Shown one piece after another: positions 1 through 64,000 of a DNA stretch of 64,000 bases (its first letter is position 1; each line of letters opens with the position of its first letter). Both the position numbers and the translations under genes were made by a program. The notes below the pieces were generated by a model. It was given only the letters and a program-made list of their open reading frames with translations, did no database searches and was not told the origin of the DNA. Source of the stretch: Sideroxydans lithotrophicus (GTDB taxonomy: Bacteria > Pseudomonadota > Gammaproteobacteria > Burkholderiales > Gallionellaceae). The stretch is from the NCBI GenBank assembly GCA_020723185.1, contig DYJI01000003.1:186001-250000 (forward strand), read 5' to 3'.

Positions 1-1443
1 GCCGATCGGCGCGATGGCGACCTGGAAAGGTGCCATGCCGGCCGGCAGCGCGATGCCGCGTGCATCGAAGTTCTGTTCGATGGCCGCGGCCACGATGCGC
101 GATACGCCGATACCGTAGCAACCCATCTCCATGACCTGTGTCTTGCCGTTCTCGTCCAGATAAGTGGCTTGCAGTGCTTCGGAATACTTGGTGCGCAGCT
201 GGAAGATGTGGCCGACTTCGATTCCTCGGCACAGTTCCAGCGTGCCTTTGCCGTCCGGTGACGGATCGCCCGCCACCACGTTGCGGATGTCCGCGACCAG
301 ATCCGGTTCGGGCAGGTCACGGCCCCAGTTGATGCCGGCGGTGTGGAACTTGGGCTTGTTGCTGCCGGCCACGAAGTCGCTCATCGCGGCGACGGTGCGG
401 TCCGCGATCACGCGCGCCTGGCTGCGGTCGATGCCGACCGGGCCGAGGAAACCGGGCGGGCAGCTGAAGAAGGCGCGGATCTCGTCCTCGCGCGCGAAGC
501 GGAATTCGGACAGGCCGGGCAATTTGTTGACCTTGATCTCGTTCAGGCTGTGGTCGCCGCGCAGCAGCAGGATAACCAGCTTTTCTTCCGCAACGATGGC
601 CAGCAGTTTCACCGTGCGTTGCAAGGGGATGCCAAGCAGTTCGGCCACTTCTTCGCAGGTGGTCTGGCGCGGCGTGTCGACTTCGCGCATGGTCTCGCAG
701 GCAGCTGCACGAGGCGCAGTCGGCGCCAGCGCTTCGGCCAGCTCCACGTTGGCGGCGTAATCCGAGTCCGGGCAGAAAGCCAGGCCGTCCTCGCCGGAAT
801 CGGCCAGCACGTGGAACTCGTGCGAGCCGGAACCGCCGATGGCGCCGGTGTCCGCCGCCACGGCGCGGAACTGCAGGCCGAGGCGCGTGAAGATGCGCGA
901 ATAGGTGTCGTACATCACCTGATAGGTCTGCTCCAGACTACTGAAATCCGCATGGAAGGAATAGGCGTCCTTCATCACGAACTCGCGCGCGCGCATCACG
1001 CCGAAACGCGGACGCACCTCGTCGCGGAACTTGGTCTGTATCTGGTAGAAGTTCAAGGGTAGCTGGCGATAACTCTTCACTTCGCGTCGCGCGATGTCGG
1101 TGATGACTTCCTCGTGGGTGGGGCCGAAGCAGAACTGGTGATCATGCCGGTCGCGGATCTTCAACATCTGCGGGCCGAACACATCCCAGCGTCCCGTCTC
1201 CTGCCACAGTTCGGCGGGCTGCACGGCCGGCATCAGCAGTTCGATGCCGCCGCTGTTGTCCATCTCTTCGCGCACCACGGCCTCGACTTTGCGCAGCACG
1301 CGCAGGCCAAGAGGCATCCAGGTGTATAAGCCACTGGCGAGCTTGCGGATGTAGCCCGCGCGCAGCATCAGGCGGTGGCTGGGCAGTTCGGCCTCGGCAG
1401 GGGCTTCCTTGAGAGTGGAGATGAAGAATTTTGAAACGCGCAT
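1..1443 (-). CDS. proS: Prolyl-tRNA synthetase, 3' end cut by window edge
   Basis: Class II aminoacyl-tRNA synthetase that charges tRNA-Pro in the cytoplasm. The N-terminus begins [15 protein letters not shown] and continues through the bacterial ProS catalytic core ([19 protein letters not shown]) and then the inserted editing domain, roughly residues 230-400, typical of the long bacterial form. 481 codons are visible and the family is about 570 residues, so the C-terminal anticodon-binding domain lies left of the window. The start is the ATG at 1443. It is divergent from rppH, with about 120 bp between the start codons. Nothing looks damaged. Identification is secure; only the missing tail cannot be judged. 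Confidence 0.96.
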
Positions 1444-1564
1444 GTTATCGACTCGTGGGGCGTAAGTAAGAGGGCGCGATTCTACTGCAAGCTGCCAGCC
1501 CCGTCTTTCCCGCAGGGCTGAAATGTGGAACAATCGGGCCATCGAAAAATGTATGGGGCGAATC

Positions 1565-2065
1565 ATGATAGACCGAGAAGGTTATCGCCCGAACGTCGGC
1601 ATCATTCTGACCAACGCAAAGAATCAGGTATTCTGGGGCAAACGAATCAGGCAGGACGCATGGCAGTTCCCGCAGGGGGGTATCCAGCACGGTGAGACGC
1701 CGGAACAGGCGATGTACCGTGAGCTGCACGAGGAAGTGGGCCTGCAAGCCTGCCATGTGAAGATACTGGGCCGGACCCGGGACTGGATGCGTTACGATGT
1801 GCCGCAAAGTTGGGGCAAGTCGCGCTCGCATTATAAGGGTCAAAAGCAGATTTGGTTCCTGTTGCGTCTGACCGGACGGGACTGTGATGTGTCCTTGCGC
1901 GCGTCAGGACATCCCGAGTTCGACGCCTGGCGCTGGACCGAATACTGGATAGAGTTGGACACCGTGATCGATTTCAAGCGGGATGTATATCGTTCGGCAC
2001 TCAACGAACTGGTGCGTTTCCTGCCCGCCTTGCGCGGACAGGAACATCTGGCAACACAAAAATAG
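1565..2065 (+). CDS. rppH: RNA pyrophosphohydrolase (Nudix)
   Basis: Removes pyrophosphate from the 5' triphosphate end of mRNAs and so starts RNase E-dependent decay. The Nudix box is complete at residues 38-60: G38, E44, then R52-E53-L-x-E56-E57-x-G59. The protein is 166 residues, close to the E. coli enzyme (176). ATGs at 1523 and 1553 lie upstream in frame, but 1565 begins [12 protein letters not shown], which is where family members start. It is divergent from proS, an arrangement I associate with betaproteobacteria. A CBS-domain gene follows 28 bp downstream on the same strand. Confidence 0.94.
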
Positions 2066-2093
2066 CACTCGTCCACTTCACACAGGAGGAATC

Positions 2094-2690
2094 ATGATCA
2101 CCCAGTACAAGCCGTTGACATCTGCAGTATTGAAAACCGGTTCTTCCTTCGTGCGCCCGACCCAGTCCTTGCCCGAGCGTGTCAAGCTCAGCAATCCTGC
2201 CACGGACGTCATGACCGACCTGTCCAAGGTCTCGGTGGTCAGCGTGCGTGCCAAGACCTCGATGGACAAGGCCAATGCCAAGATGATCAAGTACGGCGTG
2301 CGCATGCTGCTGGTGCTGGACGACAACGAGCAGATCGCCGGCCTGATCACCGCCACCGACGTGCTGGGCGAGAAGCCGATGCGCTTCCTGCAGAACATGG
2401 GCGGCACCCATGCCGACATCATGGTGCGCGACATCATGACCACGCAGCGCGAGATGGAAGTGCTGAACATCGAGGACGTGAAGAAGGCCAAGGTCGGTGA
2501 CGTGGTGATGACGCTGAAGGCGGCCCATCGCCAACACTCGATGGTGGCTTCGACGGCGCCCGACGGAACGCAGACCATATGCGGCCTGTTCTCCATCACC
2601 CAGATCGCCCGCCAGCTGGGTGCACAAGTGCAGAACTTCGAGCTGGCAAGCACTTTTGCCGAGATCGAAGCGGTCATCGCCCAGAGTTAA
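2094..2690 (+). CDS. CBS-domain protein
   Basis: 198-residue soluble protein with two cystathionine-beta-synthase (CBS) modules, roughly residues 36-95 and 105-185. Such pairs bind adenine nucleotides and act as sensors. The first module shows KYGVRMLLVLDDNEQIAGLI followed by TATDV, the usual strand-turn-helix pattern. The second has VGDVVMTLKAAHRQHSMVAS and ends in GLFSITQIARQL. No enzyme domain is attached, so its partner is unknown. A strong Shine-Dalgarno AGGAGG lies about 6 bp before the ATG. It sits between rppH and a lipoprotein gene. Domain assignment is firm; the biological role is not. Confidence 0.8.
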   Translation: MITQYKPLTSAVLKTGSSFVRPTQSLPERVKLSNPATDVMTDLSKVSVVSVRAKTSMDKANAKMIKYGVRMLLVLDDNEQIAGLITATDVLGEKPMRFLQNMGGTHADIMVRDIMTTQREMEVLNIEDVKKAKVGDVVMTLKAAHRQHSMVASTAPDGTQTICGLFSITQIARQLGAQVQNFELASTFAEIEAVIAQS

Positions 2691-2742
2691 CATCGCTCGC
2701 CCGCTTTCCGGGCTTGTGTCAGCAAAGTATAAGGAACGCTCA

Positions 2743-3672
2743 ATGTTGAAATCGCAGTGGCTATTCCCCGGATTGTTTCTGGTTGCAATGCTTGCAGGCT
2801 GTGCGGGGACGCAGGAGCCGGGTAATGCCATCTATATGCATATCGGCGACAAACCTTCCCCCAACGCCCGCCAGCAGAAATATCCGGTGATGGTGCGACT
2901 GGCGGCGTATCAGGATGCGCGCGATGTATCCGATCCGCACCTGCTGGGCGTTGCGACGACCCGCGTGCTGGGCATGACGGGCAAGGACATCATGCTGGAT
3001 AGCGAGGTGGCGGCAGCGGTCGGTGCCAGCATGAAGAAACGCCTCAGCGACGATGGATTGCAATTCGTCGAGGCCGACCAGGCGCAGTACCAGTTGGGCG
3101 GTGTGGTCAAGACGCTGGCGGTGGACATCAAGGATCGTGATCAACTGAGCATCGCCATCGAATCTACCTTGACTGAGACCGGCAGCGGGCGGGTCGTCTG
3201 GTCGGGCGTGGTGACCGAGAAGAAGGAGCGTTATGCCGGGGTCATGGGTAACAGCAAAGGAGACGTCGCCAACTTCCTGAAAGCCGGATTGGATGCGGTC
3301 GCGCACAAGACCAGCGAGTCCATCCTGTCCGTGCTGATGGCGACGCGTCCCGAGCTGTTCGGTGTGGCGGGTGTGGCCAAGGTTGTGCCGGGTGTGACGG
3401 TCTATACGGGCGCACCGCCGACCATCGCAGCCCCGCCAGCCGTGGCTACCGGGCCGGTAGCCGCGACAGGCGTGCTGGCACTGACTTCCGAGCCTGCCAA
3501 CGTCAAAGTCTATGTCGACGATGTCTATTACGGCCTGACGCCGCTCGATGCCGAGATGCCCGCAGGCATATATCAGTTGCGTTTCGAACTCGATGGCTAT
3601 GGCAAGAGCAGCGAGAAGGTATCGGTGCGCAGCGGTGACCGCACCGAACTGAAGGTCAAGCTACACCGGTGA
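2743..3672 (+). CDS. Lipoprotein with C-terminal PEGA domain
   Basis: 309-residue predicted outer-membrane or periplasmic lipoprotein. The signal peptide ends in lipobox L-A-G-C with the lipidated Cys at residue 20. The middle (about residues 30-200) is an unassigned domain rich in VAT/GVV strands. A Pro/Ala/Gly linker (around 225-250) leads to a C-terminal PEGA domain, where LALTSEPANVKVYVDDVYYG is followed by L-T-P and a GYGKSSEKVSV strand, typical of surface-layer or envelope binding modules. The ATG at 2743 was chosen because only it gives a proper signal peptide; the frame stays open further upstream. An intrinsic terminator follows directly. Function unknown. Confidence 0.75.
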   Translation: MLKSQWLFPGLFLVAMLAGCAGTQEPGNAIYMHIGDKPSPNARQQKYPVMVRLAAYQDARDVSDPHLLGVATTRVLGMTGKDIMLDSEVAAAVGASMKKRLSDDGLQFVEADQAQYQLGGVVKTLAVDIKDRDQLSIAIESTLTETGSGRVVWSGVVTEKKERYAGVMGNSKGDVANFLKAGLDAVAHKTSESILSVLMATRPELFGVAGVAKVVPGVTVYTGAPPTIAAPPAVATGPVAATGVLALTSEPANVKVYVDDVYYGLTPLDAEMPAGIYQLRFELDGYGKSSEKVSVRSGDRTELKVKLHR

Positions 3673-3694
3673 GTATGGGCCGGCCAGAAAAAAA

Positions 3695-3718
3695 GCCCGC
3701 GTGATGCGGGCTTTTTCA
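3695..3718. terminator. Bidirectional intrinsic terminator
   Basis: Perfect stem GCCCGC / GCGGGC with loop GTGAT, preceded by an A-run and followed by five Ts. It lies between the convergent PEGA lipoprotein gene and dut, so it can serve both strands. Confidence 0.85.
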
Positions 3719-3730
3719 TTGGGACAGGGG

Positions 3731-4180
3731 TCAGTGCTTGCCGGTGCTGCCGAAACCCCCTGCGCCGCGATGGCTGATGGGGAATTCTTCCACGATATTG
3801 AACTGCACCTGTGCCACAGGCACGATCACCATCTGTGCGATACGTTCCATCGGCATCAGTTCGAACGGGTGAGAACCGCGGTTCCAGACCGAGATGAAGA
3901 TCTGTCCCTGATAGTCCGAGTCGATCAGGCCGACCAGATTGCCGAGCACGATGCCATGTTTGTGGCCGAGGCCGGAACGGGGCAGGATCATCGCGGCGTA
4001 GTGCGGGTCGTTGAGGTGCAGCGCAACGCCGCTGGGAACCAACTCGCATTGCCCCGGCCGAATGGTGACGGCATGGTCTATGCAAGCGCGCAGATCGATG
4101 CCGGCAGAGCCCGGTGTGGCGTACAGCGGCGGATGATCGTGCAGGCGCGGGTCGAGTATCTTGACGTCCACTTTCTTCAT
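3731..4180 (-). CDS. dut: dUTP diphosphatase
   Basis: Trimeric dUTPase that hydrolyses dUTP to dUMP and pyrophosphate, keeping uracil out of DNA and feeding thymidylate synthesis. All five motifs are visible: GSAGIDLRA (residues 24-32), [28 protein letters not shown], and the C-terminal [12 protein letters not shown] that closes over the active site. Length 149 residues matches the family. Its ATG overlaps the coaBC stop by 4 nt (ATGA), so the two are translationally coupled, an arrangement widespread in proteobacteria. The terminator at 3695-3718 ends the unit. Confidence 0.97.
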
Positions 4181-5391
4181 TGCGATTTCCCTTTCTTGTA
4201 AAGCATGGCGGCATGCCGCAACAGGGCGCGTGCCAGTGACAATTTGTCGGTGCGCGGCAATACATGTTCACCCGCATCGTCGAACAGCACGAGTTCGTTA
4301 TCCTCTGCACCGATGGCATCCTGAGCCAGATTGGCGGCCAGCAGCGGGATGTTCTTCTTCTTGCGCTTGGCCGTCGCGTGCTCGCGCAGTCTCTCGCTTT
4401 CGGCGGCGAAGCCCACGCAGAAAGGGGGAGGGGTCTGGCTGGCGACCCAGCCGAGGATGTCGGGATTAGGTATCAGTTCCAGATGCAGGTTGGCATCGCT
4501 CTTCTTGATCTTCTGTGTACTCGGTTGCGCCGCACGATAATCGGCTACGGCGGCGACGCCGATGAACATGTCGCTCTGCGGCACAGCCTGCTGCACTGCC
4601 TCGAACATCTCCGCTGCGGAAGTGACATTCCGCACTTGCGCGCCGGGAGGCGGTGCAAGCGCAACAGGTCCTGAAACGAGTGTGACCTGTGCGCCCATCT
4701 CTATGGCGGCCTGCGCGATGGCATAGCCCATCTTGCCGCTGCTGCGATTGGTGATGCCGCGCACCGCGTCGATGGCTTCATAGGTCGGGCCGGCGGTGAC
4801 GAGCAGGCGCACGCCTGCAAGCTCACCGGAGCGTTCAGTCGACAAGGCGTCCAGGATGTCCTGTGCCAGAGCTTCCGCTTCCAGCATGCGTCCCATGCCT
4901 TCCTCGCCGCAGGCCTGCACGCCGCTGACCGGGCCGAGCAGCGTCACGCCGTCCGTGGCCAGTTGCCGCACGTTGCGCTGTGTCACGGCATTCGACCACA
5001 TCTGCCTGTTCATGGCCGGTGCGACCAGTAGCGGGCAATCGCGCGCCAGGCAAAGCGTGGACAGCAGATCGTCCGCCAGGCCATGCGCCAGCTTGGAGAT
5101 GAAGTCGGCCGTGGCCGGAGCGATCACGATCGCATCGGCCATGCGACTGCTGTGGATGTGCGACATGCCTTTGTCATCCTGCCATTGGTCGAGCAGGACG
5201 GGCTGGCCAGTGAGCGCCTGCAGGGTGGCGGGGGTGATGAAGTGTGTCGCGGCGTCGGTCATCGCCACCTGCACCGTGACACCCTGTTTGATCAGCAGGC
5301 GAGCCAGTTCGGCGGCCTTGTAGGCCGCGATGCCGCCGGTGATGCCGAGCACGATGCGTCGCTGGGGAGTGGCTGGTGTCATGTCGCGCAT
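4177..5391 (-). CDS. coaBC: Bifunctional phosphopantothenoylcysteine decarboxylase / phosphopantothenate-cysteine ligase
   Basis: Catalyses two successive steps of coenzyme A synthesis. The N-terminal CoaC flavoprotein domain shows [18 protein letters not shown], the substrate motif PAMNRQMW and the active-site loop [11 protein letters not shown]. The C-terminal CoaB Rossmann domain shows [13 protein letters not shown] then [12 protein letters not shown], and later GVAAVADY. The product is 404 residues from the ATG at 5391, or 401 from 5382 (MTPATPQRR); E. coli has about 406. The frame stays open further upstream but without family similarity, so those starts were rejected. It is followed by dut with a 4-nt overlap. 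Confidence 0.95.
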
Positions 5392-5432
5392 CTTAACAAG
5401 AAAGTATGGCTTATGCGGGTGTGGCGGCCGGG

Positions 5433-6248
5433 TCAATGCTGGCAGTGCGGGCAATAGAAGGTCGAGCGTTGTCCTTGCCTGATGACGCGGACCGGCGTCC
5501 TGCAGCGGTGGCAAACTTCGCCGCCGCGCCCGTAGACGAAGTAATGCTGCTGGAAGTAGCCGCTCGAACCGTCGCTGTGGATGAAGTCGCGTAGCGAACT
5601 GCCCCCCTTGTCGATGGCGGCGCGCAACACCTCCTGCACGGTCTGCACCAATATCGCGCAACGGGCTCGCGACAGCCGCTTTGCCGGAAGTTGCGGGCGG
5701 ATGCCGGCACGGAACAGCGCCTCGTTGGCGTAGATGTTGCCCACGCCGACCACCAGGTGGTTGTCCATCAGTGCCAGTTTGATCGCGGCGCTGCGCGAGC
5801 GGGTGGCGCGGTACAGATAGTCTGCGTCGAAAGCCTCGCCCAATGGCTCCGGTCCGAGCGTCACCAGCAATGGATGTTCAAGGATGTCCCCTTTGTGCCA
5901 CAACACGGCACCGAAGCGTCGCGGGTCGCGCAGGCGCATCAGTTTGCCGTTGTCCAGCACGAGGTCGAAATGGTCGTGTCTTTCCGGCGGAGTGCCGTGC
6001 GGCAGGATGCGCAGGCTGCCGCTCATGCCCAGATGCAGGATCAGCGTGCCGTGTTCGAATGCAATCAGCAGATATTTCGCGCGGCGCTGCAAACCGAGGA
6101 TCGCGCGGCCTCGCAACAGCGAAGGCAATGCGGCGGGTATCGGCCAGCGCAGTTGCGCATTGCGCACGATCACGTCTTGCACGAGTGCCCCTTGCAGGTG
6201 CGGCGCGATGCCGCGCAGCGTGGTCTCGACTTCGGGTAACTCGGGCAT
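5433..6248 (-). CDS. mutM: Formamidopyrimidine-DNA glycosylase (Fpg)
   Basis: Base-excision repair enzyme that removes 8-oxoguanine and ring-opened purines and nicks the abasic site. The protein must begin [11 protein letters not shown] because Pro2 is the catalytic nucleophile and Glu3 assists; this fixes the start at 6248 rather than 6275. The C-terminal zinc finger is intact: CHRC, 16 residues, CPHC. The length of 271 residues is standard. The start codon overlaps the stop of the upstream Gld-like gene (TGATG), so it may be cotranscribed with the ABC genes at 6248-9038. coaBC follows 41 bp downstream on the same strand. Confidence 0.96.
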
Positions 6249-7573
6249 CAGGCGGCGCGATGTCTGCGCCACCACAGCAAGCCGCCGATGGCGACCATCA
6301 GCAGCGGCAGCGCGAGCAGCAGACTGTAGGTGAACACGGTCAATTGGAGCTTGCTGAAGGTGAGGGCACCGTCCTTGGCCGTATGCGGGGCGAGCGTGAT
6401 GAACTGTTCGTCGCCCGCCAGCCAGTTCACCATGTTCATGCCCAGATCCAGGTTGCCGCCGTTGCCCGAATATGCGTTCGACAGGAAGGCACCGCTGCCG
6501 ACCACCACGATGCGCTGCTCATGTCCGGGGTCACCGCGCTGCAGGGAGACAGCGAGACTGAACGGGCCGGGGACATCCTGCGTCGCATCGAAGCGCAGGT
6601 CGCGCCGCTGGCTCACCCAGCCGTTGGTCGCGCCTTCAACCAGGGTGTGGCGCACCCAGTCCGGATTGTCTTCCGCGTTCAGCGCGGTGGCATACGGGAA
6701 TGCGGTGATCAGGTCGAAATCGCGCGTGACGGCGTGCGGCGGGTAGCCGCCACCCAGCGTCCAGTCCGAAGGGGCGTTCAGTTGCTGCGCTGCGGGGTCG
6801 ACGATCATGCCCGGCAGCGGGTCGATATGCAGTCGTTCGGCCAGACTCTCCAGGCCGCGCAGAGGCTCGGCATCCAGCAGCCACAGCAGGTTGCCGCCGC
6901 GTTCCACGAAGCGCAGCAGTTTGGCGCTCTCACCCTTGAACAGTTTGTGCTGTGGCTGGGTGATCACCAGCAGGCTGATGTTGTCGGGCACCTCCGGCGC
7001 GACGGTCAGATTGAGCGGGGAGACGCGGTAACCGTTCTGCACCAGTCTGCGCCCGAACTCGCCCAGATCATGGTTGGCGTTGCCGTCCAGCTTGCGTTCG
7101 CCATGGCCGGTCACATACATCACCCATTGTTCGCGGTTGCGGGCCAGGCGCATCAGGGCGCTGGTCAGCGTCTGCTCGTTGAGCGTAGTCAGGTGCTCGC
7201 TGCGGCCGGCGTAATGCACCACCATCTCGCCGTTGCCGCGTATGCCGGATTTTCGCAGCGCTTCTGGTTCCTTCAAGGGGTCGATGAAAGTGAGGTGGAT
7301 GTCGGATTTATAGCGCTGGTACAGCGCGACGAAATCGCTCACCAGCTTGCGCACATCGCCTTGCTGAGCATCCTGCCCGGTGGCGAAGACGGTGATGTCC
7401 AGCGGCTGGTCGAGCTGGGCCAGGATATGCACGCTGCCTTCTTCCAGGCTGTTCAGCGCGTTCTGCGTGAAGTCGTGCTGCAAGGGGAAGCGTGCGGCCA
7501 ACTGGAACAGTGCGACGCAGGCCGCGAGCAGGACGATGTAGAACAGGCTGCGATAGACCAGCGGACGGTTCAT
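6248..7573 (-). CDS. GldG-like auxiliary protein of an ABC exporter
   Basis: 441-residue membrane-anchored protein. One N-terminal transmembrane segment ([20 protein letters not shown]) is followed by a large extracytoplasmic domain and a second transmembrane segment near the C-terminus ([19 protein letters not shown]). The soluble part has the ABC-type Gld/DUF4350-like pattern, including [17 protein letters not shown] and [11 protein letters not shown], a non-catalytic glutamine-amidotransferase-like fold. Together with the permease and ATPase just upstream it forms a three-gene exporter of the GldA-GldF-GldG type. Start and stop codons overlap those of its neighbours by one base. The transported substrate is not known for proteobacterial versions. 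Confidence 0.78.
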
Positions 7574-8304
7574 CAATGGCCTCCCCGTTCGCGGCGCAGA
7601 TGATGGATGGTCAGCAGCAGGAAGAAGACGCAGAACAGGATGAAGTAGACGATGTCCGCGCTGCTGAGCAAGCCCGAGTTCAGATTCTGGAAATGCGTGT
7701 TGGGCGACAGCGCGCGCAAGGTGCCGCCCGCCATCTCCAGCAGCCACAGCGCGACCGAGACAGCCAGTGCGGTGAAGGCCGCAACCACCGGCTGGCGGCT
7801 GATGGCGGAAAAATACAGGCCGAGTGCGGCATAGGCGGCGGCGAGCAGCCACAGGCCGAGCAGGTTGCACAGGATCAGCCCGGCATCGGCAGCTGTGCCC
7901 AGCGCCAGCAGTGCCATCATCGCCACGGCAGCCAGGATGACGAGGGATAGCAGCGCCAGCAGACCGGCGAACTTGCCGAGCACGATCTGTGCGGAAGAGA
8001 GCGGGGAGGTCGACAGCAGCAGCCAGGTCTGGTTGCGCCGCTCTTCCGCGATCAGGCGCATGCTGAACAGGGGCGTCAGCATCATGAGCAGCAGTGCGAG
8101 CAGATTGGCGAGCGGCGCGGCGATGGAGATGGTCGCGCCCGGCGCGTCGTCCATCTGTGCCAGCTGCGTTTGTACTTGCAGGTAATCGTCCAGGCGCGCC
8201 AGGAAGAACCAGCCGAGGATGAACTGCAGCAGCGCCAGCATCATCCAGGTCGATGGCGCACTGAACAGGGTGTGCAGGTCTTTGCGGGCGAGGATGCGGA
8301 TCAT
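7573..8304 (-). CDS. ABC-2 type permease (GldF-like)
   Basis: 243-residue integral membrane protein, the permease half of the exporter encoded at 6248-9038. It begins MIRILARKDLHTLFSAPSTW, the usual ABC-2 entry sequence, and has about six hydrophobic segments. The start at 8304 overlaps the stop of the ATPase gene by 4 nt (ATGA), and its stop overlaps the next ATG (TGATG), so the three genes are strictly coupled. A longer frame to 8499 exists but would run through the ATPase coding region. Substrate unknown. Confidence 0.8.
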   Translation of the reverse strand: MIRILARKDLHTLFSAPSTWMMLALLQFILGWFFLARLDDYLQVQTQLAQMDDAPGATISIAAPLANLLALLLMMLTPLFSMRLIAEERRNQTWLLLSTSPLSSAQIVLGKFAGLLALLSLVILAAVAMMALLALGTAADAGLILCNLLGLWLLAAAYAALGLYFSAISRQPVVAAFTALAVSVALWLLEMAGGTLRALSPNTHFQNLNSGLLSSADIVYFILFCVFFLLLTIHHLRRERGGH

Positions 8305-9038
8305 GTCGGCGTACTTCCCGCATCGGCGTTCAGGCGCAGGAAGCTCGATTCGATATCGCTCTGTGCGCGCAACTCGTCCAGCGTGCCGTTGAAGATCGCG
8401 CGCCCCTCGCGCAGGATCACGGCGCGGTCGCAGACTTGCTCGACCTCGTGCAGCAGGTGGGTGGACAGGATCACGCTGCTGGAATCCCCAAGTTCGCATA
8501 TCAGGTCGCGGATGTCGCGGATCTGCGCCGGGTCGAGGCCGACCGTGGGTTCGTCCAGGATGACCACTGCCGGTCGGTGGATGATCGCTTGGGCGATGCC
8601 CACGCGCTGCTGGTAGCCTTTGGAAAGGTCACCTATCAGGCGGCGTCCGTGATCAAGCAGGCCGCAACGTCTTTTCGCCAGTTCCAGATGTTCGGACAAA
8701 TGTGTCTTGTCCAGCTTGTGCAGGCGGGCGGCGAACAGCAACTGGTCGTCCACGCGCATGTCGCGATAGAGCGGGGGATGCTCGGGCAGGAAGCCGAGGC
8801 AGGCCTTGCCCAGGTCCGGGCGTCGAGACAGGTCGAAATCGCAGACCTCGACCTTGCCGCTGTCGGGTTGCAGCGCGCCGGACAACATCATCAGCGTGGT
8901 GCTTTTTCCGGCACCGTTGTGGCCCAGCAAACCCAGCACCTCGCCCCGCCGCAGCTCCAGGGACACATCGTCCACGACCCGGTGTCTGCCGTGTGAGCAC
9001 ACCAGATTCCGGGCGGAAAGCGTAGTTGGGGCGGGCAT
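8301..9038 (-). CDS. ABC transporter ATP-binding protein (GldA-like)
   Basis: 245-residue cytoplasmic ATPase subunit. Walker A is GHNGAGKST, the ABC signature region reads LSKGYQQRVGIAQ (an LSKGY variant of LSGGQ, common in ABC-2 exporters), Walker B is AVVILDEPTVGLDP, and the H-loop is ILSTHLL. It is the first gene of the exporter operon. The intergenic gap to the divergent TPR lipoprotein gene is only about 80 bp and must hold both promoters. Confidence 0.88.
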   Translation of the reverse strand: MPAPTTLSARNLVCSHGRHRVVDDVSLELRRGEVLGLLGHNGAGKSTTLMMLSGALQPDSGKVEVCDFDLSRRPDLGKACLGFLPEHPPLYRDMRVDDQLLFAARLHKLDKTHLSEHLELAKRRCGLLDHGRRLIGDLSKGYQQRVGIAQAIIHRPAVVILDEPTVGLDPAQIRDIRDLICELGDSSSVILSTHLLHEVEQVCDRAVILREGRAIFNGTLDELRAQSDIESSFLRLNADAGSTPT

Positions 9039-9119
9039 GGAGGGTGGGTGTCGCGCGGTTTTGAGTTGCGGCGAATATAACCTAAACTGTCGGCTCGCAT
9101 CAAAACACTCGGGCCCTAG

Positions 9120-10865
9120 ATGAACTTTCCGTCACGAATCCTTGCGCTGCCGCTGGTCCTCATGTTGGCAGCCTGCGCGAGCACGCCGCAGAAACCGGCG
9201 GCAGACGAGCCAGCCGGCGATGGCTCGCCGCATGGCCGTCTGGAGCAGATCGCTCCCGAGCCCAAGCTGGATCTGCCCGATGTCGAACTCACGGATCGCC
9301 TGATGTACGGATTCCTGCTGGGAGACATCGCGGCACAGCGCGGTCGCCCGGAGCTGGCTGCGCAAGCCTATCTCGACTTGGCGCGCACCACCCGCGATCC
9401 GCGTGTGGCGCGCCGCGCCGCGCAACTGACCTTCGAGGCGCACCAGTACGACCAGTCGCTGGAGGCGTTCAAACTGTGGCAGGAACTGGAACCCGCCTCG
9501 CCGCTGGCCAAGCAGATGCTGGTCTCGCTGCTGCTCTCCGGCGGCAAGCTGGAAGAGGCGCGCCCGCTGGTCACCGAGATGCTGGCTGCGGAACAACAGA
9601 AGGGGCGCGCCTTCATGAGCCTGTATGGCTTGCTGGCGCGCGTGCAGGACAAGGCGGCCGCGCTGGACTGGCTGACCGTCGTGGCGCAGCCCTATCCGGA
9701 TGTGGCCGAGGCGCACTGGGTGCTGGCACAGACCGCCATCACGGCCGGCAAGCAGGAGCTGGCGCTGGCGGAAGCGAACAGGTCGCTCGCGCTCAAGCCG
9801 GACTGGGACCTGGCGGTGATGCTCGCCGCGCAGCAGACGCAGCGCAACGAACCGCAACGTGCGACCACCATGCTGTCGCGCTTCCTGGACACTTATCCGG
9901 AACGCCACGAGGTGCGGCTGTTCTACGCGCGCATGCTGCTGGAACAGAAGCAATACCAGCCGGCACGCGAGCAGTTCAGCGAATTGCTGAAGCAACGCCC
10001 GGGCAGCGCGGAGCTGGCATTCGCCATCGCCATGATCTCGCTGCAGCTGGGCGAGCTGGACCGGGCGGAACAGGAACTGCGTCAAGCGCTGTCCAGCAAG
10101 GGCAGCGACAACGACACGCTACGTTTCTATCTCGGTCAACTGTACGAGGCGAGGGAAGACTGGTCGTCCGCGATGCAGCATTACCGCGAGATACAGGGCG
10201 GCGACAGGCTGTATGCCGCGCGCTTGCGCATCGCCTATCTGCAGAACAAACAGGGCGAGTTGCAGGCCGCGCGCGAGACGCTGGCGAAGATCGTGGCGAA
10301 GGACGATGCGCAGCGTGTGCAGCTGCTGATGGTGGAGGCGCAGTTCCTGCGCGAGGCCGGCCACCATGCCGAAGGCTTCCAGGTGCTGTCGCGCGGATTG
10401 AAGCGCTTTCCCGATCAGGCGGAATTGCTGTACCAGGCCGCGCTGCTGGCCGACCGGCTGGACAAGCACGCAGACTTCGAACGCCTGATCCGCAGACTGA
10501 TCGAGATCGAGCCGGACAACGCGCACGCCTACAACGCGCTGGGCTACGGCTGGCTGGCGCGCAACATCCGCATCTCGGAAGCCATGCAACTGGTCGAGCA
10601 AGCCTATCGGCTGGCACCGGACGATGCGGCCATCATCGACAGCATGGGATGGGGCTATTACCGCTCCGGGCAACTGGAGAAGAGTCTGGAATTCCTGCGC
10701 CGTGCCTATGCGGCCAATCCCGACCCCGAGATCGCCGCCCATCTGGGAGAGGTGCTGTGGGTGAAGGGCGAGCGTGAAGCCGCGCAGAAGGTCTGGCGCG
10801 CCAGCGAGCAGGCGCATCCCGACAACACACTGTTGCGCGATGTGATCCACAAGTTCCTGCCCTGA
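9120..10865 (+). CDS. TPR-repeat lipoprotein
   Basis: 581-residue predicted lipoprotein. The signal peptide ends at L-A-A-C with the lipidated Cys at residue 19, followed by a Pro/Ala-rich spacer. The rest is a tetratricopeptide-repeat solenoid. Clear TPR units include AYNALGYGWLARNIRISEAM, AYRLAPDDAAIIDSMGWGYY and SLEFLRRAYAANPDPEIAAH. It is placed immediately upstream of lolB (4-bp gap) and reads as the first gene of a TPR-lolB-ispE run. I infer an envelope scaffold role; no enzyme motif is present. Confidence 0.82.
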   Translation: MNFPSRILALPLVLMLAACASTPQKPAADEPAGDGSPHGRLEQIAPEPKLDLPDVELTDRLMYGFLLGDIAAQRGRPELAAQAYLDLARTTRDPRVARRAAQLTFEAHQYDQSLEAFKLWQELEPASPLAKQMLVSLLLSGGKLEEARPLVTEMLAAEQQKGRAFMSLYGLLARVQDKAAALDWLTVVAQPYPDVAEAHWVLAQTAITAGKQELALAEANRSLALKPDWDLAVMLAAQQTQRNEPQRATTMLSRFLDTYPERHEVRLFYARMLLEQKQYQPAREQFSELLKQRPGSAELAFAIAMISLQLGELDRAEQELRQALSSKGSDNDTLRFYLGQLYEAREDWSSAMQHYREIQGGDRLYAARLRIAYLQNKQGELQAARETLAKIVAKDDAQRVQLLMVEAQFLREAGHHAEGFQVLSRGLKRFPDQAELLYQAALLADRLDKHADFERLIRRLIEIEPDNAHAYNALGYGWLARNIRISEAMQLVEQAYRLAPDDAAIIDSMGWGYYRSGQLEKSLEFLRRAYAANPDPEIAAHLGEVLWVKGEREAAQKVWRASEQAHPDNTLLRDVIHKFLP

Positions 10866-10869
10866 TCCG

Positions 10870-11418
10870 ATGCGCCGCATAGTTTTGCTGTCCCTGCTGT
10901 TGTCCGCATGTGCCACGACGCCGCCCGTCGTGCAGCGCCCGGCTGCTGACGAAGCGCCGTTCACCATCAATGGCCGTATCGCCATCATCCAGCCCGAGCG
11001 GCGCGACAGTGCCGGTCTGCGCTGGACGCATGACGCAGCCACGGACGAGGTGTTGTTGCTGGCCCCGCTTGGACAGGTCTTTGCGCGCATCACTTCCGAT
11101 GTACAGGGGGTGACGCTGGAGGCGGACGGAGAGAAGCATATGGCGCCGGACGCAGAGACACTCACCCAAGACTTGCTGGGCTGGCAGCTGCCGCTTTCCG
11201 GCTTGCGCTACTGGGTTGCGGCATTGCCCGCTCCGGACGGGGAATACCGCAGTGAGCAGGACGAAACGGGCAGGCTGTCCGTGTTGTATCAACAGGGCTG
11301 GACCATCCGCTACACGCGCTATGCGGGGGAAGGGCGTGACGCATTGCCGCTGCGTCTGAGCCTGCAGCGGGAGGGCATGGAGGTGCGCGTGCTGATAGAC
11401 GAATGGGAAACGCGATGA
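10870..11418 (+). CDS. lolB: Outer-membrane lipoprotein receptor LolB
   Basis: Accepts lipoproteins from the periplasmic carrier LolA and inserts them in the outer membrane; itself a lipoprotein. The short signal MRRIVLLSLLLSAC puts the lipidated Cys at residue 14. The body matches LolB by pattern: FTINGRIAII, then LRWTHDAATDEVLLLAPLGQ, and LLGWQLPLSGLRYWVAALPA. The 182 residues are a little shorter than E. coli LolB (207). The stop codon overlaps the ispE start (ATGA), the standard lolB-ispE coupling of beta- and gammaproteobacteria, which supports both calls. Confidence 0.92.
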   Translation: MRRIVLLSLLLSACATTPPVVQRPAADEAPFTINGRIAIIQPERRDSAGLRWTHDAATDEVLLLAPLGQVFARITSDVQGVTLEADGEKHMAPDAETLTQDLLGWQLPLSGLRYWVAALPAPDGEYRSEQDETGRLSVLYQQGWTIRYTRYAGEGRDALPLRLSLQREGMEVRVLIDEWETR

Positions 11419-12278
11419 ACACGCTGGTCTGTAGCGCACCGGCCAAACTGAACCTGTTCCTGCATGTGGTGGGCCGCCGCGACGACGGCTATCACCTGCT
11501 GCAGACATTGTTCCGCTTCATCGACCTGCACGACACCCTGCATTTCACCCTGCGCGAAGATGGCCAGGTGCGGCGTCTGAATGCGCTGGAAGGTGTGCCG
11601 CCAGAGCAGGACCTGTGCGTGCGCGCCGCGCGTCTGCTGCAGCGGGAGGCCGCTTGTACGCTCGGCGTGGATATCGAAGTGGAGAAACGCATCCCCATGG
11701 GCGGCGGCCTGGGGGGCGGCAGCTCGGATGCGGCCACCACTTTGCTGGCCCTGAACAAGCTGTGGGGATTGGGTTTAAGCCGTGAACGACTGATGGCGCT
11801 GGGCCTGACGCTGGGGGCGGATGTGCCGGTGTTCGTGTTCGGCGATAACGCATTCGCGGAAGGCGTGGGGGAACGTCTGCAGGCATACGAACTGCCGGAC
11901 GCTTGGTATGTGGTGCTGTGCCCGCCAGTGCATGTGCCGACGGCGAAGATATTTACGCATCCGGAATTGACACGAAATACGATTTCGATGACAATGCGCG
12001 CCCTTCCGAAGGGGCTGTCTTTTCGGGCGGGCCGGCAAGCCGGTCTGCGCAACGATCTGCAGGCGGTAGCGTGCAGCTTGTACCCCGAAGTGGCCGAACA
12101 TCTTGCCTGGCTGGCGAACTTTGCCCCGGCGATGATGACAGGCTCCGGCGCATGCGTGTTCGCCGAGTTCGCAACGGAAGCGGAAGCAATAGCGGTATTG
12201 CAGCAGTTGCCGCCGGATATGCGCGGATATGTCGCGCACGGCCTGCAACAGCACCCTCTCAGGGCATTCGCTGCATAG
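11415..12278 (+). CDS. ispE: 4-diphosphocytidyl-2-C-methyl-D-erythritol kinase
   Basis: GHMP-family kinase that phosphorylates CDP-ME in the non-mevalonate isoprenoid pathway. The N-terminus APAKLNLFLHVVGRRDDGYH carries the catalytic Lys and substrate loop. The ATP-binding GHMP motif reads IPMGGGLGGGSSDAATT, and the third motif is MMTGSGACVFAEF. The start at 11415 (MNTLVCSAPAK) was preferred to the in-frame ATG at 11403 because it overlaps the lolB stop by 4 nt. 287 residues is normal. tRNA-Gln follows within 10 bp, so it may be on the same transcript. Confidence 0.96.
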   Translation: MNTLVCSAPAKLNLFLHVVGRRDDGYHLLQTLFRFIDLHDTLHFTLREDGQVRRLNALEGVPPEQDLCVRAARLLQREAACTLGVDIEVEKRIPMGGGLGGGSSDAATTLLALNKLWGLGLSRERLMALGLTLGADVPVFVFGDNAFAEGVGERLQAYELPDAWYVVLCPPVHVPTAKIFTHPELTRNTISMTMRALPKGLSFRAGRQAGLRNDLQAVACSLYPEVAEHLAWLANFAPAMMTGSGACVFAEFATEAEAIAVLQQLPPDMRGYVAHGLQQHPLRAFAA

Positions 12279-12284
12279 AGTTTT

Positions 12285-12359
12285 TGGGGAGTCGCCAAGT
12301 GGTAAGGCATCGGATTTTGATTCCGACATTCGTAGGTTCGATCCCTACCTCCCCAGCCA
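12285..12359 (+). tRNA. tRNA-Gln (TTG)
   Basis: 75-nt tRNA with CCA encoded. The acceptor arms TGGGGAG and CTCCCCA pair, the anticodon loop contains TTG, and the T arm GTAGG/CCTAC encloses TTCGATC. The tRNA-Gln between ispE and prs is a conserved betaproteobacterial arrangement. Confidence 0.95.
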
Positions 12360-12419
12360 GTTTCTTCAAGGATCGATGGGCGTTCGCGCCCTTTTCATTT
12401 TTCTAAAGAGGTGCACACG

Positions 12420-13367
12420 ATGTCCGGCGACATGATGGTTTTCACCGGCAATGCCAATCCCAAGCTGGCCGAAAGCGTGGCGCGGCATCTGGGCATCCAT
12501 CTGGGTCGCGCAACCGTCAGCCGTTTCTCCGACGGCGAAGTGATGGTGGAGATCCTGGAACATGTGCGCGGCAAAGACGTGTTCATCCTGCAGTCCACCT
12601 GCGCCCCCACCAATGACAATCTGATGGAGATAATGGTGATGGTCGATGCCTTGCGCCGCGCGTCGGCAGCACGCATCACCGCCGCCATCCCGTATTTCGG
12701 CTATGCACGCCAGGATCGCCGTCCGCGTTCGGCGCGCGTGGCGATCACCGCCAAGGTCGTCGCCAACATGCTGTCCGGTGTCGGCGTCGACCGCGTGCTG
12801 ACCATGGACCTGCACTCCGACCAGATCCAGGGTTTCTTCGATATCCCGGTGGACAACATCTATGCCAGTCCCATCCTGCTGTCAGATGTGTGGAAGCAGA
12901 ATTACGAGAACCTGATCGTGGTGTCGCCAGACGTCGGCGGCGTGGTGCGCGCGCGGGCATTGGCCAAGCAGCTGGATGCGGACCTCGCCATCATCGACAA
13001 ACGCCGCCCCAAGCCGAACGTGGCCAAGGTGATGAACATCATCGGCGACGTGGCCGGTCGCACCTGCCTGATCATGGACGACATGGTCGATACCGCCAAC
13101 ACCCTGTGCGAGGCCGCCAATGCGCTGAAAGAGAAGGGTGCGACCCGCGTGCTGGCCTACTGTACCCACGGCGTGTTGTCCGGCCCGGCCATCGAACGCA
13201 TCGAGAAGTCCTCCATCGACGAGCTGGTGGTGACGGACACCATCCCGCTGCAGGAGAACGCGCGCAACTGCAAACGCATCCGCCAGCTCAGCGTCGCCGA
13301 ACTGATGGCGGAGACCCTGCGCCGTATCAACGCGGAAGAATCTGTCAGTTCGCTGTTCGTGGACTGA
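12420..13367 (+). CDS. prs: Ribose-phosphate pyrophosphokinase
   Basis: Makes PRPP from ribose 5-phosphate and ATP for nucleotide, histidine and tryptophan synthesis. The protein of 315 residues begins [20 protein letters not shown]. It shows the ATP/Mg site around [10 protein letters not shown] and the PRPP-binding loop [17 protein letters not shown]. The ATG at 12420 follows a Shine-Dalgarno AAGAGG; a GTG nine bases upstream is less likely. It sits in the conserved tRNA-Gln-prs-rplY-pth-ychF order. Confidence 0.97.
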
Positions 13368-13450
13368 CGAAATTGCGGTGGCCATGTCGGTCATCGCGTA
13401 ACCCGGAAGCTCTGGTCGCGGAGCCTTCCAATTGAAGTGGAGAAGTAACA

Positions 13451-14101
13451 ATGGCAATCGAAATCAGCGCAACAAAACGCCAAGCGCAAGGAACGGGTGC
13501 GAGCCGCCGTCTGCGTAAAGCGAACCGCGTACCCGGCGTCGTATACGGCTCTGGCGACGCAGTCATGATCGAACTCGATCACAACAACGTCTATTTCGCA
13601 CTGAAGAACGAAGCGTTCCACGCTTCCGTGCTGTCGCTGGACCTGGAAGGCAAGAAGGAATCCGTGCTGCTGCGCGACTTCCAGATGCACCCGTTCCGCC
13701 AGCAAGTGATGCACATCGACTTCCAGCGCGTCGATGCGAAGAAGAAGGTGCACATGAAGGTGCCTCTGCACTTCGTGAACGCCGAGATCGCGCCGGGTGT
13801 GAAGCAAGGTGGCGGCATCATCACCCACGTGCTGAACGAACTGGATATCGTCTGTCTGGCGAAAGATCTGCCGACATCGATCGAGATCGATCTGTCTGGT
13901 CTGGAACTGGGCCATTCCATCCACATTTCCGACGTCAAGCTGCCCAAGGGAGTGGAAGTTGCGACTCATCACCATGCTGGTGATGCCGTGGCGACGGTCA
14001 CAGTGCCGCGCGGCCACGTTGAAGCTGCTGCCGAAGCTGCAGCTGCAGCTGACGCGTCTGCTGCTTCAGCCGCTGCCGCCGCACCTGCCGCCAAGAAGTA
14101 A
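13451..14101 (+). CDS. rplY: 50S ribosomal protein L25/general stress protein Ctc
   Basis: Binds 5S rRNA in the large ribosomal subunit. The 216 residues represent the long CTC-type form: an N-terminal L25 domain (about 1-90, beginning [20 protein letters not shown]) and a C-terminal TL5-like domain (about 95-185). The C-terminus is a run of Ala, Glu and Asp ending in AAAPAAKK, a low-complexity tail common in betaproteobacterial copies. An intrinsic terminator follows 16 bp after the stop. Confidence 0.95.
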
Positions 14102-14117
14102 TACGCAACAGGAACAA

Positions 14118-14152
14118 CCCGCCATGTCATCTACGGTGCATGGCGGGTTTTT
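14118..14152 (+). terminator. Intrinsic terminator after rplY
   Basis: Perfect 9-bp stem CCCGCCATG / CATGGCGGG with a 12-nt loop, followed by six Ts. It separates prs-rplY from the repeat element and pth. Confidence 0.9.
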
Positions 14153-14159
14153 TCATTAT

Positions 14160-14300
14160 GGATGCCTCTAAAAATCCAGATTTCATCCCAACTGCTGCGT
14201 TGCGGAAAAAATCTCTTGCTTGCATATTCTCCATATGCGGCGCGGCTAGATTTTTCCCGCGCCTTGCATTTGGGCGAACTCTGAATTTTTAAAGGCATCC
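14160..14300 (+). repeat. MITE-like 141-bp inverted-repeat element abutting pth
   Basis: The ends are near-perfect inverted repeats: GGATGCCTCTAAAAAT at 14160-14175 and ATTTTTAAAGGCATCC at 14285-14300, with one mismatch in 16. The interior is also self-complementary over most of its length: around AAAATCTCT on the left against AGATTTTTCC on the right. The centre is a perfect small hairpin, GCATAT / ATATGC with loop TCTCC, at 14222-14238. The whole element could therefore fold into one long imperfect hairpin. No transposase and no clear target-site duplication are seen. I recall related sequences in other betaproteobacterial intergenic regions, but this needs a search. Confidence 0.75.
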
Positions 14301-14303
14301 AGC

Positions 14304-14882
14304 GTGAGCGAACCGATCAAACTCATCGTCGGACTGGGCAATCCCGGCAAGGAATATGAAGCCACGCGCCACAATGCAGGTTTCTGGTGGGTGGATGAAC
14401 TCGCGCGCGCACACAACGCCAGTTTCAAGACCGAGAACAGGTTCCACGGTTTGGTCGCCAAAGCCGTGCTGCACGGACACGAAGTACATCTGCTCAAGCC
14501 GCAGACCTTCATGAACGTGAGCGGTCGAGCTGTGGGTGCGCTGGCGCAGTTCTACAAGTTCACGCCGTCACAGCTGCTGGTCGTGCATGACGAGCTCGAC
14601 CTGCCGCCGGGCAGCGCCAAGCTGAAGCTGGGTGGTGGGCACGGCGGACACAACGGTCTGAAGGACATCATCGCGCATCTCGGCAGCAAAGATTTCTGGC
14701 GTCTGCGTATCGGTGTAGGCCATCCGGGCGACCGCGCGCAAGTGGTGAATTTCGTGCTGAACGCGCCGCGCAAGGAAGAACAGGGTTTGATCGATGAAGC
14801 ATCGCAACGCGCACAGGATGTCGCATCGCTTATCATCGAAGGCAAGCTGGAAGCGGCGATGTTGAAGCTGCATAGCAACTAA
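14304..14882 (+). CDS. pth: Peptidyl-tRNA hydrolase
   Basis: Releases peptides from prematurely dissociated peptidyl-tRNAs; essential in bacteria. Family residues are present: Asn13 in GLGNPG, catalytic His23 in TRHNAGFWW, and Asp in [11 protein letters not shown]. The length is 192 residues. The start is GTG at 14304: upstream in-frame codons offer no other start and the protein aligns from residue 1. The Shine-Dalgarno AAAGG (14291-14295) lies inside the right arm of the adjacent inverted-repeat element, 8 nt from the GTG. ychF follows after 13 bp. Confidence 0.95.
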
Positions 14883-14895
14883 GAAGGAAACAAAC

Positions 14896-15987
14896 ATGAG
14901 TCTCAAATGCGGTATCGTCGGTCTGCCCAACGTGGGCAAATCCACCATGTTCAATGCGCTGACCAAGGCCGGCATCGCAGCGGAGAACTATCCTTTCTGC
15001 ACCATCGAGCCCAATGTAGGCATCGTCGAAGTGCCCGATCCGCGCATGGAAGAGCTGGCCAAGATCGTCAAGCCGCAGCGCATGCAGTATGCCATCGTCG
15101 AGTTCGTCGACATCGCGGGGTTGGTGGCGGGCGCGTCCAAGGGTGAAGGTCTGGGCAACCAGTTCCTCGCCAACATCCGCGAGACGGATGCCATCGTCAA
15201 CGTGGTGCGCTGTTTCGACGACGAGAACGTGGTGCACGTGGCGGGCAAGGTCGATCCTATCTCCGACATCGAGGTCATCCTCACCGAACTGGCTCTGGCC
15301 GACCTCGCCGTGGTGGAACGCACCATCCAGCGCGACGGCAAGAAGGCCAAGTCCGGCGACAAGGACGCGCAGAAGCTGGTGGCGCTGCTGGAGAAACTGC
15401 TGCCGCACCTGAACGAAGGCAAGCCGGCGCGCACCTTCGGGCTGAGCGAAGAAGAGGTGCAATTGCTCAAGCCGCTGTGCCTGCTCACCATCAAGCCTGC
15501 GATGTATGTCGGCAACGTGCTGGAGGACGGCTTCGAGAACAACCCCTATCTGGACCGTTTGCGCGAGCACGCCGCGAAAGAGGGGGCACCCGTCGTCGCG
15601 CTGTGTGCCAAGATCGAGCAGGAACTGGCCGATCTCGACGATGCCGACAAGAAGGAATTCCTGGCCGACCTCGGCCTGGAAGAGCCTGGCCTGAACCGCC
15701 TGATCCGCGTCGGTTATGACCTGCTCGGCCTGCAGACCTATTTCACCGCAGGGGTGAAGGAAGTGCGCGCCTGGACCATCCACAAGGGCGACACCGCCCC
15801 GCAGGCGGCCGGTGTGATCCACACCGACTTCGAGAAAGGTTTCATCCGCGCGCAGACCATCTCCTACGAGGATTTCATCGCCTGTGGCGGTGAAGCCGGT
15901 GCGAAGGAGAAGGGCAAGATGCGTGTCGAAGGAAAAGAGTACGTCGTGCAGGACGGCGACGTGATGAACTTCCTGTTCAACGTCTAA
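14896..15987 (+). CDS. ychF: Redox-regulated ATPase YchF
   Basis: OBG-family P-loop protein that prefers ATP, associates with ribosomes and modulates oxidative-stress responses. The G1 loop is [17 protein letters not shown], switch regions include [12 protein letters not shown] and [20 protein letters not shown], and a C-terminal TGS domain covers about residues 280-363 ([13 protein letters not shown] to [10 protein letters not shown]). 363 residues equals the E. coli protein. The pth-ychF pair is conserved across proteobacteria. A long hairpin follows the stop. Confidence 0.97.
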
Positions 15988-16000
15988 GTCGGGATCCATA

Positions 16001-16038
16001 CAAGAAGGCCAAGCCGGGAAGCCGGCTTGGCCTTCTTG
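16001..16038. terminator. Hairpin between convergent ychF and HDOD gene
   Basis: Perfect 17-bp stem: CAAGAAGGCCAAGCCGG pairs with CCGGCTTGGCCTTCTTG around a 4-nt loop. No long T-tract follows on either strand, so it may block transcription or stabilise 3' ends rather than act as a classical intrinsic terminator. Confidence 0.7.
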
Positions 16039-16061
16039 CATTCATGGAGAGTCCGTTGCGC

Positions 16062-16907
16062 TCACTCGCCGTTCAGGAATGCCAGCATGTCCCATTTCAG
16101 TTCCGAGTATTCCTGCTCGGACATCTCGAAGTGTGCCAGCACCAGCTCGCCATGCTTGTCCCATTCCTTGTCGCGCACATGCAGATGTTCGTCCGTGACA
16201 TTCTCCGCCATGTGGATCAGTCCGATCAGGTCGCGCACGTCCGCACCGGCACGGTCGTCCGGTGAGGTGAAGACCGTCTCGTCATGATGGAAGAGGATGG
16301 CCATGCTGACCCGGGCCGGCAATGCCCAGGAGCGGGTCAGCATGTTGCCGACCACGGCATGATTGGTGGAGTAGTGCTTGTCCTCCGTTGCGCAGAGCGG
16401 GATGCCCAGCTTGCCCTCCGTCATTACCGTGGTCCGGTAGTCCGGGTATTTCTGCATCAGTACAGGGATGCCGCAATCGTGGAACAGTGCGGCGATATAG
16501 CTTTCCTCGCGCGAGACCGTCGGGAATCTGGCTGCCATCCTTTCGGCGACGCTGGCTGCGATGCTGGAGCGCTCCCAGAATTTGTCGAAGCTCTGGCCGT
16601 CTCCGCCCAGGCTTTGCCGCAATGCGATGTTGTGCACCAGATTCATGATGTTCTTGAGGCCGAGTATGCTGGCCGCGTGGAACACCGATGACACCTTGGT
16701 GCGCAGGCCGACGAACGGCGAGTTGGCCAGTTTCAGCAATGGTGCGAGGATGCCCGCATCCCTGCTGATCAACTGCGCGATCCTGTCCAGATCGGCTTCC
16801 GGGTGTTTGATCTCGCGCATGAGTTCGGTCAGCGTGGCCGGGCAGGGCGGGATAAAGATTCCGTTGAGCGTCTGTTCGGTGGCGGAGAGGGTCAATTCAG
16901 AATTCAT
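16062..16907 (-). CDS. HDOD-domain protein
   Basis: 281-residue cytoplasmic protein with one HDOD domain (about residues 20-215), a non-catalytic relative of HD phosphohydrolases found in signalling and cell-cycle control. Typical stretches are LISRDAGILAPLLKLANSPF, AASILGLKNIMNLV and ESYIAALFHDCGIPVLMQKY. In this HD-like pair (FHDCG) the remaining metal ligands are incomplete, as expected for HDOD. The ATG at 16907 (MNSELTLSATEQ) was chosen over the one at 16955. It stands alone, divergent from the helicase gene. Target unknown. Confidence 0.82.
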   Translation of the reverse strand: MNSELTLSATEQTLNGIFIPPCPATLTELMREIKHPEADLDRIAQLISRDAGILAPLLKLANSPFVGLRTKVSSVFHAASILGLKNIMNLVHNIALRQSLGGDGQSFDKFWERSSIAASVAERMAARFPTVSREESYIAALFHDCGIPVLMQKYPDYRTTVMTEGKLGIPLCATEDKHYSTNHAVVGNMLTRSWALPARVSMAILFHHDETVFTSPDDRAGADVRDLIGLIHMAENVTDEHLHVRDKEWDKHGELVLAHFEMSEQEYSELKWDMLAFLNGE

Positions 16908-17184
16908 CGTGTGTCCTGTGTCTGCATGGTTGATGCGCTGTGCCGCATGATGCATAAGTTTCGGCGTTTTTCATATATGCCGAAATATATAGACCAAGGT
17001 ATAGATATGCTGTTTGGAAATGATGCATGCGGTGTGTTTATGTTCTGTTACACTGCGCGCCGCAATCACGTTTCAGTCTGGTGATCGCCGCCGATCCCGG
17101 TTCGCAACACCCACCTCATTCAGCCTCAGACTGGCGCTCATCCGAGCGACAGGCCGTTTGTAAAATCCAAGAAAGAACAAGAAT

Positions 17185-18522
17185 ATGTCATTCGCATCCC
17201 TCGGCTTGTCCGAAGAAATCGTTCGCGCCGTCACCGAGCGCGGTTATACCGAACCCACCCCTATTCAAGCCCAAGCCATCCCTGTCATCCTCAAAGGTGG
17301 CGACCTCATGGGCGGCGCGCAGACCGGCACCGGCAAGACCGCCGGCTTCACCCTGCCGCTGCTGCAACGCCTGATGGAAAAGCCCGTCAGCGGAAAACAT
17401 TTCATCCGCGCACTGGTACTGACCCCGACCCGCGAACTCGCCGCGCAAGTGGAAGAGAGCGTGCGCCTGTACGGCAAACACCTGCCGCTCAAGTCGATGA
17501 TGATGTTCGGTGGTGTCAACATCAATCCGCAGATCAAGCAGCTGCACGGCCGCGTCGATATTCTCGTCGCGACACCGGGTCGCCTGCTCGACCACCTGCA
17601 ACAGAAGACGGTCGACCTGTCGCACGTCGAGATCCTGGTGCTGGACGAGGCCGACCGCATGCTGGACATGGGCTTCATCCGCGACATCAAGAAGATCCTC
17701 GCCGTGCTGCCGAAACAGCGTCAGAACCTGCTGTTCTCCGCCACCTTCTCCGACGAGATCAAGCTGCTGGCCGACGGCCTGCTGACCAATCCGGCGCTGA
17801 TCGAAGTGGCACGCCGCAATCAGGCCAACGAACTGATCGAACAGCGCGTGTACCCGGTGGACCGCGAACGCAAGCGCGAACTGCTCACCCACCTCATCAA
17901 GGAACATAACTGGTTCCAGGTGCTGGTGTTCACGCGCACCAAGCACGGTGCCAATCGTCTGGCCGAACAGCTCGACAAGGACGGCATTCCCGCCATGGCG
18001 ATCCACGGCAACAAGAGTCAGGCTGCCCGCACGCGCGCGCTGGCCGAATTCAAGACCGGCAAGTTGCAAGTACTGGTCGCCACCGACATCGCCGCGCGCG
18101 GCATCGACATCAGCGAACTGCCGCATGTAGTCAACTTCGAACTGCCCAACGTGCCAGAAGACTATGTGCACCGTATCGGTCGCACCGGCCGCGCGGGCAG
18201 CGAAGGCGAAGCAAGCTCGCTGGTGTGCATCGACGAAAAGAAATTGCTGAACGACATCGAGCGCCTCATCAAGCGCGAGATCCCCGTGGTGAACGTGCCG
18301 GGCTTCGATGTCGACCCGCGCATCAAGGCCGAGCCCATCCTGAACGGTTCCAATCGCGGTGGAGGACAGCGCCAAGGTCAGGGACGCGGCGGTCAGCCGC
18401 GCACAGGCGGCGGACAAGGCCGTAGCGCGCCGCGCCCCGGTGCCGCCAAACCGGCAGGTGGCGCGGGTCGCGGTGCGGCACCGAGCGGTGCGCAACACCG
18501 TTCGGGTGGACGCGGTCGTTAA
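17185..18522 (+). CDS. rhlE: DEAD-box RNA helicase, RhlE type
   Basis: ATP-dependent RNA helicase acting in ribosome assembly and mRNA turnover. Motifs in order: Q motif ([10 protein letters not shown]), Walker [11 protein letters not shown], Ia PTRELA, DEAD box [43 protein letters not shown]. After residue about 385 comes a basic Gly/Arg/Gln-rich tail typical of RhlE. Length is 445 residues. The upstream gap (16908-17184) separates it from the divergent HDOD gene and must contain both promoters. Confidence 0.93.
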
Positions 18523-18528
18523 GGTGGT

Positions 18529-18556
18529 CGTCATTCCGGCGAAGGCCGGAATGACG
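18529..18556. repeat. Perfect hairpin repeat downstream of rhlE
   Basis: Perfect 12-bp stem CGTCATTCCGGC / GCCGGAATGACG with loop GAAG and no T-tract. The sequence resembles the GTCATTCC...GGAATGAC palindromic repeats scattered through many proteobacterial genomes. Only one copy is in this window. Confidence 0.6.
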
Positions 18557-18579
18557 CTTGCTGGAAAGGGCTGATAAAA

Positions 18580-19152
18580 ATGAACTCAACCGTAACCGAC
18601 GAACAAGCTATCGCCGACACCAAACTGTGGCTGGAGAAGGCCGTCATCGGCCTCAACCTGTGTCCGTTCGCCAAGGGCGTGCATGTCAAAGGCCAGATAC
18701 GCTATTTCGTGAGCACCGCGACGACGCCGGATGAACTGCTGGCCGATGTGTTGCGCGAACTGGAGCTGCTGGCCGAGACCCCGCGCACCAAGGTCGACAC
18801 CACGCTGCTGATCCACCCGCACGTGCTGACCGACTTCCTCGATTACAACGACTTCCTCGCCGTGGTGGATGCTGCGCTGGAAGAGGTGGATCTGGCGGGC
18901 GAGTTGCAGGTCGCCAGCATGCACCCCGACTACCAGTTCGCCGATACCGAAGCGGACGACATCACCAACTACACCAACCGCTCGCCCTATCCCACGCTGC
19001 ACCTGATCCGCGAGGACAGTATCGACGAAGCCGTGGCCGCTTTCCCCGAGGCCGAGATGATCTTCGAGAAGAACATGGAGACCATGCGCAAGCTGGGCCA
19101 CGAGGGATGGGATGCGCTGGGTCTGGCGGAAGTGCAAAGAAGCAAAAAGTGA
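18580..19152 (+). CDS. DUF1415 family protein
   Basis: 190-residue soluble protein of the DUF1415 family, which has no established function. The N-terminal signature WLEKAVIGLNLCPFAKGVHV is distinctive, followed by TLLIHPHVLTDFLDYNDFL and the end region GHEGWDALGL. A conserved Cys sits in the LCPFA motif. It lies between rhlE and nfsB on the same strand with no overlap, so cotranscription is possible but not shown. Confidence 0.85.
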   Translation: MNSTVTDEQAIADTKLWLEKAVIGLNLCPFAKGVHVKGQIRYFVSTATTPDELLADVLRELELLAETPRTKVDTTLLIHPHVLTDFLDYNDFLAVVDAALEEVDLAGELQVASMHPDYQFADTEADDITNYTNRSPYPTLHLIREDSIDEAVAAFPEAEMIFEKNMETMRKLGHEGWDALGLAEVQRSKK

Positions 19153-19211
19153 TTCAGGCATAATCCTGCCCGGCCTCAAGCTATCAGATTTTCTTGAACC
19201 CGGAGACACAC

Positions 19212-19868
19212 ATGGACATCGCCCGCATCGCCCTGAACCGCCACACCTGCAAAGCCTACGACCCTGCCCGCAAGATCCCCGCCGCGCAGGTCGAACAACT
19301 CAAGACACTGTTGCGCTTCTCGCCTTCTTCGATCAACTCGCAGCCCTGGCACTTCATCATCGCCGCCAGCGATGAGGGCAAAGCGCGCATCGCCAAGGCC
19401 GCGCAGCAAGGCCCCTACGCCGCCAACGGCACCAAGATACTCAACGCCTCCCACGTAGTCGTATTCTGCGCCCGCACCACCATGGACGACACCCACCTCG
19501 CCAGCCTGCTTGCGCAGGAAGATGCAGACGGCCGCTACCCCACGCCGGAGAGCAAAGCCGCGCAAAGCAAGGGCCGCAGTTTCTACACCGGCCTGCACCG
19601 CTACGATTACAAAGACACGCAGCACTGGATGGAAAAACAGGTGTACCTCGCCCTAGGCACCCTGCTGCTGGGCGCTGCCGCACTGGAGATCGACGCCACC
19701 CCCATCGAAGGCTTCGACCCGCGCATCCTCAACGAAGAACTCGGCCTGCGCGAACAGGGCCTGACCAGCGTGGTCATCGCCGCGCTGGGCTATCGCAGTG
19801 CGGACGACTTCAATGCCAAGTTGCCGAAATCGCGCTTTCCGATGGAGAGGGTGATTTCGGAGTTGTGA
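19212..19868 (+). CDS. nfsB: Oxygen-insensitive NAD(P)H nitroreductase
   Basis: FMN-dependent nitroreductase/dihydropteridine reductase family. The sequence follows E. coli NfsB closely along its length: NRHTCKAYDPARKI, LLRFSPSSINSQPWHFIIA, ASHVVVFCARTTMDD, VYLALGTLLLGAAAL and PIEGFDPRIL. 218 residues, standard length, no truncation. The ATG at 19212 gives the family start MDIARIALNRH; the upstream ATG at 19194 is not needed. Confidence 0.93.
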   Translation: MDIARIALNRHTCKAYDPARKIPAAQVEQLKTLLRFSPSSINSQPWHFIIAASDEGKARIAKAAQQGPYAANGTKILNASHVVVFCARTTMDDTHLASLLAQEDADGRYPTPESKAAQSKGRSFYTGLHRYDYKDTQHWMEKQVYLALGTLLLGAAALEIDATPIEGFDPRILNEELGLREQGLTSVVIAALGYRSADDFNAKLPKSRFPMERVISEL

Positions 19869-19894
19869 CGAGTGAATGACTGTATCCTAGATCC

Positions 19895-20875
19895 ATGACC
19901 ACACCTGACTATTCGCAACTGACACCCGACTGCGTCCTCAACGCGCTGGAGAGTATCGGCCTGCGTTGCGACGGGCGTCTGCTCGCGCTCAACAGCTACG
20001 AGAATCGCGTGTATCAGGTGGGCATGGATGAGGGCGCGCCGCTGGTCGCCAAGTTCTATCGCCCGGCGCGTTGGACCGATGCGGCCATCCTCGAAGAGCA
20101 TGGTTTTGTGCAGGAGCTGGTGGAGCGCGAGATCCCGGTGGTGCCTGCGCTGAGCATCGACGGCAACACGCTGCACCACTTCGACGGCTTCCGCTTCTCG
20201 GTGTTCGAGAAGAAGGGCGGGCGGGCGCCGGAACTGGAAGATCGTGACACGCTGGAATGGCTGGGGCGTTTCCTCGGGCGCATCCATGCGGTGGGGGAGA
20301 CCAAGGCGTTTGAACATCGACCGGAATTGAACATCGAGACCTTCGGCGTCGAGCCGCGCGATTATCTGTTGGCCAACAACTTCATCCCCACTGACATCGA
20401 AGCGGCCTATCGCAGCGTGATCGATCAGGCGCTGGATGGCGTGCGCCATTGTTTCGATCGCGCGGGCAAGGTGCAGACCTTGCGCCTGCATGGCGATTGC
20501 CACGCGGGCAACGTGCTGTGGACGGACGACGGCCCGCACTTCGTCGATTTCGACGACAGCCGCATGGGGCCGGCCGTGCAAGACCTGTGGATGCTGCTCT
20601 CCGGCGAACGCGAAGAACGCGTGAAGCAGATGGGCGATGTGCTGGCCGGCTATGAAGACTTCTGCGAGTTCGACGCACGCGAACTGCACCTCATCGAAGG
20701 ACTGCGCACCCTGCGTCTCATCCATTACTCCGCATGGCTCGCCCGCCGCTGGGAGGATGTAGCCTTCAAGCAGGCCTTCCCCTGGTTCAACACCCAGCAC
20801 TACTGGCAGAACCGCATCCTCGAACTGCGCGAGCAGATCGCCCTGATGGAAGAACCGCCGCTGTGGCAAAACTGA
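19895..20875 (+). CDS. srkA: Stress response kinase A (YihE family)
   Basis: Ser/Thr kinase of the aminoglycoside-phosphotransferase fold, known in E. coli to protect against stress-induced death. The length is 326 residues. It has a YihE-type N-terminus (SYENRVYQVGMDEGAPLVAK, with the ATP-binding Lys), the catalytic loop LHGDCHAGNVLW and the metal motif FVDFDDSRMGPAVQDLW. The end overlaps the next gene by 13 nt. Confidence 0.92.
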   Translation: MTTPDYSQLTPDCVLNALESIGLRCDGRLLALNSYENRVYQVGMDEGAPLVAKFYRPARWTDAAILEEHGFVQELVEREIPVVPALSIDGNTLHHFDGFRFSVFEKKGGRAPELEDRDTLEWLGRFLGRIHAVGETKAFEHRPELNIETFGVEPRDYLLANNFIPTDIEAAYRSVIDQALDGVRHCFDRAGKVQTLRLHGDCHAGNVLWTDDGPHFVDFDDSRMGPAVQDLWMLLSGEREERVKQMGDVLAGYEDFCEFDARELHLIEGLRTLRLIHYSAWLARRWEDVAFKQAFPWFNTQHYWQNRILELREQIALMEEPPLWQN

Positions 20876-21276
20876 ACGCCTGTCCCTGCGGCAGCAACAA
20901 ACCCTACACCTCCTGCTGCGCCCGCTACATCGAAGCAGGCCAACCCGCGCCCGCTGCCGAAGCACTCATGCGTTCGCGCTACAGCGCTTACACCCTGCTC
21001 AAGGAAGACTACCTGCTGGCAAGCTGGCATCCCTCCACACGACCCGCCGCACTGGGCTTGGCAGAAGAAGCGCCGACCAAATGGATCGGACTCGAAGTGA
21101 AACGCCATGAACAGCAGGACGCGACGCATGCCATCGTCGAATTCGTCGCGCGTTACAAGGTGAACGGGCGGGCGCATCGTCTGCATGAAGTGAGCCGATT
21201 CGTGAAGGAGGCGGGGCAGTGGTTCTATCTGGACGGGGACATTCAGGACAGCCATCCCGCCACAGTCAGGCGCTAG
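20863..21276 (+). CDS. YchJ-like SEC-C motif protein
   Basis: 137-residue protein with an N-terminal SEC-C zinc motif (CPCGSNKPYTSCC) and a YchJ/NTF2-like domain (EALMRSRYSAYTLLKEDYLL, then the conserved W in LASWHPSTRP). The UPF0225 family has unknown function. No ATG fits: the most upstream sensible start is GTG at 20863, which overlaps the end of srkA by 13 nt and indicates coupling. A frame reading back to 20734 would lie wholly inside srkA and was rejected. Confidence 0.82.
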   Translation: MAKLNACPCGSNKPYTSCCARYIEAGQPAPAAEALMRSRYSAYTLLKEDYLLASWHPSTRPAALGLAEEAPTKWIGLEVKRHEQQDATHAIVEFVARYKVNGRAHRLHEVSRFVKEAGQWFYLDGDIQDSHPATVRR

Positions 21277-21316
21277 AATGCCTGCAGATTCCGCGCATAA
21301 CCAAGGTCACCCAACC

Positions 21317-21856
21317 ATGAGAACCGAGATAGACAACACCCACCTGATCATCACCGCCTGCGGCCCTGACCGGCCCGGATTGGTCGAGCGGCTTAGCGGT
21401 TGCATCGCCGACAGCGGATGCAGCATCGAAGAGAGCCGCATGTCAGCGCTGGCCGGACAATGCACCATTGCCGTGCTCGCCGCCGGCCCCTGGCATGCAC
21501 TCTCCAAACTGGAAGGGCAACTGGATGCACTCGGCACATCGCTCGGGCTGACGCTGCATCACGAACGCACCGGCAAGCGCGCTGCCCCCGCCATCCCCTA
21601 CAGCGTCGAGCTCATCACAGCGGACCGTCCCGGCGTCGTGCGCAACCTCGCGGCATTCTTCACGCGTAGCGGCATCAACATCGAAGACCTGCAGTCCAGC
21701 ACCTACCCCGCGCCGCATACCGGATCCACCTCACTGTCCGTGGTGATGACCGTCGGCATCCCCGCCAATATGCACATCGCCACCCTGCGCGGCGATTTCC
21801 TCGACTACTGTGACAGCCTGAATCTGGACGCGACGCTGGAGCCAGTGCGGGGCTGA
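21317..21856 (+). CDS. Double ACT-domain protein, GcvR-like
   Basis: 179-residue protein made of two ACT domains, about residues 8-80 (THLIITACGPDRPGLVERLS) and 90-170 (YSVELITADRPGVVRNLAAF). This layout is that of the glycine cleavage repressor GcvR, which binds glycine and restrains GcvA. No gcv gene is in the window, so the regulatory target is unproven. An in-frame ATG at 21278 would add 13 residues; 21317 has the better spaced AAGG and aligns with the family. Confidence 0.78.
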   Translation: MRTEIDNTHLIITACGPDRPGLVERLSGCIADSGCSIEESRMSALAGQCTIAVLAAGPWHALSKLEGQLDALGTSLGLTLHHERTGKRAAPAIPYSVELITADRPGVVRNLAAFFTRSGINIEDLQSSTYPAPHTGSTSLSVVMTVGIPANMHIATLRGDFLDYCDSLNLDATLEPVRG

Positions 21857-21982
21857 TCGCTGCGCTTGCATAAAGCAGGGCGGTGATTTTTGTGGAGGGG
21901 GAGGCCGGTTGTCCATAGCAGACGCCAAACAGGAAGTTCACCACCGGCAGTTATGGCCGAGCAGCAGTCCAAACCAATCGAT

Positions 21983-23593
21983 TCACAACCACTCGAATCC
22001 CGCCTGCTCGAAATCCTCTCCCTCCGCCAGCAAGGCCGTGAGTTTGATGTCGCGGCTCTTCTCGCCCATCATCATCTGGTGGTGGGTGTCGACAACGAAC
22101 TTGCCGGACTCCATCAGCAGGGTGGCGTGCAGGTAGCTGTTGTGTTCGTCCGGCAGCAGGATGACGGGCAGATAGTCATAGGAGAACGAGCCTGAGCTGC
22201 TTTCCCAGTTGGAGACGCGTTCCGCACCTTTGCCGAGCACGCGTATCCACACAGAGGCCGGTTTCTTGGTGAGGATCTCGATGCCGACATGGACTTTGCC
22301 TGCGCTGTCGGTGTGCAGTCGGCGGATCATGCCGACCCACCATTGCTGTGCGTTCGCCGGTTTGAGCGCGCACAGGTCGCCGATCTTGATCCATGCCCCT
22401 TGTGTGCCGCCGAGTATCGCGCCCAGCCCGGTACCGCTCATGTCGGTGATGCTCCAGGTCTCGGTGGTATAGGCGATCTCTTCCTGTGCGACCAGGTCTA
22501 TCTTCGCGCGTTTGCGCGCGTCGTCAGCGTCCTGCTCGGTATCGTGTCCGGCATCGATATGGGTGACCAGCTGGCTGATTATGCGGAAGCTGTGCGCGAC
22601 CTCTATGTCGGCGTGGATCGCGCGCCGTTCCATGTGGCGCTTCGGCGGCTCGGCGGCCCAGTAGGTCATCAGGTGTTTGAGCACGGTGAGTTTGCCCGCC
22701 GGGGTGAATTCGCTGCCGAAGCGGCGCTCGCGCCAGATGGGGTCGTTCTCGTTCTGTTCGACGATCTTCTGCAACGCGGACACGGCTTTTGCGGCGCTGA
22801 AGAATCGAACACTTTCGGTTAGGGGTTTATCGCGCTCGGCGCGGTGCGGCGGGGCCGATCCGGCGAGGTCGAACTGGTAGGGGAAGTCGTTCTCGCCCGT
22901 GCTGGCGATCTCGAAGAAACTGTTCATGCGTCCGGCGATGCGGTAGCTGACTTCGAGCTGGTCGGCGGCCAGCGTCTCTGGCGAGGAGATGAACATCACC
23001 AGCGCATGCAGCAATTCGCGCTGCGGGCTGGTGTGGATGACATGGCCGGGATAGGCCAGCACCATCGTCTCGCTGCATTGCGTCTGTTCGGCGAAACGGT
23101 ATCCCGCATACAGCATGCCCCAGGTGGCGGTGCCTATGTCGAGATAGCGCATCAGTTCCAGCTTCATCTGCGCGGCCACTGCTTGCAACTGCCGCACGCA
23201 GATCAAAGGCATGCGCTCGACGAGCTCACGGGATGGTTTGGCTGTCTTCCGGTATTCGTCGAGACTGGCGCTGTAGGCGGCGGCGAGCGCCTGCGCGAAA
23301 GCGCGCATGCCTTGCCACTGGTGCAGTCCGTGGAAGTCGCGCAGATGGGGCGCTTCGAGGTAGCGATGCAGCAGTTCGGTCTGCAGTTTCTGGCCGGCCT
23401 CGTCGATGCGCATGATCACGTCCGTGCGCAGCTCGGGTGTGAAGCCGGTGGCATCCTTGATCGATTCCAGCCAGAAGGTGATGTCCTCCAGCGCTTTGCG
23501 CGGGTCTTCTTCAGGCAGTTCGCCGAGGAGGCGCTGGGTCTCGCTCAGGTCGTACAAGGGGTGATCCGGTCTTTCGCCGAACAGTTTGAACAT
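21983..23593 (-). CDS. PilZ-like domain protein of unknown function
   Basis: 536-residue soluble protein. The first 350 residues are mainly helical with no family I recognise. Residues about 357-440 look like a PilZ domain: a basic RKRAK stretch (last Arg replaced by Lys) and, 20 residues later, DMSGTG, which fits D-x-S-x-x-G. WIKIGDLCAL and VGMIRRL...VGIEIL follow, the strand pattern of PilZ. This suggests cyclic-di-GMP sensing, weakened by the imperfect first motif. The start ATG at 23593 gives MFKLFGERPD; a longer frame to 23680 lacks support. It lies convergent with the GcvR-like gene and divergent from prfC. Confidence 0.65.
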   Translation of the reverse strand: MFKLFGERPDHPLYDLSETQRLLGELPEEDPRKALEDITFWLESIKDATGFTPELRTDVIMRIDEAGQKLQTELLHRYLEAPHLRDFHGLHQWQGMRAFAQALAAAYSASLDEYRKTAKPSRELVERMPLICVRQLQAVAAQMKLELMRYLDIGTATWGMLYAGYRFAEQTQCSETMVLAYPGHVIHTSPQRELLHALVMFISSPETLAADQLEVSYRIAGRMNSFFEIASTGENDFPYQFDLAGSAPPHRAERDKPLTESVRFFSAAKAVSALQKIVEQNENDPIWRERRFGSEFTPAGKLTVLKHLMTYWAAEPPKRHMERRAIHADIEVAHSFRIISQLVTHIDAGHDTEQDADDARKRAKIDLVAQEEIAYTTETWSITDMSGTGLGAILGGTQGAWIKIGDLCALKPANAQQWWVGMIRRLHTDSAGKVHVGIEILTKKPASVWIRVLGKGAERVSNWESSSGSFSYDYLPVILLPDEHNSYLHATLLMESGKFVVDTHHQMMMGEKSRDIKLTALLAEGEDFEQAGFEWL

Positions 23594-23727
23594 GATGTAC
23601 GCGGCCTCGTGTGTGTCGACAGGGGGATGATATAGCAGGGCATGGCAGCAGAGGTAGGTGGTTAGACATTCAAGCTGCAAGCCTTTAGACTTGCGCCCCT
23701 TTGCAACGCAGCCTCAAGGTTTTCCCC

Positions 23728-25359
23728 ATGAATCAGGAAGTAAGCCCATCCAGCGCACTCCCGACCAGGTCGCAGATCGCGCGCGAAGTCGAGCGCCGCC
23801 GCACCTTCGGCATCATCTCCCACCCGGACGCGGGCAAGACTACACTGACCGAAAAGCTGTTGCTGTTCTCCGGCGCGATCCAGCTGGCCGGCGCGGTGAA
23901 GGCGCGCAAGAGCGGGCGTCATGCCACCTCAGACTTCCTCGAGATCGAGAAGCAGCGCGGTATCTCGGTCGCTTCTTCGGTGATGCAGTTCGAGTATCGC
24001 GACCATGTGGTTAATCTGCTGGATACGCCGGGCCACCAGGATTTCTCCGAAGACACCTACCGCGTGCTCACTGCCGTGGACTCGGCGCTGATGGTGATCG
24101 ACGCGGCCAAGGGGGTGGAAGCACAGACCATCAAACTGCTGGACGTGTGCCGCATGCGCGACACGCCCATCGTCACCTTCATGAACAAGATGGACCGCGA
24201 GGTGCGCGACCCGCTGGAACTGCTGGACGAGGTGGAGTCGGTGCTGAAGATACAGTGTGCGCCGGTCACTTGGCCGCTGGGCATGGGCAAGACCTTTCGC
24301 GGTGTGTATCACTTGCTGAAGGACGAGATCCTGCTGTTCACGCCGGGCGAGGAACGCGCCGACGGCGAGGTGGAGGTCATCAAAGGTATCGACAATCCCG
24401 TGCTGGTGGAGCGCTTTCCGCTGGAGATCGAGCAATTGAAGATGGAAGTGGAGCTGGTGCACGGTGCGTCGCACCCGTTCGACATCCAGGCCTTCCTCGC
24501 CGGCAAGCAGACACCGGTGTTCTTCGGTTCTGCCATCAACAACTTCGGTGTGCGTGAGATCTTGAACGCCTTGCTGGACTGGGCACCCGCGCCGCGCGAA
24601 CGCGATGCCACGCTGCGCAAGGTCGATCCGAGCGAGCAGAAGTTCTCTGGATTCGTGTTCAAGATCCAGGCCAACATGGATGCCAACCACCGTGACCGCA
24701 TCGCCTTCTTGCGCGTGTGTTCCGGCCATTTCGAGCGGGGCATGAAGATGAAGCATCTGCGCATCGGCAAGGAGATACGCGTGTCGAGCGTGGTGACCTT
24801 CATGGCCTCCAGCCGCGAGCAGGTGGAGGAGGCCTACGCCGGCGACATCATCGGCCTGCCCAACCACGGCAACATGCAGATCGGCGATAGTTTCTCCGAA
24901 GGCGAGGCGCTGCAGTTCACCGGCATCCCGTATTTTGCGCCGGACTTCTTCCGTTCGGTGCGCATCCGCAACCCGATCAAGGTGAAGCAGTTGCACAAAG
25001 GGCTGCAGCAGCTGGGTGAGGAGGGTGCAGTGCAGGTTTTCAAACCTATGGACGGCGGCGACCTCATCCTGGGCGCGGTCGGTATGCTGCAGTTCGACGT
25101 GGTGGCCAGCCGTCTGCAGGGCGAGTACGGGGTGGACGCTTTGTTCGAGAGCGCCAGCGTGAGCACTGCGCGCTGGGTGACCTGCGACGATGCCAAGGTG
25201 TTCGGCGATTTCCAGAAGGCGCTGTCGCACAACCTTGCCATCGATGCGGCGGGCAATCTGGCTTATCTGGCACCGAACAACGTCAACCTGAAACTCACTC
25301 AGGAACGCTGGCCGAAGGTGGTGTTCCATACCACGCGCGAACACGCGGTAAAGCTCTGA
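23728..25359 (+). CDS. prfC: Peptide chain release factor 3
   Basis: Translational GTPase that removes RF1/RF2 from the ribosome after termination. It has G1 SHPDAGKTT, the switch region [14 protein letters not shown]3 [14 protein letters not shown] and G4 NKMDRE, then EF-Tu-like domain II and the RF3-specific C-terminal domain. From the ATG at 23728 it is 543 residues, close to other RF3s. The stop overlaps the start of the S4 gene (TGATG), and arfB follows, grouping three translation genes. Confidence 0.96.
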
Positions 25360-25574
25360 TGCAAACAATCGATTTCCAGTTGCGCGGCGAATTCATCGCG
25401 CTGAACGACCTGCTCAAGCTGACCGGCGTGAGTGACAGCGGCGGCGCGGCCAAGGCGCTGGTGGCGGACGGGGTGGTATCGGTCGACGGGCAGGTGGAGT
25501 TGCGCAAGACCGCCAAGATACGCGCCGGGCAGGTGGTGGCACTGACCGGTGTGCGAATACGGGTGTTTGCCTGA
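25359..25574 (+). CDS. Small S4-domain RNA-binding protein (YbcJ-like)
   Basis: 71-residue protein that is almost entirely an S4 RNA-binding fold: FIALNDLLKLTGVSDSGGAA, then ADGVVSVDGQVELRKTAKIR. YbcJ family members of this size have been linked to ribosomes, with no defined reaction. Its ATG overlaps the prfC stop by one base, so it is coupled to the release factor gene. arfB begins 3 bp after its stop. Confidence 0.82.
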   Translation: MQTIDFQLRGEFIALNDLLKLTGVSDSGGAAKALVADGVVSVDGQVELRKTAKIRAGQVVALTGVRIRVFA

Positions 25575-25577
25575 TCC

Positions 25578-25991
25578 ATGCTGTACATCGCCCACAACGT
25601 CGTCATCCCGGAGCGAGAGATCGAACTGACTGCGGTGCGCGCGCAGGGCGCGGGTGGGCAGAACGTGAACAAGGTGTCGAGTGCGATGCATCTGCGCTTC
25701 GATATCCATGCCTCGTCCTTGCCGGATGAGATGAAAGCGCGCTTGTTGCAGGTCAACGACCAGCGCATCACCAAGGACGGCGTGGTCGTCATCAAGGCGC
25801 AGGAGTTCCGCAATCAGGAACAGAACCGCAACGAGGCTTTGCGTCGTCTCAAGGCATTGCTGCAATCTGCAGCGGAAAAGCCCAAGCCGCGCATCGCGAC
25901 CAAGCCATCGCGCTCGGCGAAGAAGAAACGGGTCGAAGGGAAAGTGTTGCGCGGCCGGGTGAAGGCCCTGCGCGGCAAGGTCAGCGACTGA
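25578..25991 (+). CDS. arfB: Alternative ribosome-rescue factor B
   Basis: Peptidyl-tRNA hydrolase that rescues ribosomes stalled at mRNA ends. The 137 residues contain the release-factor motif GGQ in RAQGAGGQNVNKVSSA and a basic C-terminal tail (KPSRSAKKKRVEGKVLRGR) that in this family enters the empty mRNA channel. It lacks a codon-recognition domain, separating it from RF1/RF2. It is the third gene of the prfC-S4-arfB run. The convergent endonuclease-family gene ends one base after its stop. Confidence 0.92.
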   Translation: MLYIAHNVVIPEREIELTAVRAQGAGGQNVNKVSSAMHLRFDIHASSLPDEMKARLLQVNDQRITKDGVVVIKAQEFRNQEQNRNEALRRLKALLQSAAEKPKPRIATKPSRSAKKKRVEGKVLRGRVKALRGKVSD

Positions 25992-25992
25992 A

Positions 25993-26766
25993 TCAGTCTT
26001 TCAGTTCCAGCTCCACCCGCAACAGGTGGTGGTCGGAACTCGGGGTCGGGATGACCTTCTGGTCCACGCAGCGCAATTGCTGGTTGAAGAACACGTGGTC
26101 CAGCACCAGCGGCATGCGCCGCCAGGTGATCTCCGACCATTGGGCGGTGCTGAAGCCCGCTTCCTCGAACTGTTCCACCAGCGTCTCATGGCCGCTGACG
26201 TTGAAATCCCCTCCCAGCAGCGTCGGCAGGTCGGAGCGCCGCAACCGGTCGACGACCATCTGGCGTTGTTCGGGATGGTTCGAGCTGGAGGTCTTGAGCA
26301 TGAAGAAGGCCAGCAGGTGTGTGTTGAACAGCTGCACGGTCTTGCCGCCGATCTGGGTCTTGGCGCCGATCAGCAGGCGGTCGGTCGGCGTCTTGGTCTC
26401 GCCGTTGAAGTTGAATTCGATGGGCGGCGAGGGCAGGTCCAGCCGTGTGGTATCGAACAGCTTGCTGCGCGAGAAGATGGCGAGGCCGATACCGAAGGGC
26501 AGCTCGCGTACGTCGGCTTTCGGGTAGCTGAAGTAACTGTCGTATCCGGTTAGCGCAGCCTTCAGTCTCGTGTAGTTGGGGGGCGGGTCGAGTTGCTTGC
26601 CGCCGGGCTCGGCGTGTTCCACTTCCTGCAGCAGAACGATGTCCGCGTTCTGGCTTTTTATCTCGGCGATGGTCTGTTCAAGGTCAACCGGGGCGTGATC
26701 CGGATAGGCGTCATCCCATACCTGACCGAATTGCATGTTGAATTGAAGGACGCTGAACCGTGTCAT
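25993..26766 (-). CDS. Endonuclease/exonuclease/phosphatase family protein
   Basis: 257-residue hydrolase of the EEP superfamily (DNase I / exonuclease III-like fold). Metal and catalytic positions are visible: N in LQFNMQFG, E in IVLLQEVEHA, D/N in LLGGDFNV, and DH in SSDHHLLRVEL at the C-terminus. No signal peptide. It is probably the last gene of a minus-strand run from the HerA-like gene, after a 54-bp gap. Substrate (DNA, RNA, lipid or sugar phosphate) cannot be told from sequence alone. Confidence 0.8.
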   Translation of the reverse strand: MTRFSVLQFNMQFGQVWDDAYPDHAPVDLEQTIAEIKSQNADIVLLQEVEHAEPGGKQLDPPPNYTRLKAALTGYDSYFSYPKADVRELPFGIGLAIFSRSKLFDTTRLDLPSPPIEFNFNGETKTPTDRLLIGAKTQIGGKTVQLFNTHLLAFFMLKTSSSNHPEQRQMVVDRLRRSDLPTLLGGDFNVSGHETLVEQFEEAGFSTAQWSEITWRRMPLVLDHVFFNQQLRCVDQKVIPTPSSDHHLLRVELELKD

Positions 26767-26820
26767 GCTGGCTTGCGGGCGTTGAAGATTGGCGAACTTT
26801 ATAGAAACAGTGGGTTGGAA

Positions 26821-27537
26821 TCAAGCGATAGGGAAGGTTCTTTTCAGATATTGCTGGCGCAGTGCCGGGTCGAAGCGCTCGATCGCATAGCGCAGGGCAG
26901 TGCGCGGCAGGCGCGGGTAATGCTGCCGCAGGAAAGTCTCCAGCAATGGCTGGTCTCGTTTGCCCACTTCGCGCAGCATCCAGCCCACCGCCTTGTGCAT
27001 CAGGTCGTGCTCGTCGCTCAGCAAGGTTGCGGCGATGCGCAGCGTGTCGCTGAAATCGTCGCGGCGGATGAAGTGGAAGGTGGCGATGATGGCGATACGC
27101 CGCTCCCACAGCGAGGCCGACTTCGCCAGCTTGTGCAGCAGCTTGCGCGGCCTGTCCTGCAGATGTCTGCCGACGATGTGCGGCGCGGAGATGTCGACCA
27201 GGTCCCAGTTGTTGATGCGATGCGTGTTGGCGAGGTAGAGGTCGAAGGCAGCTTGCCTCCCGGTATCGCCGGCACGTGCATAGTATTGCATCAGCTGCAG
27301 TAGCGCGAACACGCGCTCCTCGTGGTATTTCGAGTCGAGCAGGGTCTGCACCTCATCCAGTCCGGCATCGCGCTGCCGCTTCGCCAGACTGCGCAGCACC
27401 GGCACTTTGATGCCTATGAACACATCGCCCTCGCCGTATTGTCCCGGACCGGTCTTGAAGAAGCCTTGCTGGATGCGCGCGATCTCGGGCGAGGCGAGGG
27501 CGCGCAGTTGTCTCTGGATAGGGAGCAGGGCGGCCAT
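26821..27537 (-). CDS. AlkD-like DNA alkylation repair protein
   Basis: 238-residue HEAT-repeat-like protein of the AlkD family of DNA glycosylases, which excise alkylated purines without base flipping. Family pattern: KTGPGQYGEGDVFIGIKVP, LLDSKYHEERVFALLQL, NNWDLVDISAPHIVG and AVGWMLREVGK. The conserved W and D in NWDLVD are the positions used in AlkD. The start lies one base from the stop of the methyltransferase gene, so the two are in one operon. Confidence 0.85.
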   Translation of the reverse strand: MAALLPIQRQLRALASPEIARIQQGFFKTGPGQYGEGDVFIGIKVPVLRSLAKRQRDAGLDEVQTLLDSKYHEERVFALLQLMQYYARAGDTGRQAAFDLYLANTHRINNWDLVDISAPHIVGRHLQDRPRKLLHKLAKSASLWERRIAIIATFHFIRRDDFSDTLRIAATLLSDEHDLMHKAVGWMLREVGKRDQPLLETFLRQHYPRLPRTALRYAIERFDPALRQQYLKRTFPIA

Positions 27538-27538
27538 C

Positions 27539-28168
27539 TCAGGCGAGGCGGGCTGCGATGAGGAAGATGGGGAACTCGCGCGTATTGCCCGCTACTTCCT
27601 TGCGCACCACCGTTGCGGTGGTATCGCGCACGTCGGTGTAACCTTCGGCGAGCAGCAGCCGGCGCAAGGCGGCGCGGTCGAAACCGAGATGGAACACGCC
27701 GGTGTTGTCGCCGTGGAATGCGCCGTCCTCGGTGTCGAGGTCGGCGAAAGCGATCTGGCCGCGCGGCCTGAGTAGCCGCTTCCATTCGCGCAACAGCGCG
27801 GCGGTGTCGGGGATGTGGTGCGTCACCATGCTGCTCACGATCAGGTCGTATTCGCCTGCGGCATGCGCGCCATGTTCGAAATCGACCAGCTGCGCGCTGA
27901 CGTTGCCGGGCTTGAGTGTGGTGATCTTGTCCTGCAATACCGCGATCATCGCGGGCGAACTGTCCGCCCCGCACACCGAGCGCACCTGCGGCTGCAGGCG
28001 CATGGCGATGAGACCGGTGCCGCAGCCGTAATCGAGCACATCCATCTGCGGCGTGAGTTGCACCATGCGAAGGATGGCGTCACCCACATCCTGCGCGATC
28101 TTCAGCCGCGTGGGATTGCTGTCCCAGCGCGAGGCGACGCCCTCGAAATCCCGTCTCACCTGTTCCAT
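27539..28168 (-). CDS. SAM-dependent methyltransferase, class I
   Basis: 209-residue Rossmann-fold methyltransferase. Motif I is VLDYGCGTGLIAMRL (about residues 42-56), motif II is near SVCGADSSPAMI, and the post-I region carries ADLDTEDG. The pattern resembles the Methyltransf_11/25 group acting on small molecules. It sits between the HerA-like ATPase (1-bp gap) and the AlkD-like gene (1-bp gap). Substrate unknown. Confidence 0.82.
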   Translation of the reverse strand: MEQVRRDFEGVASRWDSNPTRLKIAQDVGDAILRMVQLTPQMDVLDYGCGTGLIAMRLQPQVRSVCGADSSPAMIAVLQDKITTLKPGNVSAQLVDFEHGAHAAGEYDLIVSSMVTHHIPDTAALLREWKRLLRPRGQIAFADLDTEDGAFHGDNTGVFHLGFDRAALRRLLLAEGYTDVRDTTATVVRKEVAGNTREFPIFLIAARLA

Positions 28169-28169
28169 G

Positions 28170-29672
28170 TCAACGACGGCGACGGGCGGACGTACTGCCG
28201 CCCATCAGCGACCCCAGTACGCCGCGTATCAGTTGACGCCCGAGTTCGGCACCGACGGTGCGCACCACACTCTTCACCATGGCCTCGCCCACACCCTGAC
28301 GGCGCGAACTGCCGCCTCCGAGGAGTCCGCCCAGCAGTCCGCCGCCGGAGGCTGCGGGCGTGGTGCTCTCCGTCTTCGCTTCTGCCGCCTGCTGTTCGGC
28401 GGCGCGTCCTTTCAGCATCTCGTAGGCCGATTCGCGGTCCACCGCCTTCTCATACACGCCGGCGACGATGGAGTTGGCGATGATGTCCTTGCGCTCGGTT
28501 TCGCTGAGCGGACCGATCTGCGCGCGCGGTGGCACGATCAGCGCGCGCTCCACGATGCCGGGCGTGCCCTTCTCGTTCAGCGTGGAGACCAGCGCCTCGC
28601 CCACGCCGAGTTCGGTGATGACGGCTTCCTCGTCCAGTGCCGCGTTGTCGCGCATGGTCTGGGCGGCGGCGCGCACCGCCTTCTGGTCGCGTGCGGAGAA
28701 GGCGCGCAGCGCGTGCTGCACACGGTTGCCGAGCTGGCCGAGGATCTTGTCCGGCACATCGGCCGGGTTCTGCGTGACGAAATACACGCCCACGCCCTTG
28801 GAACGGATCAGGCGCACCACCTGCTCGATCTTGTCGACCAGCGCGGCGGGCGCGTCGTTGAACAGCAGGTGCGCTTCATCGAAGAAGAACACCAGTTTGG
28901 GTTTCTCCAGGTCGCCCGCCTCGGGCAGGTTCTCATACAGTTCCGAGAGCAGCCACAGCAATAGCGTCGAATAAACCTTGGGCGACTGCATCAGCTTGTC
29001 GGCGGCAAGGATGTTGATCACTCCCGCGCCGCGGTCGGTCTGCATCAGGTCGTGGATGTCCAGCATCGGCTCGCCGAACAGTTGCTCGCCTCCCTCGTGG
29101 TCGAGCTGTAGCAGGCCGCGCTGGATGGCGCCTATGCTGGCGGCGGAGATGTTGCCGTACTCGGTGGTGAATTCCTTCGCGTGCTCGCCCACGTACTGCA
29201 CCATGGCGCGCAGGTCCTTGAAATCCAGCAGCAGCATGCCGTTGTCGTCGGCGATCTTGAATACCAGTGTGAGCACGCCTTGCTGCGTGTCGTTCAGGTT
29301 CAGCATGCGGCCCAGCAGCAACGGCCCCATGTCCGACACGGTGGCGCGCACCGGATGGCCGAGCTTGCCTTCCACGTCCCAGAACGTCACCGGGTAGCTG
29401 CGGTGCTCGAAGTCATCCAGTTTGAGTTGCTCGACGCGCGCCTGTACCTTGGCGTTGCCGCCGCCCTGTTTGGCCACGCCGGAAAGGTCGCCCTTGATGT
29501 CGGACAGGAACACCGGCACGCCGATGCGGCTGAAACTTTCGGCGAGCGATTGCAGCGTCACCGTCTTGCCGGTGCCGGTCGCGCCGGTGATCAGGCCGTG
29601 GCGGTTGGCCATCTGCGGCAGCAATAGCAGTTCGTGCTGGTCGTTCTTGGCGATGAGCAGTGGGGCGGTCAT
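28170..29672 (-). CDS. HerA-like ATPase (DUF853/YjgR family)
   Basis: 500-residue P-loop ATPase of the HerA/FtsK superfamily. Walker A is [10 protein letters not shown] near residue 35, Walker B is [15 protein letters not shown], and an arginine-finger region follows at [15 protein letters not shown]. The C-terminus has a Gly/Ser-rich linker ([18 protein letters not shown]) and a short basic end. Proteins of this family are usually single-gene and of unclear function; here it leads a run with a methyltransferase and a DNA-repair protein. ATG 29672 was chosen over an upstream extension to 29759. Confidence 0.83.
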
Positions 29673-29857
29673 GCGTATCCTTGAAAGGTTTGAGTTGTCC
29701 TGCCTGGGCCGGCAGTCTGGATGGGGCGCAATTATGGTGTCAGGGATGGTTTGCTGCAATCACTCGCTGGCGGAGGCTATATCCTGCTGCGAGGGTTATA
29801 TTGCTGCCGCAGGAGAATGGGCGGATACAATGCATCCGATTCAAATCGGGAGTCGTC

Positions 29858-32071
29858 ATGAGGAAGGTATGGTGGTGTGTAGCGTTATGTCTGATCGCGA
29901 TGTCCTCGCAGGCCGACGGATTCAAGGTCAGCGGCCAAGTGTTCGAGAAAGGGACTGGACGGTCACTGCAGGGGGCGCAGGTCACGGTGCGGGACTTGCC
30001 GGGTAGTGCTGCCGAGAGCGATGCGAGTGGCAGTTTCGAGATCGACTTGCCGGGTTACGGAGATTTTGAGCTGGAGCTTCGTTATGCGGGTGTTCCGCTC
30101 GTGCGGGCGGTGCATCTTGAGCCGGGGGGACAAGTCCCTGTGCAGACTTTTTATGTTCGACTTCCGGAGACCTTGCGCGAGATGGTGGTGACGGCGCCGC
30201 GTTCACCGGACCGGGTGAGCAAGAGCGTCATCAGCGGCAAGACCTTGAGCAGCATCGCCGGTTCGGGCGGCGATCCGCTGGCCGGGCTGCAGGCCATGCC
30301 GGGCGTGGTCGCGGTCAACGGCAGCAGTGCCCCGGCGGTACGCGGCTCCGGCCCCGGCGACAACGTGTATTACGTGGATGGTCTGGTGATCGGCAAGTTG
30401 TTCCATTACGGTAGTCTCAGCGTGTTCAACGCCGACCTGATCGAGGACTTCAATCTGTACAGTGCGGCGTTCAGTCCCCACTATGGCGATGTGACCGGCG
30501 CGGTGATCGATGTCGCCCTGCGCAAGCCGCGCACCGACCGCCTCGGCGGCAAGGTCAATGTCAGTCTGATGGGTGCGGACTTTCTGGTGGAAGGGCCACG
30601 CAACGATGACCAGTCGTTCTATTTCGCTGCCCGCCGCAGTTATATCGACCTGTTCATCAAACAGATCGAAGACAAGGGCGTGACCATCCAGATCCCGCGT
30701 TACTGGGATTATCAGGGCAAGTATCTGTGGAACCTGAACGATGCGAACAAGCTCAGTTTCCATCTGCACGGCGCTGGCGACCAGCTCGCGCTGAATTTTT
30801 CGGCGACGTCCAATGCGGCGATCCGCGAACCTGTGCTGGCCGGGGATCTGTCTTTGTCCGATTCGGGGGCATCACAGGCTGTGATACTGGACAGCGTGCT
30901 GTCGGATACGACCCTCAATACCCTTACCCTGCAACACCGCACGCGCGATGCGAGCAACCGCATCGCACAGGCAGGCACTTTGGATCTCACCCAGGAAAGT
31001 CTGCTGTTGCGCGACCAGGTCCGGTTGGAGCTGTCTGCGGGGCATGAGCTGACACTGGGAGCGGAATTGGGTCAGACCAAGGTCACGGTGGATGCCGATC
31101 TGAACAACACCCCCTGCACGCAGTTCGACGCCAACTGTGACCTCACCACCGGGACGAGGGAGCAATTGAGAGATGCTTTTACGAGCCGCTTGCTGGCGAT
31201 GTCGGTGCAAGACAGGAAGCGTGTGCGGGATGATCTGACGCTGGTCGGTGGCGTGCGTTATTCGAAGGAGGATTATCTGGATCGTAGCTACACAGAGCCG
31301 CGCGTAGGGGTGGAATGGGAGTGGAGTCGCGACACCCTGCTCACGGCAGGATGGGGCAGACACAACCAGATGCCGACCGGCCAGCAGATCGTGCGCGTGT
31401 TCGGCAACCCAGGTCTGGACCATATCCGCGCCGACCATCGCGTGGTCGGCATCGCGCAGAGACTGGATGCGGACTGGAACTGGAAGAGCGAGGCCTATTA
31501 CAAGAGATTCAGCAATCTGGTGGTCAGCGACCGGACACTCAATTACATCAACGCGGCCAGCGGCAAGGCCTATGGTCTGGAGTTCCTGCTCAAGAAAGAA
31601 GAGACCGACAAGCTTTCGGGCTGGTTCGTGCTCAATCTCGCCAAGTCGCAGCGGCGCAACGATGTGACCGGTGAAGCCTTCCGTTTCGAGTATGACGAAC
31701 CGGTGAACACGACACTGGTCGGCAGATACAAGCTGGATGAGGACTGGAGTTTCGGGTTGAAGTGGAACTATCATTCCGGCAGTCCCTATACCCCGGTCAT
31801 CGGCACCAGCGGCAACTATCCGGATGGCCGCTTCATCCCCCGCTACGCAGGCATCAATTCAGGCACCTTGCCGGTGTACCACAAGCTCGACCTGCGGGCG
31901 GACCGTTACATGGTGATGGACCGCTGGAAGTTGAATGCCTACTTCGAGCTGAACAACGTCTACCGGCGCAAGAACATCGCGGGGTATACCTACAATGCGG
32001 ATTACTCCACGCGCGAAGAGGTCTACACCTTCGAGCTGCCGATCTCCTTCGGTGTGCAGGGTGAGTTCTAG
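29858..32071 (+). CDS. TonB-dependent outer-membrane receptor
   Basis: 737-residue receptor. The signal peptide (about 1-19) is followed by a carboxypeptidase-regulatory-like beta domain (about 22-95: VSGQVFEKGTGRSLQGAQVT), a plug (about 105-215, with MPGVVAVNGSSAPAVRGSG and NVYYVDGLVIG) and a 22-strand barrel that ends with Phe, as outer-membrane porins do. Ligand unknown; iron siderophores, metals and sugars are all possible. No TonB/ExbBD genes are adjacent. The ATG at 29858 is the only start giving a signal peptide, although the frame stays open to 29660. Confidence 0.86.
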   Translation: MRKVWWCVALCLIAMSSQADGFKVSGQVFEKGTGRSLQGAQVTVRDLPGSAAESDASGSFEIDLPGYGDFELELRYAGVPLVRAVHLEPGGQVPVQTFYVRLPETLREMVVTAPRSPDRVSKSVISGKTLSSIAGSGGDPLAGLQAMPGVVAVNGSSAPAVRGSGPGDNVYYVDGLVIGKLFHYGSLSVFNADLIEDFNLYSAAFSPHYGDVTGAVIDVALRKPRTDRLGGKVNVSLMGADFLVEGPRNDDQSFYFAARRSYIDLFIKQIEDKGVTIQIPRYWDYQGKYLWNLNDANKLSFHLHGAGDQLALNFSATSNAAIREPVLAGDLSLSDSGASQAVILDSVLSDTTLNTLTLQHRTRDASNRIAQAGTLDLTQESLLLRDQVRLELSAGHELTLGAELGQTKVTVDADLNNTPCTQFDANCDLTTGTREQLRDAFTSRLLAMSVQDRKRVRDDLTLVGGVRYSKEDYLDRSYTEPRVGVEWEWSRDTLLTAGWGRHNQMPTGQQIVRVFGNPGLDHIRADHRVVGIAQRLDADWNWKSEAYYKRFSNLVVSDRTLNYINAASGKAYGLEFLLKKEETDKLSGWFVLNLAKSQRRNDVTGEAFRFEYDEPVNTTLVGRYKLDEDWSFGLKWNYHSGSPYTPVIGTSGNYPDGRFIPRYAGINSGTLPVYHKLDLRADRYMVMDRWKLNAYFELNNVYRRKNIAGYTYNADYSTREEVYTFELPISFGVQGEF

Positions 32072-32171
32072 AAAAACGAAAAAAAAGCCTAAAGTATCTG
32101 CCAGTCGTGCCGATAAAACGTTCATGGATGAGCGGTAAAGCGTCCTTCGAACACATACAAGGAGGTCTATC

Positions 32172-32378
32172 ATGGCAATAAACCCTGTAGATTCAAGCAG
32201 TAACTATGTATCGCAAGTGCAGCCCCAACCGCAACCGCGCGATGAACGGGAAGCGTTGAAGGTTCGCGATGACGCTGCAGCCAAGGCGGCTGCCGCCGCT
32301 CAGGTGACAGAGACACCGAAACCGACCGTGAACACGCAAGGCCAGACGGTGGGTTCCGTCATCAACGTGCAGGCCTGA
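32172..32378 (+). CDS. Small Gln/Ala-rich protein of unknown function
   Basis: 68 residues, beginning MAINPVDSSSNYVSQ, with a Gln/Pro stretch, a basic-acidic segment (PRDEREALKVRDD), an Ala run and the end GSVINVQA. No signal peptide or membrane segment. A strong Shine-Dalgarno AAGGAGG precedes the ATG by 5-6 nt and a clean terminator follows, so the short gene looks real. It resembles small proteins annotated as hypothetical in related bacteria; I assign no function. Confidence 0.7.
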   Translation: MAINPVDSSSNYVSQVQPQPQPRDEREALKVRDDAAAKAAAAAQVTETPKPTVNTQGQTVGSVINVQA

Positions 32379-32403
32379 CCCGGTCGGAGCCGTCAGGTTC
32401 GCG

Positions 32404-32433
32404 AGGCGCACCCGCTTGGGTGCGCCTTTTTTC
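32404..32433 (+). terminator. Intrinsic terminator
   Basis: Perfect 10-bp stem AGGCGCACCC / GGGTGCGCCT with loop GCTT, followed by a run of Ts. It ends the small gene at 32172-32378, and the convergent TPR gene ends just beyond it. Confidence 0.9.
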
Positions 32434-32466
32434 TGCCTGCAGAACCCGGCTCATCCGGGTACGTGA

Positions 32467-33936
32467 TCATCGGGCAGCGCCGGCTTTGTCGATCGCCTCG
32501 ATGCGTTTCTGGGCGTTCTTGCTCAGGCTGTGGTCCGGATGACGGGTGAGGAATTCGGCATACAGGGCGCGCGCTGCTGTCTTGTCGCCGAGTTTCTCTT
32601 CGGTGATCTCTCCGTTCTTGTATTCGGCTTTCACTGCTTCTTCGTGTTGCGGGGAGAGCGCCATGATCCGCAGGTTGATGTCTATCGCTTTGGCCCAGTC
32701 GCGCGTGCTGAACAACGCGAGCCGCTCGGCAGCCAGCAAAGCTTCCATACCTTCATCGCCCTTGAATAGTTCGGCCAGCTTGAGATGGCTTTCTATCGCC
32801 TGTGCAGGCTGTCTGGTCTTGTTTTGCTGGATGGCGGCCATAGCGCGCAGGGCGCGCAGGACGATCTGGTCATCCTTGTAGCGTGCGACGATGGCCTCGT
32901 TGGTCTTGATCGCATTGGGGTAATCCTGCATGTCCTCGTCATACATCGCCGCGAGCGCTTCATAACCCTGTTTGGTTTCGGCGGAATCGGGGAATTTGCT
33001 TATCAGCTGGTTATAGCTTGCTACAGCCTGGGGATAGGCGTGCATGCTCTTGCGCTGTAACGTTGCTTTGGCCAGCAGGCTGTGCGCGTGCAGCGGGCTT
33101 TCCGGATACAGGGCGATCAATTTGTCGAAGTGATGGATCCCGGACTGTGCATCCAGCAAGGCAGCCTGGCGTGCCCAGACATGCTCGATCTGGTCTTCCT
33201 GCAGCCAGCCCTGATTGGCTGACAGGAAGGAGTCGCAAGCTTCGGCTATCGGGCGGGCCCAATCCTTTTCCGGGTTCTCGCCCAGAAGGCGAAGTAATCC
33301 GGCCGTACGCGCTTCGCGTTCCCCTTGCAGGCTGCCGATCTTCTCGCCCAGGCTTTTCAGCAAGTCAGCCTGTTTCTTCAGCTCATCGCCAGCCATTGCC
33401 TGCAGTCGCTTGATGGCTTCCTGCTCGAAAGGCGTGCCGGGGTAGGCAGCGCGCAACAGGAGCAGATCTATCGCTGCAGCCGGATATTCGCCGATGCGTT
33501 GATGCACCTGTGCCATCAGCAGGTATGCCTCGGCAGTCTCCGGAAGTTCCGGGTGGCGCTCGGCAAAGCGGCGCATCTCGGCCAACAGCTCCGCGTCGAT
33601 CGGGTTCTGCGATGACGTGAGCAATCGCGCGAACATGTTCTTCTTCACTTCGGTGGCCTTGACCGCAAGCCGTAACAACTCCAGCTTCCGGGGGGCGAGT
33701 CTTTGATGCAGGGCAGCCAATGTTGCACTGTCGGGCTCCGGCTCGGCTGCAACGGGGACGAGTGTGACCTCGGCGATGGGCGGGGCGTCAGGGATATCGC
33801 TGGTGGCGGGTGTGGCGGTTGGCTGTTCGACTGTCTCGCTAGTCGTCGTGGCTGGATCGGCATCGGTAACCTCATCCGCTGCCCAAGCCGTCGTGAGCGC
33901 CAACCCAAATCCCGCTGCCAGCAGTATCTTTCTCAT
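32467..33936 (-). CDS. Periplasmic TPR-repeat protein
   Basis: 489-residue exported protein. The signal peptide is MRKILLAAGFGLALTTAWAA; an acidic/Pro/Thr-rich linker (about 22-70) follows, then a TPR/coiled helical solenoid to the end. Repeat-like units include AYLLMAQVHQRIGEYPAAAI, AVASYNQLISKFPDSAETKQ and ALYAEFLTRHPDHSLSKNAQ. No catalytic motif. It is transcribed alone and convergent with the small protein gene. The architecture resembles scaffold proteins such as YbgF/BamD-type TPRs, but it is not either of those. Confidence 0.75.
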   Translation of the reverse strand: MRKILLAAGFGLALTTAWAADEVTDADPATTTSETVEQPTATPATSDIPDAPPIAEVTLVPVAAEPEPDSATLAALHQRLAPRKLELLRLAVKATEVKKNMFARLLTSSQNPIDAELLAEMRRFAERHPELPETAEAYLLMAQVHQRIGEYPAAAIDLLLLRAAYPGTPFEQEAIKRLQAMAGDELKKQADLLKSLGEKIGSLQGEREARTAGLLRLLGENPEKDWARPIAEACDSFLSANQGWLQEDQIEHVWARQAALLDAQSGIHHFDKLIALYPESPLHAHSLLAKATLQRKSMHAYPQAVASYNQLISKFPDSAETKQGYEALAAMYDEDMQDYPNAIKTNEAIVARYKDDQIVLRALRAMAAIQQNKTRQPAQAIESHLKLAELFKGDEGMEALLAAERLALFSTRDWAKAIDINLRIMALSPQHEEAVKAEYKNGEITEEKLGDKTAARALYAEFLTRHPDHSLSKNAQKRIEAIDKAGAAR

Positions 33937-34078
33937 ACGCGATCTCCCTGATATGTATTTTTGTTATCGAATGGCGAGCGAGGTTAGCAGGCGCGCCGGA
34001 AGGTTACAACCGAAGGGTGTGCCGGGCTCAAGGCTGATCGCTTGGCAAGGTTGCCGGGTCTTGGCTACAGCGGCTGTC

Positions 34079-35020
34079 TTACAAGGTGATGCCGGCTTCC
34101 TCCGCCTGGATGTCGGCGAAATAGCTGCTGCGCACCATCGGCGCGCAGGCGGCGTGCGAAAAGCCCATCTTCTTCGCTTCTTGCTCGAACCACTTGAAAG
34201 TCTCCGGCGTGACATAGCGCAGCACCGGCAGATGGCCGTTCGACGGTTGCAGGTACTGGCCCAGGGTCAGCATCTCCACATCATGCGCACGCAGGTCGCG
34301 CATCACTTGCAGCACCTCCTCGTCGGTCTCACCCAGTCCCAGCATCAGGCCGGACTTGGTGGTCACCTGCGGGAAGCGCGTTTTGAACTCTTTCAGCAGT
34401 TTGAGCGAGTGCGCATAGTCGGCCCCGGGACGTGCCATGGGATACAAGCGCGGCACGGTCTCCAGATTGTGGTTCAGCACATCGGGCAGCTCGTCGGCCA
34501 TGGCATCCAGCGCCACGTTGAGACGGCCACGGAAGTCCGGTACCAGCGTCTCCAGCTTGGTGGTGGGCGAGGCGGCGCGTATCGCGCGCAGGCAGGCGGA
34601 GAAGTGCGCCGCGCCGCCGTCGCGCAGGTCGTCGCGGTCCACGCTGGTGATCACCGCATAGCGCAGCTTGAGCAGGCCGATCGAGTGGGCGAGGTTCTTG
34701 GGTTCGTCAGCATCGGGCGGCAACGGTTTGCCGTGTGCCACGTCGCAGAACGGGCAGCGGCGGGTGCAGATATCGCCCAGGATCATGAAGCTGGCCGTGC
34801 CCTTGCCGAAGCATTCGCCGATGTTGGGGCAGGAGGCTTCCTCGCATACCGTGTGCAGGCTGTGCTCGCGCAGCATGCGCTTCACTTCGTTATACCCCGC
34901 GCCGCTGCCTGATTTCACGCGTATCCATTGCGGCTTGCGCAGGCGTTCCTGCAAGGGGATGATCTTGATCGGGTTGCGTGCGGTTTTGGCCGCACCGGTC
35001 TGTTTGGTGGTGTCGTTCAT
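34079..35020 (-). CDS. lipA: Lipoyl synthase
   Basis: Radical-SAM enzyme that inserts two sulfurs into protein-bound octanoyl groups. The auxiliary cluster Cys set is visible in [20 protein letters not shown], the radical-SAM triad in [13 protein letters not shown], and the C-terminal conserved RSSY motif. 313 residues, normal. lipB is not adjacent here. It is divergent from sodB with about 107 bp between the start codons. Confidence 0.96.
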
Positions 35021-35127
35021 GGGACGGATTGTAAAGCATCCGAAATACCCAAGTATAAAAGTATGGTATATTTCTGCCCCGTAGCGTAGCCATTTCCGCT
35101 CATCGAATTCATCACAAGGAGACTCTC

Positions 35128-35712
35128 ATGGAACACCAACTGCCAGCGCTTCCCTATGCCAAAGATGCCCTCGCGCCGCACATGTCGGCCGAGACCTTCG
35201 ACTATCACTACAGCAAGCACCACCAGGCGTATGTGACCAACCTGAACAACCTGATCAAGGGTACCGAATACGAGAATCTCGATCTGGAAGCCATCATCAA
35301 GAAGGCACCGGCCGGCGGCATCTACAACAACTCCGCGCAGGTGTGGAACCACACCTTCTTCTGGAACTGCATGAAGCCGAACGGCGGCGGCGCACCGAGC
35401 GGCGCACTGGCCGACGCGATCAACAAGAAGTGGGGTTCGCTGGACGAATTCAAGAAGGCCTTCCAGACTTCCGCCGTCGGCAACTTCGGCTCGGGCTGGA
35501 CCTGGCTGGTCAAGAAGGCCGACGGCTCGGTCGACATCGTCAACATGGGCGCCGCCGGCACCCCGCTGACCACCGGCGACAAGGCTTTGCTGTGCATCGA
35601 CGTCTGGGAGCACGCCTACTACATCGACTACCGCAACCTGCGTCCCAAGTTCGTCGAGACTTTCCTCAACAACCTCGTGAACTGGCAATTCGCGGAAAAG
35701 AACTTCGCGTAA
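35128..35712 (+). CDS. sodB: Superoxide dismutase (Fe type)
   Basis: Converts superoxide to peroxide and oxygen in the cytoplasm. Metal ligands and surroundings are visible: His in HYSKHHQAYV, His in WNHTFFWNC, and Asp/His in CIDVWEHAYYIDYRN. 194 residues, matching bacterial FeSODs. The ATG follows a strong AAGGAG Shine-Dalgarno. An AT-rich stretch around 35053-35075 (TATAAAAG, TATATT) is a plausible promoter region. A second, degenerate copy of its last codons, 3'UTR and terminator lies at 39411-39574. Confidence 0.96.
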   Translation: MEHQLPALPYAKDALAPHMSAETFDYHYSKHHQAYVTNLNNLIKGTEYENLDLEAIIKKAPAGGIYNNSAQVWNHTFFWNCMKPNGGGAPSGALADAINKKWGSLDEFKKAFQTSAVGNFGSGWTWLVKKADGSVDIVNMGAAGTPLTTGDKALLCIDVWEHAYYIDYRNLRPKFVETFLNNLVNWQFAEKNFA

Positions 35713-35754
35713 TCCCCTGCCGTGCCTGGCACGGATCAGTTAGCAGGAAAGATG

Positions 35755-35784
35755 AAAGGCACCCGGGAGGGTGCCTTTTGTTTT
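35755..35784 (+). terminator. sodB intrinsic terminator
   Basis: Perfect 10-bp stem AAAGGCACCC / GGGTGCCTTT with loop GGGA, followed by a T-rich stretch. A closely related copy occurs at 39546-39574. Confidence 0.9.
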
Positions 35785-36043
35785 TGCAGCGATGCGATGC
35801 ATCGCGAAAGGTTTTGGAGCGGCCAAATCGAACAGTGGGCGGCATAGTTTGCGGCAACTATGGAACCATCAATGGTCATAGGAGCCGGAATTTCCAACTG
35901 CCTGCGGTGCTTCCGACTCGGAATTTTCAGATCCGCTATTGACATGAAAACCCAACGGTTTGACCGATAAGGAAATTTCCTGCTTGTTATTTGGTGTGAG
36001 TAGTCGCACGATAACCACGTCTGAGGAATCAAGGGCGAGCTCG
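35785..36043. other. Intergenic stretch at the left side of the accessory segment
   Basis: About 260 bp between the sodB terminator and the small gene at 36044. The reading frame of that gene stays open back to a TTG at 35960, but no ribosome-binding site supports the longer version. I see no tRNA, repeat or clear promoter here. Confidence 0.5.
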
Positions 36044-36298
36044 ATGAGACTTATTGAACAAGATGAGAAAGACGATTTCCTTGCGGTTTTGAAGCGATTC
36101 AAGCTATCCGAGGATGATTTTGTCCTGGTGGAGACCGATACGACAGACCCGAAGACGGATGAGATTCTTGCGCTGTCCGGCTTTGTCGTCATTACACGTA
36201 AGTCCACCAAGCTGAAAGCTCAATACCCGATTGGCGATGGTTCCAGATGGGTCGAGGAGTTTGAAAGAGACCTGGAAGCACATTTGTTCGGCAGATAA
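36044..36298 (+). CDS. Small conserved-looking protein, function unknown
   Basis: 84-residue acidic protein starting MRLIEQDEKDDFLAVLKRF. The second half (LSGFVVITRKSTKLKAQYPI then GDGSRWVEEFERDLEAHLFG) reads as a small beta-sheet followed by an amphipathic helix. I recall similar short proteins in betaproteobacteria but cannot name a family. The start is ATG 36044 with AAGGG about 7 nt upstream. Its GC content is lower than that of the core genes to the left. Confidence 0.6.
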   Translation: MRLIEQDEKDDFLAVLKRFKLSEDDFVLVETDTTDPKTDEILALSGFVVITRKSTKLKAQYPIGDGSRWVEEFERDLEAHLFGR

Positions 36299-36499
36299 CA
36301 ACGCTAGCAAGAATGCCTCACCTGGCCCGCCGATTTCCAGATGTCGCCGAAGCGACCTTGCAGTACCGGCCATCACTTCGATATTGACGATGCGTTAAGC
36401 ATGTCCTGGTGATCGCTTAAGGGAAACCACAAGGGTATGCCCCTGTTCTCTGTAGCCTGATTTCGGGGTATCCATATCCTGCGCGCTTAGGAGGATCTG

Positions 36500-37894
<1,395 letters not shown>

Positions 37895-37898
37895 ATAC

Positions 37899-37926
37899 TT
37901 GACTGAACATCTTGGTTATGTATAGT
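37899..37926 (+). promoter_or_regulatory. Sigma-70-like promoter
   Basis: TTGACT (-35), a 16-nt spacer and TATAGT (-10), placed just after the fumC stop. It would start a transcript with a leader of about 155 nt before the gene at 38087. Confidence 0.6.
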
Positions 37927-38086
37927 GGAGGCGTACTTCCCGCAATGGCGTTCTGACTGCCATGCCTCTCACAACTCACTGTTTCAACGCGAGTTGCGCA
38001 GTATCCATGACGGTATACCCGGCAAATCCCGCTGCCAGTTCACACCATGCGGTTGTGATGAGAATCACTAGCGAATGGAGGGTGCC

Positions 38087-38482
38087 ATGTCCGCATTTTT
38101 CGGAATAGATGAGCACAACGCCGAAGGCTTCATCGACAACGGCGTTTTCTGCCTGCCCCATACTCTCGATGGGAAATACGCACTACACAGCATCGTTTCG
38201 CCCATCCAGAACTCGGATATCGTCTTCATCAAGCAATGTTCGCCGCTATCCAGCCTGCATATCAAGGCGATAGGCGTAGTGCAGTCGAGTTACCCGATGA
38301 AAGTCCCGACCGAGGTTTGCCTGCCGGTGGAGTGGGTGTGGCAGGGCGAAAAGGTGCTGGATAACGTGGAAGAGGTGTTGGCGCAGTGTGGTGAGCCGCT
38401 GTACGAAGAGCACAACATCATGGTGCAGAGAGAGATCATCGACCTGCTGCCGACGAAGTACCACGTGGCACAACCGATATAA
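38087..38482 (+). CDS. Unrecognised protein, 131 residues
   Basis: Begins MSAFFGIDEHNAEGFIDNGV. No signal peptide or transmembrane segment; the sequence is mixed alpha/beta with a central beta-rich part (SLHIKAIGVVQSSYPMKVP) and an acidic helix (VEEVLAQCGEPLYEEHNI). I do not recognise a family. The ATG at 38087 is preceded by GGAGG 5 nt upstream, better than the ATG at 38075, which contains that GGAGG. It lies downstream of the promoter at 37899-37926. Confidence 0.6.
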   Translation: MSAFFGIDEHNAEGFIDNGVFCLPHTLDGKYALHSIVSPIQNSDIVFIKQCSPLSSLHIKAIGVVQSSYPMKVPTEVCLPVEWVWQGEKVLDNVEEVLAQCGEPLYEEHNIMVQREIIDLLPTKYHVAQPI

Positions 38483-38599
38483 GCCTGCCGTGTGCCGACA
38501 GTATCGACGGGCGGTCTTCATTCTCGACGCACTGGGTCCAAGCTTTCAAATTGCCGACTTGGCGCAAGCTGCCCTAGAACAGCGAGTGAGGAGGACATC

Positions 38600-38938
38600 A
38601 TGAGTGATCTATGCGAGCTGTCCAACAGGAAGTGCAAGCCTTGCGAAGGCGGCATGCCGCCCCTGTCACAGGAAGTGAGCAACAAGCTCTTAAGTCAACT
38701 TGATGGCTGGGCGTTGCAAGATAAGGTGATCCGCAAAACCTTCGAGTTCAAGAACTATTACCAGACCATGGCATTTGTAAACGCAGTGGCCTGGCTATCT
38801 CACCGGGAAGATCATCATCCGGACCTGAGTGTCGGATTCAATCGCTGCCAAGTCGAATACTCCACTCATTCAGTCAACGGGCTGTCGGAAAATGATTTCA
38901 TCTGCGCGGCAAAAGTAGATCGTCTGTTTCACCTGTGA
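38600..38938 (+). CDS. 4a-hydroxytetrahydrobiopterin dehydratase (PCD/DCoH)
   Basis: 112 residues. The PCD signature is present: SHREDHHPDLSVGFNRCQVE followed by YSTHSVNGLSENDF, with the catalytic HHP and a downstream His and Asp at family spacing. The N-terminus is Cys-rich (CELSNRKCKPCEGG), which is common in betaproteobacterial homologues. It normally recycles the pterin cofactor of phenylalanine hydroxylase, but no phhA is present; PCDs also occur near molybdopterin genes. SD GAGGA lies 6-10 nt before the ATG. Confidence 0.88.
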   Translation: MSDLCELSNRKCKPCEGGMPPLSQEVSNKLLSQLDGWALQDKVIRKTFEFKNYYQTMAFVNAVAWLSHREDHHPDLSVGFNRCQVEYSTHSVNGLSENDFICAAKVDRLFHL

Positions 38939-39007
38939 AATAGACCGAGCTGCGAGACCGGGAAAGCTGCTGGAATCAAGATGCATTCACAGTCATAAGG
39001 TTTAGCC

Positions 39008-39379
39008 ATGAAAATTCTATATGACAAAAATGAAGTGATCGCAGCCGCTAGGTATATCGTGGCAAACAAGCCCAGCGCCAAAGATCCGTCAGAGATCCCC
39101 CATACGGATCGAGGATTAAATCTGGAACGAGGGCATGTGGATGCCATCCTGAAAAATATGCGCGCGCTGGCAAGAGAGAATGAAAAGGTTTATCTGGCTG
39201 TTCAACAATCTCTGGCTGCTGGAAATTCGAATGTGGATCTGCTCTGGAGCAAATGGGTTGAAGTGCTCGGGGTCGGTGGCTATTGGATCATTGCCAACAT
39301 TGAAGAAGGCACGATCCAATTTGCAATCGCAGTATCCCCGTGGTTTGGCGACCCCATGGATATCGAGGAAGAAATATAA
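39008..39379 (+). CDS. Unrecognised protein, 123 residues
   Basis: Starts MKILYDKNEVIAAARYIV. Predominantly helical, with no signal peptide; the C-terminus (GGYWIIANIEEGTIQFAIAV) looks like a beta-hairpin. AT-rich for this window. No family recognised. It is the last intact gene before the sodB tail copy and is not obviously linked to the pterin dehydratase, 69 bp upstream. Confidence 0.55.
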   Translation: MKILYDKNEVIAAARYIVANKPSAKDPSEIPHTDRGLNLERGHVDAILKNMRALARENEKVYLAVQQSLAAGNSNVDLLWSKWVEVLGVGGYWIIANIEEGTIQFAIAVSPWFGDPMDIEEEI

Positions 39380-39410
39380 CTTTCCGGATTTGTAACAAGT
39401 ATGGTGGTTT

Positions 39411-39505
39411 CACCGTGATCAAGACGGCAACCTGCATCCCAAGTGTTGAGACCTTCCTCAACAATCTGCAGAACTGGGAGTTCGCAGAAAAGAACTTCGC
39501 GTAAT
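39411..39505 (+). pseudogene. Decayed copy of the sodB 3' end
   Basis: The last 20 or so codons of a second sodB are readable: VETFLNNLQNWEFAEKNFA, against VETFLNNLVNWQFAEKNFA in the intact gene. Upstream, DGNLHPK matches the YRNLRPK region after a short deletion that breaks the frame. Nothing earlier in the gene is left. The similarity continues past the stop into the noncoding 3' region, with 35 identical bases at 39518-39552 matching 35727-35761. It therefore derives from sodB itself rather than from a distant paralogue. Confidence 0.85.
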
Positions 39506-39545
39506 CTCATTCGTGCTTGGCACGGATCAGTTAGCAGGAAAGATG

Positions 39546-39574
39546 AAAGGCAGCCGGTGGGTGCCTTTTGTTTT
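39546..39574 (+). terminator. Terminator of the sodB tail copy
   Basis: AAAGGCA / TGCCTTT stem extended by two GC pairs, followed by TTTT. It is the counterpart of 35755-35784 with a few substitutions in the upper stem. Confidence 0.75.
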
Positions 39575-39667
39575 GGGGGATGGGCTGAGGAGCTAAAGGC
39601 AGTTGATCGGCCATAGCGGCCGAATCAGAGTGTTTCGAAATTTGACAGCTTAGCTGACCAGAGCGGT

Positions 39668-39732
39668 CATCTACGCTCCGGTTCAGCGGCAGACCGCGCA
39701 GCAGATCGTGCGTTGCAATCGGTTGTTAGGCC
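39668..39732 (-). other. Integron attC-like recombination site (degenerate)
   Basis: Read on the minus strand just after the stop of the RibD-like gene. It begins with GCCTAAC (39725-39731), matching the RYYYAAC core, then CAACCG. The centre is an imperfect palindrome: TTGCAACGCACGATC against TTCAGCGGCAGACC, including an unpaired extra G of the kind used for strand choice. It ends in GCGTAGATG, which fits the usual GCGTTAGATG with one T missing. Size (about 65 bp) and position directly after a stop codon are those of a cassette attC. Confidence 0.55.
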
Positions 39733-39736
39733 GCCC

Positions 39737-40366
39737 TTACTGACGCACATATCGCAAGTGTGTGGCGGCTGAACCATTCAGAACATTATCAATGCGAAAC
39801 TGCGGCCCCGGCTCGCTCAGGTTTTCGAACAGTCGCCGCCCAGCACCGAAGAACACGGGTGCCAAAGCAATTTCCAACTCATCAACAACACCGAGGTTCA
39901 GGTACTGCTGAATCACATCTGCGCCTCCTGAAATGCGAACGTCACGACTCCCTGCTGCCTCCCGTGCCAGCGTCAGCGCACGCTCAGGCCCTTCATTGAG
40001 GAAGTAAAATGTCGTACCTCCAGGACGCACCCAAGGGTCTCGTTTCTCGTGGGTAAGAACGTACACCGGCGTGTGAAACGGAGCTTCCTCTGGCCAGCTA
40101 ACCTCACCTTGGTCGAACATGCGCTTGCCCATGATGTTGGCGCCGGTGCGCTCGAAGGTGTGGCGGACCATGTCGTTGACCGGGCCAGTCTCTCCCCCAG
40201 GGCCAAATTTGAGCTTCTCGCGGAAGTACTGTTGGTTGATGATCCAGGCCATCAGCGCACCCCACTTGGCCCCCCAGTTCTTGTACTCAGGATCGTCCAT
40301 GGTCATTCCATCCGGTGCCATGTAGCCGTCAAGGCTAAGCCCAATATTGACGAATACTTTGCTCAT
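39737..40366 (-). CDS. RibD C-terminal / dihydrofolate-reductase-fold protein
   Basis: 209-residue NADPH-dependent reductase-like protein of the DHFR/RibD-C superfamily. It opens with MSKVFVNIGLSLDGYMAPDG, typical of that family, and has ANIMGKRMFDQGEVSW, VRISGGADVIQQYLN and FFGAGRRLFENL. Related proteins are often carried as mobile cassettes. SD GAGGAG precedes the ATG by 5 nt. It is followed by an attC-like site and stands opposite in strand to its left-hand neighbours. Substrate unknown; trimethoprim resistance should not be assumed. Confidence 0.83.
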   Translation of the reverse strand: MSKVFVNIGLSLDGYMAPDGMTMDDPEYKNWGAKWGALMAWIINQQYFREKLKFGPGGETGPVNDMVRHTFERTGANIMGKRMFDQGEVSWPEEAPFHTPVYVLTHEKRDPWVRPGGTTFYFLNEGPERALTLAREAAGSRDVRISGGADVIQQYLNLGVVDELEIALAPVFFGAGRRLFENLSEPGPQFRIDNVLNGSAATHLRYVRQ

Positions 40367-40504
40367 GATTCTCCTCGCGCGCGTTTGGATTTCGTCCTAA
40401 TAAATATAGAGTTGAGGTTTTGATCACGACTTACATTTAAACACACGAGGCTGATTAGTTGGCCTTGGCGGAAGTATCTCAAACACACCAGTGATGGCCG
40501 TTAT

Positions 40505-40540
40505 GGCTGGTTGCCGTCCTAGCAGGTCCTCGGCCTTAGC
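40505..40540. repeat. Hairpin repeat, copy A
   Basis: Core TGCCGTCCTAGCAGGTC with flanks GCCG and CGGC that pair around it, and CCT-agc-AGG in the loop region. Related copies lie at 42679-42705 and 53597-53625. Confidence 0.55.
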
Positions 40541-40612
40541 GAAAATGATAGGTTTGGTTACAAACGCCCCCGACGTCCCACTTACCAGACGGATGCATCT
40601 AGTAAATCAAGT

Positions 40613-42502
40613 TTAGTTGGTGAAAATCCTAATGGTATTTCGGCCTTCACTCTTTGCTTGATACATCGCTGCATCAGCATTCTTAACTAGAATCTGGGTA
40701 TCCGTTCCATGCTCTGGATATAAGGCTATGCCTATACTGCATGAAATTGATAGTTGCTTGCCAACTGCTTCAAAAGGCTTCTCAAGAGCGAGTCGGATTT
40801 TTTCAGCAACCGCTAATACATACTCGCTGGTTTCTAGCGCGGGAAGCAATACGACAAACTCATCACCGCCAATACGTGCAGCCGTGTCAGATTCGCGCAA
40901 CGAGCTTTTCAAGCGTAGTGCAACCTCCTTCAGTATCAAATCACCAACTTCATGTCCGAGTTCATCGTTAATAGGCTTGAATTTATCCAAATCAATAAAC
41001 ATGATTGCAAGGATGGAGTTTGTTCGTTTTGCGGAATTAATTGCCTGCTGCATTCGATCCATGAATAATCTTCGATTGGGCAGTCCGGTCAACGCGTCGG
41101 AATGTGCCAGATTGTGCATCTTTTCCTCGTAGCTTTTCTGAGCAGTGATGTCGTCAAAGATTGCGACAATCTCGCCCCCAGGCAATTTATATACGAAGTT
41201 TTCTACCCAGCCTGAAATTCGACCATCTTCATACAGCACTGCCGGAAAATGTTCTGCATTTCCTGTCTCATTTACACGACGAAACACATCGATCAACCCC
41301 ATTCGACTAATGCCCGGGAAAACTTCAGTGACCTCCTTGCCCAATATTTGTTGACGGGGAATTTCATTCATTCTTTCGGCAGCTTTATTGAAAGCTGAGA
41401 AATGAAACTTCTGCCCGTCTTCCGAAACACGGTAGACAGCTACGCCGCTACTCATGTTTTCAAACATCTCCTGTAGACGTAACTGACTTTCAGATAACAA
41501 CTCAGCCAGTTTTATGGCCTCTTTTCGACTATGCGTAAGCAGCCATGTAAATAGCCAAAGAACGAGACTGACGAAAATGCCAGCGGCTAACACTGCAATC
41601 GAACGCGAAGGATTTAATTTTTCTTCATATTTCTGCAAAGAACGAGTAAGTACCGTCCATGTTTGCCCTGCGACTATCAGTTTCCTGACCAACTGATAGT
41701 GCGAATCATTTCGCTCAAGTGACAAGACGTTGTCACGGTCGAACATTAGCGAATCTGCAGTTAGTTCCTTGCCACCAAATATTTCGATGTCGACATCTTT
41801 ATGCTCAGACGCAAGCATCTCTTCCATCAGTCGCTTTATGTCAATTGATGCATATATCCAACCGGATATATTGTTACGCCTCTCGGATGCGGTCTCATGT
41901 TGTTTGTTCTGCTCAAAAATTGGCACAAACATCATGAAGCTAATGGCCATCTTGTCCGCCAACTGCAAATGCGGCTTTTCTCGCAAATCTGTTAGAACTG
42001 CAGCATCCATATCACGTGCCCTATCCATGGCTGCACGCTTAATCGGAACTGCATACAAATCCGCCCCCAAACCAAAGGCGTTTTCTTTGGTATTCGGCTC
42101 AATAGCTACGACTTTTGTACGCAACTGATTGAGTCTATTCGATTGCACCTCTACCAATCCGATGCATTGAATACCCGAATAATGCTCGGCAAGCGAAATT
42201 GAATCTACGTACTCGCCAAATGATCGTGCATTCGAGAAGCCAGACGAATGAATATGTGCTCGTGCGCCAAGCAGGGCAAGTTCGTAGTGGTCAATGTGAC
42301 GCTGAACGGAGTTGGCTAATTCTGCCGAGACAATCTCGAATTCATTTTCGAGGGATTGTTCAGCATTGCGATATTCGGCTTGCCAGAACATCACAGTGAA
42401 AATGATAGAGGTGATTAAGACTAACCAAGGAGCGAGGCATAGTAAAACCGCCGACTTCCTCCTAGATTTGTTATTTTTATCGAGTTCAAATGCCACGATC
42501 AA
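40613..42502 (-). CDS. Membrane diguanylate cyclase (CHASE-PAS-GGDEF)
   Basis: 629 residues. Transmembrane segment about 17-40, periplasmic CHASE sensor (about 50-270, with HYELALLGARAHIHSSGF), second transmembrane segment about 298-320, PAS domain (about 336-455) and GGDEF domain to the end. The active site RIGGDEF is intact, and RESD five residues before it is an I-site (RxxD), so product inhibition is likely. Makes cyclic di-GMP. The gene is clearly AT-richer than the core genes. The start is uncertain: TTG at 42502, GTG at 42496, and a 13-bp tandem duplication covers this spot. No EAL domain. Confidence 0.9.
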   Translation of the reverse strand: MIVAFELDKNNKSRRKSAVLLCLAPWLVLITSIIFTVMFWQAEYRNAEQSLENEFEIVSAELANSVQRHIDHYELALLGARAHIHSSGFSNARSFGEYVDSISLAEHYSGIQCIGLVEVQSNRLNQLRTKVVAIEPNTKENAFGLGADLYAVPIKRAAMDRARDMDAAVLTDLREKPHLQLADKMAISFMMFVPIFEQNKQHETASERRNNISGWIYASIDIKRLMEEMLASEHKDVDIEIFGGKELTADSLMFDRDNVLSLERNDSHYQLVRKLIVAGQTWTVLTRSLQKYEEKLNPSRSIAVLAAGIFVSLVLWLFTWLLTHSRKEAIKLAELLSESQLRLQEMFENMSSGVAVYRVSEDGQKFHFSAFNKAAERMNEIPRQQILGKEVTEVFPGISRMGLIDVFRRVNETGNAEHFPAVLYEDGRISGWVENFVYKLPGGEIVAIFDDITAQKSYEEKMHNLAHSDALTGLPNRRLFMDRMQQAINSAKRTNSILAIMFIDLDKFKPINDELGHEVGDLILKEVALRLKSSLRESDTAARIGGDEFVVLLPALETSEYVLAVAEKIRLALEKPFEAVGKQLSISCSIGIALYPEHGTDTQILVKNADAAMYQAKSEGRNTIRIFTN

Positions 42503-42515
42503 ATGCCACGATTAT
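42489..42515 (-). repeat. 13-bp tandem duplication over the cyclase start codon
   Basis: On the minus strand ATCGTGGCATTTG occurs twice in direct succession at the 5' end of the GGDEF gene. Thirteen is not a multiple of three, so the first copy is out of frame with the gene, and its GTG frame stops inside the second copy. Translation must start in or after the second copy or at the TTG bridging the two. Confidence 0.75.
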
Positions 42516-42989
42516 TTATGTATTTTATTGTTAAGTGGACATTACTCCTTGATGTAGGGAATGACAACCATGCTAAATGCTCAACATTCATGCATTTTGC
42601 CGCCCAGCAATCTAACTTATGACTCGTGAAGTTTGATACCGGACGTAACGAATCGGAATTTCACTGTCGCAATAGCCAGGCTGCCGTCCTAGCAGGTCAT
42701 CAGCCGAAGCGGACGACGTAATCCTGAATATGAATGTCCGAAACGCAGTTAATTAACGGACGATAGAAAGTGACTTAGATACCGGACATCCAGTCAGGTA
42801 CTCTTCACGTCAGTTCGTTGCACTTCAAACTTGAAACTGCGTTACGAATCCCTCAGCAATCATGGCAATCACACCGGATCGGTATATAAAAGTCGACTTA
42901 ATACCCTCACCAAGTACAGGTGCGATCTCTTTCGCTGATTCTGTATTCGTCGAACAATCTGTCTCCGATCAACACTCAAGGAGTCTGTC
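42516..42989. other. Long AT-rich intergenic region
   Basis: About 470 bp without a convincing gene. It holds hairpin repeat copy B (42679-42705) and, at its right end, the AAGGAG ribosome-binding site of the recombinase gene. A 64-codon frame at 42862-43056 overlaps the recombinase start and has no support. It may contain an attachment site for the recombinase, but no repeat pair was found. Confidence 0.5.
42679..42705. repeat. Hairpin repeat, copy B
   Basis: GGCTG and CAGCC pair around the core CCGTCCTAGCAGGTCAT. The pairing flanks differ from those of copy A while complementarity is kept, which suggests that the fold matters. Confidence 0.55.
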
Positions 42990-43604
42990 ATGGAAACCAT
43001 TCAAAATCCTGAAGCGTGGAACAAGGGCAAGCTCATCGGCCAGAAGCCGCCGCTAAAGCCAAAGGACATATGGGCTATCCGCTTTCATTTACAAAATAGA
43101 CAAGCCATTCGTGATCTAGCCATGTTCAACTTGGCAATCGATAGCAAACTGCGTGGCTGTGATCTTGTCAGCCTGCATGTTCGAGACGTTACTCACGGAA
43201 ACCAGATACTCCCTCGGGCTATGGTTATCCAGCGGAAAACGCAACGCCCCGTGCAGTTTGAACTGACGGAACCAACCCGGACGGCTGTAGCGGCTTGGAT
43301 TGAGAAAGCACACCTCTGCAGTGATCAAAGTCTATTTCCAAGCCGAATCGCAGGGTCAACCCATATCTCTACGCGACAGTATGCTCGGCTAGTTCACAAA
43401 TGGATCGAGACAGCGGGATTGGATACCTCTTCATACGGTACGCACTCCATGCGTCGTACCAAGGCAACGCTTATCTACAAGCGGACGAAGAATCTGCGGG
43501 CTGTTCAGCTATTGCTTGGACACACCAAGTTGGAAAGCACTGTTCGTTATCTAGGAATCGAAGTTGATGATGCATTGGAGATTTCAGAGCAAACAGAAAT
43601 CTAG
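42990..43604 (+). CDS. Solitary tyrosine recombinase, catalytic domain only
   Basis: 204-residue site-specific recombinase lacking the usual N-terminal core-binding domain, comparable in size to FimB/FimE. Catalytic residues are all present: Arg in SKLRGCDLVSL, Lys in the beta-hairpin (VIQRKTQRPV), HxxR in THSMRRTKAT, His in LLGHTKLE and nucleophile Tyr in VRYLGIE. SD AAGGAG precedes the ATG at 42990 by 5-10 nt. It is not an integron integrase: too short, with no IntI-specific helix region visible. It may be the remnant driver of the accessory region or an invertase-like enzyme. Confidence 0.88.
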   Translation: METIQNPEAWNKGKLIGQKPPLKPKDIWAIRFHLQNRQAIRDLAMFNLAIDSKLRGCDLVSLHVRDVTHGNQILPRAMVIQRKTQRPVQFELTEPTRTAVAAWIEKAHLCSDQSLFPSRIAGSTHISTRQYARLVHKWIETAGLDTSSYGTHSMRRTKATLIYKRTKNLRAVQLLLGHTKLESTVRYLGIEVDDALEISEQTEI

Positions 43605-43612
43605 GGGGGTTG

Positions 43613-43661
43613 CGGCCACACATGCCTTTCTGTGTGGCCGCCTTCCTGAGCAAAGGCGGCT
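43613..43661 (+). terminator. Overlapping hairpins after the recombinase
   Basis: Perfect 11-bp stem GCGGCCACACA / TGTGTGGCCGC, sharing its right arm with a second stem GCCGCCTT / AAGGCGGC. No long T-run follows, so termination efficiency is uncertain. Confidence 0.65.
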
Positions 43662-43874
43662 TAATACACAGGACTAGTGCAAATGCGCGCAATCGACAAA
43701 TCTTTTCGGCATCTTTTTTGCCGCCTCCTTAGCGTTGCACCATTTTGAAGCTCGATGGCACTTAATTGGAGCACGAATAGCATGGCTGCGCTTATAAAAC
43801 GTTCATTCATTAGGAATCTATTAGGCTGGCGCGCTTATTGCTCCAACTCAGTTTATTGGGAGCCGGGAGCTAAG

Positions 43875-44450
43875 TTGAAAAAAATTCTGATCATCGATGA
43901 TGTAAGGGACCGTGCGGCATGGCTGAAGGCCAGTCTGGAGCTGGCCGACTTCCACGTGGCCGGGGTGCTGACATGGGAGCAGGTGGACGAGCACGCGATA
44001 CAGGCGGCCTCGGCCGACGTGATTATCGTGGATGCCGATGCGCCGGGACGGGACACGCTGGAGCAGATCAGCCTGATGTCCACCACGCTGGAAAAACCGG
44101 TGGTCGTGCTGGGCGGTCAGAAGGACCAGCAAAGCATTCAGGAAGCGATGCGCGCCGGCGTCAGCGCGTACGTGGCGCACACCATACAGGGCGAGGACCT
44201 GAGCGGGATCATCCATGTGGCGGCGGCGCGCTTCCTGGAACACAAGCGGCTGCGCGACGAATTGAAGGAAGCCCGGAACGAACTGGTCGAGCGCAAGACG
44301 GTGGACCGCGCCAAGGGCATCCTGATGGCTGATAACGGCTACAGCGAGGCGGATGCCTACAAGCGCATGCGCAGCATGGCGATGAGCAAAGGCAAGCGCA
44401 TGGCGGAGATCGCCGAGGCGATCATCCTGGCCAAGGAGCTGAGTGCCTGA
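43875..44450 (+). CDS. nasT: ANTAR antiterminator, NasT type
   Basis: 191-residue RNA-binding regulator of nitrate assimilation. It has an N-terminal pseudo-receiver domain (KKILIIDDVRDRAAWLKA; ...VIIVDADAPGRDTLEQI) and a C-terminal ANTAR domain (about 130-190) with VDRAKGILM, EADAYKRMRSMAMSKGKRM. ANTAR binds paired hexaloop hairpins in leader RNA and prevents terminator formation. The start is TTG 43875 with GGGAG upstream; this is where NasT proteins begin, although the frame is open back to 43755. The sensor NasS that normally holds NasT inactive is not encoded nearby. Its likely targets are the leaders at 44630-44714 and 47944-48040. Confidence 0.88.
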   Translation: MKKILIIDDVRDRAAWLKASLELADFHVAGVLTWEQVDEHAIQAASADVIIVDADAPGRDTLEQISLMSTTLEKPVVVLGGQKDQQSIQEAMRAGVSAYVAHTIQGEDLSGIIHVAAARFLEHKRLRDELKEARNELVERKTVDRAKGILMADNGYSEADAYKRMRSMAMSKGKRMAEIAEAIILAKELSA

Positions 44451-44597
44451 CGGGCGGCATGCAGTGTGCAAGCGCACCGTTATGGCATGAGTGGTGCACC
44501 AGAATGGGACGGCAGAGGCATCTGCTGTGCAGGCTCAAGTGGGAAGCGAAATCGATATTCCCATAGATAACAACGAGTAATAGCTAACCGGATTTGC

Positions 44598-44613
44598 TGG
44601 CACGGCTGTTGCT
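44598..44613 (+). promoter_or_regulatory. Sigma-54 promoter of the nrt operon
   Basis: TGGCACG-GCTG-TTGCT matches the -24/-12 consensus TGGCACGNNNNTTGCW exactly, with the GG and GC dinucleotides at correct spacing. Transcription should start near 44624, just before the ANTAR hairpins. This implies RpoN and an enhancer-binding protein such as NtrC (known for nitrogen genes, not shown here). Confidence 0.85.
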
Positions 44614-44629
44614 TATAAGCAGGCATCAA

Positions 44630-44714
44630 CGGATCAACGGCGATTCGAAGGATTTGCAACAAAGGACAAAGGCGTCCCACTGCGTACAGCGCAGTCGGAC
44701 GCCTTTTTTATTTT
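44630..44714 (+). ncRNA. ANTAR-target attenuator leader of nrtA
   Basis: P1 (44630-44647): CGGATC / GATTCG around hexaloop AACGGC. P2 (44664-44677): GGAC / GTCC around hexaloop AAAGGC. Both loops have A at position 1 and G at 4, the ANTAR recognition pattern. P2 overlaps the 5' arm of an intrinsic terminator: AAAGGCGTCC (44668-44677) and ACTGCG pair with CGCAGT and GGACGCCTTT, followed by Ts at 44704-44709. NasT binding to P1-P2 would exclude the terminator and allow nrt transcription; without it, RNA synthesis stops about 35 nt before the nrtA ATG. Confidence 0.85.
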
Positions 44715-44747
44715 CGAGCCAAAGGTTTTCTATAAGGAGATTTGAAG

Positions 44748-46043
44748 ATGGACAAGTCAAAACTGGAAACGGTCGTTGCGAGCGCGCAAGCGCAAGCGCC
44801 AGAACAGAACAGTCGGAGGGAATTCATGAAAAAGACAGGTGCGGTACTGGGTGCGGCGGGGATCATGTCGATGGTCCCCATGGGAACACGGGCTGCGGCC
44901 TGGGCTGCGGGCTCGGATGCGCCCGAGTTGAAGGAAGTGAAGGTCGGCTTCATTCCGTTGACCGATTGCGCGTCGGTGGTGATCGCCTCGCTGATGAAGT
45001 TCGACGAGAAATACGGCATCAAGATCATCCCCTCCAAGGAGGCATCCTGGGCGGCGGTGCGCGACAAGGTAGTCAACGGCGAACTGCACGCCGCGCACAT
45101 CCTGTACGGCATGGTGTACGGCGTGCATCTGGGCATCGGCGGCAACCAGAAAGACATGGCCGTGCTGATGACCATCGACAACAACGGCCAGGGTATCTCG
45201 CTGGCCAACCAGCTCAAGGACAAGGGCGTCACCGACGGCCCTTCGCTGGCGAAGCTGATCAAGGCGCAGCCGCGCGAATATACCTTCGCCCACACCTTCC
45301 CGACCGGCACGCACGCCATGTGGCTGTATTACTGGCTGGCGAACTACGGCATCAATCCGATCTCCGAAGTGAAGACCATCACCGTGCCGCCGCCGCAGAT
45401 GGTGGCCAACGCGCGCGTCGGCAGCATGGACGGTTTTTGCGTGGGCGAGCCGTGGAACGCGCGCGGCATCTACGACAACGTCAGCTTCTCGGTGGCGTCG
45501 TCGCAGGATGTCTGGCCGGACCATCCGGAAAAGGTGCTGGGTGCCACGGACGAGTTCGTGCAGAAATATCCCAACACCGCGCGCGCGCTGGTCATGGCGA
45601 TGCTGGATGCGGCGAAGTTCATCGATGCCGAGTCGAACCGCGCCAAGGTGGCGCAGATTATCTCCGCCAAGTCCTACGTCAATGCGCCGGTCGATGTCAT
45701 CGAGGGGCGCTTCCTGGGCAACTATGAAGACGGTCTGGGCAAGAAGTGGCACGACCCCAACCACATGAAGTTCTTCAACGACGGCAAGGTGCCGTTCCCC
45801 TACCTGTCCGACGGCATGTGGTTCCTCACCCAGCACAAGCGCTGGGGCCTGCTCAAGGATGATCCGGACTATCTGGGCGTCGCCAAGCAGATCAACAAGA
45901 TCGAGTTGTACAAACAGGCCGCGTCGCAGGTCAAGGTAGCCGTGCCCAAGGACGTGATGCGCTCCTCCAAACTGATCGACGGCAAGGTATGGGATGGCAA
46001 GGATCCCAAGCAGTACGCGGCCAGTTTCAAGGTGCGGGCATGA
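44748..46043 (+). CDS. nrtA: ABC nitrate transporter, substrate-binding protein
   Basis: 431 residues. It carries a twin-arginine signal, NSRREFMKKTGAVLGAAGIM, so it is exported folded by Tat. The mature part is of the NrtA/CmpA/SsuA-like class, with VKVGFIPLTDCASVVIAS and YTFAHTFPTGTHAMWLYYWL, the typical nitrate-binding architecture. ATG 44748 follows AAGGAGA by 7 nt. It is the first gene behind the sigma-54 promoter and ANTAR leader. Being exported, it cannot act as the cytoplasmic sensor NasS, although the two are homologous. The stop overlaps the nrtB start. Confidence 0.9.
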   Translation: MDKSKLETVVASAQAQAPEQNSRREFMKKTGAVLGAAGIMSMVPMGTRAAAWAAGSDAPELKEVKVGFIPLTDCASVVIASLMKFDEKYGIKIIPSKEASWAAVRDKVVNGELHAAHILYGMVYGVHLGIGGNQKDMAVLMTIDNNGQGISLANQLKDKGVTDGPSLAKLIKAQPREYTFAHTFPTGTHAMWLYYWLANYGINPISEVKTITVPPPQMVANARVGSMDGFCVGEPWNARGIYDNVSFSVASSQDVWPDHPEKVLGATDEFVQKYPNTARALVMAMLDAAKFIDAESNRAKVAQIISAKSYVNAPVDVIEGRFLGNYEDGLGKKWHDPNHMKFFNDGKVPFPYLSDGMWFLTQHKRWGLLKDDPDYLGVAKQINKIELYKQAASQVKVAVPKDVMRSSKLIDGKVWDGKDPKQYAASFKVRA

Positions 46044-46813
46044 TGAAGATCAGAAGCTTCTTTGCGGAGCATCTGCTTCCGCCGGCCATCGGCATCGGCG
46101 TGTTCATCCTGGTGTGGAGCCTGATCGCGCAGACCGGCGACAACCTGCCGGGGCCGCTCAAAACCTGGGACTCAGCGGTGATCCTGTTCAGCGATCCGTT
46201 CTACCAGAACGGACCGAACGACCAGGGCATCGGCTGGAACGTGCTCGCTTCGCTGGGGCGTGTCGGTATCGGCTTCGGTCTGGCAGCGCTGGTCGGGATA
46301 CCGCTGGGCTTCCTGATCGGGCGCGTCGACTTCCTCAACAAGATGAGCGCGCCGGTGGTGAGCATGCTGCGGCCGGTGTCGCCGCTGGCGTGGCTGCCAA
46401 TCGGCCTGCTGGTGTTCAACGCATCGAACCCGGCCGCCATCTGGGTGATCTTCATCTCCAGCATCTGGCCGATGATCATCAACACCGCGATGGGCGTGCG
46501 CCAGCTGCCGCAGGATTACCTCAATGTGGCGCGCGTACTGAACCTGTCCGAATGGAAGGTGTTCGCCAAGATCCTGTTGCCCGCAACGCTGCCCTACATG
46601 CTGACCGGCATCCGTCTGGCCATAGGCACAGCGTGGCTGGTGATCGTCGCGGCGGAGATGCTGACCGGCGGCGTGGGCATCGGCTTCTGGGTGTGGGATG
46701 AGTGGAACAACCTGAACGTCGAACACATCATCATCGCCATCTTTGTGGTCGGCATCGTCGGCCTACTGCTGGAGATGATGCTGATTCAGATCGCCAAGCG
46801 ATTCAGTTACTGA
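46040..46813 (+). CDS. nrtB: ABC nitrate transporter, permease
   Basis: 257 residues with about six transmembrane segments, of the NrtB/SsuC type. The permease signature lies in VARVLNLSEWKVFAKILLPA then TLPYMLTGIRLAIGTAW, which is the EAA loop contacting the ATPase. It begins at ATG 46040, overlapping the nrtA stop by 4 nt (ATGA); a second ATG follows directly. The ATPase gene starts 11 bp after its stop. Confidence 0.9.
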   Translation: MMKIRSFFAEHLLPPAIGIGVFILVWSLIAQTGDNLPGPLKTWDSAVILFSDPFYQNGPNDQGIGWNVLASLGRVGIGFGLAALVGIPLGFLIGRVDFLNKMSAPVVSMLRPVSPLAWLPIGLLVFNASNPAAIWVIFISSIWPMIINTAMGVRQLPQDYLNVARVLNLSEWKVFAKILLPATLPYMLTGIRLAIGTAWLVIVAAEMLTGGVGIGFWVWDEWNNLNVEHIIIAIFVVGIVGLLLEMMLIQIAKRFSY

Positions 46814-46824
46814 GCGGGGATGCC

Positions 46825-47616
46825 ATGAAAAAATACGTGCAAATCGAGAATGTGCAGATGGTGTTCGGCACCAAGCAGGGACCGTTCATCGCGCTCAGGG
46901 ACATCGACCTGAAGATCGATCCGGGCGAATTCATCACGCTGATCGGCCACTCCGGCTGCGGCAAGTCCACCTTGCTCAACCTGATCGCCGGGCTGTTGCT
47001 GCCCAGCGAGGGGGTGATGCTGTGTGCCAATCGCGAGATCACCGGGCCCGGCCCGGATCGCGGCGTGGTGTTCCAGAACCATTCGCTGCTGCCCTGGCTG
47101 ACCTGTTTCGAGAACGTGCATCTCGCGGTCGAGCGCGTGTTCGGGCAAACGGAGAGCAAGGCGCAACTCGCGCAGCGCACCAACGATGCGCTGGAGCTGG
47201 TGCATCTGTCGCATGCGGCGCAGAAATTGCCGCACGAGATATCCGGCGGCATGAAGCAGCGCGTCGGCATCGCGCGCGCGCTGTCCATGCAACCCAAAGT
47301 GCTGCTGATGGACGAGCCGTTCGGGGCGCTGGATGCGCTGACCCGCGCCCACCTGCAGGACGAACTGATGAAGATCGTGGCCGACACCAAGAGCACCGTG
47401 GTGATGGTGACGCACGATGTGGACGAGGCGGTGCTGCTGTCCGACCGCATCGTGATGATGACCAACGGCCCGGCCGCCACCATCGGCGAGATATTGATGG
47501 TGGACCTGCCCAAACCGCGCAATCGCCTGGCCTTGGCCAACGATGCGAAGTACCACAGCCTGCGCGGCGCGGTGCTGGAGTTCCTGTATCAGAAGCAGGC
47601 CAGGAAAGCGGCCTGA
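46825..47616 (+). CDS. nrtD: ABC nitrate transporter, ATP-binding protein
   Basis: 263 residues. Walker A GHSGCGKST, signature ISGGMKQRVGIARAL, Walker B LLMDEPFGALDALT, H-loop MVTHDVDEA. It is a single ATPase domain without the C-terminal solute-binding extension of cyanobacterial NrtC, so the NrtD-type name fits best. The start ATG at 46825 gives MKKYVQIENVQMVF; the longer frame to 46702 lies in nrtB. Homologues serving sulfonate or bicarbonate exist; context favours nitrate. Confidence 0.9.
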   Translation: MKKYVQIENVQMVFGTKQGPFIALRDIDLKIDPGEFITLIGHSGCGKSTLLNLIAGLLLPSEGVMLCANREITGPGPDRGVVFQNHSLLPWLTCFENVHLAVERVFGQTESKAQLAQRTNDALELVHLSHAAQKLPHEISGGMKQRVGIARALSMQPKVLLMDEPFGALDALTRAHLQDELMKIVADTKSTVVMVTHDVDEAVLLSDRIVMMTNGPAATIGEILMVDLPKPRNRLALANDAKYHSLRGAVLEFLYQKQARKAA

Positions 47617-47620
47617 TGCG

Positions 47621-47896
47621 ATGGGAATGAACATGACCTGCGTCGACATCCTGTACATCGGGCGTCCCAGCGAGTTCCTGCTGACGACCTCGGAACGGCT
47701 GGAAGTGCCGGATGCGGCCCCCACGCTGCAGCAGGTGCTGGGCAGCTTGCGGGCGCGCGGCGCGCGCTGGGCCTACGAACTGGATGAACGGCATGTGATG
47801 TGCACGGTCAACCGGGTCCCCGCTGTCGCGTCGGCACCCCTCGCGGCGGGAGACGAGATCGGCATCTATTCGCGCAAGTCCATCTTCGAGGCGTAG
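47621..47896 (+). CDS. MoaD/ThiS-like beta-grasp protein lacking terminal Gly-Gly
   Basis: About 91 residues. The ThiS/MoaD-like fold is suggested by VDILYIGRPSEFLLTTSERL, TLQQVLGSLRARGARWAYEL and the AAGDEIGIYS turn. Normal MoaD ends in the Gly-Gly that carries sulfur for molybdopterin; here the C-terminus is SRKSIFEA, so it cannot be a standard sulfur carrier. Possible starts are ATG 47621, 47627 or 47633; the last has GGGA at good spacing. It is placed 4 bp after nrtD and just before the nirB attenuator, so it belongs to the nitrate transcript. A role in nitrate reductase cofactor handling is an inference. Confidence 0.65.
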   Translation: MGMNMTCVDILYIGRPSEFLLTTSERLEVPDAAPTLQQVLGSLRARGARWAYELDERHVMCTVNRVPAVASAPLAAGDEIGIYSRKSIFEA

Positions 47897-47943
47897 TGCG
47901 TCGCAGCGGAACGGTTGAATTGAACGGCAGTACGGCAGGCGAA

Positions 47944-48040
47944 GGATCACACCCAACGGCGGGCGCGATCCGGCAGGTAATAACGACAAAGGCGTCGTTT
48001 CGGCCCACCCGGACGGGTAGGGATCGGACGACGTTTTTTT
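47944..48040 (+). ncRNA. ANTAR-target attenuator leader of nirB
   Basis: P1 (47944-47971): GGATC / GATCC outer stem, two A-C mismatches, then CCC / GGG closing hexaloop AACGGC. P2 (47982-47999): AACGAC / GTCGTT around hexaloop AAAGGC. A terminator overlaps P2: CGTCGT (47993-47998) pairs with ACGACG (48028-48033), with an inner CCCACCC / GGGTAGGG stem, then seven Ts (48034-48040). It has the same two hexaloop sequences as the nrtA leader. No sigma-54 site precedes it, so it probably acts within the transcript coming from nrtABD. Confidence 0.82.
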
Positions 48041-48057
48041 ATTGAGAGGAGTGCAAG

Positions 48058-50502
48058 ATGGAACAAAAAAAGAAGCGGCTGGTGGTGGTCGGCAACGGCA
48101 TGGCGGGCATACGCACCATCGAGGAATTGCTCAAGATGTCGGCGGATGAATTCAACATCACCGTGTTCGGTGCCGAGCCGCAGCCCAACTACAACCGCAT
48201 CCTGCTCTCGCCCGTGCTGTCCGGCGAGATGCCGTTCCAGGACACCGTACTGAACGACTGGAGCTGGTACGAGGAGAACCATATCACCCTGCACACGGGC
48301 AAGACGGTGACGAAGATCGACCGCATGCGCTGCACGGTGGAAACGGATGACGGCATCGTCGTGCCCTACGATCGCCTGCTGATCGCCACCGGATCCAATC
48401 CCATCATGCTGCCGGTCCCCGGCATCGATCTGCCCGGCGTGATCGGCTATCGCAGCATCGCCGATGTGGAGCAGATGCTGGCAGCAGCGCAGCCGGGCAA
48501 GCGCGCCGTGGTGATCGGCGGTGGCCTGCTCGGGCTGGAAGCGGCGAATGGTCTGTCGCTGCGCGGCATGCAGGTGTCCGTGGTGCATCTGTGCGAATGG
48601 CCGATGGAGCGCCAGCTGGACAAGGTCGGCGGCGGGCTACTGAAAGAGGCGCTGGAGAAACGCGGCCTGAAGTTCTATCTGTCGCGCCAGACCGACGCCA
48701 TTCTCGGCGAGACGGCGGTCACCGGACTGCGTTTCAAGGACGGTGAAGAGATTGCGGCCGACCTGGTCGTGATGTCGGCGGGTATCCGCCCCAACATCGC
48801 GCTGGCCAAGTCGGCCGGCATCCATTGCGAGCGCGGCATCATGGTGAGCGACACCATGCAGACCTACGACCCGAAGATCTACTCGGTGGGCGAATGCGTG
48901 CAGCATCGCGGCCAGACCTACGGCCTGGTCGCGCCGCTGTTCGAGCAGGCCAAGGTGGCGGCGAACCATCTCGCCCAATACGGCAGGATGCGCTACGAAG
49001 GTTCATCCGTCTCGACCAAACTCAAGGTGACCGGTATCGACCTGTTCTCGGCTGGCGATTTCAATCCGGTGGCGGGGGATGACGAGTTGTTGCTGCAGGA
49101 TGCGGCGCGCGGCGTGTACAAGAAACTAGTGCTGCGCGACAACAAGCTGCGCGGTGCGGTGATGTACGGCGACACGGTGGACGGTCCATGGTATTTCCAG
49201 ATGATGCGCGACGGCACCGATGTGTCGGAGATGCGCGAGCACCTGCTGTTCGGCCAGATGCACCTCGGCGATTCCGGCCACGGCGCCAAGGCTGGCGTGA
49301 TGGATATGCCGGACACGGCCGAGATCTGCGGCTGCAACGGCGTATGCAAGGGCACCATCGTCAACACCATCATAGACAAGAAGCTGTTCACGCTGGACGA
49401 GGTGCGCGCCCATACCAAGGCTTCCGCCTCGTGCGGTTCGTGCACCGGGCTGGTGGAGGCAATCCTGGCGAACACCGTGGGCGGCGATTATTCCGCCAAG
49501 CCGAGCAAGAAGCCGATCTGCGGCTGCACCGAATACGCGCATCAGGATATGCACAAGACGATACGCGAGCGCAGCCTGAAGACCATCCCCGAAGTAATGA
49601 AAGCGCTGGAGTGGAAGACTGAGGACGGTTGCCATGTCTGCCGCCCCGCTCTCAACTACTACCTGTTGGCCGCCTGGCCGGGCGAGTATGTGGACGATAG
49701 CCGCTCGCGTTTCATCAACGAGCGCGTGCATGCCAACATCCAGAAGGACGGCACCTATTCGGTGATCCCGCGCATCTGGGGTGGCGTCACTTCGCCTGCG
49801 CAGTTGCGCGCCATCGCCGAGATCGCCGAGCGCCATGAAGTGCCCACCGTGCACATCACCGGTGGACAGCGTATTGGCTTGTACGGCATCACCAAGGAGA
49901 ATCTGCCCAAGATGTGGGCGGAGCTGGTCGAGGCGGGCTTCGTCTCCGGCCATGCCTACGGCAAATCGCTGCGCACGGTGAAGACCTGCGTCGGTTCGGA
50001 GTGGTGTCGCTTCGGCACGCAGGATTCGACCGGGTTGGGCATCAAGGTGGAGCAGATGACTTGGGGTTCGTGGACGCCGCACAAGTTCAAGATCGCGGTG
50101 TCCGGCTGCCCGCGCAACTGCGCCGAAGCCACCATCAAGGATTTCGGCATTGTCTGCGTGGACTCGGGTTACGAGATACATGTCGGCGGCAACGGCGGCG
50201 TCAAGGTGCGCGTCACCGATTTCCTGTGCAAGGTGTCAAGTGAAGCCGAGGTGCTGGAATATTGCGGCGCCTTCATGCAGCTGTACCGCGAGGACGCCCA
50301 TTACCTGGACCGCACCGCACCGTGGATAGAACGCGTCGGCCTGCCTTTCGTCAAGCGCCACATCGTCGATGACGCGGAGGGCCGTGCCGAGTTGTACGCG
50401 CGCTTCCTCAAGTCGCAGCAATATTCGCAGGACGACCCGTGGAAAGAGCGCGCCGAAGGCAAAGAAGCGCATGAGTTCACCGCACTCGCCACCATCGTAT
50501 AA
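48058..50502 (+). CDS. nirB: Assimilatory nitrite reductase, large subunit
   Basis: 814 residues; reduces nitrite to ammonium with NAD(P)H. The N-terminal FAD/NAD domains begin MEQKKKRLVVVGNGMAGIRT and include VVIGGGLLGLEAA. A BFD-type [2Fe-2S] region contains CGCNGVCKGT and CGSCTG. The C-terminal siroheme/[4Fe-4S] domain has Cys ligands in CVGSEWC and CPRNC with normal spacing. Full length. It follows the ANTAR leader at 47944-48040, and nirD starts 11 bp downstream. The siroheme synthase gene is not in the window. Confidence 0.96.
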   Translation: MEQKKKRLVVVGNGMAGIRTIEELLKMSADEFNITVFGAEPQPNYNRILLSPVLSGEMPFQDTVLNDWSWYEENHITLHTGKTVTKIDRMRCTVETDDGIVVPYDRLLIATGSNPIMLPVPGIDLPGVIGYRSIADVEQMLAAAQPGKRAVVIGGGLLGLEAANGLSLRGMQVSVVHLCEWPMERQLDKVGGGLLKEALEKRGLKFYLSRQTDAILGETAVTGLRFKDGEEIAADLVVMSAGIRPNIALAKSAGIHCERGIMVSDTMQTYDPKIYSVGECVQHRGQTYGLVAPLFEQAKVAANHLAQYGRMRYEGSSVSTKLKVTGIDLFSAGDFNPVAGDDELLLQDAARGVYKKLVLRDNKLRGAVMYGDTVDGPWYFQMMRDGTDVSEMREHLLFGQMHLGDSGHGAKAGVMDMPDTAEICGCNGVCKGTIVNTIIDKKLFTLDEVRAHTKASASCGSCTGLVEAILANTVGGDYSAKPSKKPICGCTEYAHQDMHKTIRERSLKTIPEVMKALEWKTEDGCHVCRPALNYYLLAAWPGEYVDDSRSRFINERVHANIQKDGTYSVIPRIWGGVTSPAQLRAIAEIAERHEVPTVHITGGQRIGLYGITKENLPKMWAELVEAGFVSGHAYGKSLRTVKTCVGSEWCRFGTQDSTGLGIKVEQMTWGSWTPHKFKIAVSGCPRNCAEATIKDFGIVCVDSGYEIHVGGNGGVKVRVTDFLCKVSSEAEVLEYCGAFMQLYREDAHYLDRTAPWIERVGLPFVKRHIVDDAEGRAELYARFLKSQQYSQDDPWKERAEGKEAHEFTALATIV

Positions 50503-50513
50503 GGAGAACTGGA

Positions 50514-50840
50514 ATGAACTGGATACAAGTCGGCAATCTGGAAGACATCCCGCGTCAGGGTTCGCGGGTGGTCAAGACCGCAACAGGCGAGATCGCGCTG
50601 TTCCGCAGCGTGGACGATCAGGTGTTCGCACTCAACAACCGCTGCCCGCACAAAGGCGGGCCGCTGTCGCAAGGCATCGTGCATGGCAAGCGTGTCACCT
50701 GCCCGTTGCACAGCTGGGTGATAGATCTGGAGAGTGGCGAGGCCATCTCACCGGACATCGGATGCGCACATCGGCTTGAAGTGCGCGTCGCCCACGGCGA
50801 ACTGTTTCTCGAAGCCGAGGCGGGAGTATGCAAAGCATGA
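50514..50840 (+). CDS. nirD: Nitrite reductase small subunit, Rieske type
   Basis: 108 residues with a Rieske-like domain. Unlike many NirD proteins, which have lost the cluster ligands, both pairs are present here: CPHKGG and CPLHSW, so it can hold a [2Fe-2S] cluster. Works with NirB in the cytoplasm. SD AAGGAG lies upstream of the ATG. The end overlaps nasA by 13 nt. Confidence 0.92.
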   Translation: MNWIQVGNLEDIPRQGSRVVKTATGEIALFRSVDDQVFALNNRCPHKGGPLSQGIVHGKRVTCPLHSWVIDLESGEAISPDIGCAHRLEVRVAHGELFLEAEAGVCKA

Positions 50841-53494
50841 CTGCGCCGCAGGCCATACGCACCACCTGCCCGTATTGCGGCGTGGGTTGCGGCGTGCTGG
50901 CCACGGTGGCGGAGAGCGGCGAAGTGAAAGTGTCGGGCGATCCGCTGCATCCAGCCAATTTCGGGCGCTTGTGTTCCAAGGGCGCCGCGCTGGCCGAGAC
51001 GTTGGGCAGCGAAGGGCGTCTGCTGCATCCCGTTGTGGACGGTGCGCAAGTCACCTGGGAGACGGCGCTGGATCGCGTGGCCGATGGCTTCAATAAGGTC
51101 ATCGCTGAGCATGGCCGGAATGCGGTGGCGTTCTATGTCTCGGGGCAGTTGCTGACCGAGGATTACTACGTTGCCAACAAACTGATGAAGGGCTTCATCG
51201 GCAGCGCGAACATCGACACCAACTCGCGCCTGTGCATGTCCACGGCGGTGGCGGCGCACAAGCGCGCCTTCGGTGCCGATGCGGTGCCGGTCTGTTATGA
51301 GGATGTCGAGGCCGCTGACTTGGTGGTAATCGTCGGTTCCAATTATGCATGGGCGCATCCGGTGCTTTACCAGCGACTGGTCGCGGCGAAAAAATCGCGC
51401 CCGGATATGCGCGTGGTGGTGGTCGACCCGCGCCGTACGGCGACCTGCGACATCGCCGATCTGCATCTGGCCATCGCGCCGGGAAGCGATGCCTACCTGT
51501 TCAACGGCCTGCTGCATCACCTGCGGCGCGAGGATGCACTCGACCTGGCTTATGTCGAGCAACATGTGGAGGGATTCGCCGCCGCTTTCGAGGCGGCGCG
51601 TGCCGTCGATTCGATCCCCGCAGTGGCGCAAGCTTGCGGCGTGCCCGAAACCGATGTCGGCGAGTTCTTCCGCTTGTTCGCGCGCACCGAACGTTGCGTG
51701 ACTATCTTCTCGCAAGGCGTCAACCAATCCTCCAGCGGCGTGGACAAGGCCAACTCGATCATCAACGTGCATCTGGCTACCGGGCGCATCGGCCGTCCCG
51801 GCATGGGGCCGTTCTCGGTCACCGGACAGCCGAATGCGATGGGCGGGCGCGAGGTGGGCGGGCTGGCCAATCAGCTCGCGGCGCATCTGGATTTCTCCGA
51901 TGCGGCGAGTGTCGATCTGGTGCGGCGCTTCTGGGATGCGCCGAACATCGCACAAGATCCTGGCTTGAAAGCGGTGGACATGTTCCAGGCCATCGCCGAC
52001 GGCAAGATCAAGGCGGTGTGGATCATGGGCACCAATCCGGTGGTGAGCATGCCGGATGCGGATCGCGTGCGCGCCGCCCTGATGGGATGCGAGCTGGTGG
52101 TGGTCTCCGATTGCGCGCAGCAGACCGACACCACTGCCTGTGCCGACATACTGTTGCCGGCTGCAGGCTGGGGAGAGAAGGATGGTGCAGTGACCAATTC
52201 CGAACGGCGCATCTCGCGTCAGCGATCCTTTCAGCCGGCGGCAGGGGAAGCGCGACCGGACTGGTGGATCATCACGCAGGTGGCGCAGCGCATGGGTTTC
52301 GCCGCTGCGTTCGCATACACGAGACCGGCGCAGATATTCCGCGAACATGCGCGTCTGTCCGGTTTCGAGAATCCGGGCAAGCGCGCCTTCGATATCAGTG
52401 CATTGGCTGATCTGGACGATACGCACTACGAAACATTGCAGCCGCTGCAGTGGCCGTTCAATGAGCGATCACCAAATGGAACACAGCGCCTGCTCGTTGA
52501 CGGAAGGTTCTATACGCCCAACGGCAAGGCGCGCATGACCGCTATCGCACCGCGACTGCCAGCCGTCGCGACCGATGCCGATTTCCCACTGGTACTGAAC
52601 ACCGGCCGTATACGCGACCAGTGGCACACCATGACACGCACCGGCAAAGTGCCGCGCCTGAATGCGCATCAGTTCGAACCCTTCGTGCAGGTCCACGCGC
52701 AGGATGCGGAAGCCTGTCGGCTGCAGGATGGCGGGCTGGCGCGACTTAGCAGTCGACATGGTTCGATGTTGGCCCGGGTCCAGCTCAGTCAGGACCAGCG
52801 GATCGGTTCGGTGTTCGCACCCATGCACTGGAGCGAAACGTATGCAAAATCGTCGCGGGTGGATTCGCTGGTCGCTCCCATCACCGACCCGATCTCCGGA
52901 CAACCGGAATCCAAACATACGCCGGTGCGGGTCGAGCCCTATCTGCCCGCCTGGCAAGGATTCGTGCTGAGCCGCAACAGGCTGGAACTGTCTGGAGCCG
53001 GTTATTGCGCCTGTTCTCAGGGTGACGGCTATTGGCGGCATGAACTTGCGGGCGACATGCTGCCGGAAGACTGGCGCGCATGGGCAAGGGCGTCTCAAGC
53101 AGGTGCCGGCGAATGGATGGAATTTCACGATGCGGCGATGGGGCGTTACCGGGCCGCTCGTGTGCAGGACGGACGGTTGGAAAGTGTGTTTTTCATCGCT
53201 GCCGATCACAGGTTGCCGGAACGTGAGTGGTTGGGCAGTTTGTTTGCCAAGCGCGATCTGTCTACCGCTGAGTTGGCGGGGTTGCTGTCCGCGCGTCCCC
53301 CCAAAGGAGAAGCATCGGAAACCGGGCGTATTGTGTGTGCCTGCTTTAGCGTGGGGGAGAAGTCGCTAGTGAACGCAATCAAGACGCAAGGTTTGACCAG
53401 TGTCGAAGAAGTCGGAGCGCACCTCAAGGCTGGTACAGGTTGTGGTTCGTGTGTGCCGGAGATACGACGATTGATTTCGAAAGCGACAATCTAA
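50828..53494 (+). CDS. nasA: Assimilatory nitrate reductase, catalytic subunit with BFD domain
   Basis: 888 residues of the molybdopterin oxidoreductase family. The N-terminal [4Fe-4S] motif TTCPYCGVGCG is followed by the bis-MGD catalytic domains; substrate-site regions include SRLCMSTAVAAHKRAFG and GPFSVTGQPNAMGGREVGGL. The last 55 residues are a BFD-like [2Fe-2S] domain (GRIVCACFSVGEKSLVNAI ... GTGCGSCVPEI), as in the longer assimilatory NasA/NasC. No separate NasB/NasC reductase is nearby, so electrons must come from elsewhere. ATG 50828 or 50837 could be the start; both lie in the nirD end. It is the last gene of the locus. Confidence 0.94.
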   Translation: MQSMTAPQAIRTTCPYCGVGCGVLATVAESGEVKVSGDPLHPANFGRLCSKGAALAETLGSEGRLLHPVVDGAQVTWETALDRVADGFNKVIAEHGRNAVAFYVSGQLLTEDYYVANKLMKGFIGSANIDTNSRLCMSTAVAAHKRAFGADAVPVCYEDVEAADLVVIVGSNYAWAHPVLYQRLVAAKKSRPDMRVVVVDPRRTATCDIADLHLAIAPGSDAYLFNGLLHHLRREDALDLAYVEQHVEGFAAAFEAARAVDSIPAVAQACGVPETDVGEFFRLFARTERCVTIFSQGVNQSSSGVDKANSIINVHLATGRIGRPGMGPFSVTGQPNAMGGREVGGLANQLAAHLDFSDAASVDLVRRFWDAPNIAQDPGLKAVDMFQAIADGKIKAVWIMGTNPVVSMPDADRVRAALMGCELVVVSDCAQQTDTTACADILLPAAGWGEKDGAVTNSERRISRQRSFQPAAGEARPDWWIITQVAQRMGFAAAFAYTRPAQIFREHARLSGFENPGKRAFDISALADLDDTHYETLQPLQWPFNERSPNGTQRLLVDGRFYTPNGKARMTAIAPRLPAVATDADFPLVLNTGRIRDQWHTMTRTGKVPRLNAHQFEPFVQVHAQDAEACRLQDGGLARLSSRHGSMLARVQLSQDQRIGSVFAPMHWSETYAKSSRVDSLVAPITDPISGQPESKHTPVRVEPYLPAWQGFVLSRNRLELSGAGYCACSQGDGYWRHELAGDMLPEDWRAWARASQAGAGEWMEFHDAAMGRYRAARVQDGRLESVFFIAADHRLPEREWLGSLFAKRDLSTAELAGLLSARPPKGEASETGRIVCACFSVGEKSLVNAIKTQGLTSVEEVGAHLKAGTGCGSCVPEIRRLISKATI

Positions 53495-53596
53495 GTTTGG
53501 CTATGTGAATCGACCATTGTTAACTAGACACAAGTGTCTGCTATGCGTTGTGTAGCGGAATAAATTTCAATATTTGCAGAAAGTCGGCTTTGGCCG

Positions 53597-53625
53597 AACT
53601 GCCGTCCTGGTAGGTCGTCGGGACG
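53597..53625. repeat. Hairpin repeat, copy C
   Basis: Core CTGCCGTCCTGGTAGGTC with CCG / CGG pairing around CCT-ggt-AGG. It lies in the 170-bp gap between nasA and the CopZ-like gene. No terminator is visible after nasA. Confidence 0.5.
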
Positions 53626-53664
53626 ATCTGTTGATTTAGTCAGTTCCTGCCCCTAAGCGGATAT

Positions 53665-54096
53665 TTAGCTGTCAGACTTTGGAAAGTCCTTTAGACAACA
53701 ACGCCCCGATGGATTGCTTGTGTCGCATGAGCATTGTGCGGTCTTGGTCTGGGTAACCACGAAGTCCCGCGTAGCGGGATTGTTCATAAAGTCCAGCCGG
53801 GAGATGCCGAAGCAGTAACACAATGGCATGTCGTCTTGCGTCTCTTTCACCCCAACCTGCGTCCGTAACTGCGACTTGAGAATTGTCGAACCGTCTTCGC
53901 TGAAATAGACAACCTCGCAAGCAGGATCATCGCAGAAGAAGTACCGATGCCCAGTTGGCTGCCAACTCCATGCTTCCTTGATGTGATGGGTTATGGTTCG
54001 CACTGATACCTCAGAACACTCATGCCCATTGATGGGGCATCGCTGTTTTTTCGGATGGGCGACATTGCAATCGTTGGAAGAACAACATTCACTCAA
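53665..54096 (-). CDS. CopZ-like Cys-rich Fe-S/zinc protein
   Basis: 143 residues beginning MSECCSSNDCNVAHPKKQRC. The N-terminal part resembles the zinc plus [2Fe-2S] module of CopZ-type copper chaperones: HRYFFCDDPACEVVYFSEDG in the zinc region, then LCYCFGISRLDF and CSCDTSNPSGRCCL in the cluster region. Such proteins are often found near copper or mercury resistance genes. None are adjacent here. The gene is oriented against nasA and has lower GC. Role inferred as metal or redox handling. Confidence 0.72.
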   Translation of the reverse strand: MSECCSSNDCNVAHPKKQRCPINGHECSEVSVRTITHHIKEAWSWQPTGHRYFFCDDPACEVVYFSEDGSTILKSQLRTQVGVKETQDDMPLCYCFGISRLDFMNNPATRDFVVTQTKTAQCSCDTSNPSGRCCLKDFPKSDS

Positions 54097-54238
54097 GGCG
54101 CGATCTCCAATAGAGTTGGCATTGCGCAGATTATCCTCTGATCGTTCTGGCGTCGAGTGGCCGCTGCGGGCCGACAGCAGAAACTACCTGCCCTTTCCCG
54201 AATTTCCGCTTTGGCCGAAGAGCGGCCTCTTTGAAGAC

Positions 54239-55609
54239 TCACTCCACGCCCGGCTTCGCGCCGGGCGTTGTGTTTTCTAGCCCCCGCAGATTACCCGCTG
54301 CTTCCGCATGCTGCGGATCAAGCTGCAATGCGCGTTCGAATTCGCGGCGCGCTTCATCTTCGGTTCCTGCCAGAAGCCAGGCGAAGCCGAGGTTGTTGTG
54401 TACGCGCGCTTTGTTGGGCGACTGTTCCACTGTGGCTTGCCACAGGGCGATCTCGCTGCGGTAGTCGAGGTTGCGTTGGGCGGTGAGCAGTGCGGCTGCG
54501 AGCAGCAAGGTGAGCAGGGCGATGCGCACGTGGTCGGCCCTCAGCTGCTGGAAAATTTCGATGCACAGGGCCAGTGCGAGCGGCCAGCCGACGAGGTAGA
54601 GCTGGCGTTCGTTGGCAATGTCGAGGCGCGGCAGCAGAACGTAGAGGGGCAGTAGTTGCAGCACGGCCCAGGCCAGCGCGAAGGACCACCACGGGCGCAG
54701 CTTGCGCAGCCACCATGCGGTGACTAGCAGTGCCAGCGTGAGCAGCAATGCCGACGGGGCCTCGAAGAGATGGCGATACAGCGGCAGGTCGGGGTCGATG
54801 TTGAGCCATAGCGGCAGCGCCCATTGCTGCAACAGCCACAGCATGCCGTTCGCCTGCGTGGCGAGGTTGCCGCCCAGTGTGTTGAAGTGGGCGCTGCGCG
54901 CCATGTGGGATTGATAGGCGGTGCTGAACAGGAACAGCAGCACGGCCGCCAGCAGCAGTGCCCAGCTCGTCCATTGCGCTTTAAAGGAGTTGCGTTGTTC
55001 GGCCAGCGCATAGCGTTCCCACAGCAGCAGGGCGAAGGGGAAGGTGATGGCGGTCTCTTTGCACAGCAGCGCGGCGAGGAAGCACAGCGGCGTAAGCAGA
55101 TGCAGGTGCAGTGCGCTCGCGTGCTGGCGGCCGTGGGTATAGGCGAGCAGGCCGGCCAGATAGCACAGCGTCATCAGCGAGGCGGAGCGGCCGCTGATGT
55201 AGCTCACCGCTTCGCTGTGCGCGGGATGCAGCACGAACAGCAGGGCGACGAACAGCGGCAGCGTGGCGGGCAGTCCGCCGTGGCGCACGTAGTAGTGCTG
55301 GCTGAGGCGATAGACCAGCCAGCCGTTGAGCAGGTGGATGAGGAGGTTGCTGAGGTGGAAGCCGGTCGTGCCCAGACCCAGCGTCCAGTCCAGGGTGTAG
55401 CTGGCTTTCAGCAGGGCGCGGATGCCGTGGCCTAGACCGGCCAGCCAGTTTCCCCAGCTATGCACTTCGGGGTTGTGGACGATGACCTTGTAGTCATCGA
55501 ACTGGAACGGTGCGCCGAGCACGTTGGCATAGGCGAGGCAGACGGCCAGCGCCAGCCAGGCGAAGGCGCGCGGGTCACTGTTTTCGCTGGGCTTCGGCGA
55601 AGGCCACAT
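54239..55609 (-). CDS. TMTC-like multi-span membrane protein with C-terminal TPR
   Basis: 456 residues with about ten transmembrane segments, then a short TPR part at the C-terminus (ARVHNNLGFAWLLAGTEDEA). The N-terminal loop PFQFDDYKVIVHNPEVHSW carries the acidic pair (DD) typical of GT-C glycosyltransferase-like and TMTC-type membrane proteins; HPAHSEAVSYISGRSASLM matches them too. Likely transfers a sugar from a lipid carrier, which is an inference. The ATG at 55609 overlaps the end of the carboxypeptidase gene by 35 nt; an ORF to 55681 is less plausible. Confidence 0.72.
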   Translation of the reverse strand: MWPSPKPSENSDPRAFAWLALAVCLAYANVLGAPFQFDDYKVIVHNPEVHSWGNWLAGLGHGIRALLKASYTLDWTLGLGTTGFHLSNLLIHLLNGWLVYRLSQHYYVRHGGLPATLPLFVALLFVLHPAHSEAVSYISGRSASLMTLCYLAGLLAYTHGRQHASALHLHLLTPLCFLAALLCKETAITFPFALLLWERYALAEQRNSFKAQWTSWALLLAAVLLFLFSTAYQSHMARSAHFNTLGGNLATQANGMLWLLQQWALPLWLNIDPDLPLYRHLFEAPSALLLTLALLVTAWWLRKLRPWWSFALAWAVLQLLPLYVLLPRLDIANERQLYLVGWPLALALCIEIFQQLRADHVRIALLTLLLAAALLTAQRNLDYRSEIALWQATVEQSPNKARVHNNLGFAWLLAGTEDEARREFERALQLDPQHAEAAGNLRGLENTTPGAKPGVE

Positions 55610-56372
55610 CGAGGATGTCCACCGCGTCCCACCAGCGGTCGTTGCCGTGCAGCAGCACCAGCAGCACGGTGGTGTCGCCACGCTTGACGTAGGCGATCAG
55701 GCATTTTCCGGCGCGGGCGGTGTAGCCGGTCTTGAGACCGAACGCACCGCGATAGCGGCCGACCAGCGCGTTCTTGTTCTCGAAGCGGATGCGGCGTGTG
55801 CCGTCCACGCTCTGGATGTCCTGTTCGATGCGCGAGGTGAGTCGCAGCAGTTCCGGCTGGCGGATGACGTGGTGCGCAAGCAGGGAGAGGTCGTGCGTGC
55901 TGGAAAGGTGACCCTTGGCATCGTGGCCGCAGGCGTTGGCGAACTGCGTGTCGTGCATACCGAGTTCGGCGGCGCGCTGGTTCATGCGTTTCACGAATGC
56001 GTGTTCGCTGCCGGCGATCGCATCGGCCAGCGCGTGGCAGGCGTCGTTGGCCGAGGCCATCAATGTGGCGGCGAGCAGGTCGTGCAGGCGGTAGCGTTCG
56101 CCGGGTTTGAGTTTCAGGCGGGCACCGGTCTCGCGCGCGGCGGCGGGGGAGATGGTGACGGTGCTTTGCAGGTCGCCGTGCTCGATGGCGAGCAGGGCAG
56201 TCATCAGCTTGGTCAGGCTGGCGGGCGGCAGGTGTTCATGCGCCTTGCGTTCCCAGGTCGGTATGCCGTCGATCTCGACACGATAGGCGCGCGCGACATC
56301 GGGGAACAGATCGGGCAGGGCGGCGGCCAGTGTGACGTGGCACAGCAGCCACAACCCGATCAGCTGGCGCAT
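55575..56372 (-). CDS. D-alanyl-D-alanine carboxypeptidase (PBP5/6 type, short)
   Basis: 265 residues with an N-terminal signal peptide (MRQLIGLWLLCHVTLAAA). Serine active-site motifs are complete: SLTK (SxxK), SAN (SxN), and KTG in LKTGYTARAG. It trims the terminal D-Ala from peptidoglycan side chains in the periplasm. Much shorter than E. coli PBP5 (about 400) because the C-terminal beta domain and membrane anchor are absent, so it is probably soluble. It sits 4 bp after the DUF3617 gene and overlaps the next gene. Confidence 0.88.
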   Translation of the reverse strand: MRQLIGLWLLCHVTLAAALPDLFPDVARAYRVEIDGIPTWERKAHEHLPPASLTKLMTALLAIEHGDLQSTVTISPAAARETGARLKLKPGERYRLHDLLAATLMASANDACHALADAIAGSEHAFVKRMNQRAAELGMHDTQFANACGHDAKGHLSSTHDLSLLAHHVIRQPELLRLTSRIEQDIQSVDGTRRIRFENKNALVGRYRGAFGLKTGYTARAGKCLIAYVKRGDTTVLLVLLHGNDRWWDAVDILDVAFAEAQRKQ

Positions 56373-56376
56373 GCGT

Positions 56377-57303
56377 TCAGAAGCCGAACAGGCCCTTCAG
56401 CTGTTTCGCGCCGTCGATGGCGTTACCCACCGGGTTGTCGGTGACCATGTCGCTGGAGCGGGACGAGCTGGTGTAGCTGCGGCCGGCGGCGGCCATGGCA
56501 GAGAATTTCTTGTATTCCGCCGGGCAGGCGTCCTCGAAGTCTTCGTAGTTGTTGTCGTCGACTTTCTTGCAGGCGGCTTTGGTGGCGGCCTTCATGTCGA
56601 TCTTGCAGGCGGCGGCGATGGAGATGTCGGAGGTGTCGTCGTGCTTCACCAGCGCGAGATAGACCTCCGGTTTTTTCATCACGTCCTTGCTGATCACCTT
56701 GCAGGCGTATTTCTGGTTCTTGGCGCACATCGCGTTCGGGCCGAAGAACTGGTTGCTCATCAACTGTTCCGCTTCATAGCGTCCCACTTCGCACTGCTCG
56801 GCCATGCCGGCGGCCATCTGCGCCTTCGCCATGCCCATCATCTCGTTCATGTCTTCCATGCCCTTGCCGCCCACCACCATCGGGGCGGAGGTGTCGCAGG
56901 CCGTGCCGATGCGCTTGCCACGGTAGCTGGCCTTCATGTCCACCTTCTCGCCGTCGGCGGTGCCGCTCATCTGCATGCTGCCCTGATAGCTGCTCTTGCT
57001 GTGGGTTATCTCGCCGCCGCCCTTCATGTCCTGGCCGTCGCCCTTGCAGCGCACCTTCCAGGTGACCTTGTTGCCGGAGGCCTTCACGTCGCTGACCTTG
57101 CAGTTGCCTTCGTCCTGCATCATCTGCTGCGGGTCGGGCTTTCCGTCCTTGCCCTGACACACGGTGATGACGGTCTCGGGCATGGCGTAAGGCATGCCGG
57201 CCATCTCGGTTTTGCTGGTGACTTCCCACGTTTCGCCGGCGGCGGCGAGGGCGAGGGAGGGGATAAGTGACGATACGAGCAGCAGGCAGGACAGTTTGCG
57301 CAT
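56377..57303 (-). CDS. DUF3617 family exported protein
   Basis: 308 residues. Signal peptide MRKLSCLLLVSSLIPSLALA. The first half is a DUF3617 domain (GETWEVTSKTEMAGMPYAM; later Cys-containing strands such as GNCKVSDVKASGNKVTWKV). The second half is Cys/Lys-rich and has no family I recognise. Role unknown; many DUF3617 proteins are periplasmic. The start at 57303 was chosen for the signal peptide. It leads the unit with the carboxypeptidase gene. Confidence 0.7.
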   Translation of the reverse strand: MRKLSCLLLVSSLIPSLALAAAGETWEVTSKTEMAGMPYAMPETVITVCQGKDGKPDPQQMMQDEGNCKVSDVKASGNKVTWKVRCKGDGQDMKGGGEITHSKSSYQGSMQMSGTADGEKVDMKASYRGKRIGTACDTSAPMVVGGKGMEDMNEMMGMAKAQMAAGMAEQCEVGRYEAEQLMSNQFFGPNAMCAKNQKYACKVISKDVMKKPEVYLALVKHDDTSDISIAAACKIDMKAATKAACKKVDDNNYEDFEDACPAEYKKFSAMAAAGRSYTSSSRSSDMVTDNPVGNAIDGAKQLKGLFGF

Positions 57304-57445
57304 GGCAGCCTCCGACAAGGGGTTGGTGATAGGAGAAGACGCGGTGGATTGTTTACCTTGCAGACAAGGGCGTCAAGCGGGCGGATAGGAAGGCCGGGCG
57401 GCCTCAGGTATCATGCACGCCCTTCCGGAAATCGCGGCGACCATC

Positions 57446-58219
57446 ATGAACCCTACACTCGTCTTCGACATCGAGACCATCCCCGACATCGCCGGGCTGC
57501 GCACGCTGCATGACCTGGATGCCGCCGTCAGCGACGCCGAAGTGGCCGAGATGGCGTTCCAGATGCGCCGCCAGAAGACCGGCAGCGATTTCCTGCCGCA
57601 CCATCTGCACAAGGTCGCGGCCATCTCCTGCGTGCTGCGCGAGGGCGACAACTTCAAGGTATGGTCGCTGGGCGAGCCGGACGAGGACGAGGCCAGCATC
57701 ATCAAGCGCTTCTTCGACGGCATCGAAAAATACACGCCGCAGATCGTGTCCTGGAACGGCGGTGGTTTCGACCTGCCGGTGTTGCACTACCGTGGCCTGA
57801 TCCACGGCATCCAGTGCCCGCGCTACTGGGACCAGGGCGAGGACGACAAGGATTTCAAGTGGAACAACTACATCAGCCGCTACCACTCGCGCCATCTCGA
57901 CCTGATGGACCTGCTGGCGATGTACACCGGCCGCGCCAATGCGCCGCTGGACGAGCTGGCGAAGCTGATCGGCTTCCCCGGCAAGCTGGGCATGGACGGC
58001 AGCAAGGTGTGGGATGCATATCAGCAGGGCCGGCTGGTCGAGATCCGAAACTATTGCGAGACCGACGTGGTGAATACCTGGCTGGTGTTCGCGCGCTTCC
58101 AGCTGATGCGCGGCCAGTTCACCCGGGCGCGCTACGAGCAGGAACTGGAACTGGTGCGCGGCACACTGGCGAAATCCAGCGAGGCGCATTGGTCGGAGTA
58201 TCTGGCTGCCTGGAAGTGA
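57446..58219 (+). CDS. PolB-like 3'-5' exonuclease (DnaQ fold)
   Basis: 257 residues. DEDDy-type exonuclease motifs: ExoI FDIETIP, ExoII in IVSWNGGGFDLPVLHYRG, ExoIII in RNYCETDVVNTWLVF. It belongs to the predicted PolB-like 3'-5' exonuclease group; substrate not known. ATG 57446 gives MNPTLVFDIET, where the family begins; an upstream ATG at 57413 is also in frame. The VanZ-like gene starts 2 bp after its stop. Confidence 0.83.
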   Translation: MNPTLVFDIETIPDIAGLRTLHDLDAAVSDAEVAEMAFQMRRQKTGSDFLPHHLHKVAAISCVLREGDNFKVWSLGEPDEDEASIIKRFFDGIEKYTPQIVSWNGGGFDLPVLHYRGLIHGIQCPRYWDQGEDDKDFKWNNYISRYHSRHLDLMDLLAMYTGRANAPLDELAKLIGFPGKLGMDGSKVWDAYQQGRLVEIRNYCETDVVNTWLVFARFQLMRGQFTRARYEQELELVRGTLAKSSEAHWSEYLAAWK

Positions 58220-58221
58220 GC

Positions 58222-58599
58222 ATGCCGGGATTGCGCAAGGTCTGGCTGGGGCTGGGCTGGTTGTGGGTCGCACTGGTGTGCTATCTGTCGTTGGTGCCGC
58301 ACCCGCCCGAACCGGTCTCCTTCGACGGAGTCGACAAGATCGAGCATCTGCTGGCCTATGCCGGGCTGATGCTGTGGTTCTGTCAGGTGTATGTCTCGCG
58401 TGCCGCGCGCATCGGCCTGTTGCTGGGTTTGGTGGCGCTGGGCGTAGCGATCGAGATATTGCAGGGCATGGGCGGCTACCGATATTTTGAATACACCGAC
58501 ATGCTGGCGAACAGCGTCGGCGTGTCGGTCGGATGGGCATTGGCGCATACCCGCATGGGGCGCATGATTATTCAGTTGGAACGAGATGGCAGACATTGA
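58222..58599 (+). CDS. VanZ-like membrane protein
   Basis: 125 residues with about four hydrophobic segments. VanZ-like pattern: [20 protein letters not shown] then [14 protein letters not shown], and later [20 protein letters not shown]. The family includes VanZ of teicoplanin resistance, but most members are unrelated to resistance and have no defined reaction. It overlaps rlmD by 14 nt. Confidence 0.8.
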
Positions 58600-59899
58600 A
58601 CAGACAGTGGTGATCGAATCCATCGATCAGGAAGGGCGCGGCATCGCGCATCACGAGGGCAAGGTGATCTTCATCGAGGGGGCATTGCCGGGCGAGCGGG
58701 CGACCTATGCCTCGTACCGCAAGAAACCCAGTTTCGAGATGGCCCAGGCGACCAGCGTCGCCAACCATTCCTACATGCGCGTGCAACCGAAGTGTATCCA
58801 CTTCGGCGTGTGCGGCGGCTGCGCCATGCAGCATATGGATTCCGGCGCGCAGGTCGCCATCAAACAGCGCATCCTCGAAGAGGGGCTGGCACGTATCGGC
58901 AAGGTGACGCCGGAGAACATCCTGTCGCCCATCCATGGTATCTACTGGGGCTATCGCCAGCGGGCACGCATCGGCGTACGTCATGTACTGAAGAAGGGAC
59001 GCACGCTGGTCGGCTTCCACGAGAAGCGCAGCAGTTTCATCGCCGACCTGTCGCGCTGCGAGATCCTGTCACCCAAGATCTCCGCGCTGATCCCCAAACT
59101 GTCCGAATTGATCGACGGCCTGTCCATCCGCGACCGCATCCCGCAGGTCGAGATCGCCTGCGGTGACAACGTCGATGTGCTGGTGCTGCGCATCATGGAG
59201 CCGCTGACCGGGAAGGACGAAGACAAGCTGCGCGCCTTTGCCGATACGCACGACATCCAGTTCTGGCTGCAACCCAAAGGGCCGGACACGGCCGCGCCTT
59301 TCCATCCACCGGTCGCGCCGCAGCTCAGCTACAGCCTGCCCGAGTTCGGCATCGAGATGCCGTTCGCACCGACCGAATTCACCCAGGTCAATCACCAGCT
59401 CAACCGCGTGATGGTGCACCGTGCCCTGCGCCTGCTCGATCCGCAGCCGCATGAGAACATCGCCGACTTCTTCTGCGGCCTGGGCAACTTCACCCTGCCC
59501 ATCGCGCGCAGCGGCGCGCAGGTGCTGGGTATCGAAGGCAGTGCCGCGCTGGTGAAACGCGCTGTGCAGGGCGCTGAACATAACGGCCTGACTGCCAACA
59601 CGCGCTTCATGGACATGAACCTGTTCGAGATGAACGAAGAGACACTCGCAGGATTAGGCAGGTTCGACAAATGGCTGGTCGATCCACCGCGCGACGGCGC
59701 CATCGAACTGATCAAGGCCATCACGCCGGACACCGCGCCGCAACGCATCGTCTATGTGAGCTGCAACCCGGCCACGCTGGCGCGCGATGCGGAAGTGCTG
59801 GTGCATGTGAAGGGCTATACGTTGAAGGGGGCGGGTGTGATGAACATGTTCCCGCAGACGGCGCATGTGGAGTCCATCGCGGTGTTCAGCAAGGAGTGA
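58586..59899 (+). CDS. rlmD: 23S rRNA (uracil-1939-C5)-methyltransferase
   Basis: 437 residues. An N-terminal TRAM domain (about 1-60) is followed by the Fe-S cysteine set ([14 protein letters not shown] plus Cys in LSRCEIL) and the RlmD/TrmA-type methyltransferase core with [17 protein letters not shown] (SAM motif). Catalytic Cys lies in [14 protein letters not shown]. Standard length. It starts within the VanZ-like gene and is followed 4 bp later by the rhodanese gene. Confidence 0.95.
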
Positions 59900-59903
59900 A
59901 GCG

Positions 59904-60368
59904 ATGAAACGCTATGACGATCTGGTTGAAGAGGCGCTTGCACGTGTGAAGGAAGTCACGCCCTGGGATTTCGGGCGGCGCTACCAGTCGGGCGATGTGC
60001 CGCTGTTGCTGGATATCCGTGAACCGTCCGAATTCGCGGCCTTGCACATCCCCGGTTCGATCAATGTGCCGCGCGGCATATTGGAGCAGTCCTGCGAGTG
60101 GGATTACGACGAGACCGTGCCGGAGCTGGTGCAGGGGCGCGAGCGCGAGATCGTGGTGATCTGCCGCTCGGGCAAGCGCTCCGTGCTGGCGGCGGATGTG
60201 ATGCAGCAGATGGGGTTTTCCAATGTCGTTTCGCTCAAGCTCGGTATCCGCGGCTGGAACGATGCCGAGTTGCCCATGGAAGACGCGGGCGGCAATGTGG
60301 TGGATGCGGACGCGGGTGACGAACTGCTGGCTTCGCGCGTGAAACCGGAACAGCGCAAGCCCAAGTGA
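59904..60368 (+). CDS. Rhodanese-like sulfurtransferase
   Basis: 154 residues, single rhodanese domain (about 15-125). Active-site loop VICRSGKRSVLAAD with catalytic Cys. Preceding substrate region LLDIREPSEFAALHIPGSIN. The C-terminal 30 residues are acidic, then basic, and unassigned. ATG 59904 follows AAGGAG by 8 nt. It is convergent with the HopJ-like gene, whose stop is one base beyond. Confidence 0.88.
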   Translation: MKRYDDLVEEALARVKEVTPWDFGRRYQSGDVPLLLDIREPSEFAALHIPGSINVPRGILEQSCEWDYDETVPELVQGREREIVVICRSGKRSVLAADVMQQMGFSNVVSLKLGIRGWNDAELPMEDAGGNVVDADAGDELLASRVKPEQRKPK

Positions 60369-60719
60369 TCAGGCGGCTTTGGGCGTCAGCGCCTCGCCCT
60401 CGAATGCGATACCTTCCCAGCCGGTCTTCATGAAGTTGCGGATGTTGGCGTGGTCGGTCCCGGCCGGGTTGCCGAGCACATCCTTGCGGTAATAGTCCCC
60501 GAAACAAGTCAAAGTCTGTTGCGGCGTCAACCCGTTCAGCTTCGCGAACGAGAACAGTTTGCATGAGCCGTTGTTCTGTCCGGCCTCGTTGCGGGTCGCG
60601 CCGTTGCGGAAAGCGGTCGGGGTGAAATCGTAGTGCGCGTCGATCAGAGCGATGGTGTCGTTGAAGCAGATGCTGTCCGGCGCGTCGGCCAGTTTTTTCA
60701 GGAAGTCATTCAGTTGCAT
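60369..60719 (-). CDS. HopJ-family protein
   Basis: 116 residues, matching the HopJ type III effector-like family by FNDTIALIDAHYDFTPTAFR, NNGSCKLFSFAKLNGLTP and GDYYRKDVL. Despite the family name, homologues are widespread in non-pathogens and no type III secretion genes are near. No signal peptide. Function unknown. Transcribed away from the YccA-like gene's terminator, which lies 21 bp upstream. Confidence 0.85.
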   Translation of the reverse strand: MQLNDFLKKLADAPDSICFNDTIALIDAHYDFTPTAFRNGATRNEAGQNNGSCKLFSFAKLNGLTPQQTLTCFGDYYRKDVLGNPAGTDHANIRNFMKTGWEGIAFEGEALTPKAA

Positions 60720-60739
60720 ATCGTCTCCGTGGAAAACAA

Positions 60740-60761
60740 AAGGCGGCCGTTCGGCCGCCTT
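60740..60761 (-). terminator. Intrinsic terminator of the YccA-like gene
   Basis: Perfect 9-bp stem AAGGCGGCC / GGCCGCCTT with a 4-nt loop; on the minus strand it is followed by TTGTTTTCC. It lies between the YccA-like and HopJ-like genes, both on the minus strand. Confidence 0.8.
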
Positions 60762-60779
60762 GTCGTTGCTGCGGGAAGC

Positions 60780-61466
60780 TTATTCGCGTTCGCCGGTGAA
60801 GGCCATCAGCAGTTGCAGCAGGTTGATGAACAGGTTGTAGATGTTCAGATACAGACCCAGCGTCGCCATCACATAGTTGGTCTCGCCGCCGTTCACGATC
60901 TGGCTCACGTCATACAGGATGTAGGCGGAGAAGATCAGCACCGCGATGGCGGAGATGGTCAGGCTCAGTGCCGGGATCTGGAAGAACAGGTTGGCCAGCG
61001 AAGCGACGATGAGCAGGATCAGCCCGATGAACAGGAACTTGCCCATGAAACTGAAATCCTTCTTGGTCACGGTGGCGATGGTGGCCAGCGAGAAGAAGAT
61101 GATGCCGGTGCCGGCGGCGGCCATGCCGATCAGTTGTGCGCCGTTCTTCAGGTGCAGGGCGACTTGCAGGATGGGGCCGAGGAACACGCCCGCGACGAAG
61201 GTGAAGCCGAGCAGTGCGGCGATGCCCCATATGCTGTTGCGCAATGCGGACACGGCGAACAGCATGCCCAGCATCACGGCGAACATCACCAGCGAGGAGA
61301 TGATGGGGCTGGCGGCCATGAACGACAGGTTCAAGGAGGTGCCGATGAAAGCGCCGATCACGGTGGGGATCATGGTCAGCGACAGCATCATGTAGGTGTT
61401 GCGCAGGACCTTGTTTCGTTCGACGGGTAGTGTTCCGATGGGGGCGGTCTGGGTCTGGTAGTTCAT
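60780..61466 (-). CDS. Bax inhibitor-1 / YccA family membrane protein
   Basis: 228 residues with about seven transmembrane segments. Typical stretches: VLRNTYMMLSLTMIPTVIGA, AALLGFTFVAGVFLGPILQV, FIGLILLIVASLANLFFQIP and the C-terminal acidic LYLNIYNLFINLLQLL. YccA binds FtsH in E. coli and limits its proteolysis; that role here is inferred. The start ATG 61466 has SD GGAG; a far upstream extension to 61886 runs through the tRNA-Ser and is rejected. Confidence 0.88.
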   Translation of the reverse strand: MNYQTQTAPIGTLPVERNKVLRNTYMMLSLTMIPTVIGAFIGTSLNLSFMAASPIISSLVMFAVMLGMLFAVSALRNSIWGIAALLGFTFVAGVFLGPILQVALHLKNGAQLIGMAAAGTGIIFFSLATIATVTKKDFSFMGKFLFIGLILLIVASLANLFFQIPALSLTISAIAVLIFSAYILYDVSQIVNGGETNYVMATLGLYLNIYNLFINLLQLLMAFTGERE

Positions 61467-61646
61467 TTCTGCTCCGTTCAAATAAAGTGCGACTTTGCGC
61501 ACGGCGAGCATGAGACTACCCAAGCAGCATAAAAGTTGCAACCGTGCATGCAAGGCGGTTTTGGAAGGCAGGATGAATTCGGGTATCATGCGCGGCGTTG
61601 CTTGCCTGCGGTCATCCGTCGTTTGCTGCAAGTGATTGAAGTTCAA

Positions 61647-61770
61647 GGAAGCGTGGCCGAGCGGTTGAAGGCACCGGTCTTGACCACACACCGCGAAGCG
61701 GTTTGTGGCGGCGCAGGCTCTTGTACCCGAAGGGTGAACCTTCAGGTTATGCCGTAGCCAAAACCGGCAA
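61647..61770 (+). pseudogene. Interrupted and truncated tRNA-Ser copy
   Basis: 61647-61683 matches the first 37 bases of the neighbouring tRNA-Ser with one difference. After CTTGA of the anticodon loop comes a 77-nt insert (61684-61760), then AA and ACCGGCAA, the 3' side of the anticodon stem. The variable arm, T arm and acceptor 3' strand are missing, so no full tRNA can form. The insert starts with an 11-bp hairpin (one mismatch): CCACACACCGC / GCGGTTTGTGG with loop GAA. Confidence 0.75.
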
Positions 61771-61795
61771 TATGATTTCGTAGTAATAACAATTT

Positions 61796-61885
61796 GGAAG
61801 CGTGGCCGAGTGGTTGAAGGCACCGGTCTTGAAAACCGGCAACGATGTGAGTCGTTCGTGAGTTCGAATCTCACCGCTTCCGCCA
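61796..61885 (+). tRNA. tRNA-Ser (TGA)
   Basis: 90-nt type II tRNA with CCA encoded. Acceptor GGAAGCG / CGCTTCC, D arm with TGGTTGAAGGC, anticodon TGA at 61830-61832 in loop CTTGAAA between ACCGG arms, long variable arm, and T arm GTGAG / CTCAC around TTCGAAT. Confidence 0.96.
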
Positions 61886-61912
61886 ATTCCCCACTGATTT
61901 AAGGAGTCCTGT

Positions 61913-62482
61913 ATGTTGCGTCGTATAACTGCTGCTGCACTGATCATGGTCGGTTCGACGGCCTTTGCCGACACGCTGGATATCAATCTGAGCAACAGCA
62001 CCGCCCAGTTCAAATACACGATCCCTAGCGGTATCGCCGGCAAGTCCGACCTGTTCGCCTCGCTGGCCTACAACGATGTGAACGACATCATGGTCGATGC
62101 CGGCCTGCTGGTGCTGAACGAAGAAGGCAGTGTGTCAGGTCTGTCGCTGGGCATCGGTGCCAAGGCGGTGGCGGCTTCGCTGAGCAAGGTGGCGTCGACG
62201 CGCAAGCTGGTGTCCGGCGTGGCGCTGGGCGCGCAGATCCGATTCGAGTTGCCCAACGACCGCCGCTTCGCGCTCGTGGGCGAGTACAACTATGCGCCGC
62301 GCATCATCAGCTTCGGCGACGTGGATCATTTCACGCAGGGCATGGCGCGTTTCGAGTTCGCCATGTCTCCGCTGACGCAGGCCTACCTCGGCTACCGTTC
62401 CAGCAAGTTCATCATGAAGAACGGTTTCCCGGAAGGACGTGTGGATAACGGTGGCCATATCGGTGTGCGTCTCTCCTTCTGA
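61913..62482 (+). CDS. YfaZ-like outer-membrane protein
   Basis: 189 residues. Signal peptide MLRRITAAALIMVGSTAFA, then a small beta-barrel-like chain ending in Phe (GHIGVRLSF). YfaZ pattern: DLFASLAYNDVNDIMVDAGL and GLSLGIGAKAVAA. Function unknown. It follows tRNA-Ser by 27 bp, so they may be cotranscribed. A strong bidirectional terminator follows. Confidence 0.78.
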   Translation: MLRRITAAALIMVGSTAFADTLDINLSNSTAQFKYTIPSGIAGKSDLFASLAYNDVNDIMVDAGLLVLNEEGSVSGLSLGIGAKAVAASLSKVASTRKLVSGVALGAQIRFELPNDRRFALVGEYNYAPRIISFGDVDHFTQGMARFEFAMSPLTQAYLGYRSSKFIMKNGFPEGRVDNGGHIGVRLSF

Positions 62483-62510
62483 CCGCATCCGTTGTACTGC
62501 TGTAAACGAA

Positions 62511-62532
62511 ACGCCCCGGCATGCCGGGGCGT
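62511..62532. terminator. Bidirectional hairpin terminator
   Basis: Perfect 10-bp stem ACGCCCCGGC / GCCGGGGCGT with loop AT, between the convergent YfaZ-like gene and feoB. The T-tract is weak on both sides. Confidence 0.75.
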
Positions 62533-62556
62533 TCGCTTTGGTGTGGGGGGATTGTT

Positions 62557-64000
62557 TCAGTACCCGAGTGCCCGGGCCGATTGGTAGAACACGAAGCTGA
62601 TGGACCAGGCCAGTACCAGTGACCAGCCCAGGGTGAACAGCGTATAGCGCATGTCCTTGGCTTCGGTGCGCAAAGTCGCGATGGCGGACAGGCAGGGTGT
62701 GTAGACCAGGGTGAACAGCATGAAGCTGTAGGCTTGCACCCAGTCCAGTTGTTGTCCCAGTGCGCTGCTCAGGGCATCGCCGCTCATGCCGTAGATCACT
62801 GCCAGCGAACCGATCACGATCTCCTTGGCGACGAAGCCGAAGATCAGCGCGATGGTCAGCTGTTCATTGATGCCTATGGGCGCGAAGATCGGGTGCAGGG
62901 CGCTGCCGATCATGCCGGCCAGCGTGTCGACGCTGCCCGGCGCAGCTGTGGACGGCAGGTTGGTGAGCAGCCAGACCAGCACCACGCCGGCGATGATGAA
63001 CTGCGTGGCGCGGCTCAGGAAATGGCGCACTTCGATCCAGCCGCGTAGCAGCATCTGGCGCAGGGTGGGGAAGCGGTAGGGCGGAAGTTCGAGCACGAAC
63101 GGCTCGCTACTCTGGAACTTGTTGCGGAACAGCAGCGCGGTGAGGATGGCAGCGGCGAAGCTGAACAGGTACAGGCTGAACAGCACCAGCGGTGCGTGCT
63201 GCGGTGAGAACAGCGCGGCGGTGATGAACACGAACACTTGCAGGCGTGCCGAGCATAGCGAGAAGGGGATCACCAGCATGGTCAGCAGTCGCATGCCACG
63301 TGAACGCATCACACGTGTGCCCATCAGCGCGGGGACGTTACAACCGAAACCCATCAGCAGCATCACGAAGCCGCGTCCATCCAGTCCCATCTTTGCCATC
63401 AGTGCGTCCATCAGGAAGGCGGCGCGCGACAGATAGCCGCTGTCTTCCACCATGGCCATGAACAGGAAGAACAGCACGATGATGGGCACGAAGGCAGCCA
63501 CTGTCGCCACGCCGTTGTAGATGCCGTCCAGCAGCAGGCCGGACAGCCAGGGCGGCGTACCGGCCACGGCTGCCTCCAGCGCGTTGCTGCGCAGCCAGCT
63601 CAGTGCTTCGGCTACGCCGCCCTGCAGGGGCTGGCCGAGCAGGAAAATGCCCTGGAACAGCAGATACATGATGCCGAAGAAGATGGGCAGACCGAGCCAC
63701 GGGTGCAGCATGACGCGATCGAGCTTGTCGGTCAGGTGTTCCGGCATCTGAACCGGTACCTGCACCGCATGTTTCAGCACGCGCGCCATCTCGGATTCGA
63801 TGTGCTCGTCCTGCTCCAGTTGCGAGCGCAGCTGCTCGGCCATGCCCGGGGTGGGGTAGCGCAGGGCTTTGGTGACGGCCTGCAGCGCGTCCTGGTAGCC
63901 CGCACCGTATTTGCCGCTGAGCAGATAGATGGGCAATCCCAGCATCTCGGACATCCTGGCGCTGTCGATGGTGATGCCGTATTTGCGCGCCTCGTCCGAC
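62557..64000 (-). CDS. feoB: Ferrous iron transporter FeoB, 5' end cut by window edge
   Basis: About 481 codons are visible, covering the end of the G-protein/spacer part and the whole transmembrane domain of the Fe(II) transporter. Conserved features: ILHPWLG-like entry (VMLHPWLGLPIFFGIMYLLF), the Gate motif MGFGCNVPALMGTRVMRSRG with its Cys, and a second Gate region around AKEIVIGSLAVIYGM. The N-terminal GTPase motifs lie beyond 64000, and the open frame continues to the edge. feoA is not visible on this side. Inner-membrane location. Confidence 0.93.
   Translation of the reverse strand, partial: SDEARKYGITIDSARMSEMLGLPIYLLSGKYGAGYQDALQAVTKALRYPTPGMAEQLRSQLEQDEHIESEMARVLKHAVQVPVQMPEHLTDKLDRVMLHPWLGLPIFFGIMYLLFQGIFLLGQPLQGGVAEALSWLRSNALEAAVAGTPPWLSGLLLDGIYNGVATVAAFVPIIVLFFLFMAMVEDSGYLSRAAFLMDALMAKMGLDGRGFVMLLMGFGCNVPALMGTRVMRSRGMRLLTMLVIPFSLCSARLQVFVFITAALFSPQHAPLVLFSLYLFSFAAAILTALLFRNKFQSSEPFVLELPPYRFPTLRQMLLRGWIEVRHFLSRATQFIIAGVVLVWLLTNLPSTAAPGSVDTLAGMIGSALHPIFAPIGINEQLTIALIFGFVAKEIVIGSLAVIYGMSGDALSSALGQQLDWVQAYSFMLFTLVYTPCLSAIATLRTEAKDMRYTLFTLGWSLVLAWSISFVFYQSARALGY

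Follow-up and report, generated by a model that had tools for sequence, protein, structure and literature searches.

The nitrate locus of Sideroxydans lithotrophicus described here carries two RNA leaders of closely similar design, one before the uptake genes and one before the reductase genes. This raises the question of how two such elements are used within one gene cluster, and of how NasT, the protein that would act on both, is itself controlled. The arrangement is very probably one of serial NasT-governed antitermination, in which, judging from the sequence, a single sigma54 transcript would pass leader 1 before the uptake genes and leader 2 before the reductase genes.

The Nitrate Locus

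The window (the whole stretch of 64,000 nucleotides that was analysed) holds the features collected in Table 1. The nasT gene, as had been pointed out in a preliminary description of this DNA, lies just upstream of the leaders; it combines the receiver-like and ANTAR domains that characterize NasT in the NasS-NasT system, and is the sole ANTAR gene found in a search of the genome. An orthologue of ntrC is present elsewhere in the genome and, together with the promoter before leader 1, suggests control by NtrC and sigma54. The underlying sigma54 scan gave 13 sites with at most two mismatches versus 27.4 expected, while a search for NtrC sites gave 57 matches versus 54.9 expected, with no enrichment to build on. 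The last gene is called nasA-type on the basis of its domain make-up and position, the NCBIfam matches shown for it being below their cut-offs.

Table 1. Features of the nitrate locus (positions are those of the window).
Feature	Position	Strand	Remarks
Sigma54-like site 5' of nasT	43827-43842	+	one mismatch; weak on its own
nasT, receiver-like and ANTAR RNA-binding domains	43875-44450	+	Pfam ANTAR 66.4 bits, Response_reg 40.2 bits
Sigma54 (-24/-12) promoter TGGCACGGCTGTTGCT	44598-44613	+	perfect site; sole exact match in window
Leader 1 hairpin P1, CGGAUC[AACGGC]GAUUCG	44630-44647	+	hexaloop AACGGC 44636-44641
Leader 1 hairpin P2, GGAC[AAAGGC]GUCC, predicted antiterminator	44664-44677	+	hexaloop AAAGGC 44668-44673
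Leader 1 predicted intrinsic terminator, exclusive with P2	44668-44709	+	about -28.6 kcal/mol; U-run 44704-44709
nrtA, nitrate-binding protein, Tat-type signal SRREFMKK	44748-46043	+	candidate sensor
nrtB, nitrate ABC permease	46040-46813	+	TIGR01183
nrtC, nitrate ABC ATPase	46825-47616	+	TIGR01184
Small MoaD/ThiS-like protein	47633-47896	+	Pfam ThiS 25.6 bits
Leader 2 hairpin P1	47944-47971	+	hexaloop AACGGC 47955-47960
Leader 2 hairpin P2, AACGAC[AAAGGC]GUCGUU, predicted antiterminator	47982-47999	+	hexaloop AAAGGC 47988-47993
Leader 2 predicted intrinsic terminator, exclusive with P2	47988-48040	+	about -26.9 kcal/mol; U-run 48034-48040
nirB, nitrite reductase large subunit	48058-50502	+	TIGR02374 941.8 bits
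nirD, nitrite reductase small subunit	50514-50840	+	TIGR02378 95.1 bits
nasA-type assimilatory nitrate reductase	50828-53494	+	Pfam: molybdopterin, C-terminal BFD domain

Structure of the Leaders

The ANTAR target design that had been proposed for the two leaders holds for each of them, in their loops, tandem hairpins and exclusive terminators as well as in compensatory changes among relatives. The loop order AACGGC then AAAGGC, read in each leader by the preliminary description, is right base for base, and every one of the four loops has A as its first base and G as its fourth. Each leader comprises two tandem short hairpins of at least 3 bp with a variable linker. The P1 stem has six pairs in leader 1 and three or more in leader 2, where just three perfect pairs beside the loop are followed by imperfect ones, and the P2 stem has four and six pairs, respectively. 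An overlap of the second hairpin with the 5' arm of the terminator had also been noticed, and in both leaders the predicted folds of P2 and terminator are mutually exclusive; in leader 1 the P2 loop and 3' arm double as the terminator 5' arm, whose stem begins at 44668. These terminators were called by folding and a custom descriptor. A simple terminator scan lists neither, their loops or stems being outside its rules.

A strict descriptor, requiring two A1/G4 hexaloop hairpins and an overlapping terminator with 12 or more pairs, matched the two leaders alone when run over both strands of the window, with zero matches in 20 first-order Markov copies, and for each leader none of 200 shuffles folded as well (z -4.33 for leader 1 and -3.38 for leader 2). 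The covariance-model search suggested at the outset has been carried out on window and genome. Model R1, whose training set includes both leader sequences and comes partly from the related genomes, gives 59.8 bits for leader 1 and 50.9 bits for leader 2, the next match in the window having 9.9 bits; across the genome, searched with stricter filters at the cost of some weak matches, the two leaders are the sole matches at E<=0.01. Model R2, for which 16 nrtA-type leaders from other genomes were used, with nirB leaders and this genome left out, still ranks both at the top (69.1 and 27.0 bits, next 10.6). At the Rfam gathering cut-offs the window yields two tRNAs and neither leader. The likeness to the narK RNA (RF03032), whose consensus holds a P1 with CAACGGCG and a P2-like CGACAAAGACGUCG box, stays below the gathering cut-off of 43.2 bits that defines membership: leader 1 aligns end to end at 36.6 bits (E 8.9e-6), and leader 2 matches weakly at 18.1 bits (E 0.19), with a poor fit to the model's upstream, promoter-like segment. 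The P11 family (RF00625) scores 30.9 bits with leader 1, its cut-off being 70. A short IUPAC hexaloop pattern was uninformative in the genome, with 443 matches versus 652 for its reversed control.

Conservation in Related Genomes

A related-locus search has retrieved 49 loci, in 7 of which NasT is at least 75% identical, and at most 45% in the other 42; this set served solely as a source of organism names. Of the 32 rows in alignment A1, 17 have exactly this AACGGC/AAAGGC loop pair; it is the norm of the leader family and no peculiarity of this locus. Compensatory changes, as expected for ANTAR target leaders, occur across the relatives: 97.2% of the cells of the P1 and P2 helices are paired in the 32 rows, with double changes in 8 of 10 pairs, and 94 distinct rows, whose alignment was fitted to the model, give 96.0% and again 8 of 10. 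In the genus member G028, a NIT-ANTAR (NasR-type) protein replaces NasT, and leaders are kept before the nrt genes and nirB.

Each leader ends in a strong predicted intrinsic terminator, and both might on this ground be ordinary terminators or polarity elements in which the hexaloops are incidental. This is scarcely credible, as P1, which is no part of the terminator, shows covariation and a retained loop, and strong leader matches occur solely where the genome also encodes an ANTAR protein: among the genomes of 149 relatives, every one of the 34 that carry a leader match of 30 bits or more also has a NasT/ANTAR match, and none of the 97 without a NasT/ANTAR match has such a leader.

Leaders in Series or in Parallel

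In 30 genomes a leader stands before nirB, either directly or with a MoaD-like gene in between, and 19 of them have a sigma54 site upstream of that leader, which indicates that relatives commonly use the leaders in parallel; G037 still has the promoter although its nirB leader lies behind nrtC. In the present locus, too, nirB could have an unrecognised promoter of its own, leader 2 heading a second NasT-controlled transcript. The promoter analysis makes this unlikely here. Upstream of 96 leader rows, sigma54 sites were scored with a matrix trained on 71 of these promoters; 85 rows score at least 11.0 and 11 score at most -0.7, the background of random stretches having a median of -8.9 and a 95% level of 0.5. 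All 11 rows without a site are nirB leaders directly behind uptake genes, leader 2 included (G000, G004, G007, G013, G014, G018, G027, G029, G032, G042, and G075), so that this genome and ten others have no sigma54-like site above random at this place. A simple scan, blind to both leader terminators, found no sigma70-like and no further terminator-like site from 47200 to 48060. The second leader does stand mid-cluster, as had been described, and merely 47 bases separate its P1 from the stop codon of the MoaD-like gene. A non-consensus promoter may lie in this gap or inside the preceding genes.

An internal leader with no sigma54-like or sigma70-like site recognised before it agrees with serial arrangement of the eut type. 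Leader 2 most likely belongs to one transcript with leader 1, as far as promoter sequences tell, and the reductase genes would then depend on read-through at both leaders. The "two independent check points" of the preliminary description, with no promoter recognised before leader 2 and one NasT for both, are not borne out in that wording and would instead be gates in series. The serial order implies that the internal leader would lower or sharpen reductase output relative to transport.

In a quick nirB tree the promoterless state appears as two changes among leaders mostly retaining the promoter; the label "none" in this tree also takes in genomes with the nirB start cut off or the leader unassigned, and is borne by G178 and G180 despite their R1 matches, so that the count of the promoterless group alone is used. 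By this tree, the promoter would have disappeared on two occasions, or disappeared and come back, with the leader staying, and in some relatives (e.g., G044, G074, and G088) no nirB leader was found. Both observations would suit a relic, in which leader 2 marks a former nirB operon head and is kept by inertia without regulatory effect. Such inertia is highly improbable, considering that in the 11 promoterless nirB leaders 29 of 30 core columns (P1 loop with three closing pairs, P2 loop with six pairs) do not vary, all loop columns among them, compared with just 2 of the 26 other positions, and that the terminator is retained too, despite diverged linkers and upstream sequence.

Proposed Mechanism

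In the serial reading, nitrogen limitation would act through NtrC and sigma54 to give one transcript, starting about 10 bases 3' of the promoter. RNA polymerase would meet leader 1 first and, without active NasT, the terminator would form and transcription stop before nrtA. With active NasT, its ANTAR domains would bind P1 and P2, hold P2 and block the terminator, whereupon nrtABC and the MoaD-like gene would be made. The same polymerase would then reach leader 2, where NasT would be needed again before nirB, nirD, and nasA, and read-through into the reductase genes would roughly equal the read-through fractions of the two leaders multiplied together. With gates in series, reduction would leak less than uptake and respond more steeply to NasT. 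NasT binding, termination, read-through, and co-transcription are our inferences from the sequences and what they show: folds predicted to exclude each other, covariation and conservation, and no recognisable promoter ahead of leader 2.

The Nitrate Sensor

A separate cytoplasmic NasS, the usual partner of NasT, was searched for throughout the genome and none was found, a gap that the preliminary description had passed over. The one close homologue of NrtA/NasS type is NrtA itself, with its Tat-type signal, encoded between the leaders; the other two PF13379 proteins match weakly (63.5 and 45.3 bits), and their N-termini by eye resemble export signals. Among the listed open reading frames, no kinase partner for NasT was recognised by eye.

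It is possible, though somewhat doubtful, that NrtA is both the binding protein for uptake and a cytoplasmic nitrate sensor that holds NasT, with leader 1 leaky, leader 2 tight, and the dedicated NasS a derived form. Tat substrates fold before export, and the NrtA precursor could therefore bind nitrate and NasT inside the cell. With the sensor gene between the leaders, leader 1 could not shut tightly without loss of the sensor, which would entail leak and self-titration: NasT would make NrtA, NrtA would hold NasT, and leader 2 would serve as the tight gate of the reductase genes. In relatives without matching transporter genes, NrtA would have lost its signal peptide and become a dedicated NasS.

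The chances are about even that NasT is not controlled by NrtA, being constitutively active or subject to an unknown partner or modification, with nitrate acting elsewhere. Exported NrtA would sit mostly outside the cytoplasm, and 7 of the 56 NasT genomes of the family have no NrtA orthologue at E<=1e-100, including G201 (99% complete) and G165 (92% complete), the latter with no PF13379 protein found. Against this, the other 49 NasT genomes do have such an orthologue, and NrtA orthologues lacking both a signal peptide and nrtBC of their own, present in 18 relatives, are accompanied by NasT in 17; in four genomes a signal-less orthologue lies directly before nasT. Conversely, NasT is missing from 3 of 52 NrtA genomes (G059, G066, and G177, all less than 90% complete). 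With exceptions in both directions, NrtA as an obligatory partner of NasT is not upheld in the strict sense.

Comparison with Known Systems

In the cited account of the Enterococcus faecalis eut operon, dual-hairpin ANTAR targets overlapping intrinsic terminators precede eutP, eutG, eutS, and eutA (PMC3369931), an arrangement similar to the present one. There, EutV is phosphorylated by EutW (PMC3369931), whereas no kinase gene was recognised beside nasT, and the genes here are nitrate genes under a sigma54 promoter. Paracoccus denitrificans likewise has a NasT-type ANTAR protein, which binds the hairpin-bearing nasA leader RNA; unlike the locus studied here, where no NasS was found, a cytoplasmic NasS is described as holding NasT until nitrate or nitrite binds (PMC3795266). 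A further parallel is Bradyrhizobium diazoefficiens narK-bjgb-flp-nasC, in which NasT hairpins have been predicted before two genes of one operon; NasS is present there and the gene order is different (PMC4724949; PMC6759348). A nasS mutant of Bradyrhizobium has been reported to show read-through that does not depend on nitrate (PMC4724949). As reported for that organism, narK-lacZ requires NasT aerobically (PMC4724949), while under denitrifying conditions a nasT mutant has raised narK-bjgb-flp expression and unchanged expression of the downstream nasC (PMC6759348); the rise indicates that a predicted leader is no proof of positive control. The Klebsiella NasR-nasF leader follows the same two-hairpin antiterminator logic in nitrate assimilation, with the difference that NasR senses nitrate via its own NIT domain (PMC3369931; PMC3795266), a type that the protein in place of NasT in G028 resembles. 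Serial ANTAR attenuators are thus already known from eut and predicted for NasT in Bradyrhizobium narK-bjgb, and the present locus is a well-preserved new case.

Biological Significance

The locus offers a clean and conserved nitrate example of two like RNA gates in series on one predicted transcript. Natural comparisons are at hand among relatives, with a promoterless nirB leader in 11 genomes, a nirB leader with a promoter in 19 and no nirB leader found in others, by which the benefit of serial attenuation can be tested. Should NrtA indeed be the sensor, uptake and sensing would be joined in one exported protein, and a route would be apparent from the binding protein of a transporter to a dedicated NasS.

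Two ANTAR-type leaders in one nitrate operon

The nitrate locus occupies a single strand in the order nasT, nrtA, nrtB, nrtC, a MoaD/ThiS-like gene, nirB, nirD and nasA, and carries two RNA leaders, one preceding nrtA (leader 1) and one preceding nirB in mid-operon (leader 2). Each has two hairpins (P1 and P2) whose hexaloops bear A at position 1 and G at position 4 (A1/G4), and in the predicted folds, which are mutually exclusive, P2 forms part of the 5' arm of an intrinsic terminator. The boundaries (Table) and loops (AACGGC, then AAAGGC) reported in the preliminary description proved exact. A strict descriptor found 2 sites in 64 kb, the two leaders, and 0 in 20 Markov copies. At E ≤ 0.01, in a run with stricter filters, both leaders were the sole genomic matches to R1, a covariance model built from 32 leaders, these two included. 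A second model, R2, built from 16 nrtA-type leaders, all from other genomes, also gave the two leaders its best scores in the window, 69.1 and 27.0 bits, with the next match at 10.6.

Coordinates of features at the nitrate locus and at loci fetched from relatives
Feature	Sequence	Positions	Remark
Tyrosine-recombinase-like protein	window	42990-43604	short; just 5' of nasT; possible mobility trace at locus edge
Rfam P11 and narK RNA matches	window	44586-44703	below cut-off
Sigma54 promoter	window	44598-44613	exact
Leader 1	window	44630-44714	before nrtA
nrtA	window	44748-46043	Tat-type signal
MoaD/ThiS-like gene	window	47633-47896	between nrtC and leader 2; detectable copies in relatives mostly ~40-60% identical, none found in other relatives
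Leader 2	window	47944-48040	before nirB
NIT-ANTAR (NasR-type) protein	L177	3387-4649	replaces NasT in G028, a genus member
Long phosphatase-kinase-fusion-like proteins	L190	10293-11999; 13465-15189	by eye; after orientation
Long phosphatase-kinase-fusion-like protein	L199	10221-11951	by eye; after orientation

Identity of the regulator

The paired columns of the leaders covary, with double changes in 8 of 10 pairs among 32 rows, where they affect 63 cells compared with 19.0 after shuffling, and again in 8 of 10 across 94 distinct rows in an alignment fitted to the model. Among 149 related genomes, from which R1 was in part built, matches of at least 30 bits occur in 34; all of these belong to the 52 genomes with a NasT/ANTAR match and none to the remaining 97, while 18 of the 52 have no match of 30 bits. 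The Rfam narK RNA model (RF03032) gives a match to leader 1 as well, under the cut-off, and the sole ANTAR protein found in the genome is NasT, encoded just 5' of the operon. Because of this covariation, co-occurrence, narK RNA match and single neighbouring ANTAR protein, NasT is very probably the regulator of both leaders, as far as sequence comparison can indicate. Rfam P11 (RF00625, 'Pseudomonas sRNA') likewise matches leader 1 under its cut-off, and P11 and narK RNA may both in fact represent leaders of ANTAR attenuators.

Variants have been detected in relatives. Leaders 5' of nrtA or other nas genes usually have two hairpins; L072, L082, L079, L070 and L076 have three successive A1/G4 hexaloop hairpins between sigma54 site and terminator, and L067 and L068 show, by eye, an additional middle hairpin with a different loop. 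A three-hairpin leader could bind extra NasT or switch partners. G028 has a NIT-ANTAR protein in place of NasT and keeps one leader ahead of its nrt genes and another ahead of nirB, which suggests that NasT and NasR-type regulators read one shared RNA code.

Probable promoter loss at the internal leader

The sigma54 promoter ends 16 bases 5' of P1 of leader 1, and the genome encodes an NtrC orthologue (701.4 bits). Upstream of 96 leader rows (98 minus L049, a duplicate of L183, and a second match within the L067 leader; G122 is present twice), a sigma54 matrix trained on 71 of the promoters scored gave at least 11.0 for 85 rows and at most -0.7 for 11, over 142 bases per leader (fewer for L178). 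The low scores lie near those of random sequence (median -8.9, 95% at 0.5); a plain sigma54 pattern misses the same 11 and 11 further leaders that the matrix scored high. These low-scoring rows are the leaders preceding nirB in this genome and in ten relatives (three genera), each of them immediately 3' of nrtC or the MoaD-like gene. In 30 genomes a leader precedes nirB, either immediately or with a MoaD-like gene in between, and 19 of these genomes have a promoter there; in G037 the nirB leader follows nrtC, yet has one. On a quickly built nirB tree, the promoterless state requires two changes: the promoter was either lost on two occasions or lost once and later regained.

The P1 core and P2 together span 30 columns, 29 of which do not vary among these 11 leaders; of the other 26 positions compared, 2 do not vary, and the sequence upstream diverges freely. 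Leader 2 thus seems, from sequence, to have lost its promoter and retained its switch, as one would predict for a leader now fed by read-through from nrtC. Leaders at E ≤ 1e-7 were detected in 54 of 158 family genomes, and 27 of the 54 have two or more.

NrtA as a candidate nitrate sensor

Passages of PMC3795266 describe Paracoccus NasS as an NrtA-like protein without a signal which keeps NasT bound until nitrate binds. In the genome studied here (99.98% complete), the sole NrtA/NasS homologue found is the operon's Tat-type NrtA, two further PF13379 proteins being remote. By pattern and eye, 45 of 63 NrtA rows (53 plus 10 added; the G059 Tat row is cut at a contig end) were labelled Tat and 18 lack a recognisable signal. 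No nrtB orthologue (over 55%) was found near any of the 18 in the fetched stretches, some of them short, and several of these loci carry a different NrtABC-type transporter (~32-34% identity). NasT occurs in 17 of the 18 genomes, sometimes on another contig, the exception being G177 (69% complete); in G122, G051, G178 and G180 nasT lies directly 3' of the signal-less gene. The G023 protein has a visibly degenerate signal sequence, and the leader preceding its gene reaches just 26.1 bits.

The mature domain of the window NrtA clusters with ten signal-less proteins (support 100/100, in a 13-row set including two more Tat rows), with 84% identity to one of them versus 79% to Tat-bearing NrtA of its own genus. 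The gene itself looks mosaic, with a genus-like signal region and a mature domain nearest signal-less, sensor-type homologues. Four positions which we take to be the nitrate ligands (W, Q, H and K, aligned on 2g29) are conserved in 63 of 63 rows. No NrtA orthologue was found in G028, where a NIT-ANTAR protein replaces NasT and both leaders persist. Against a sensor role, an NrtA orthologue at E ≤ 1e-100 is missing from 7 of 56 NasT genomes, including G201 (99% completeness). Of these seven, G041 encodes a homologue at 39%; G200 and G201 retain just a remote transporter-type NrtA. The phosphatase-kinase-like proteins of L190 and L199, which are NasT loci without an NrtA orthologue, adjoin a nitrate transporter-like gene. 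Searches of titles, abstracts and selected passages found no paper on NrtA as the sensor of NasT. That NrtA serves this role is a tentative proposal, which we consider slightly less probable than its opposite.

Proposed serial control of uptake and reduction

Passages of PMC3369931 show that serial ANTAR terminators are an established feature of the eut operon of Enterococcus, and passages of PMC6759348 predict them for NasT in Bradyrhizobium narK-bjgb. The double leader would likewise place ANTAR terminators in series and, given these precedents, is a further instance of already known control. The preliminary description had proposed two independent check points; this independence is not upheld, as leader 2 has no recognisable promoter and the same NasT would decide at both leaders. 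Under nitrogen limitation the promoter before leader 1 would open, and NasT binding there would decide, through termination or read-through, on production of the uptake genes; at leader 2, on the same transcript, NasT would take a second decision, on nirBD and nasA. Expression of the reductase genes would then reflect the product of two read-through fractions, so that these genes would leak less and respond more steeply than the uptake genes.
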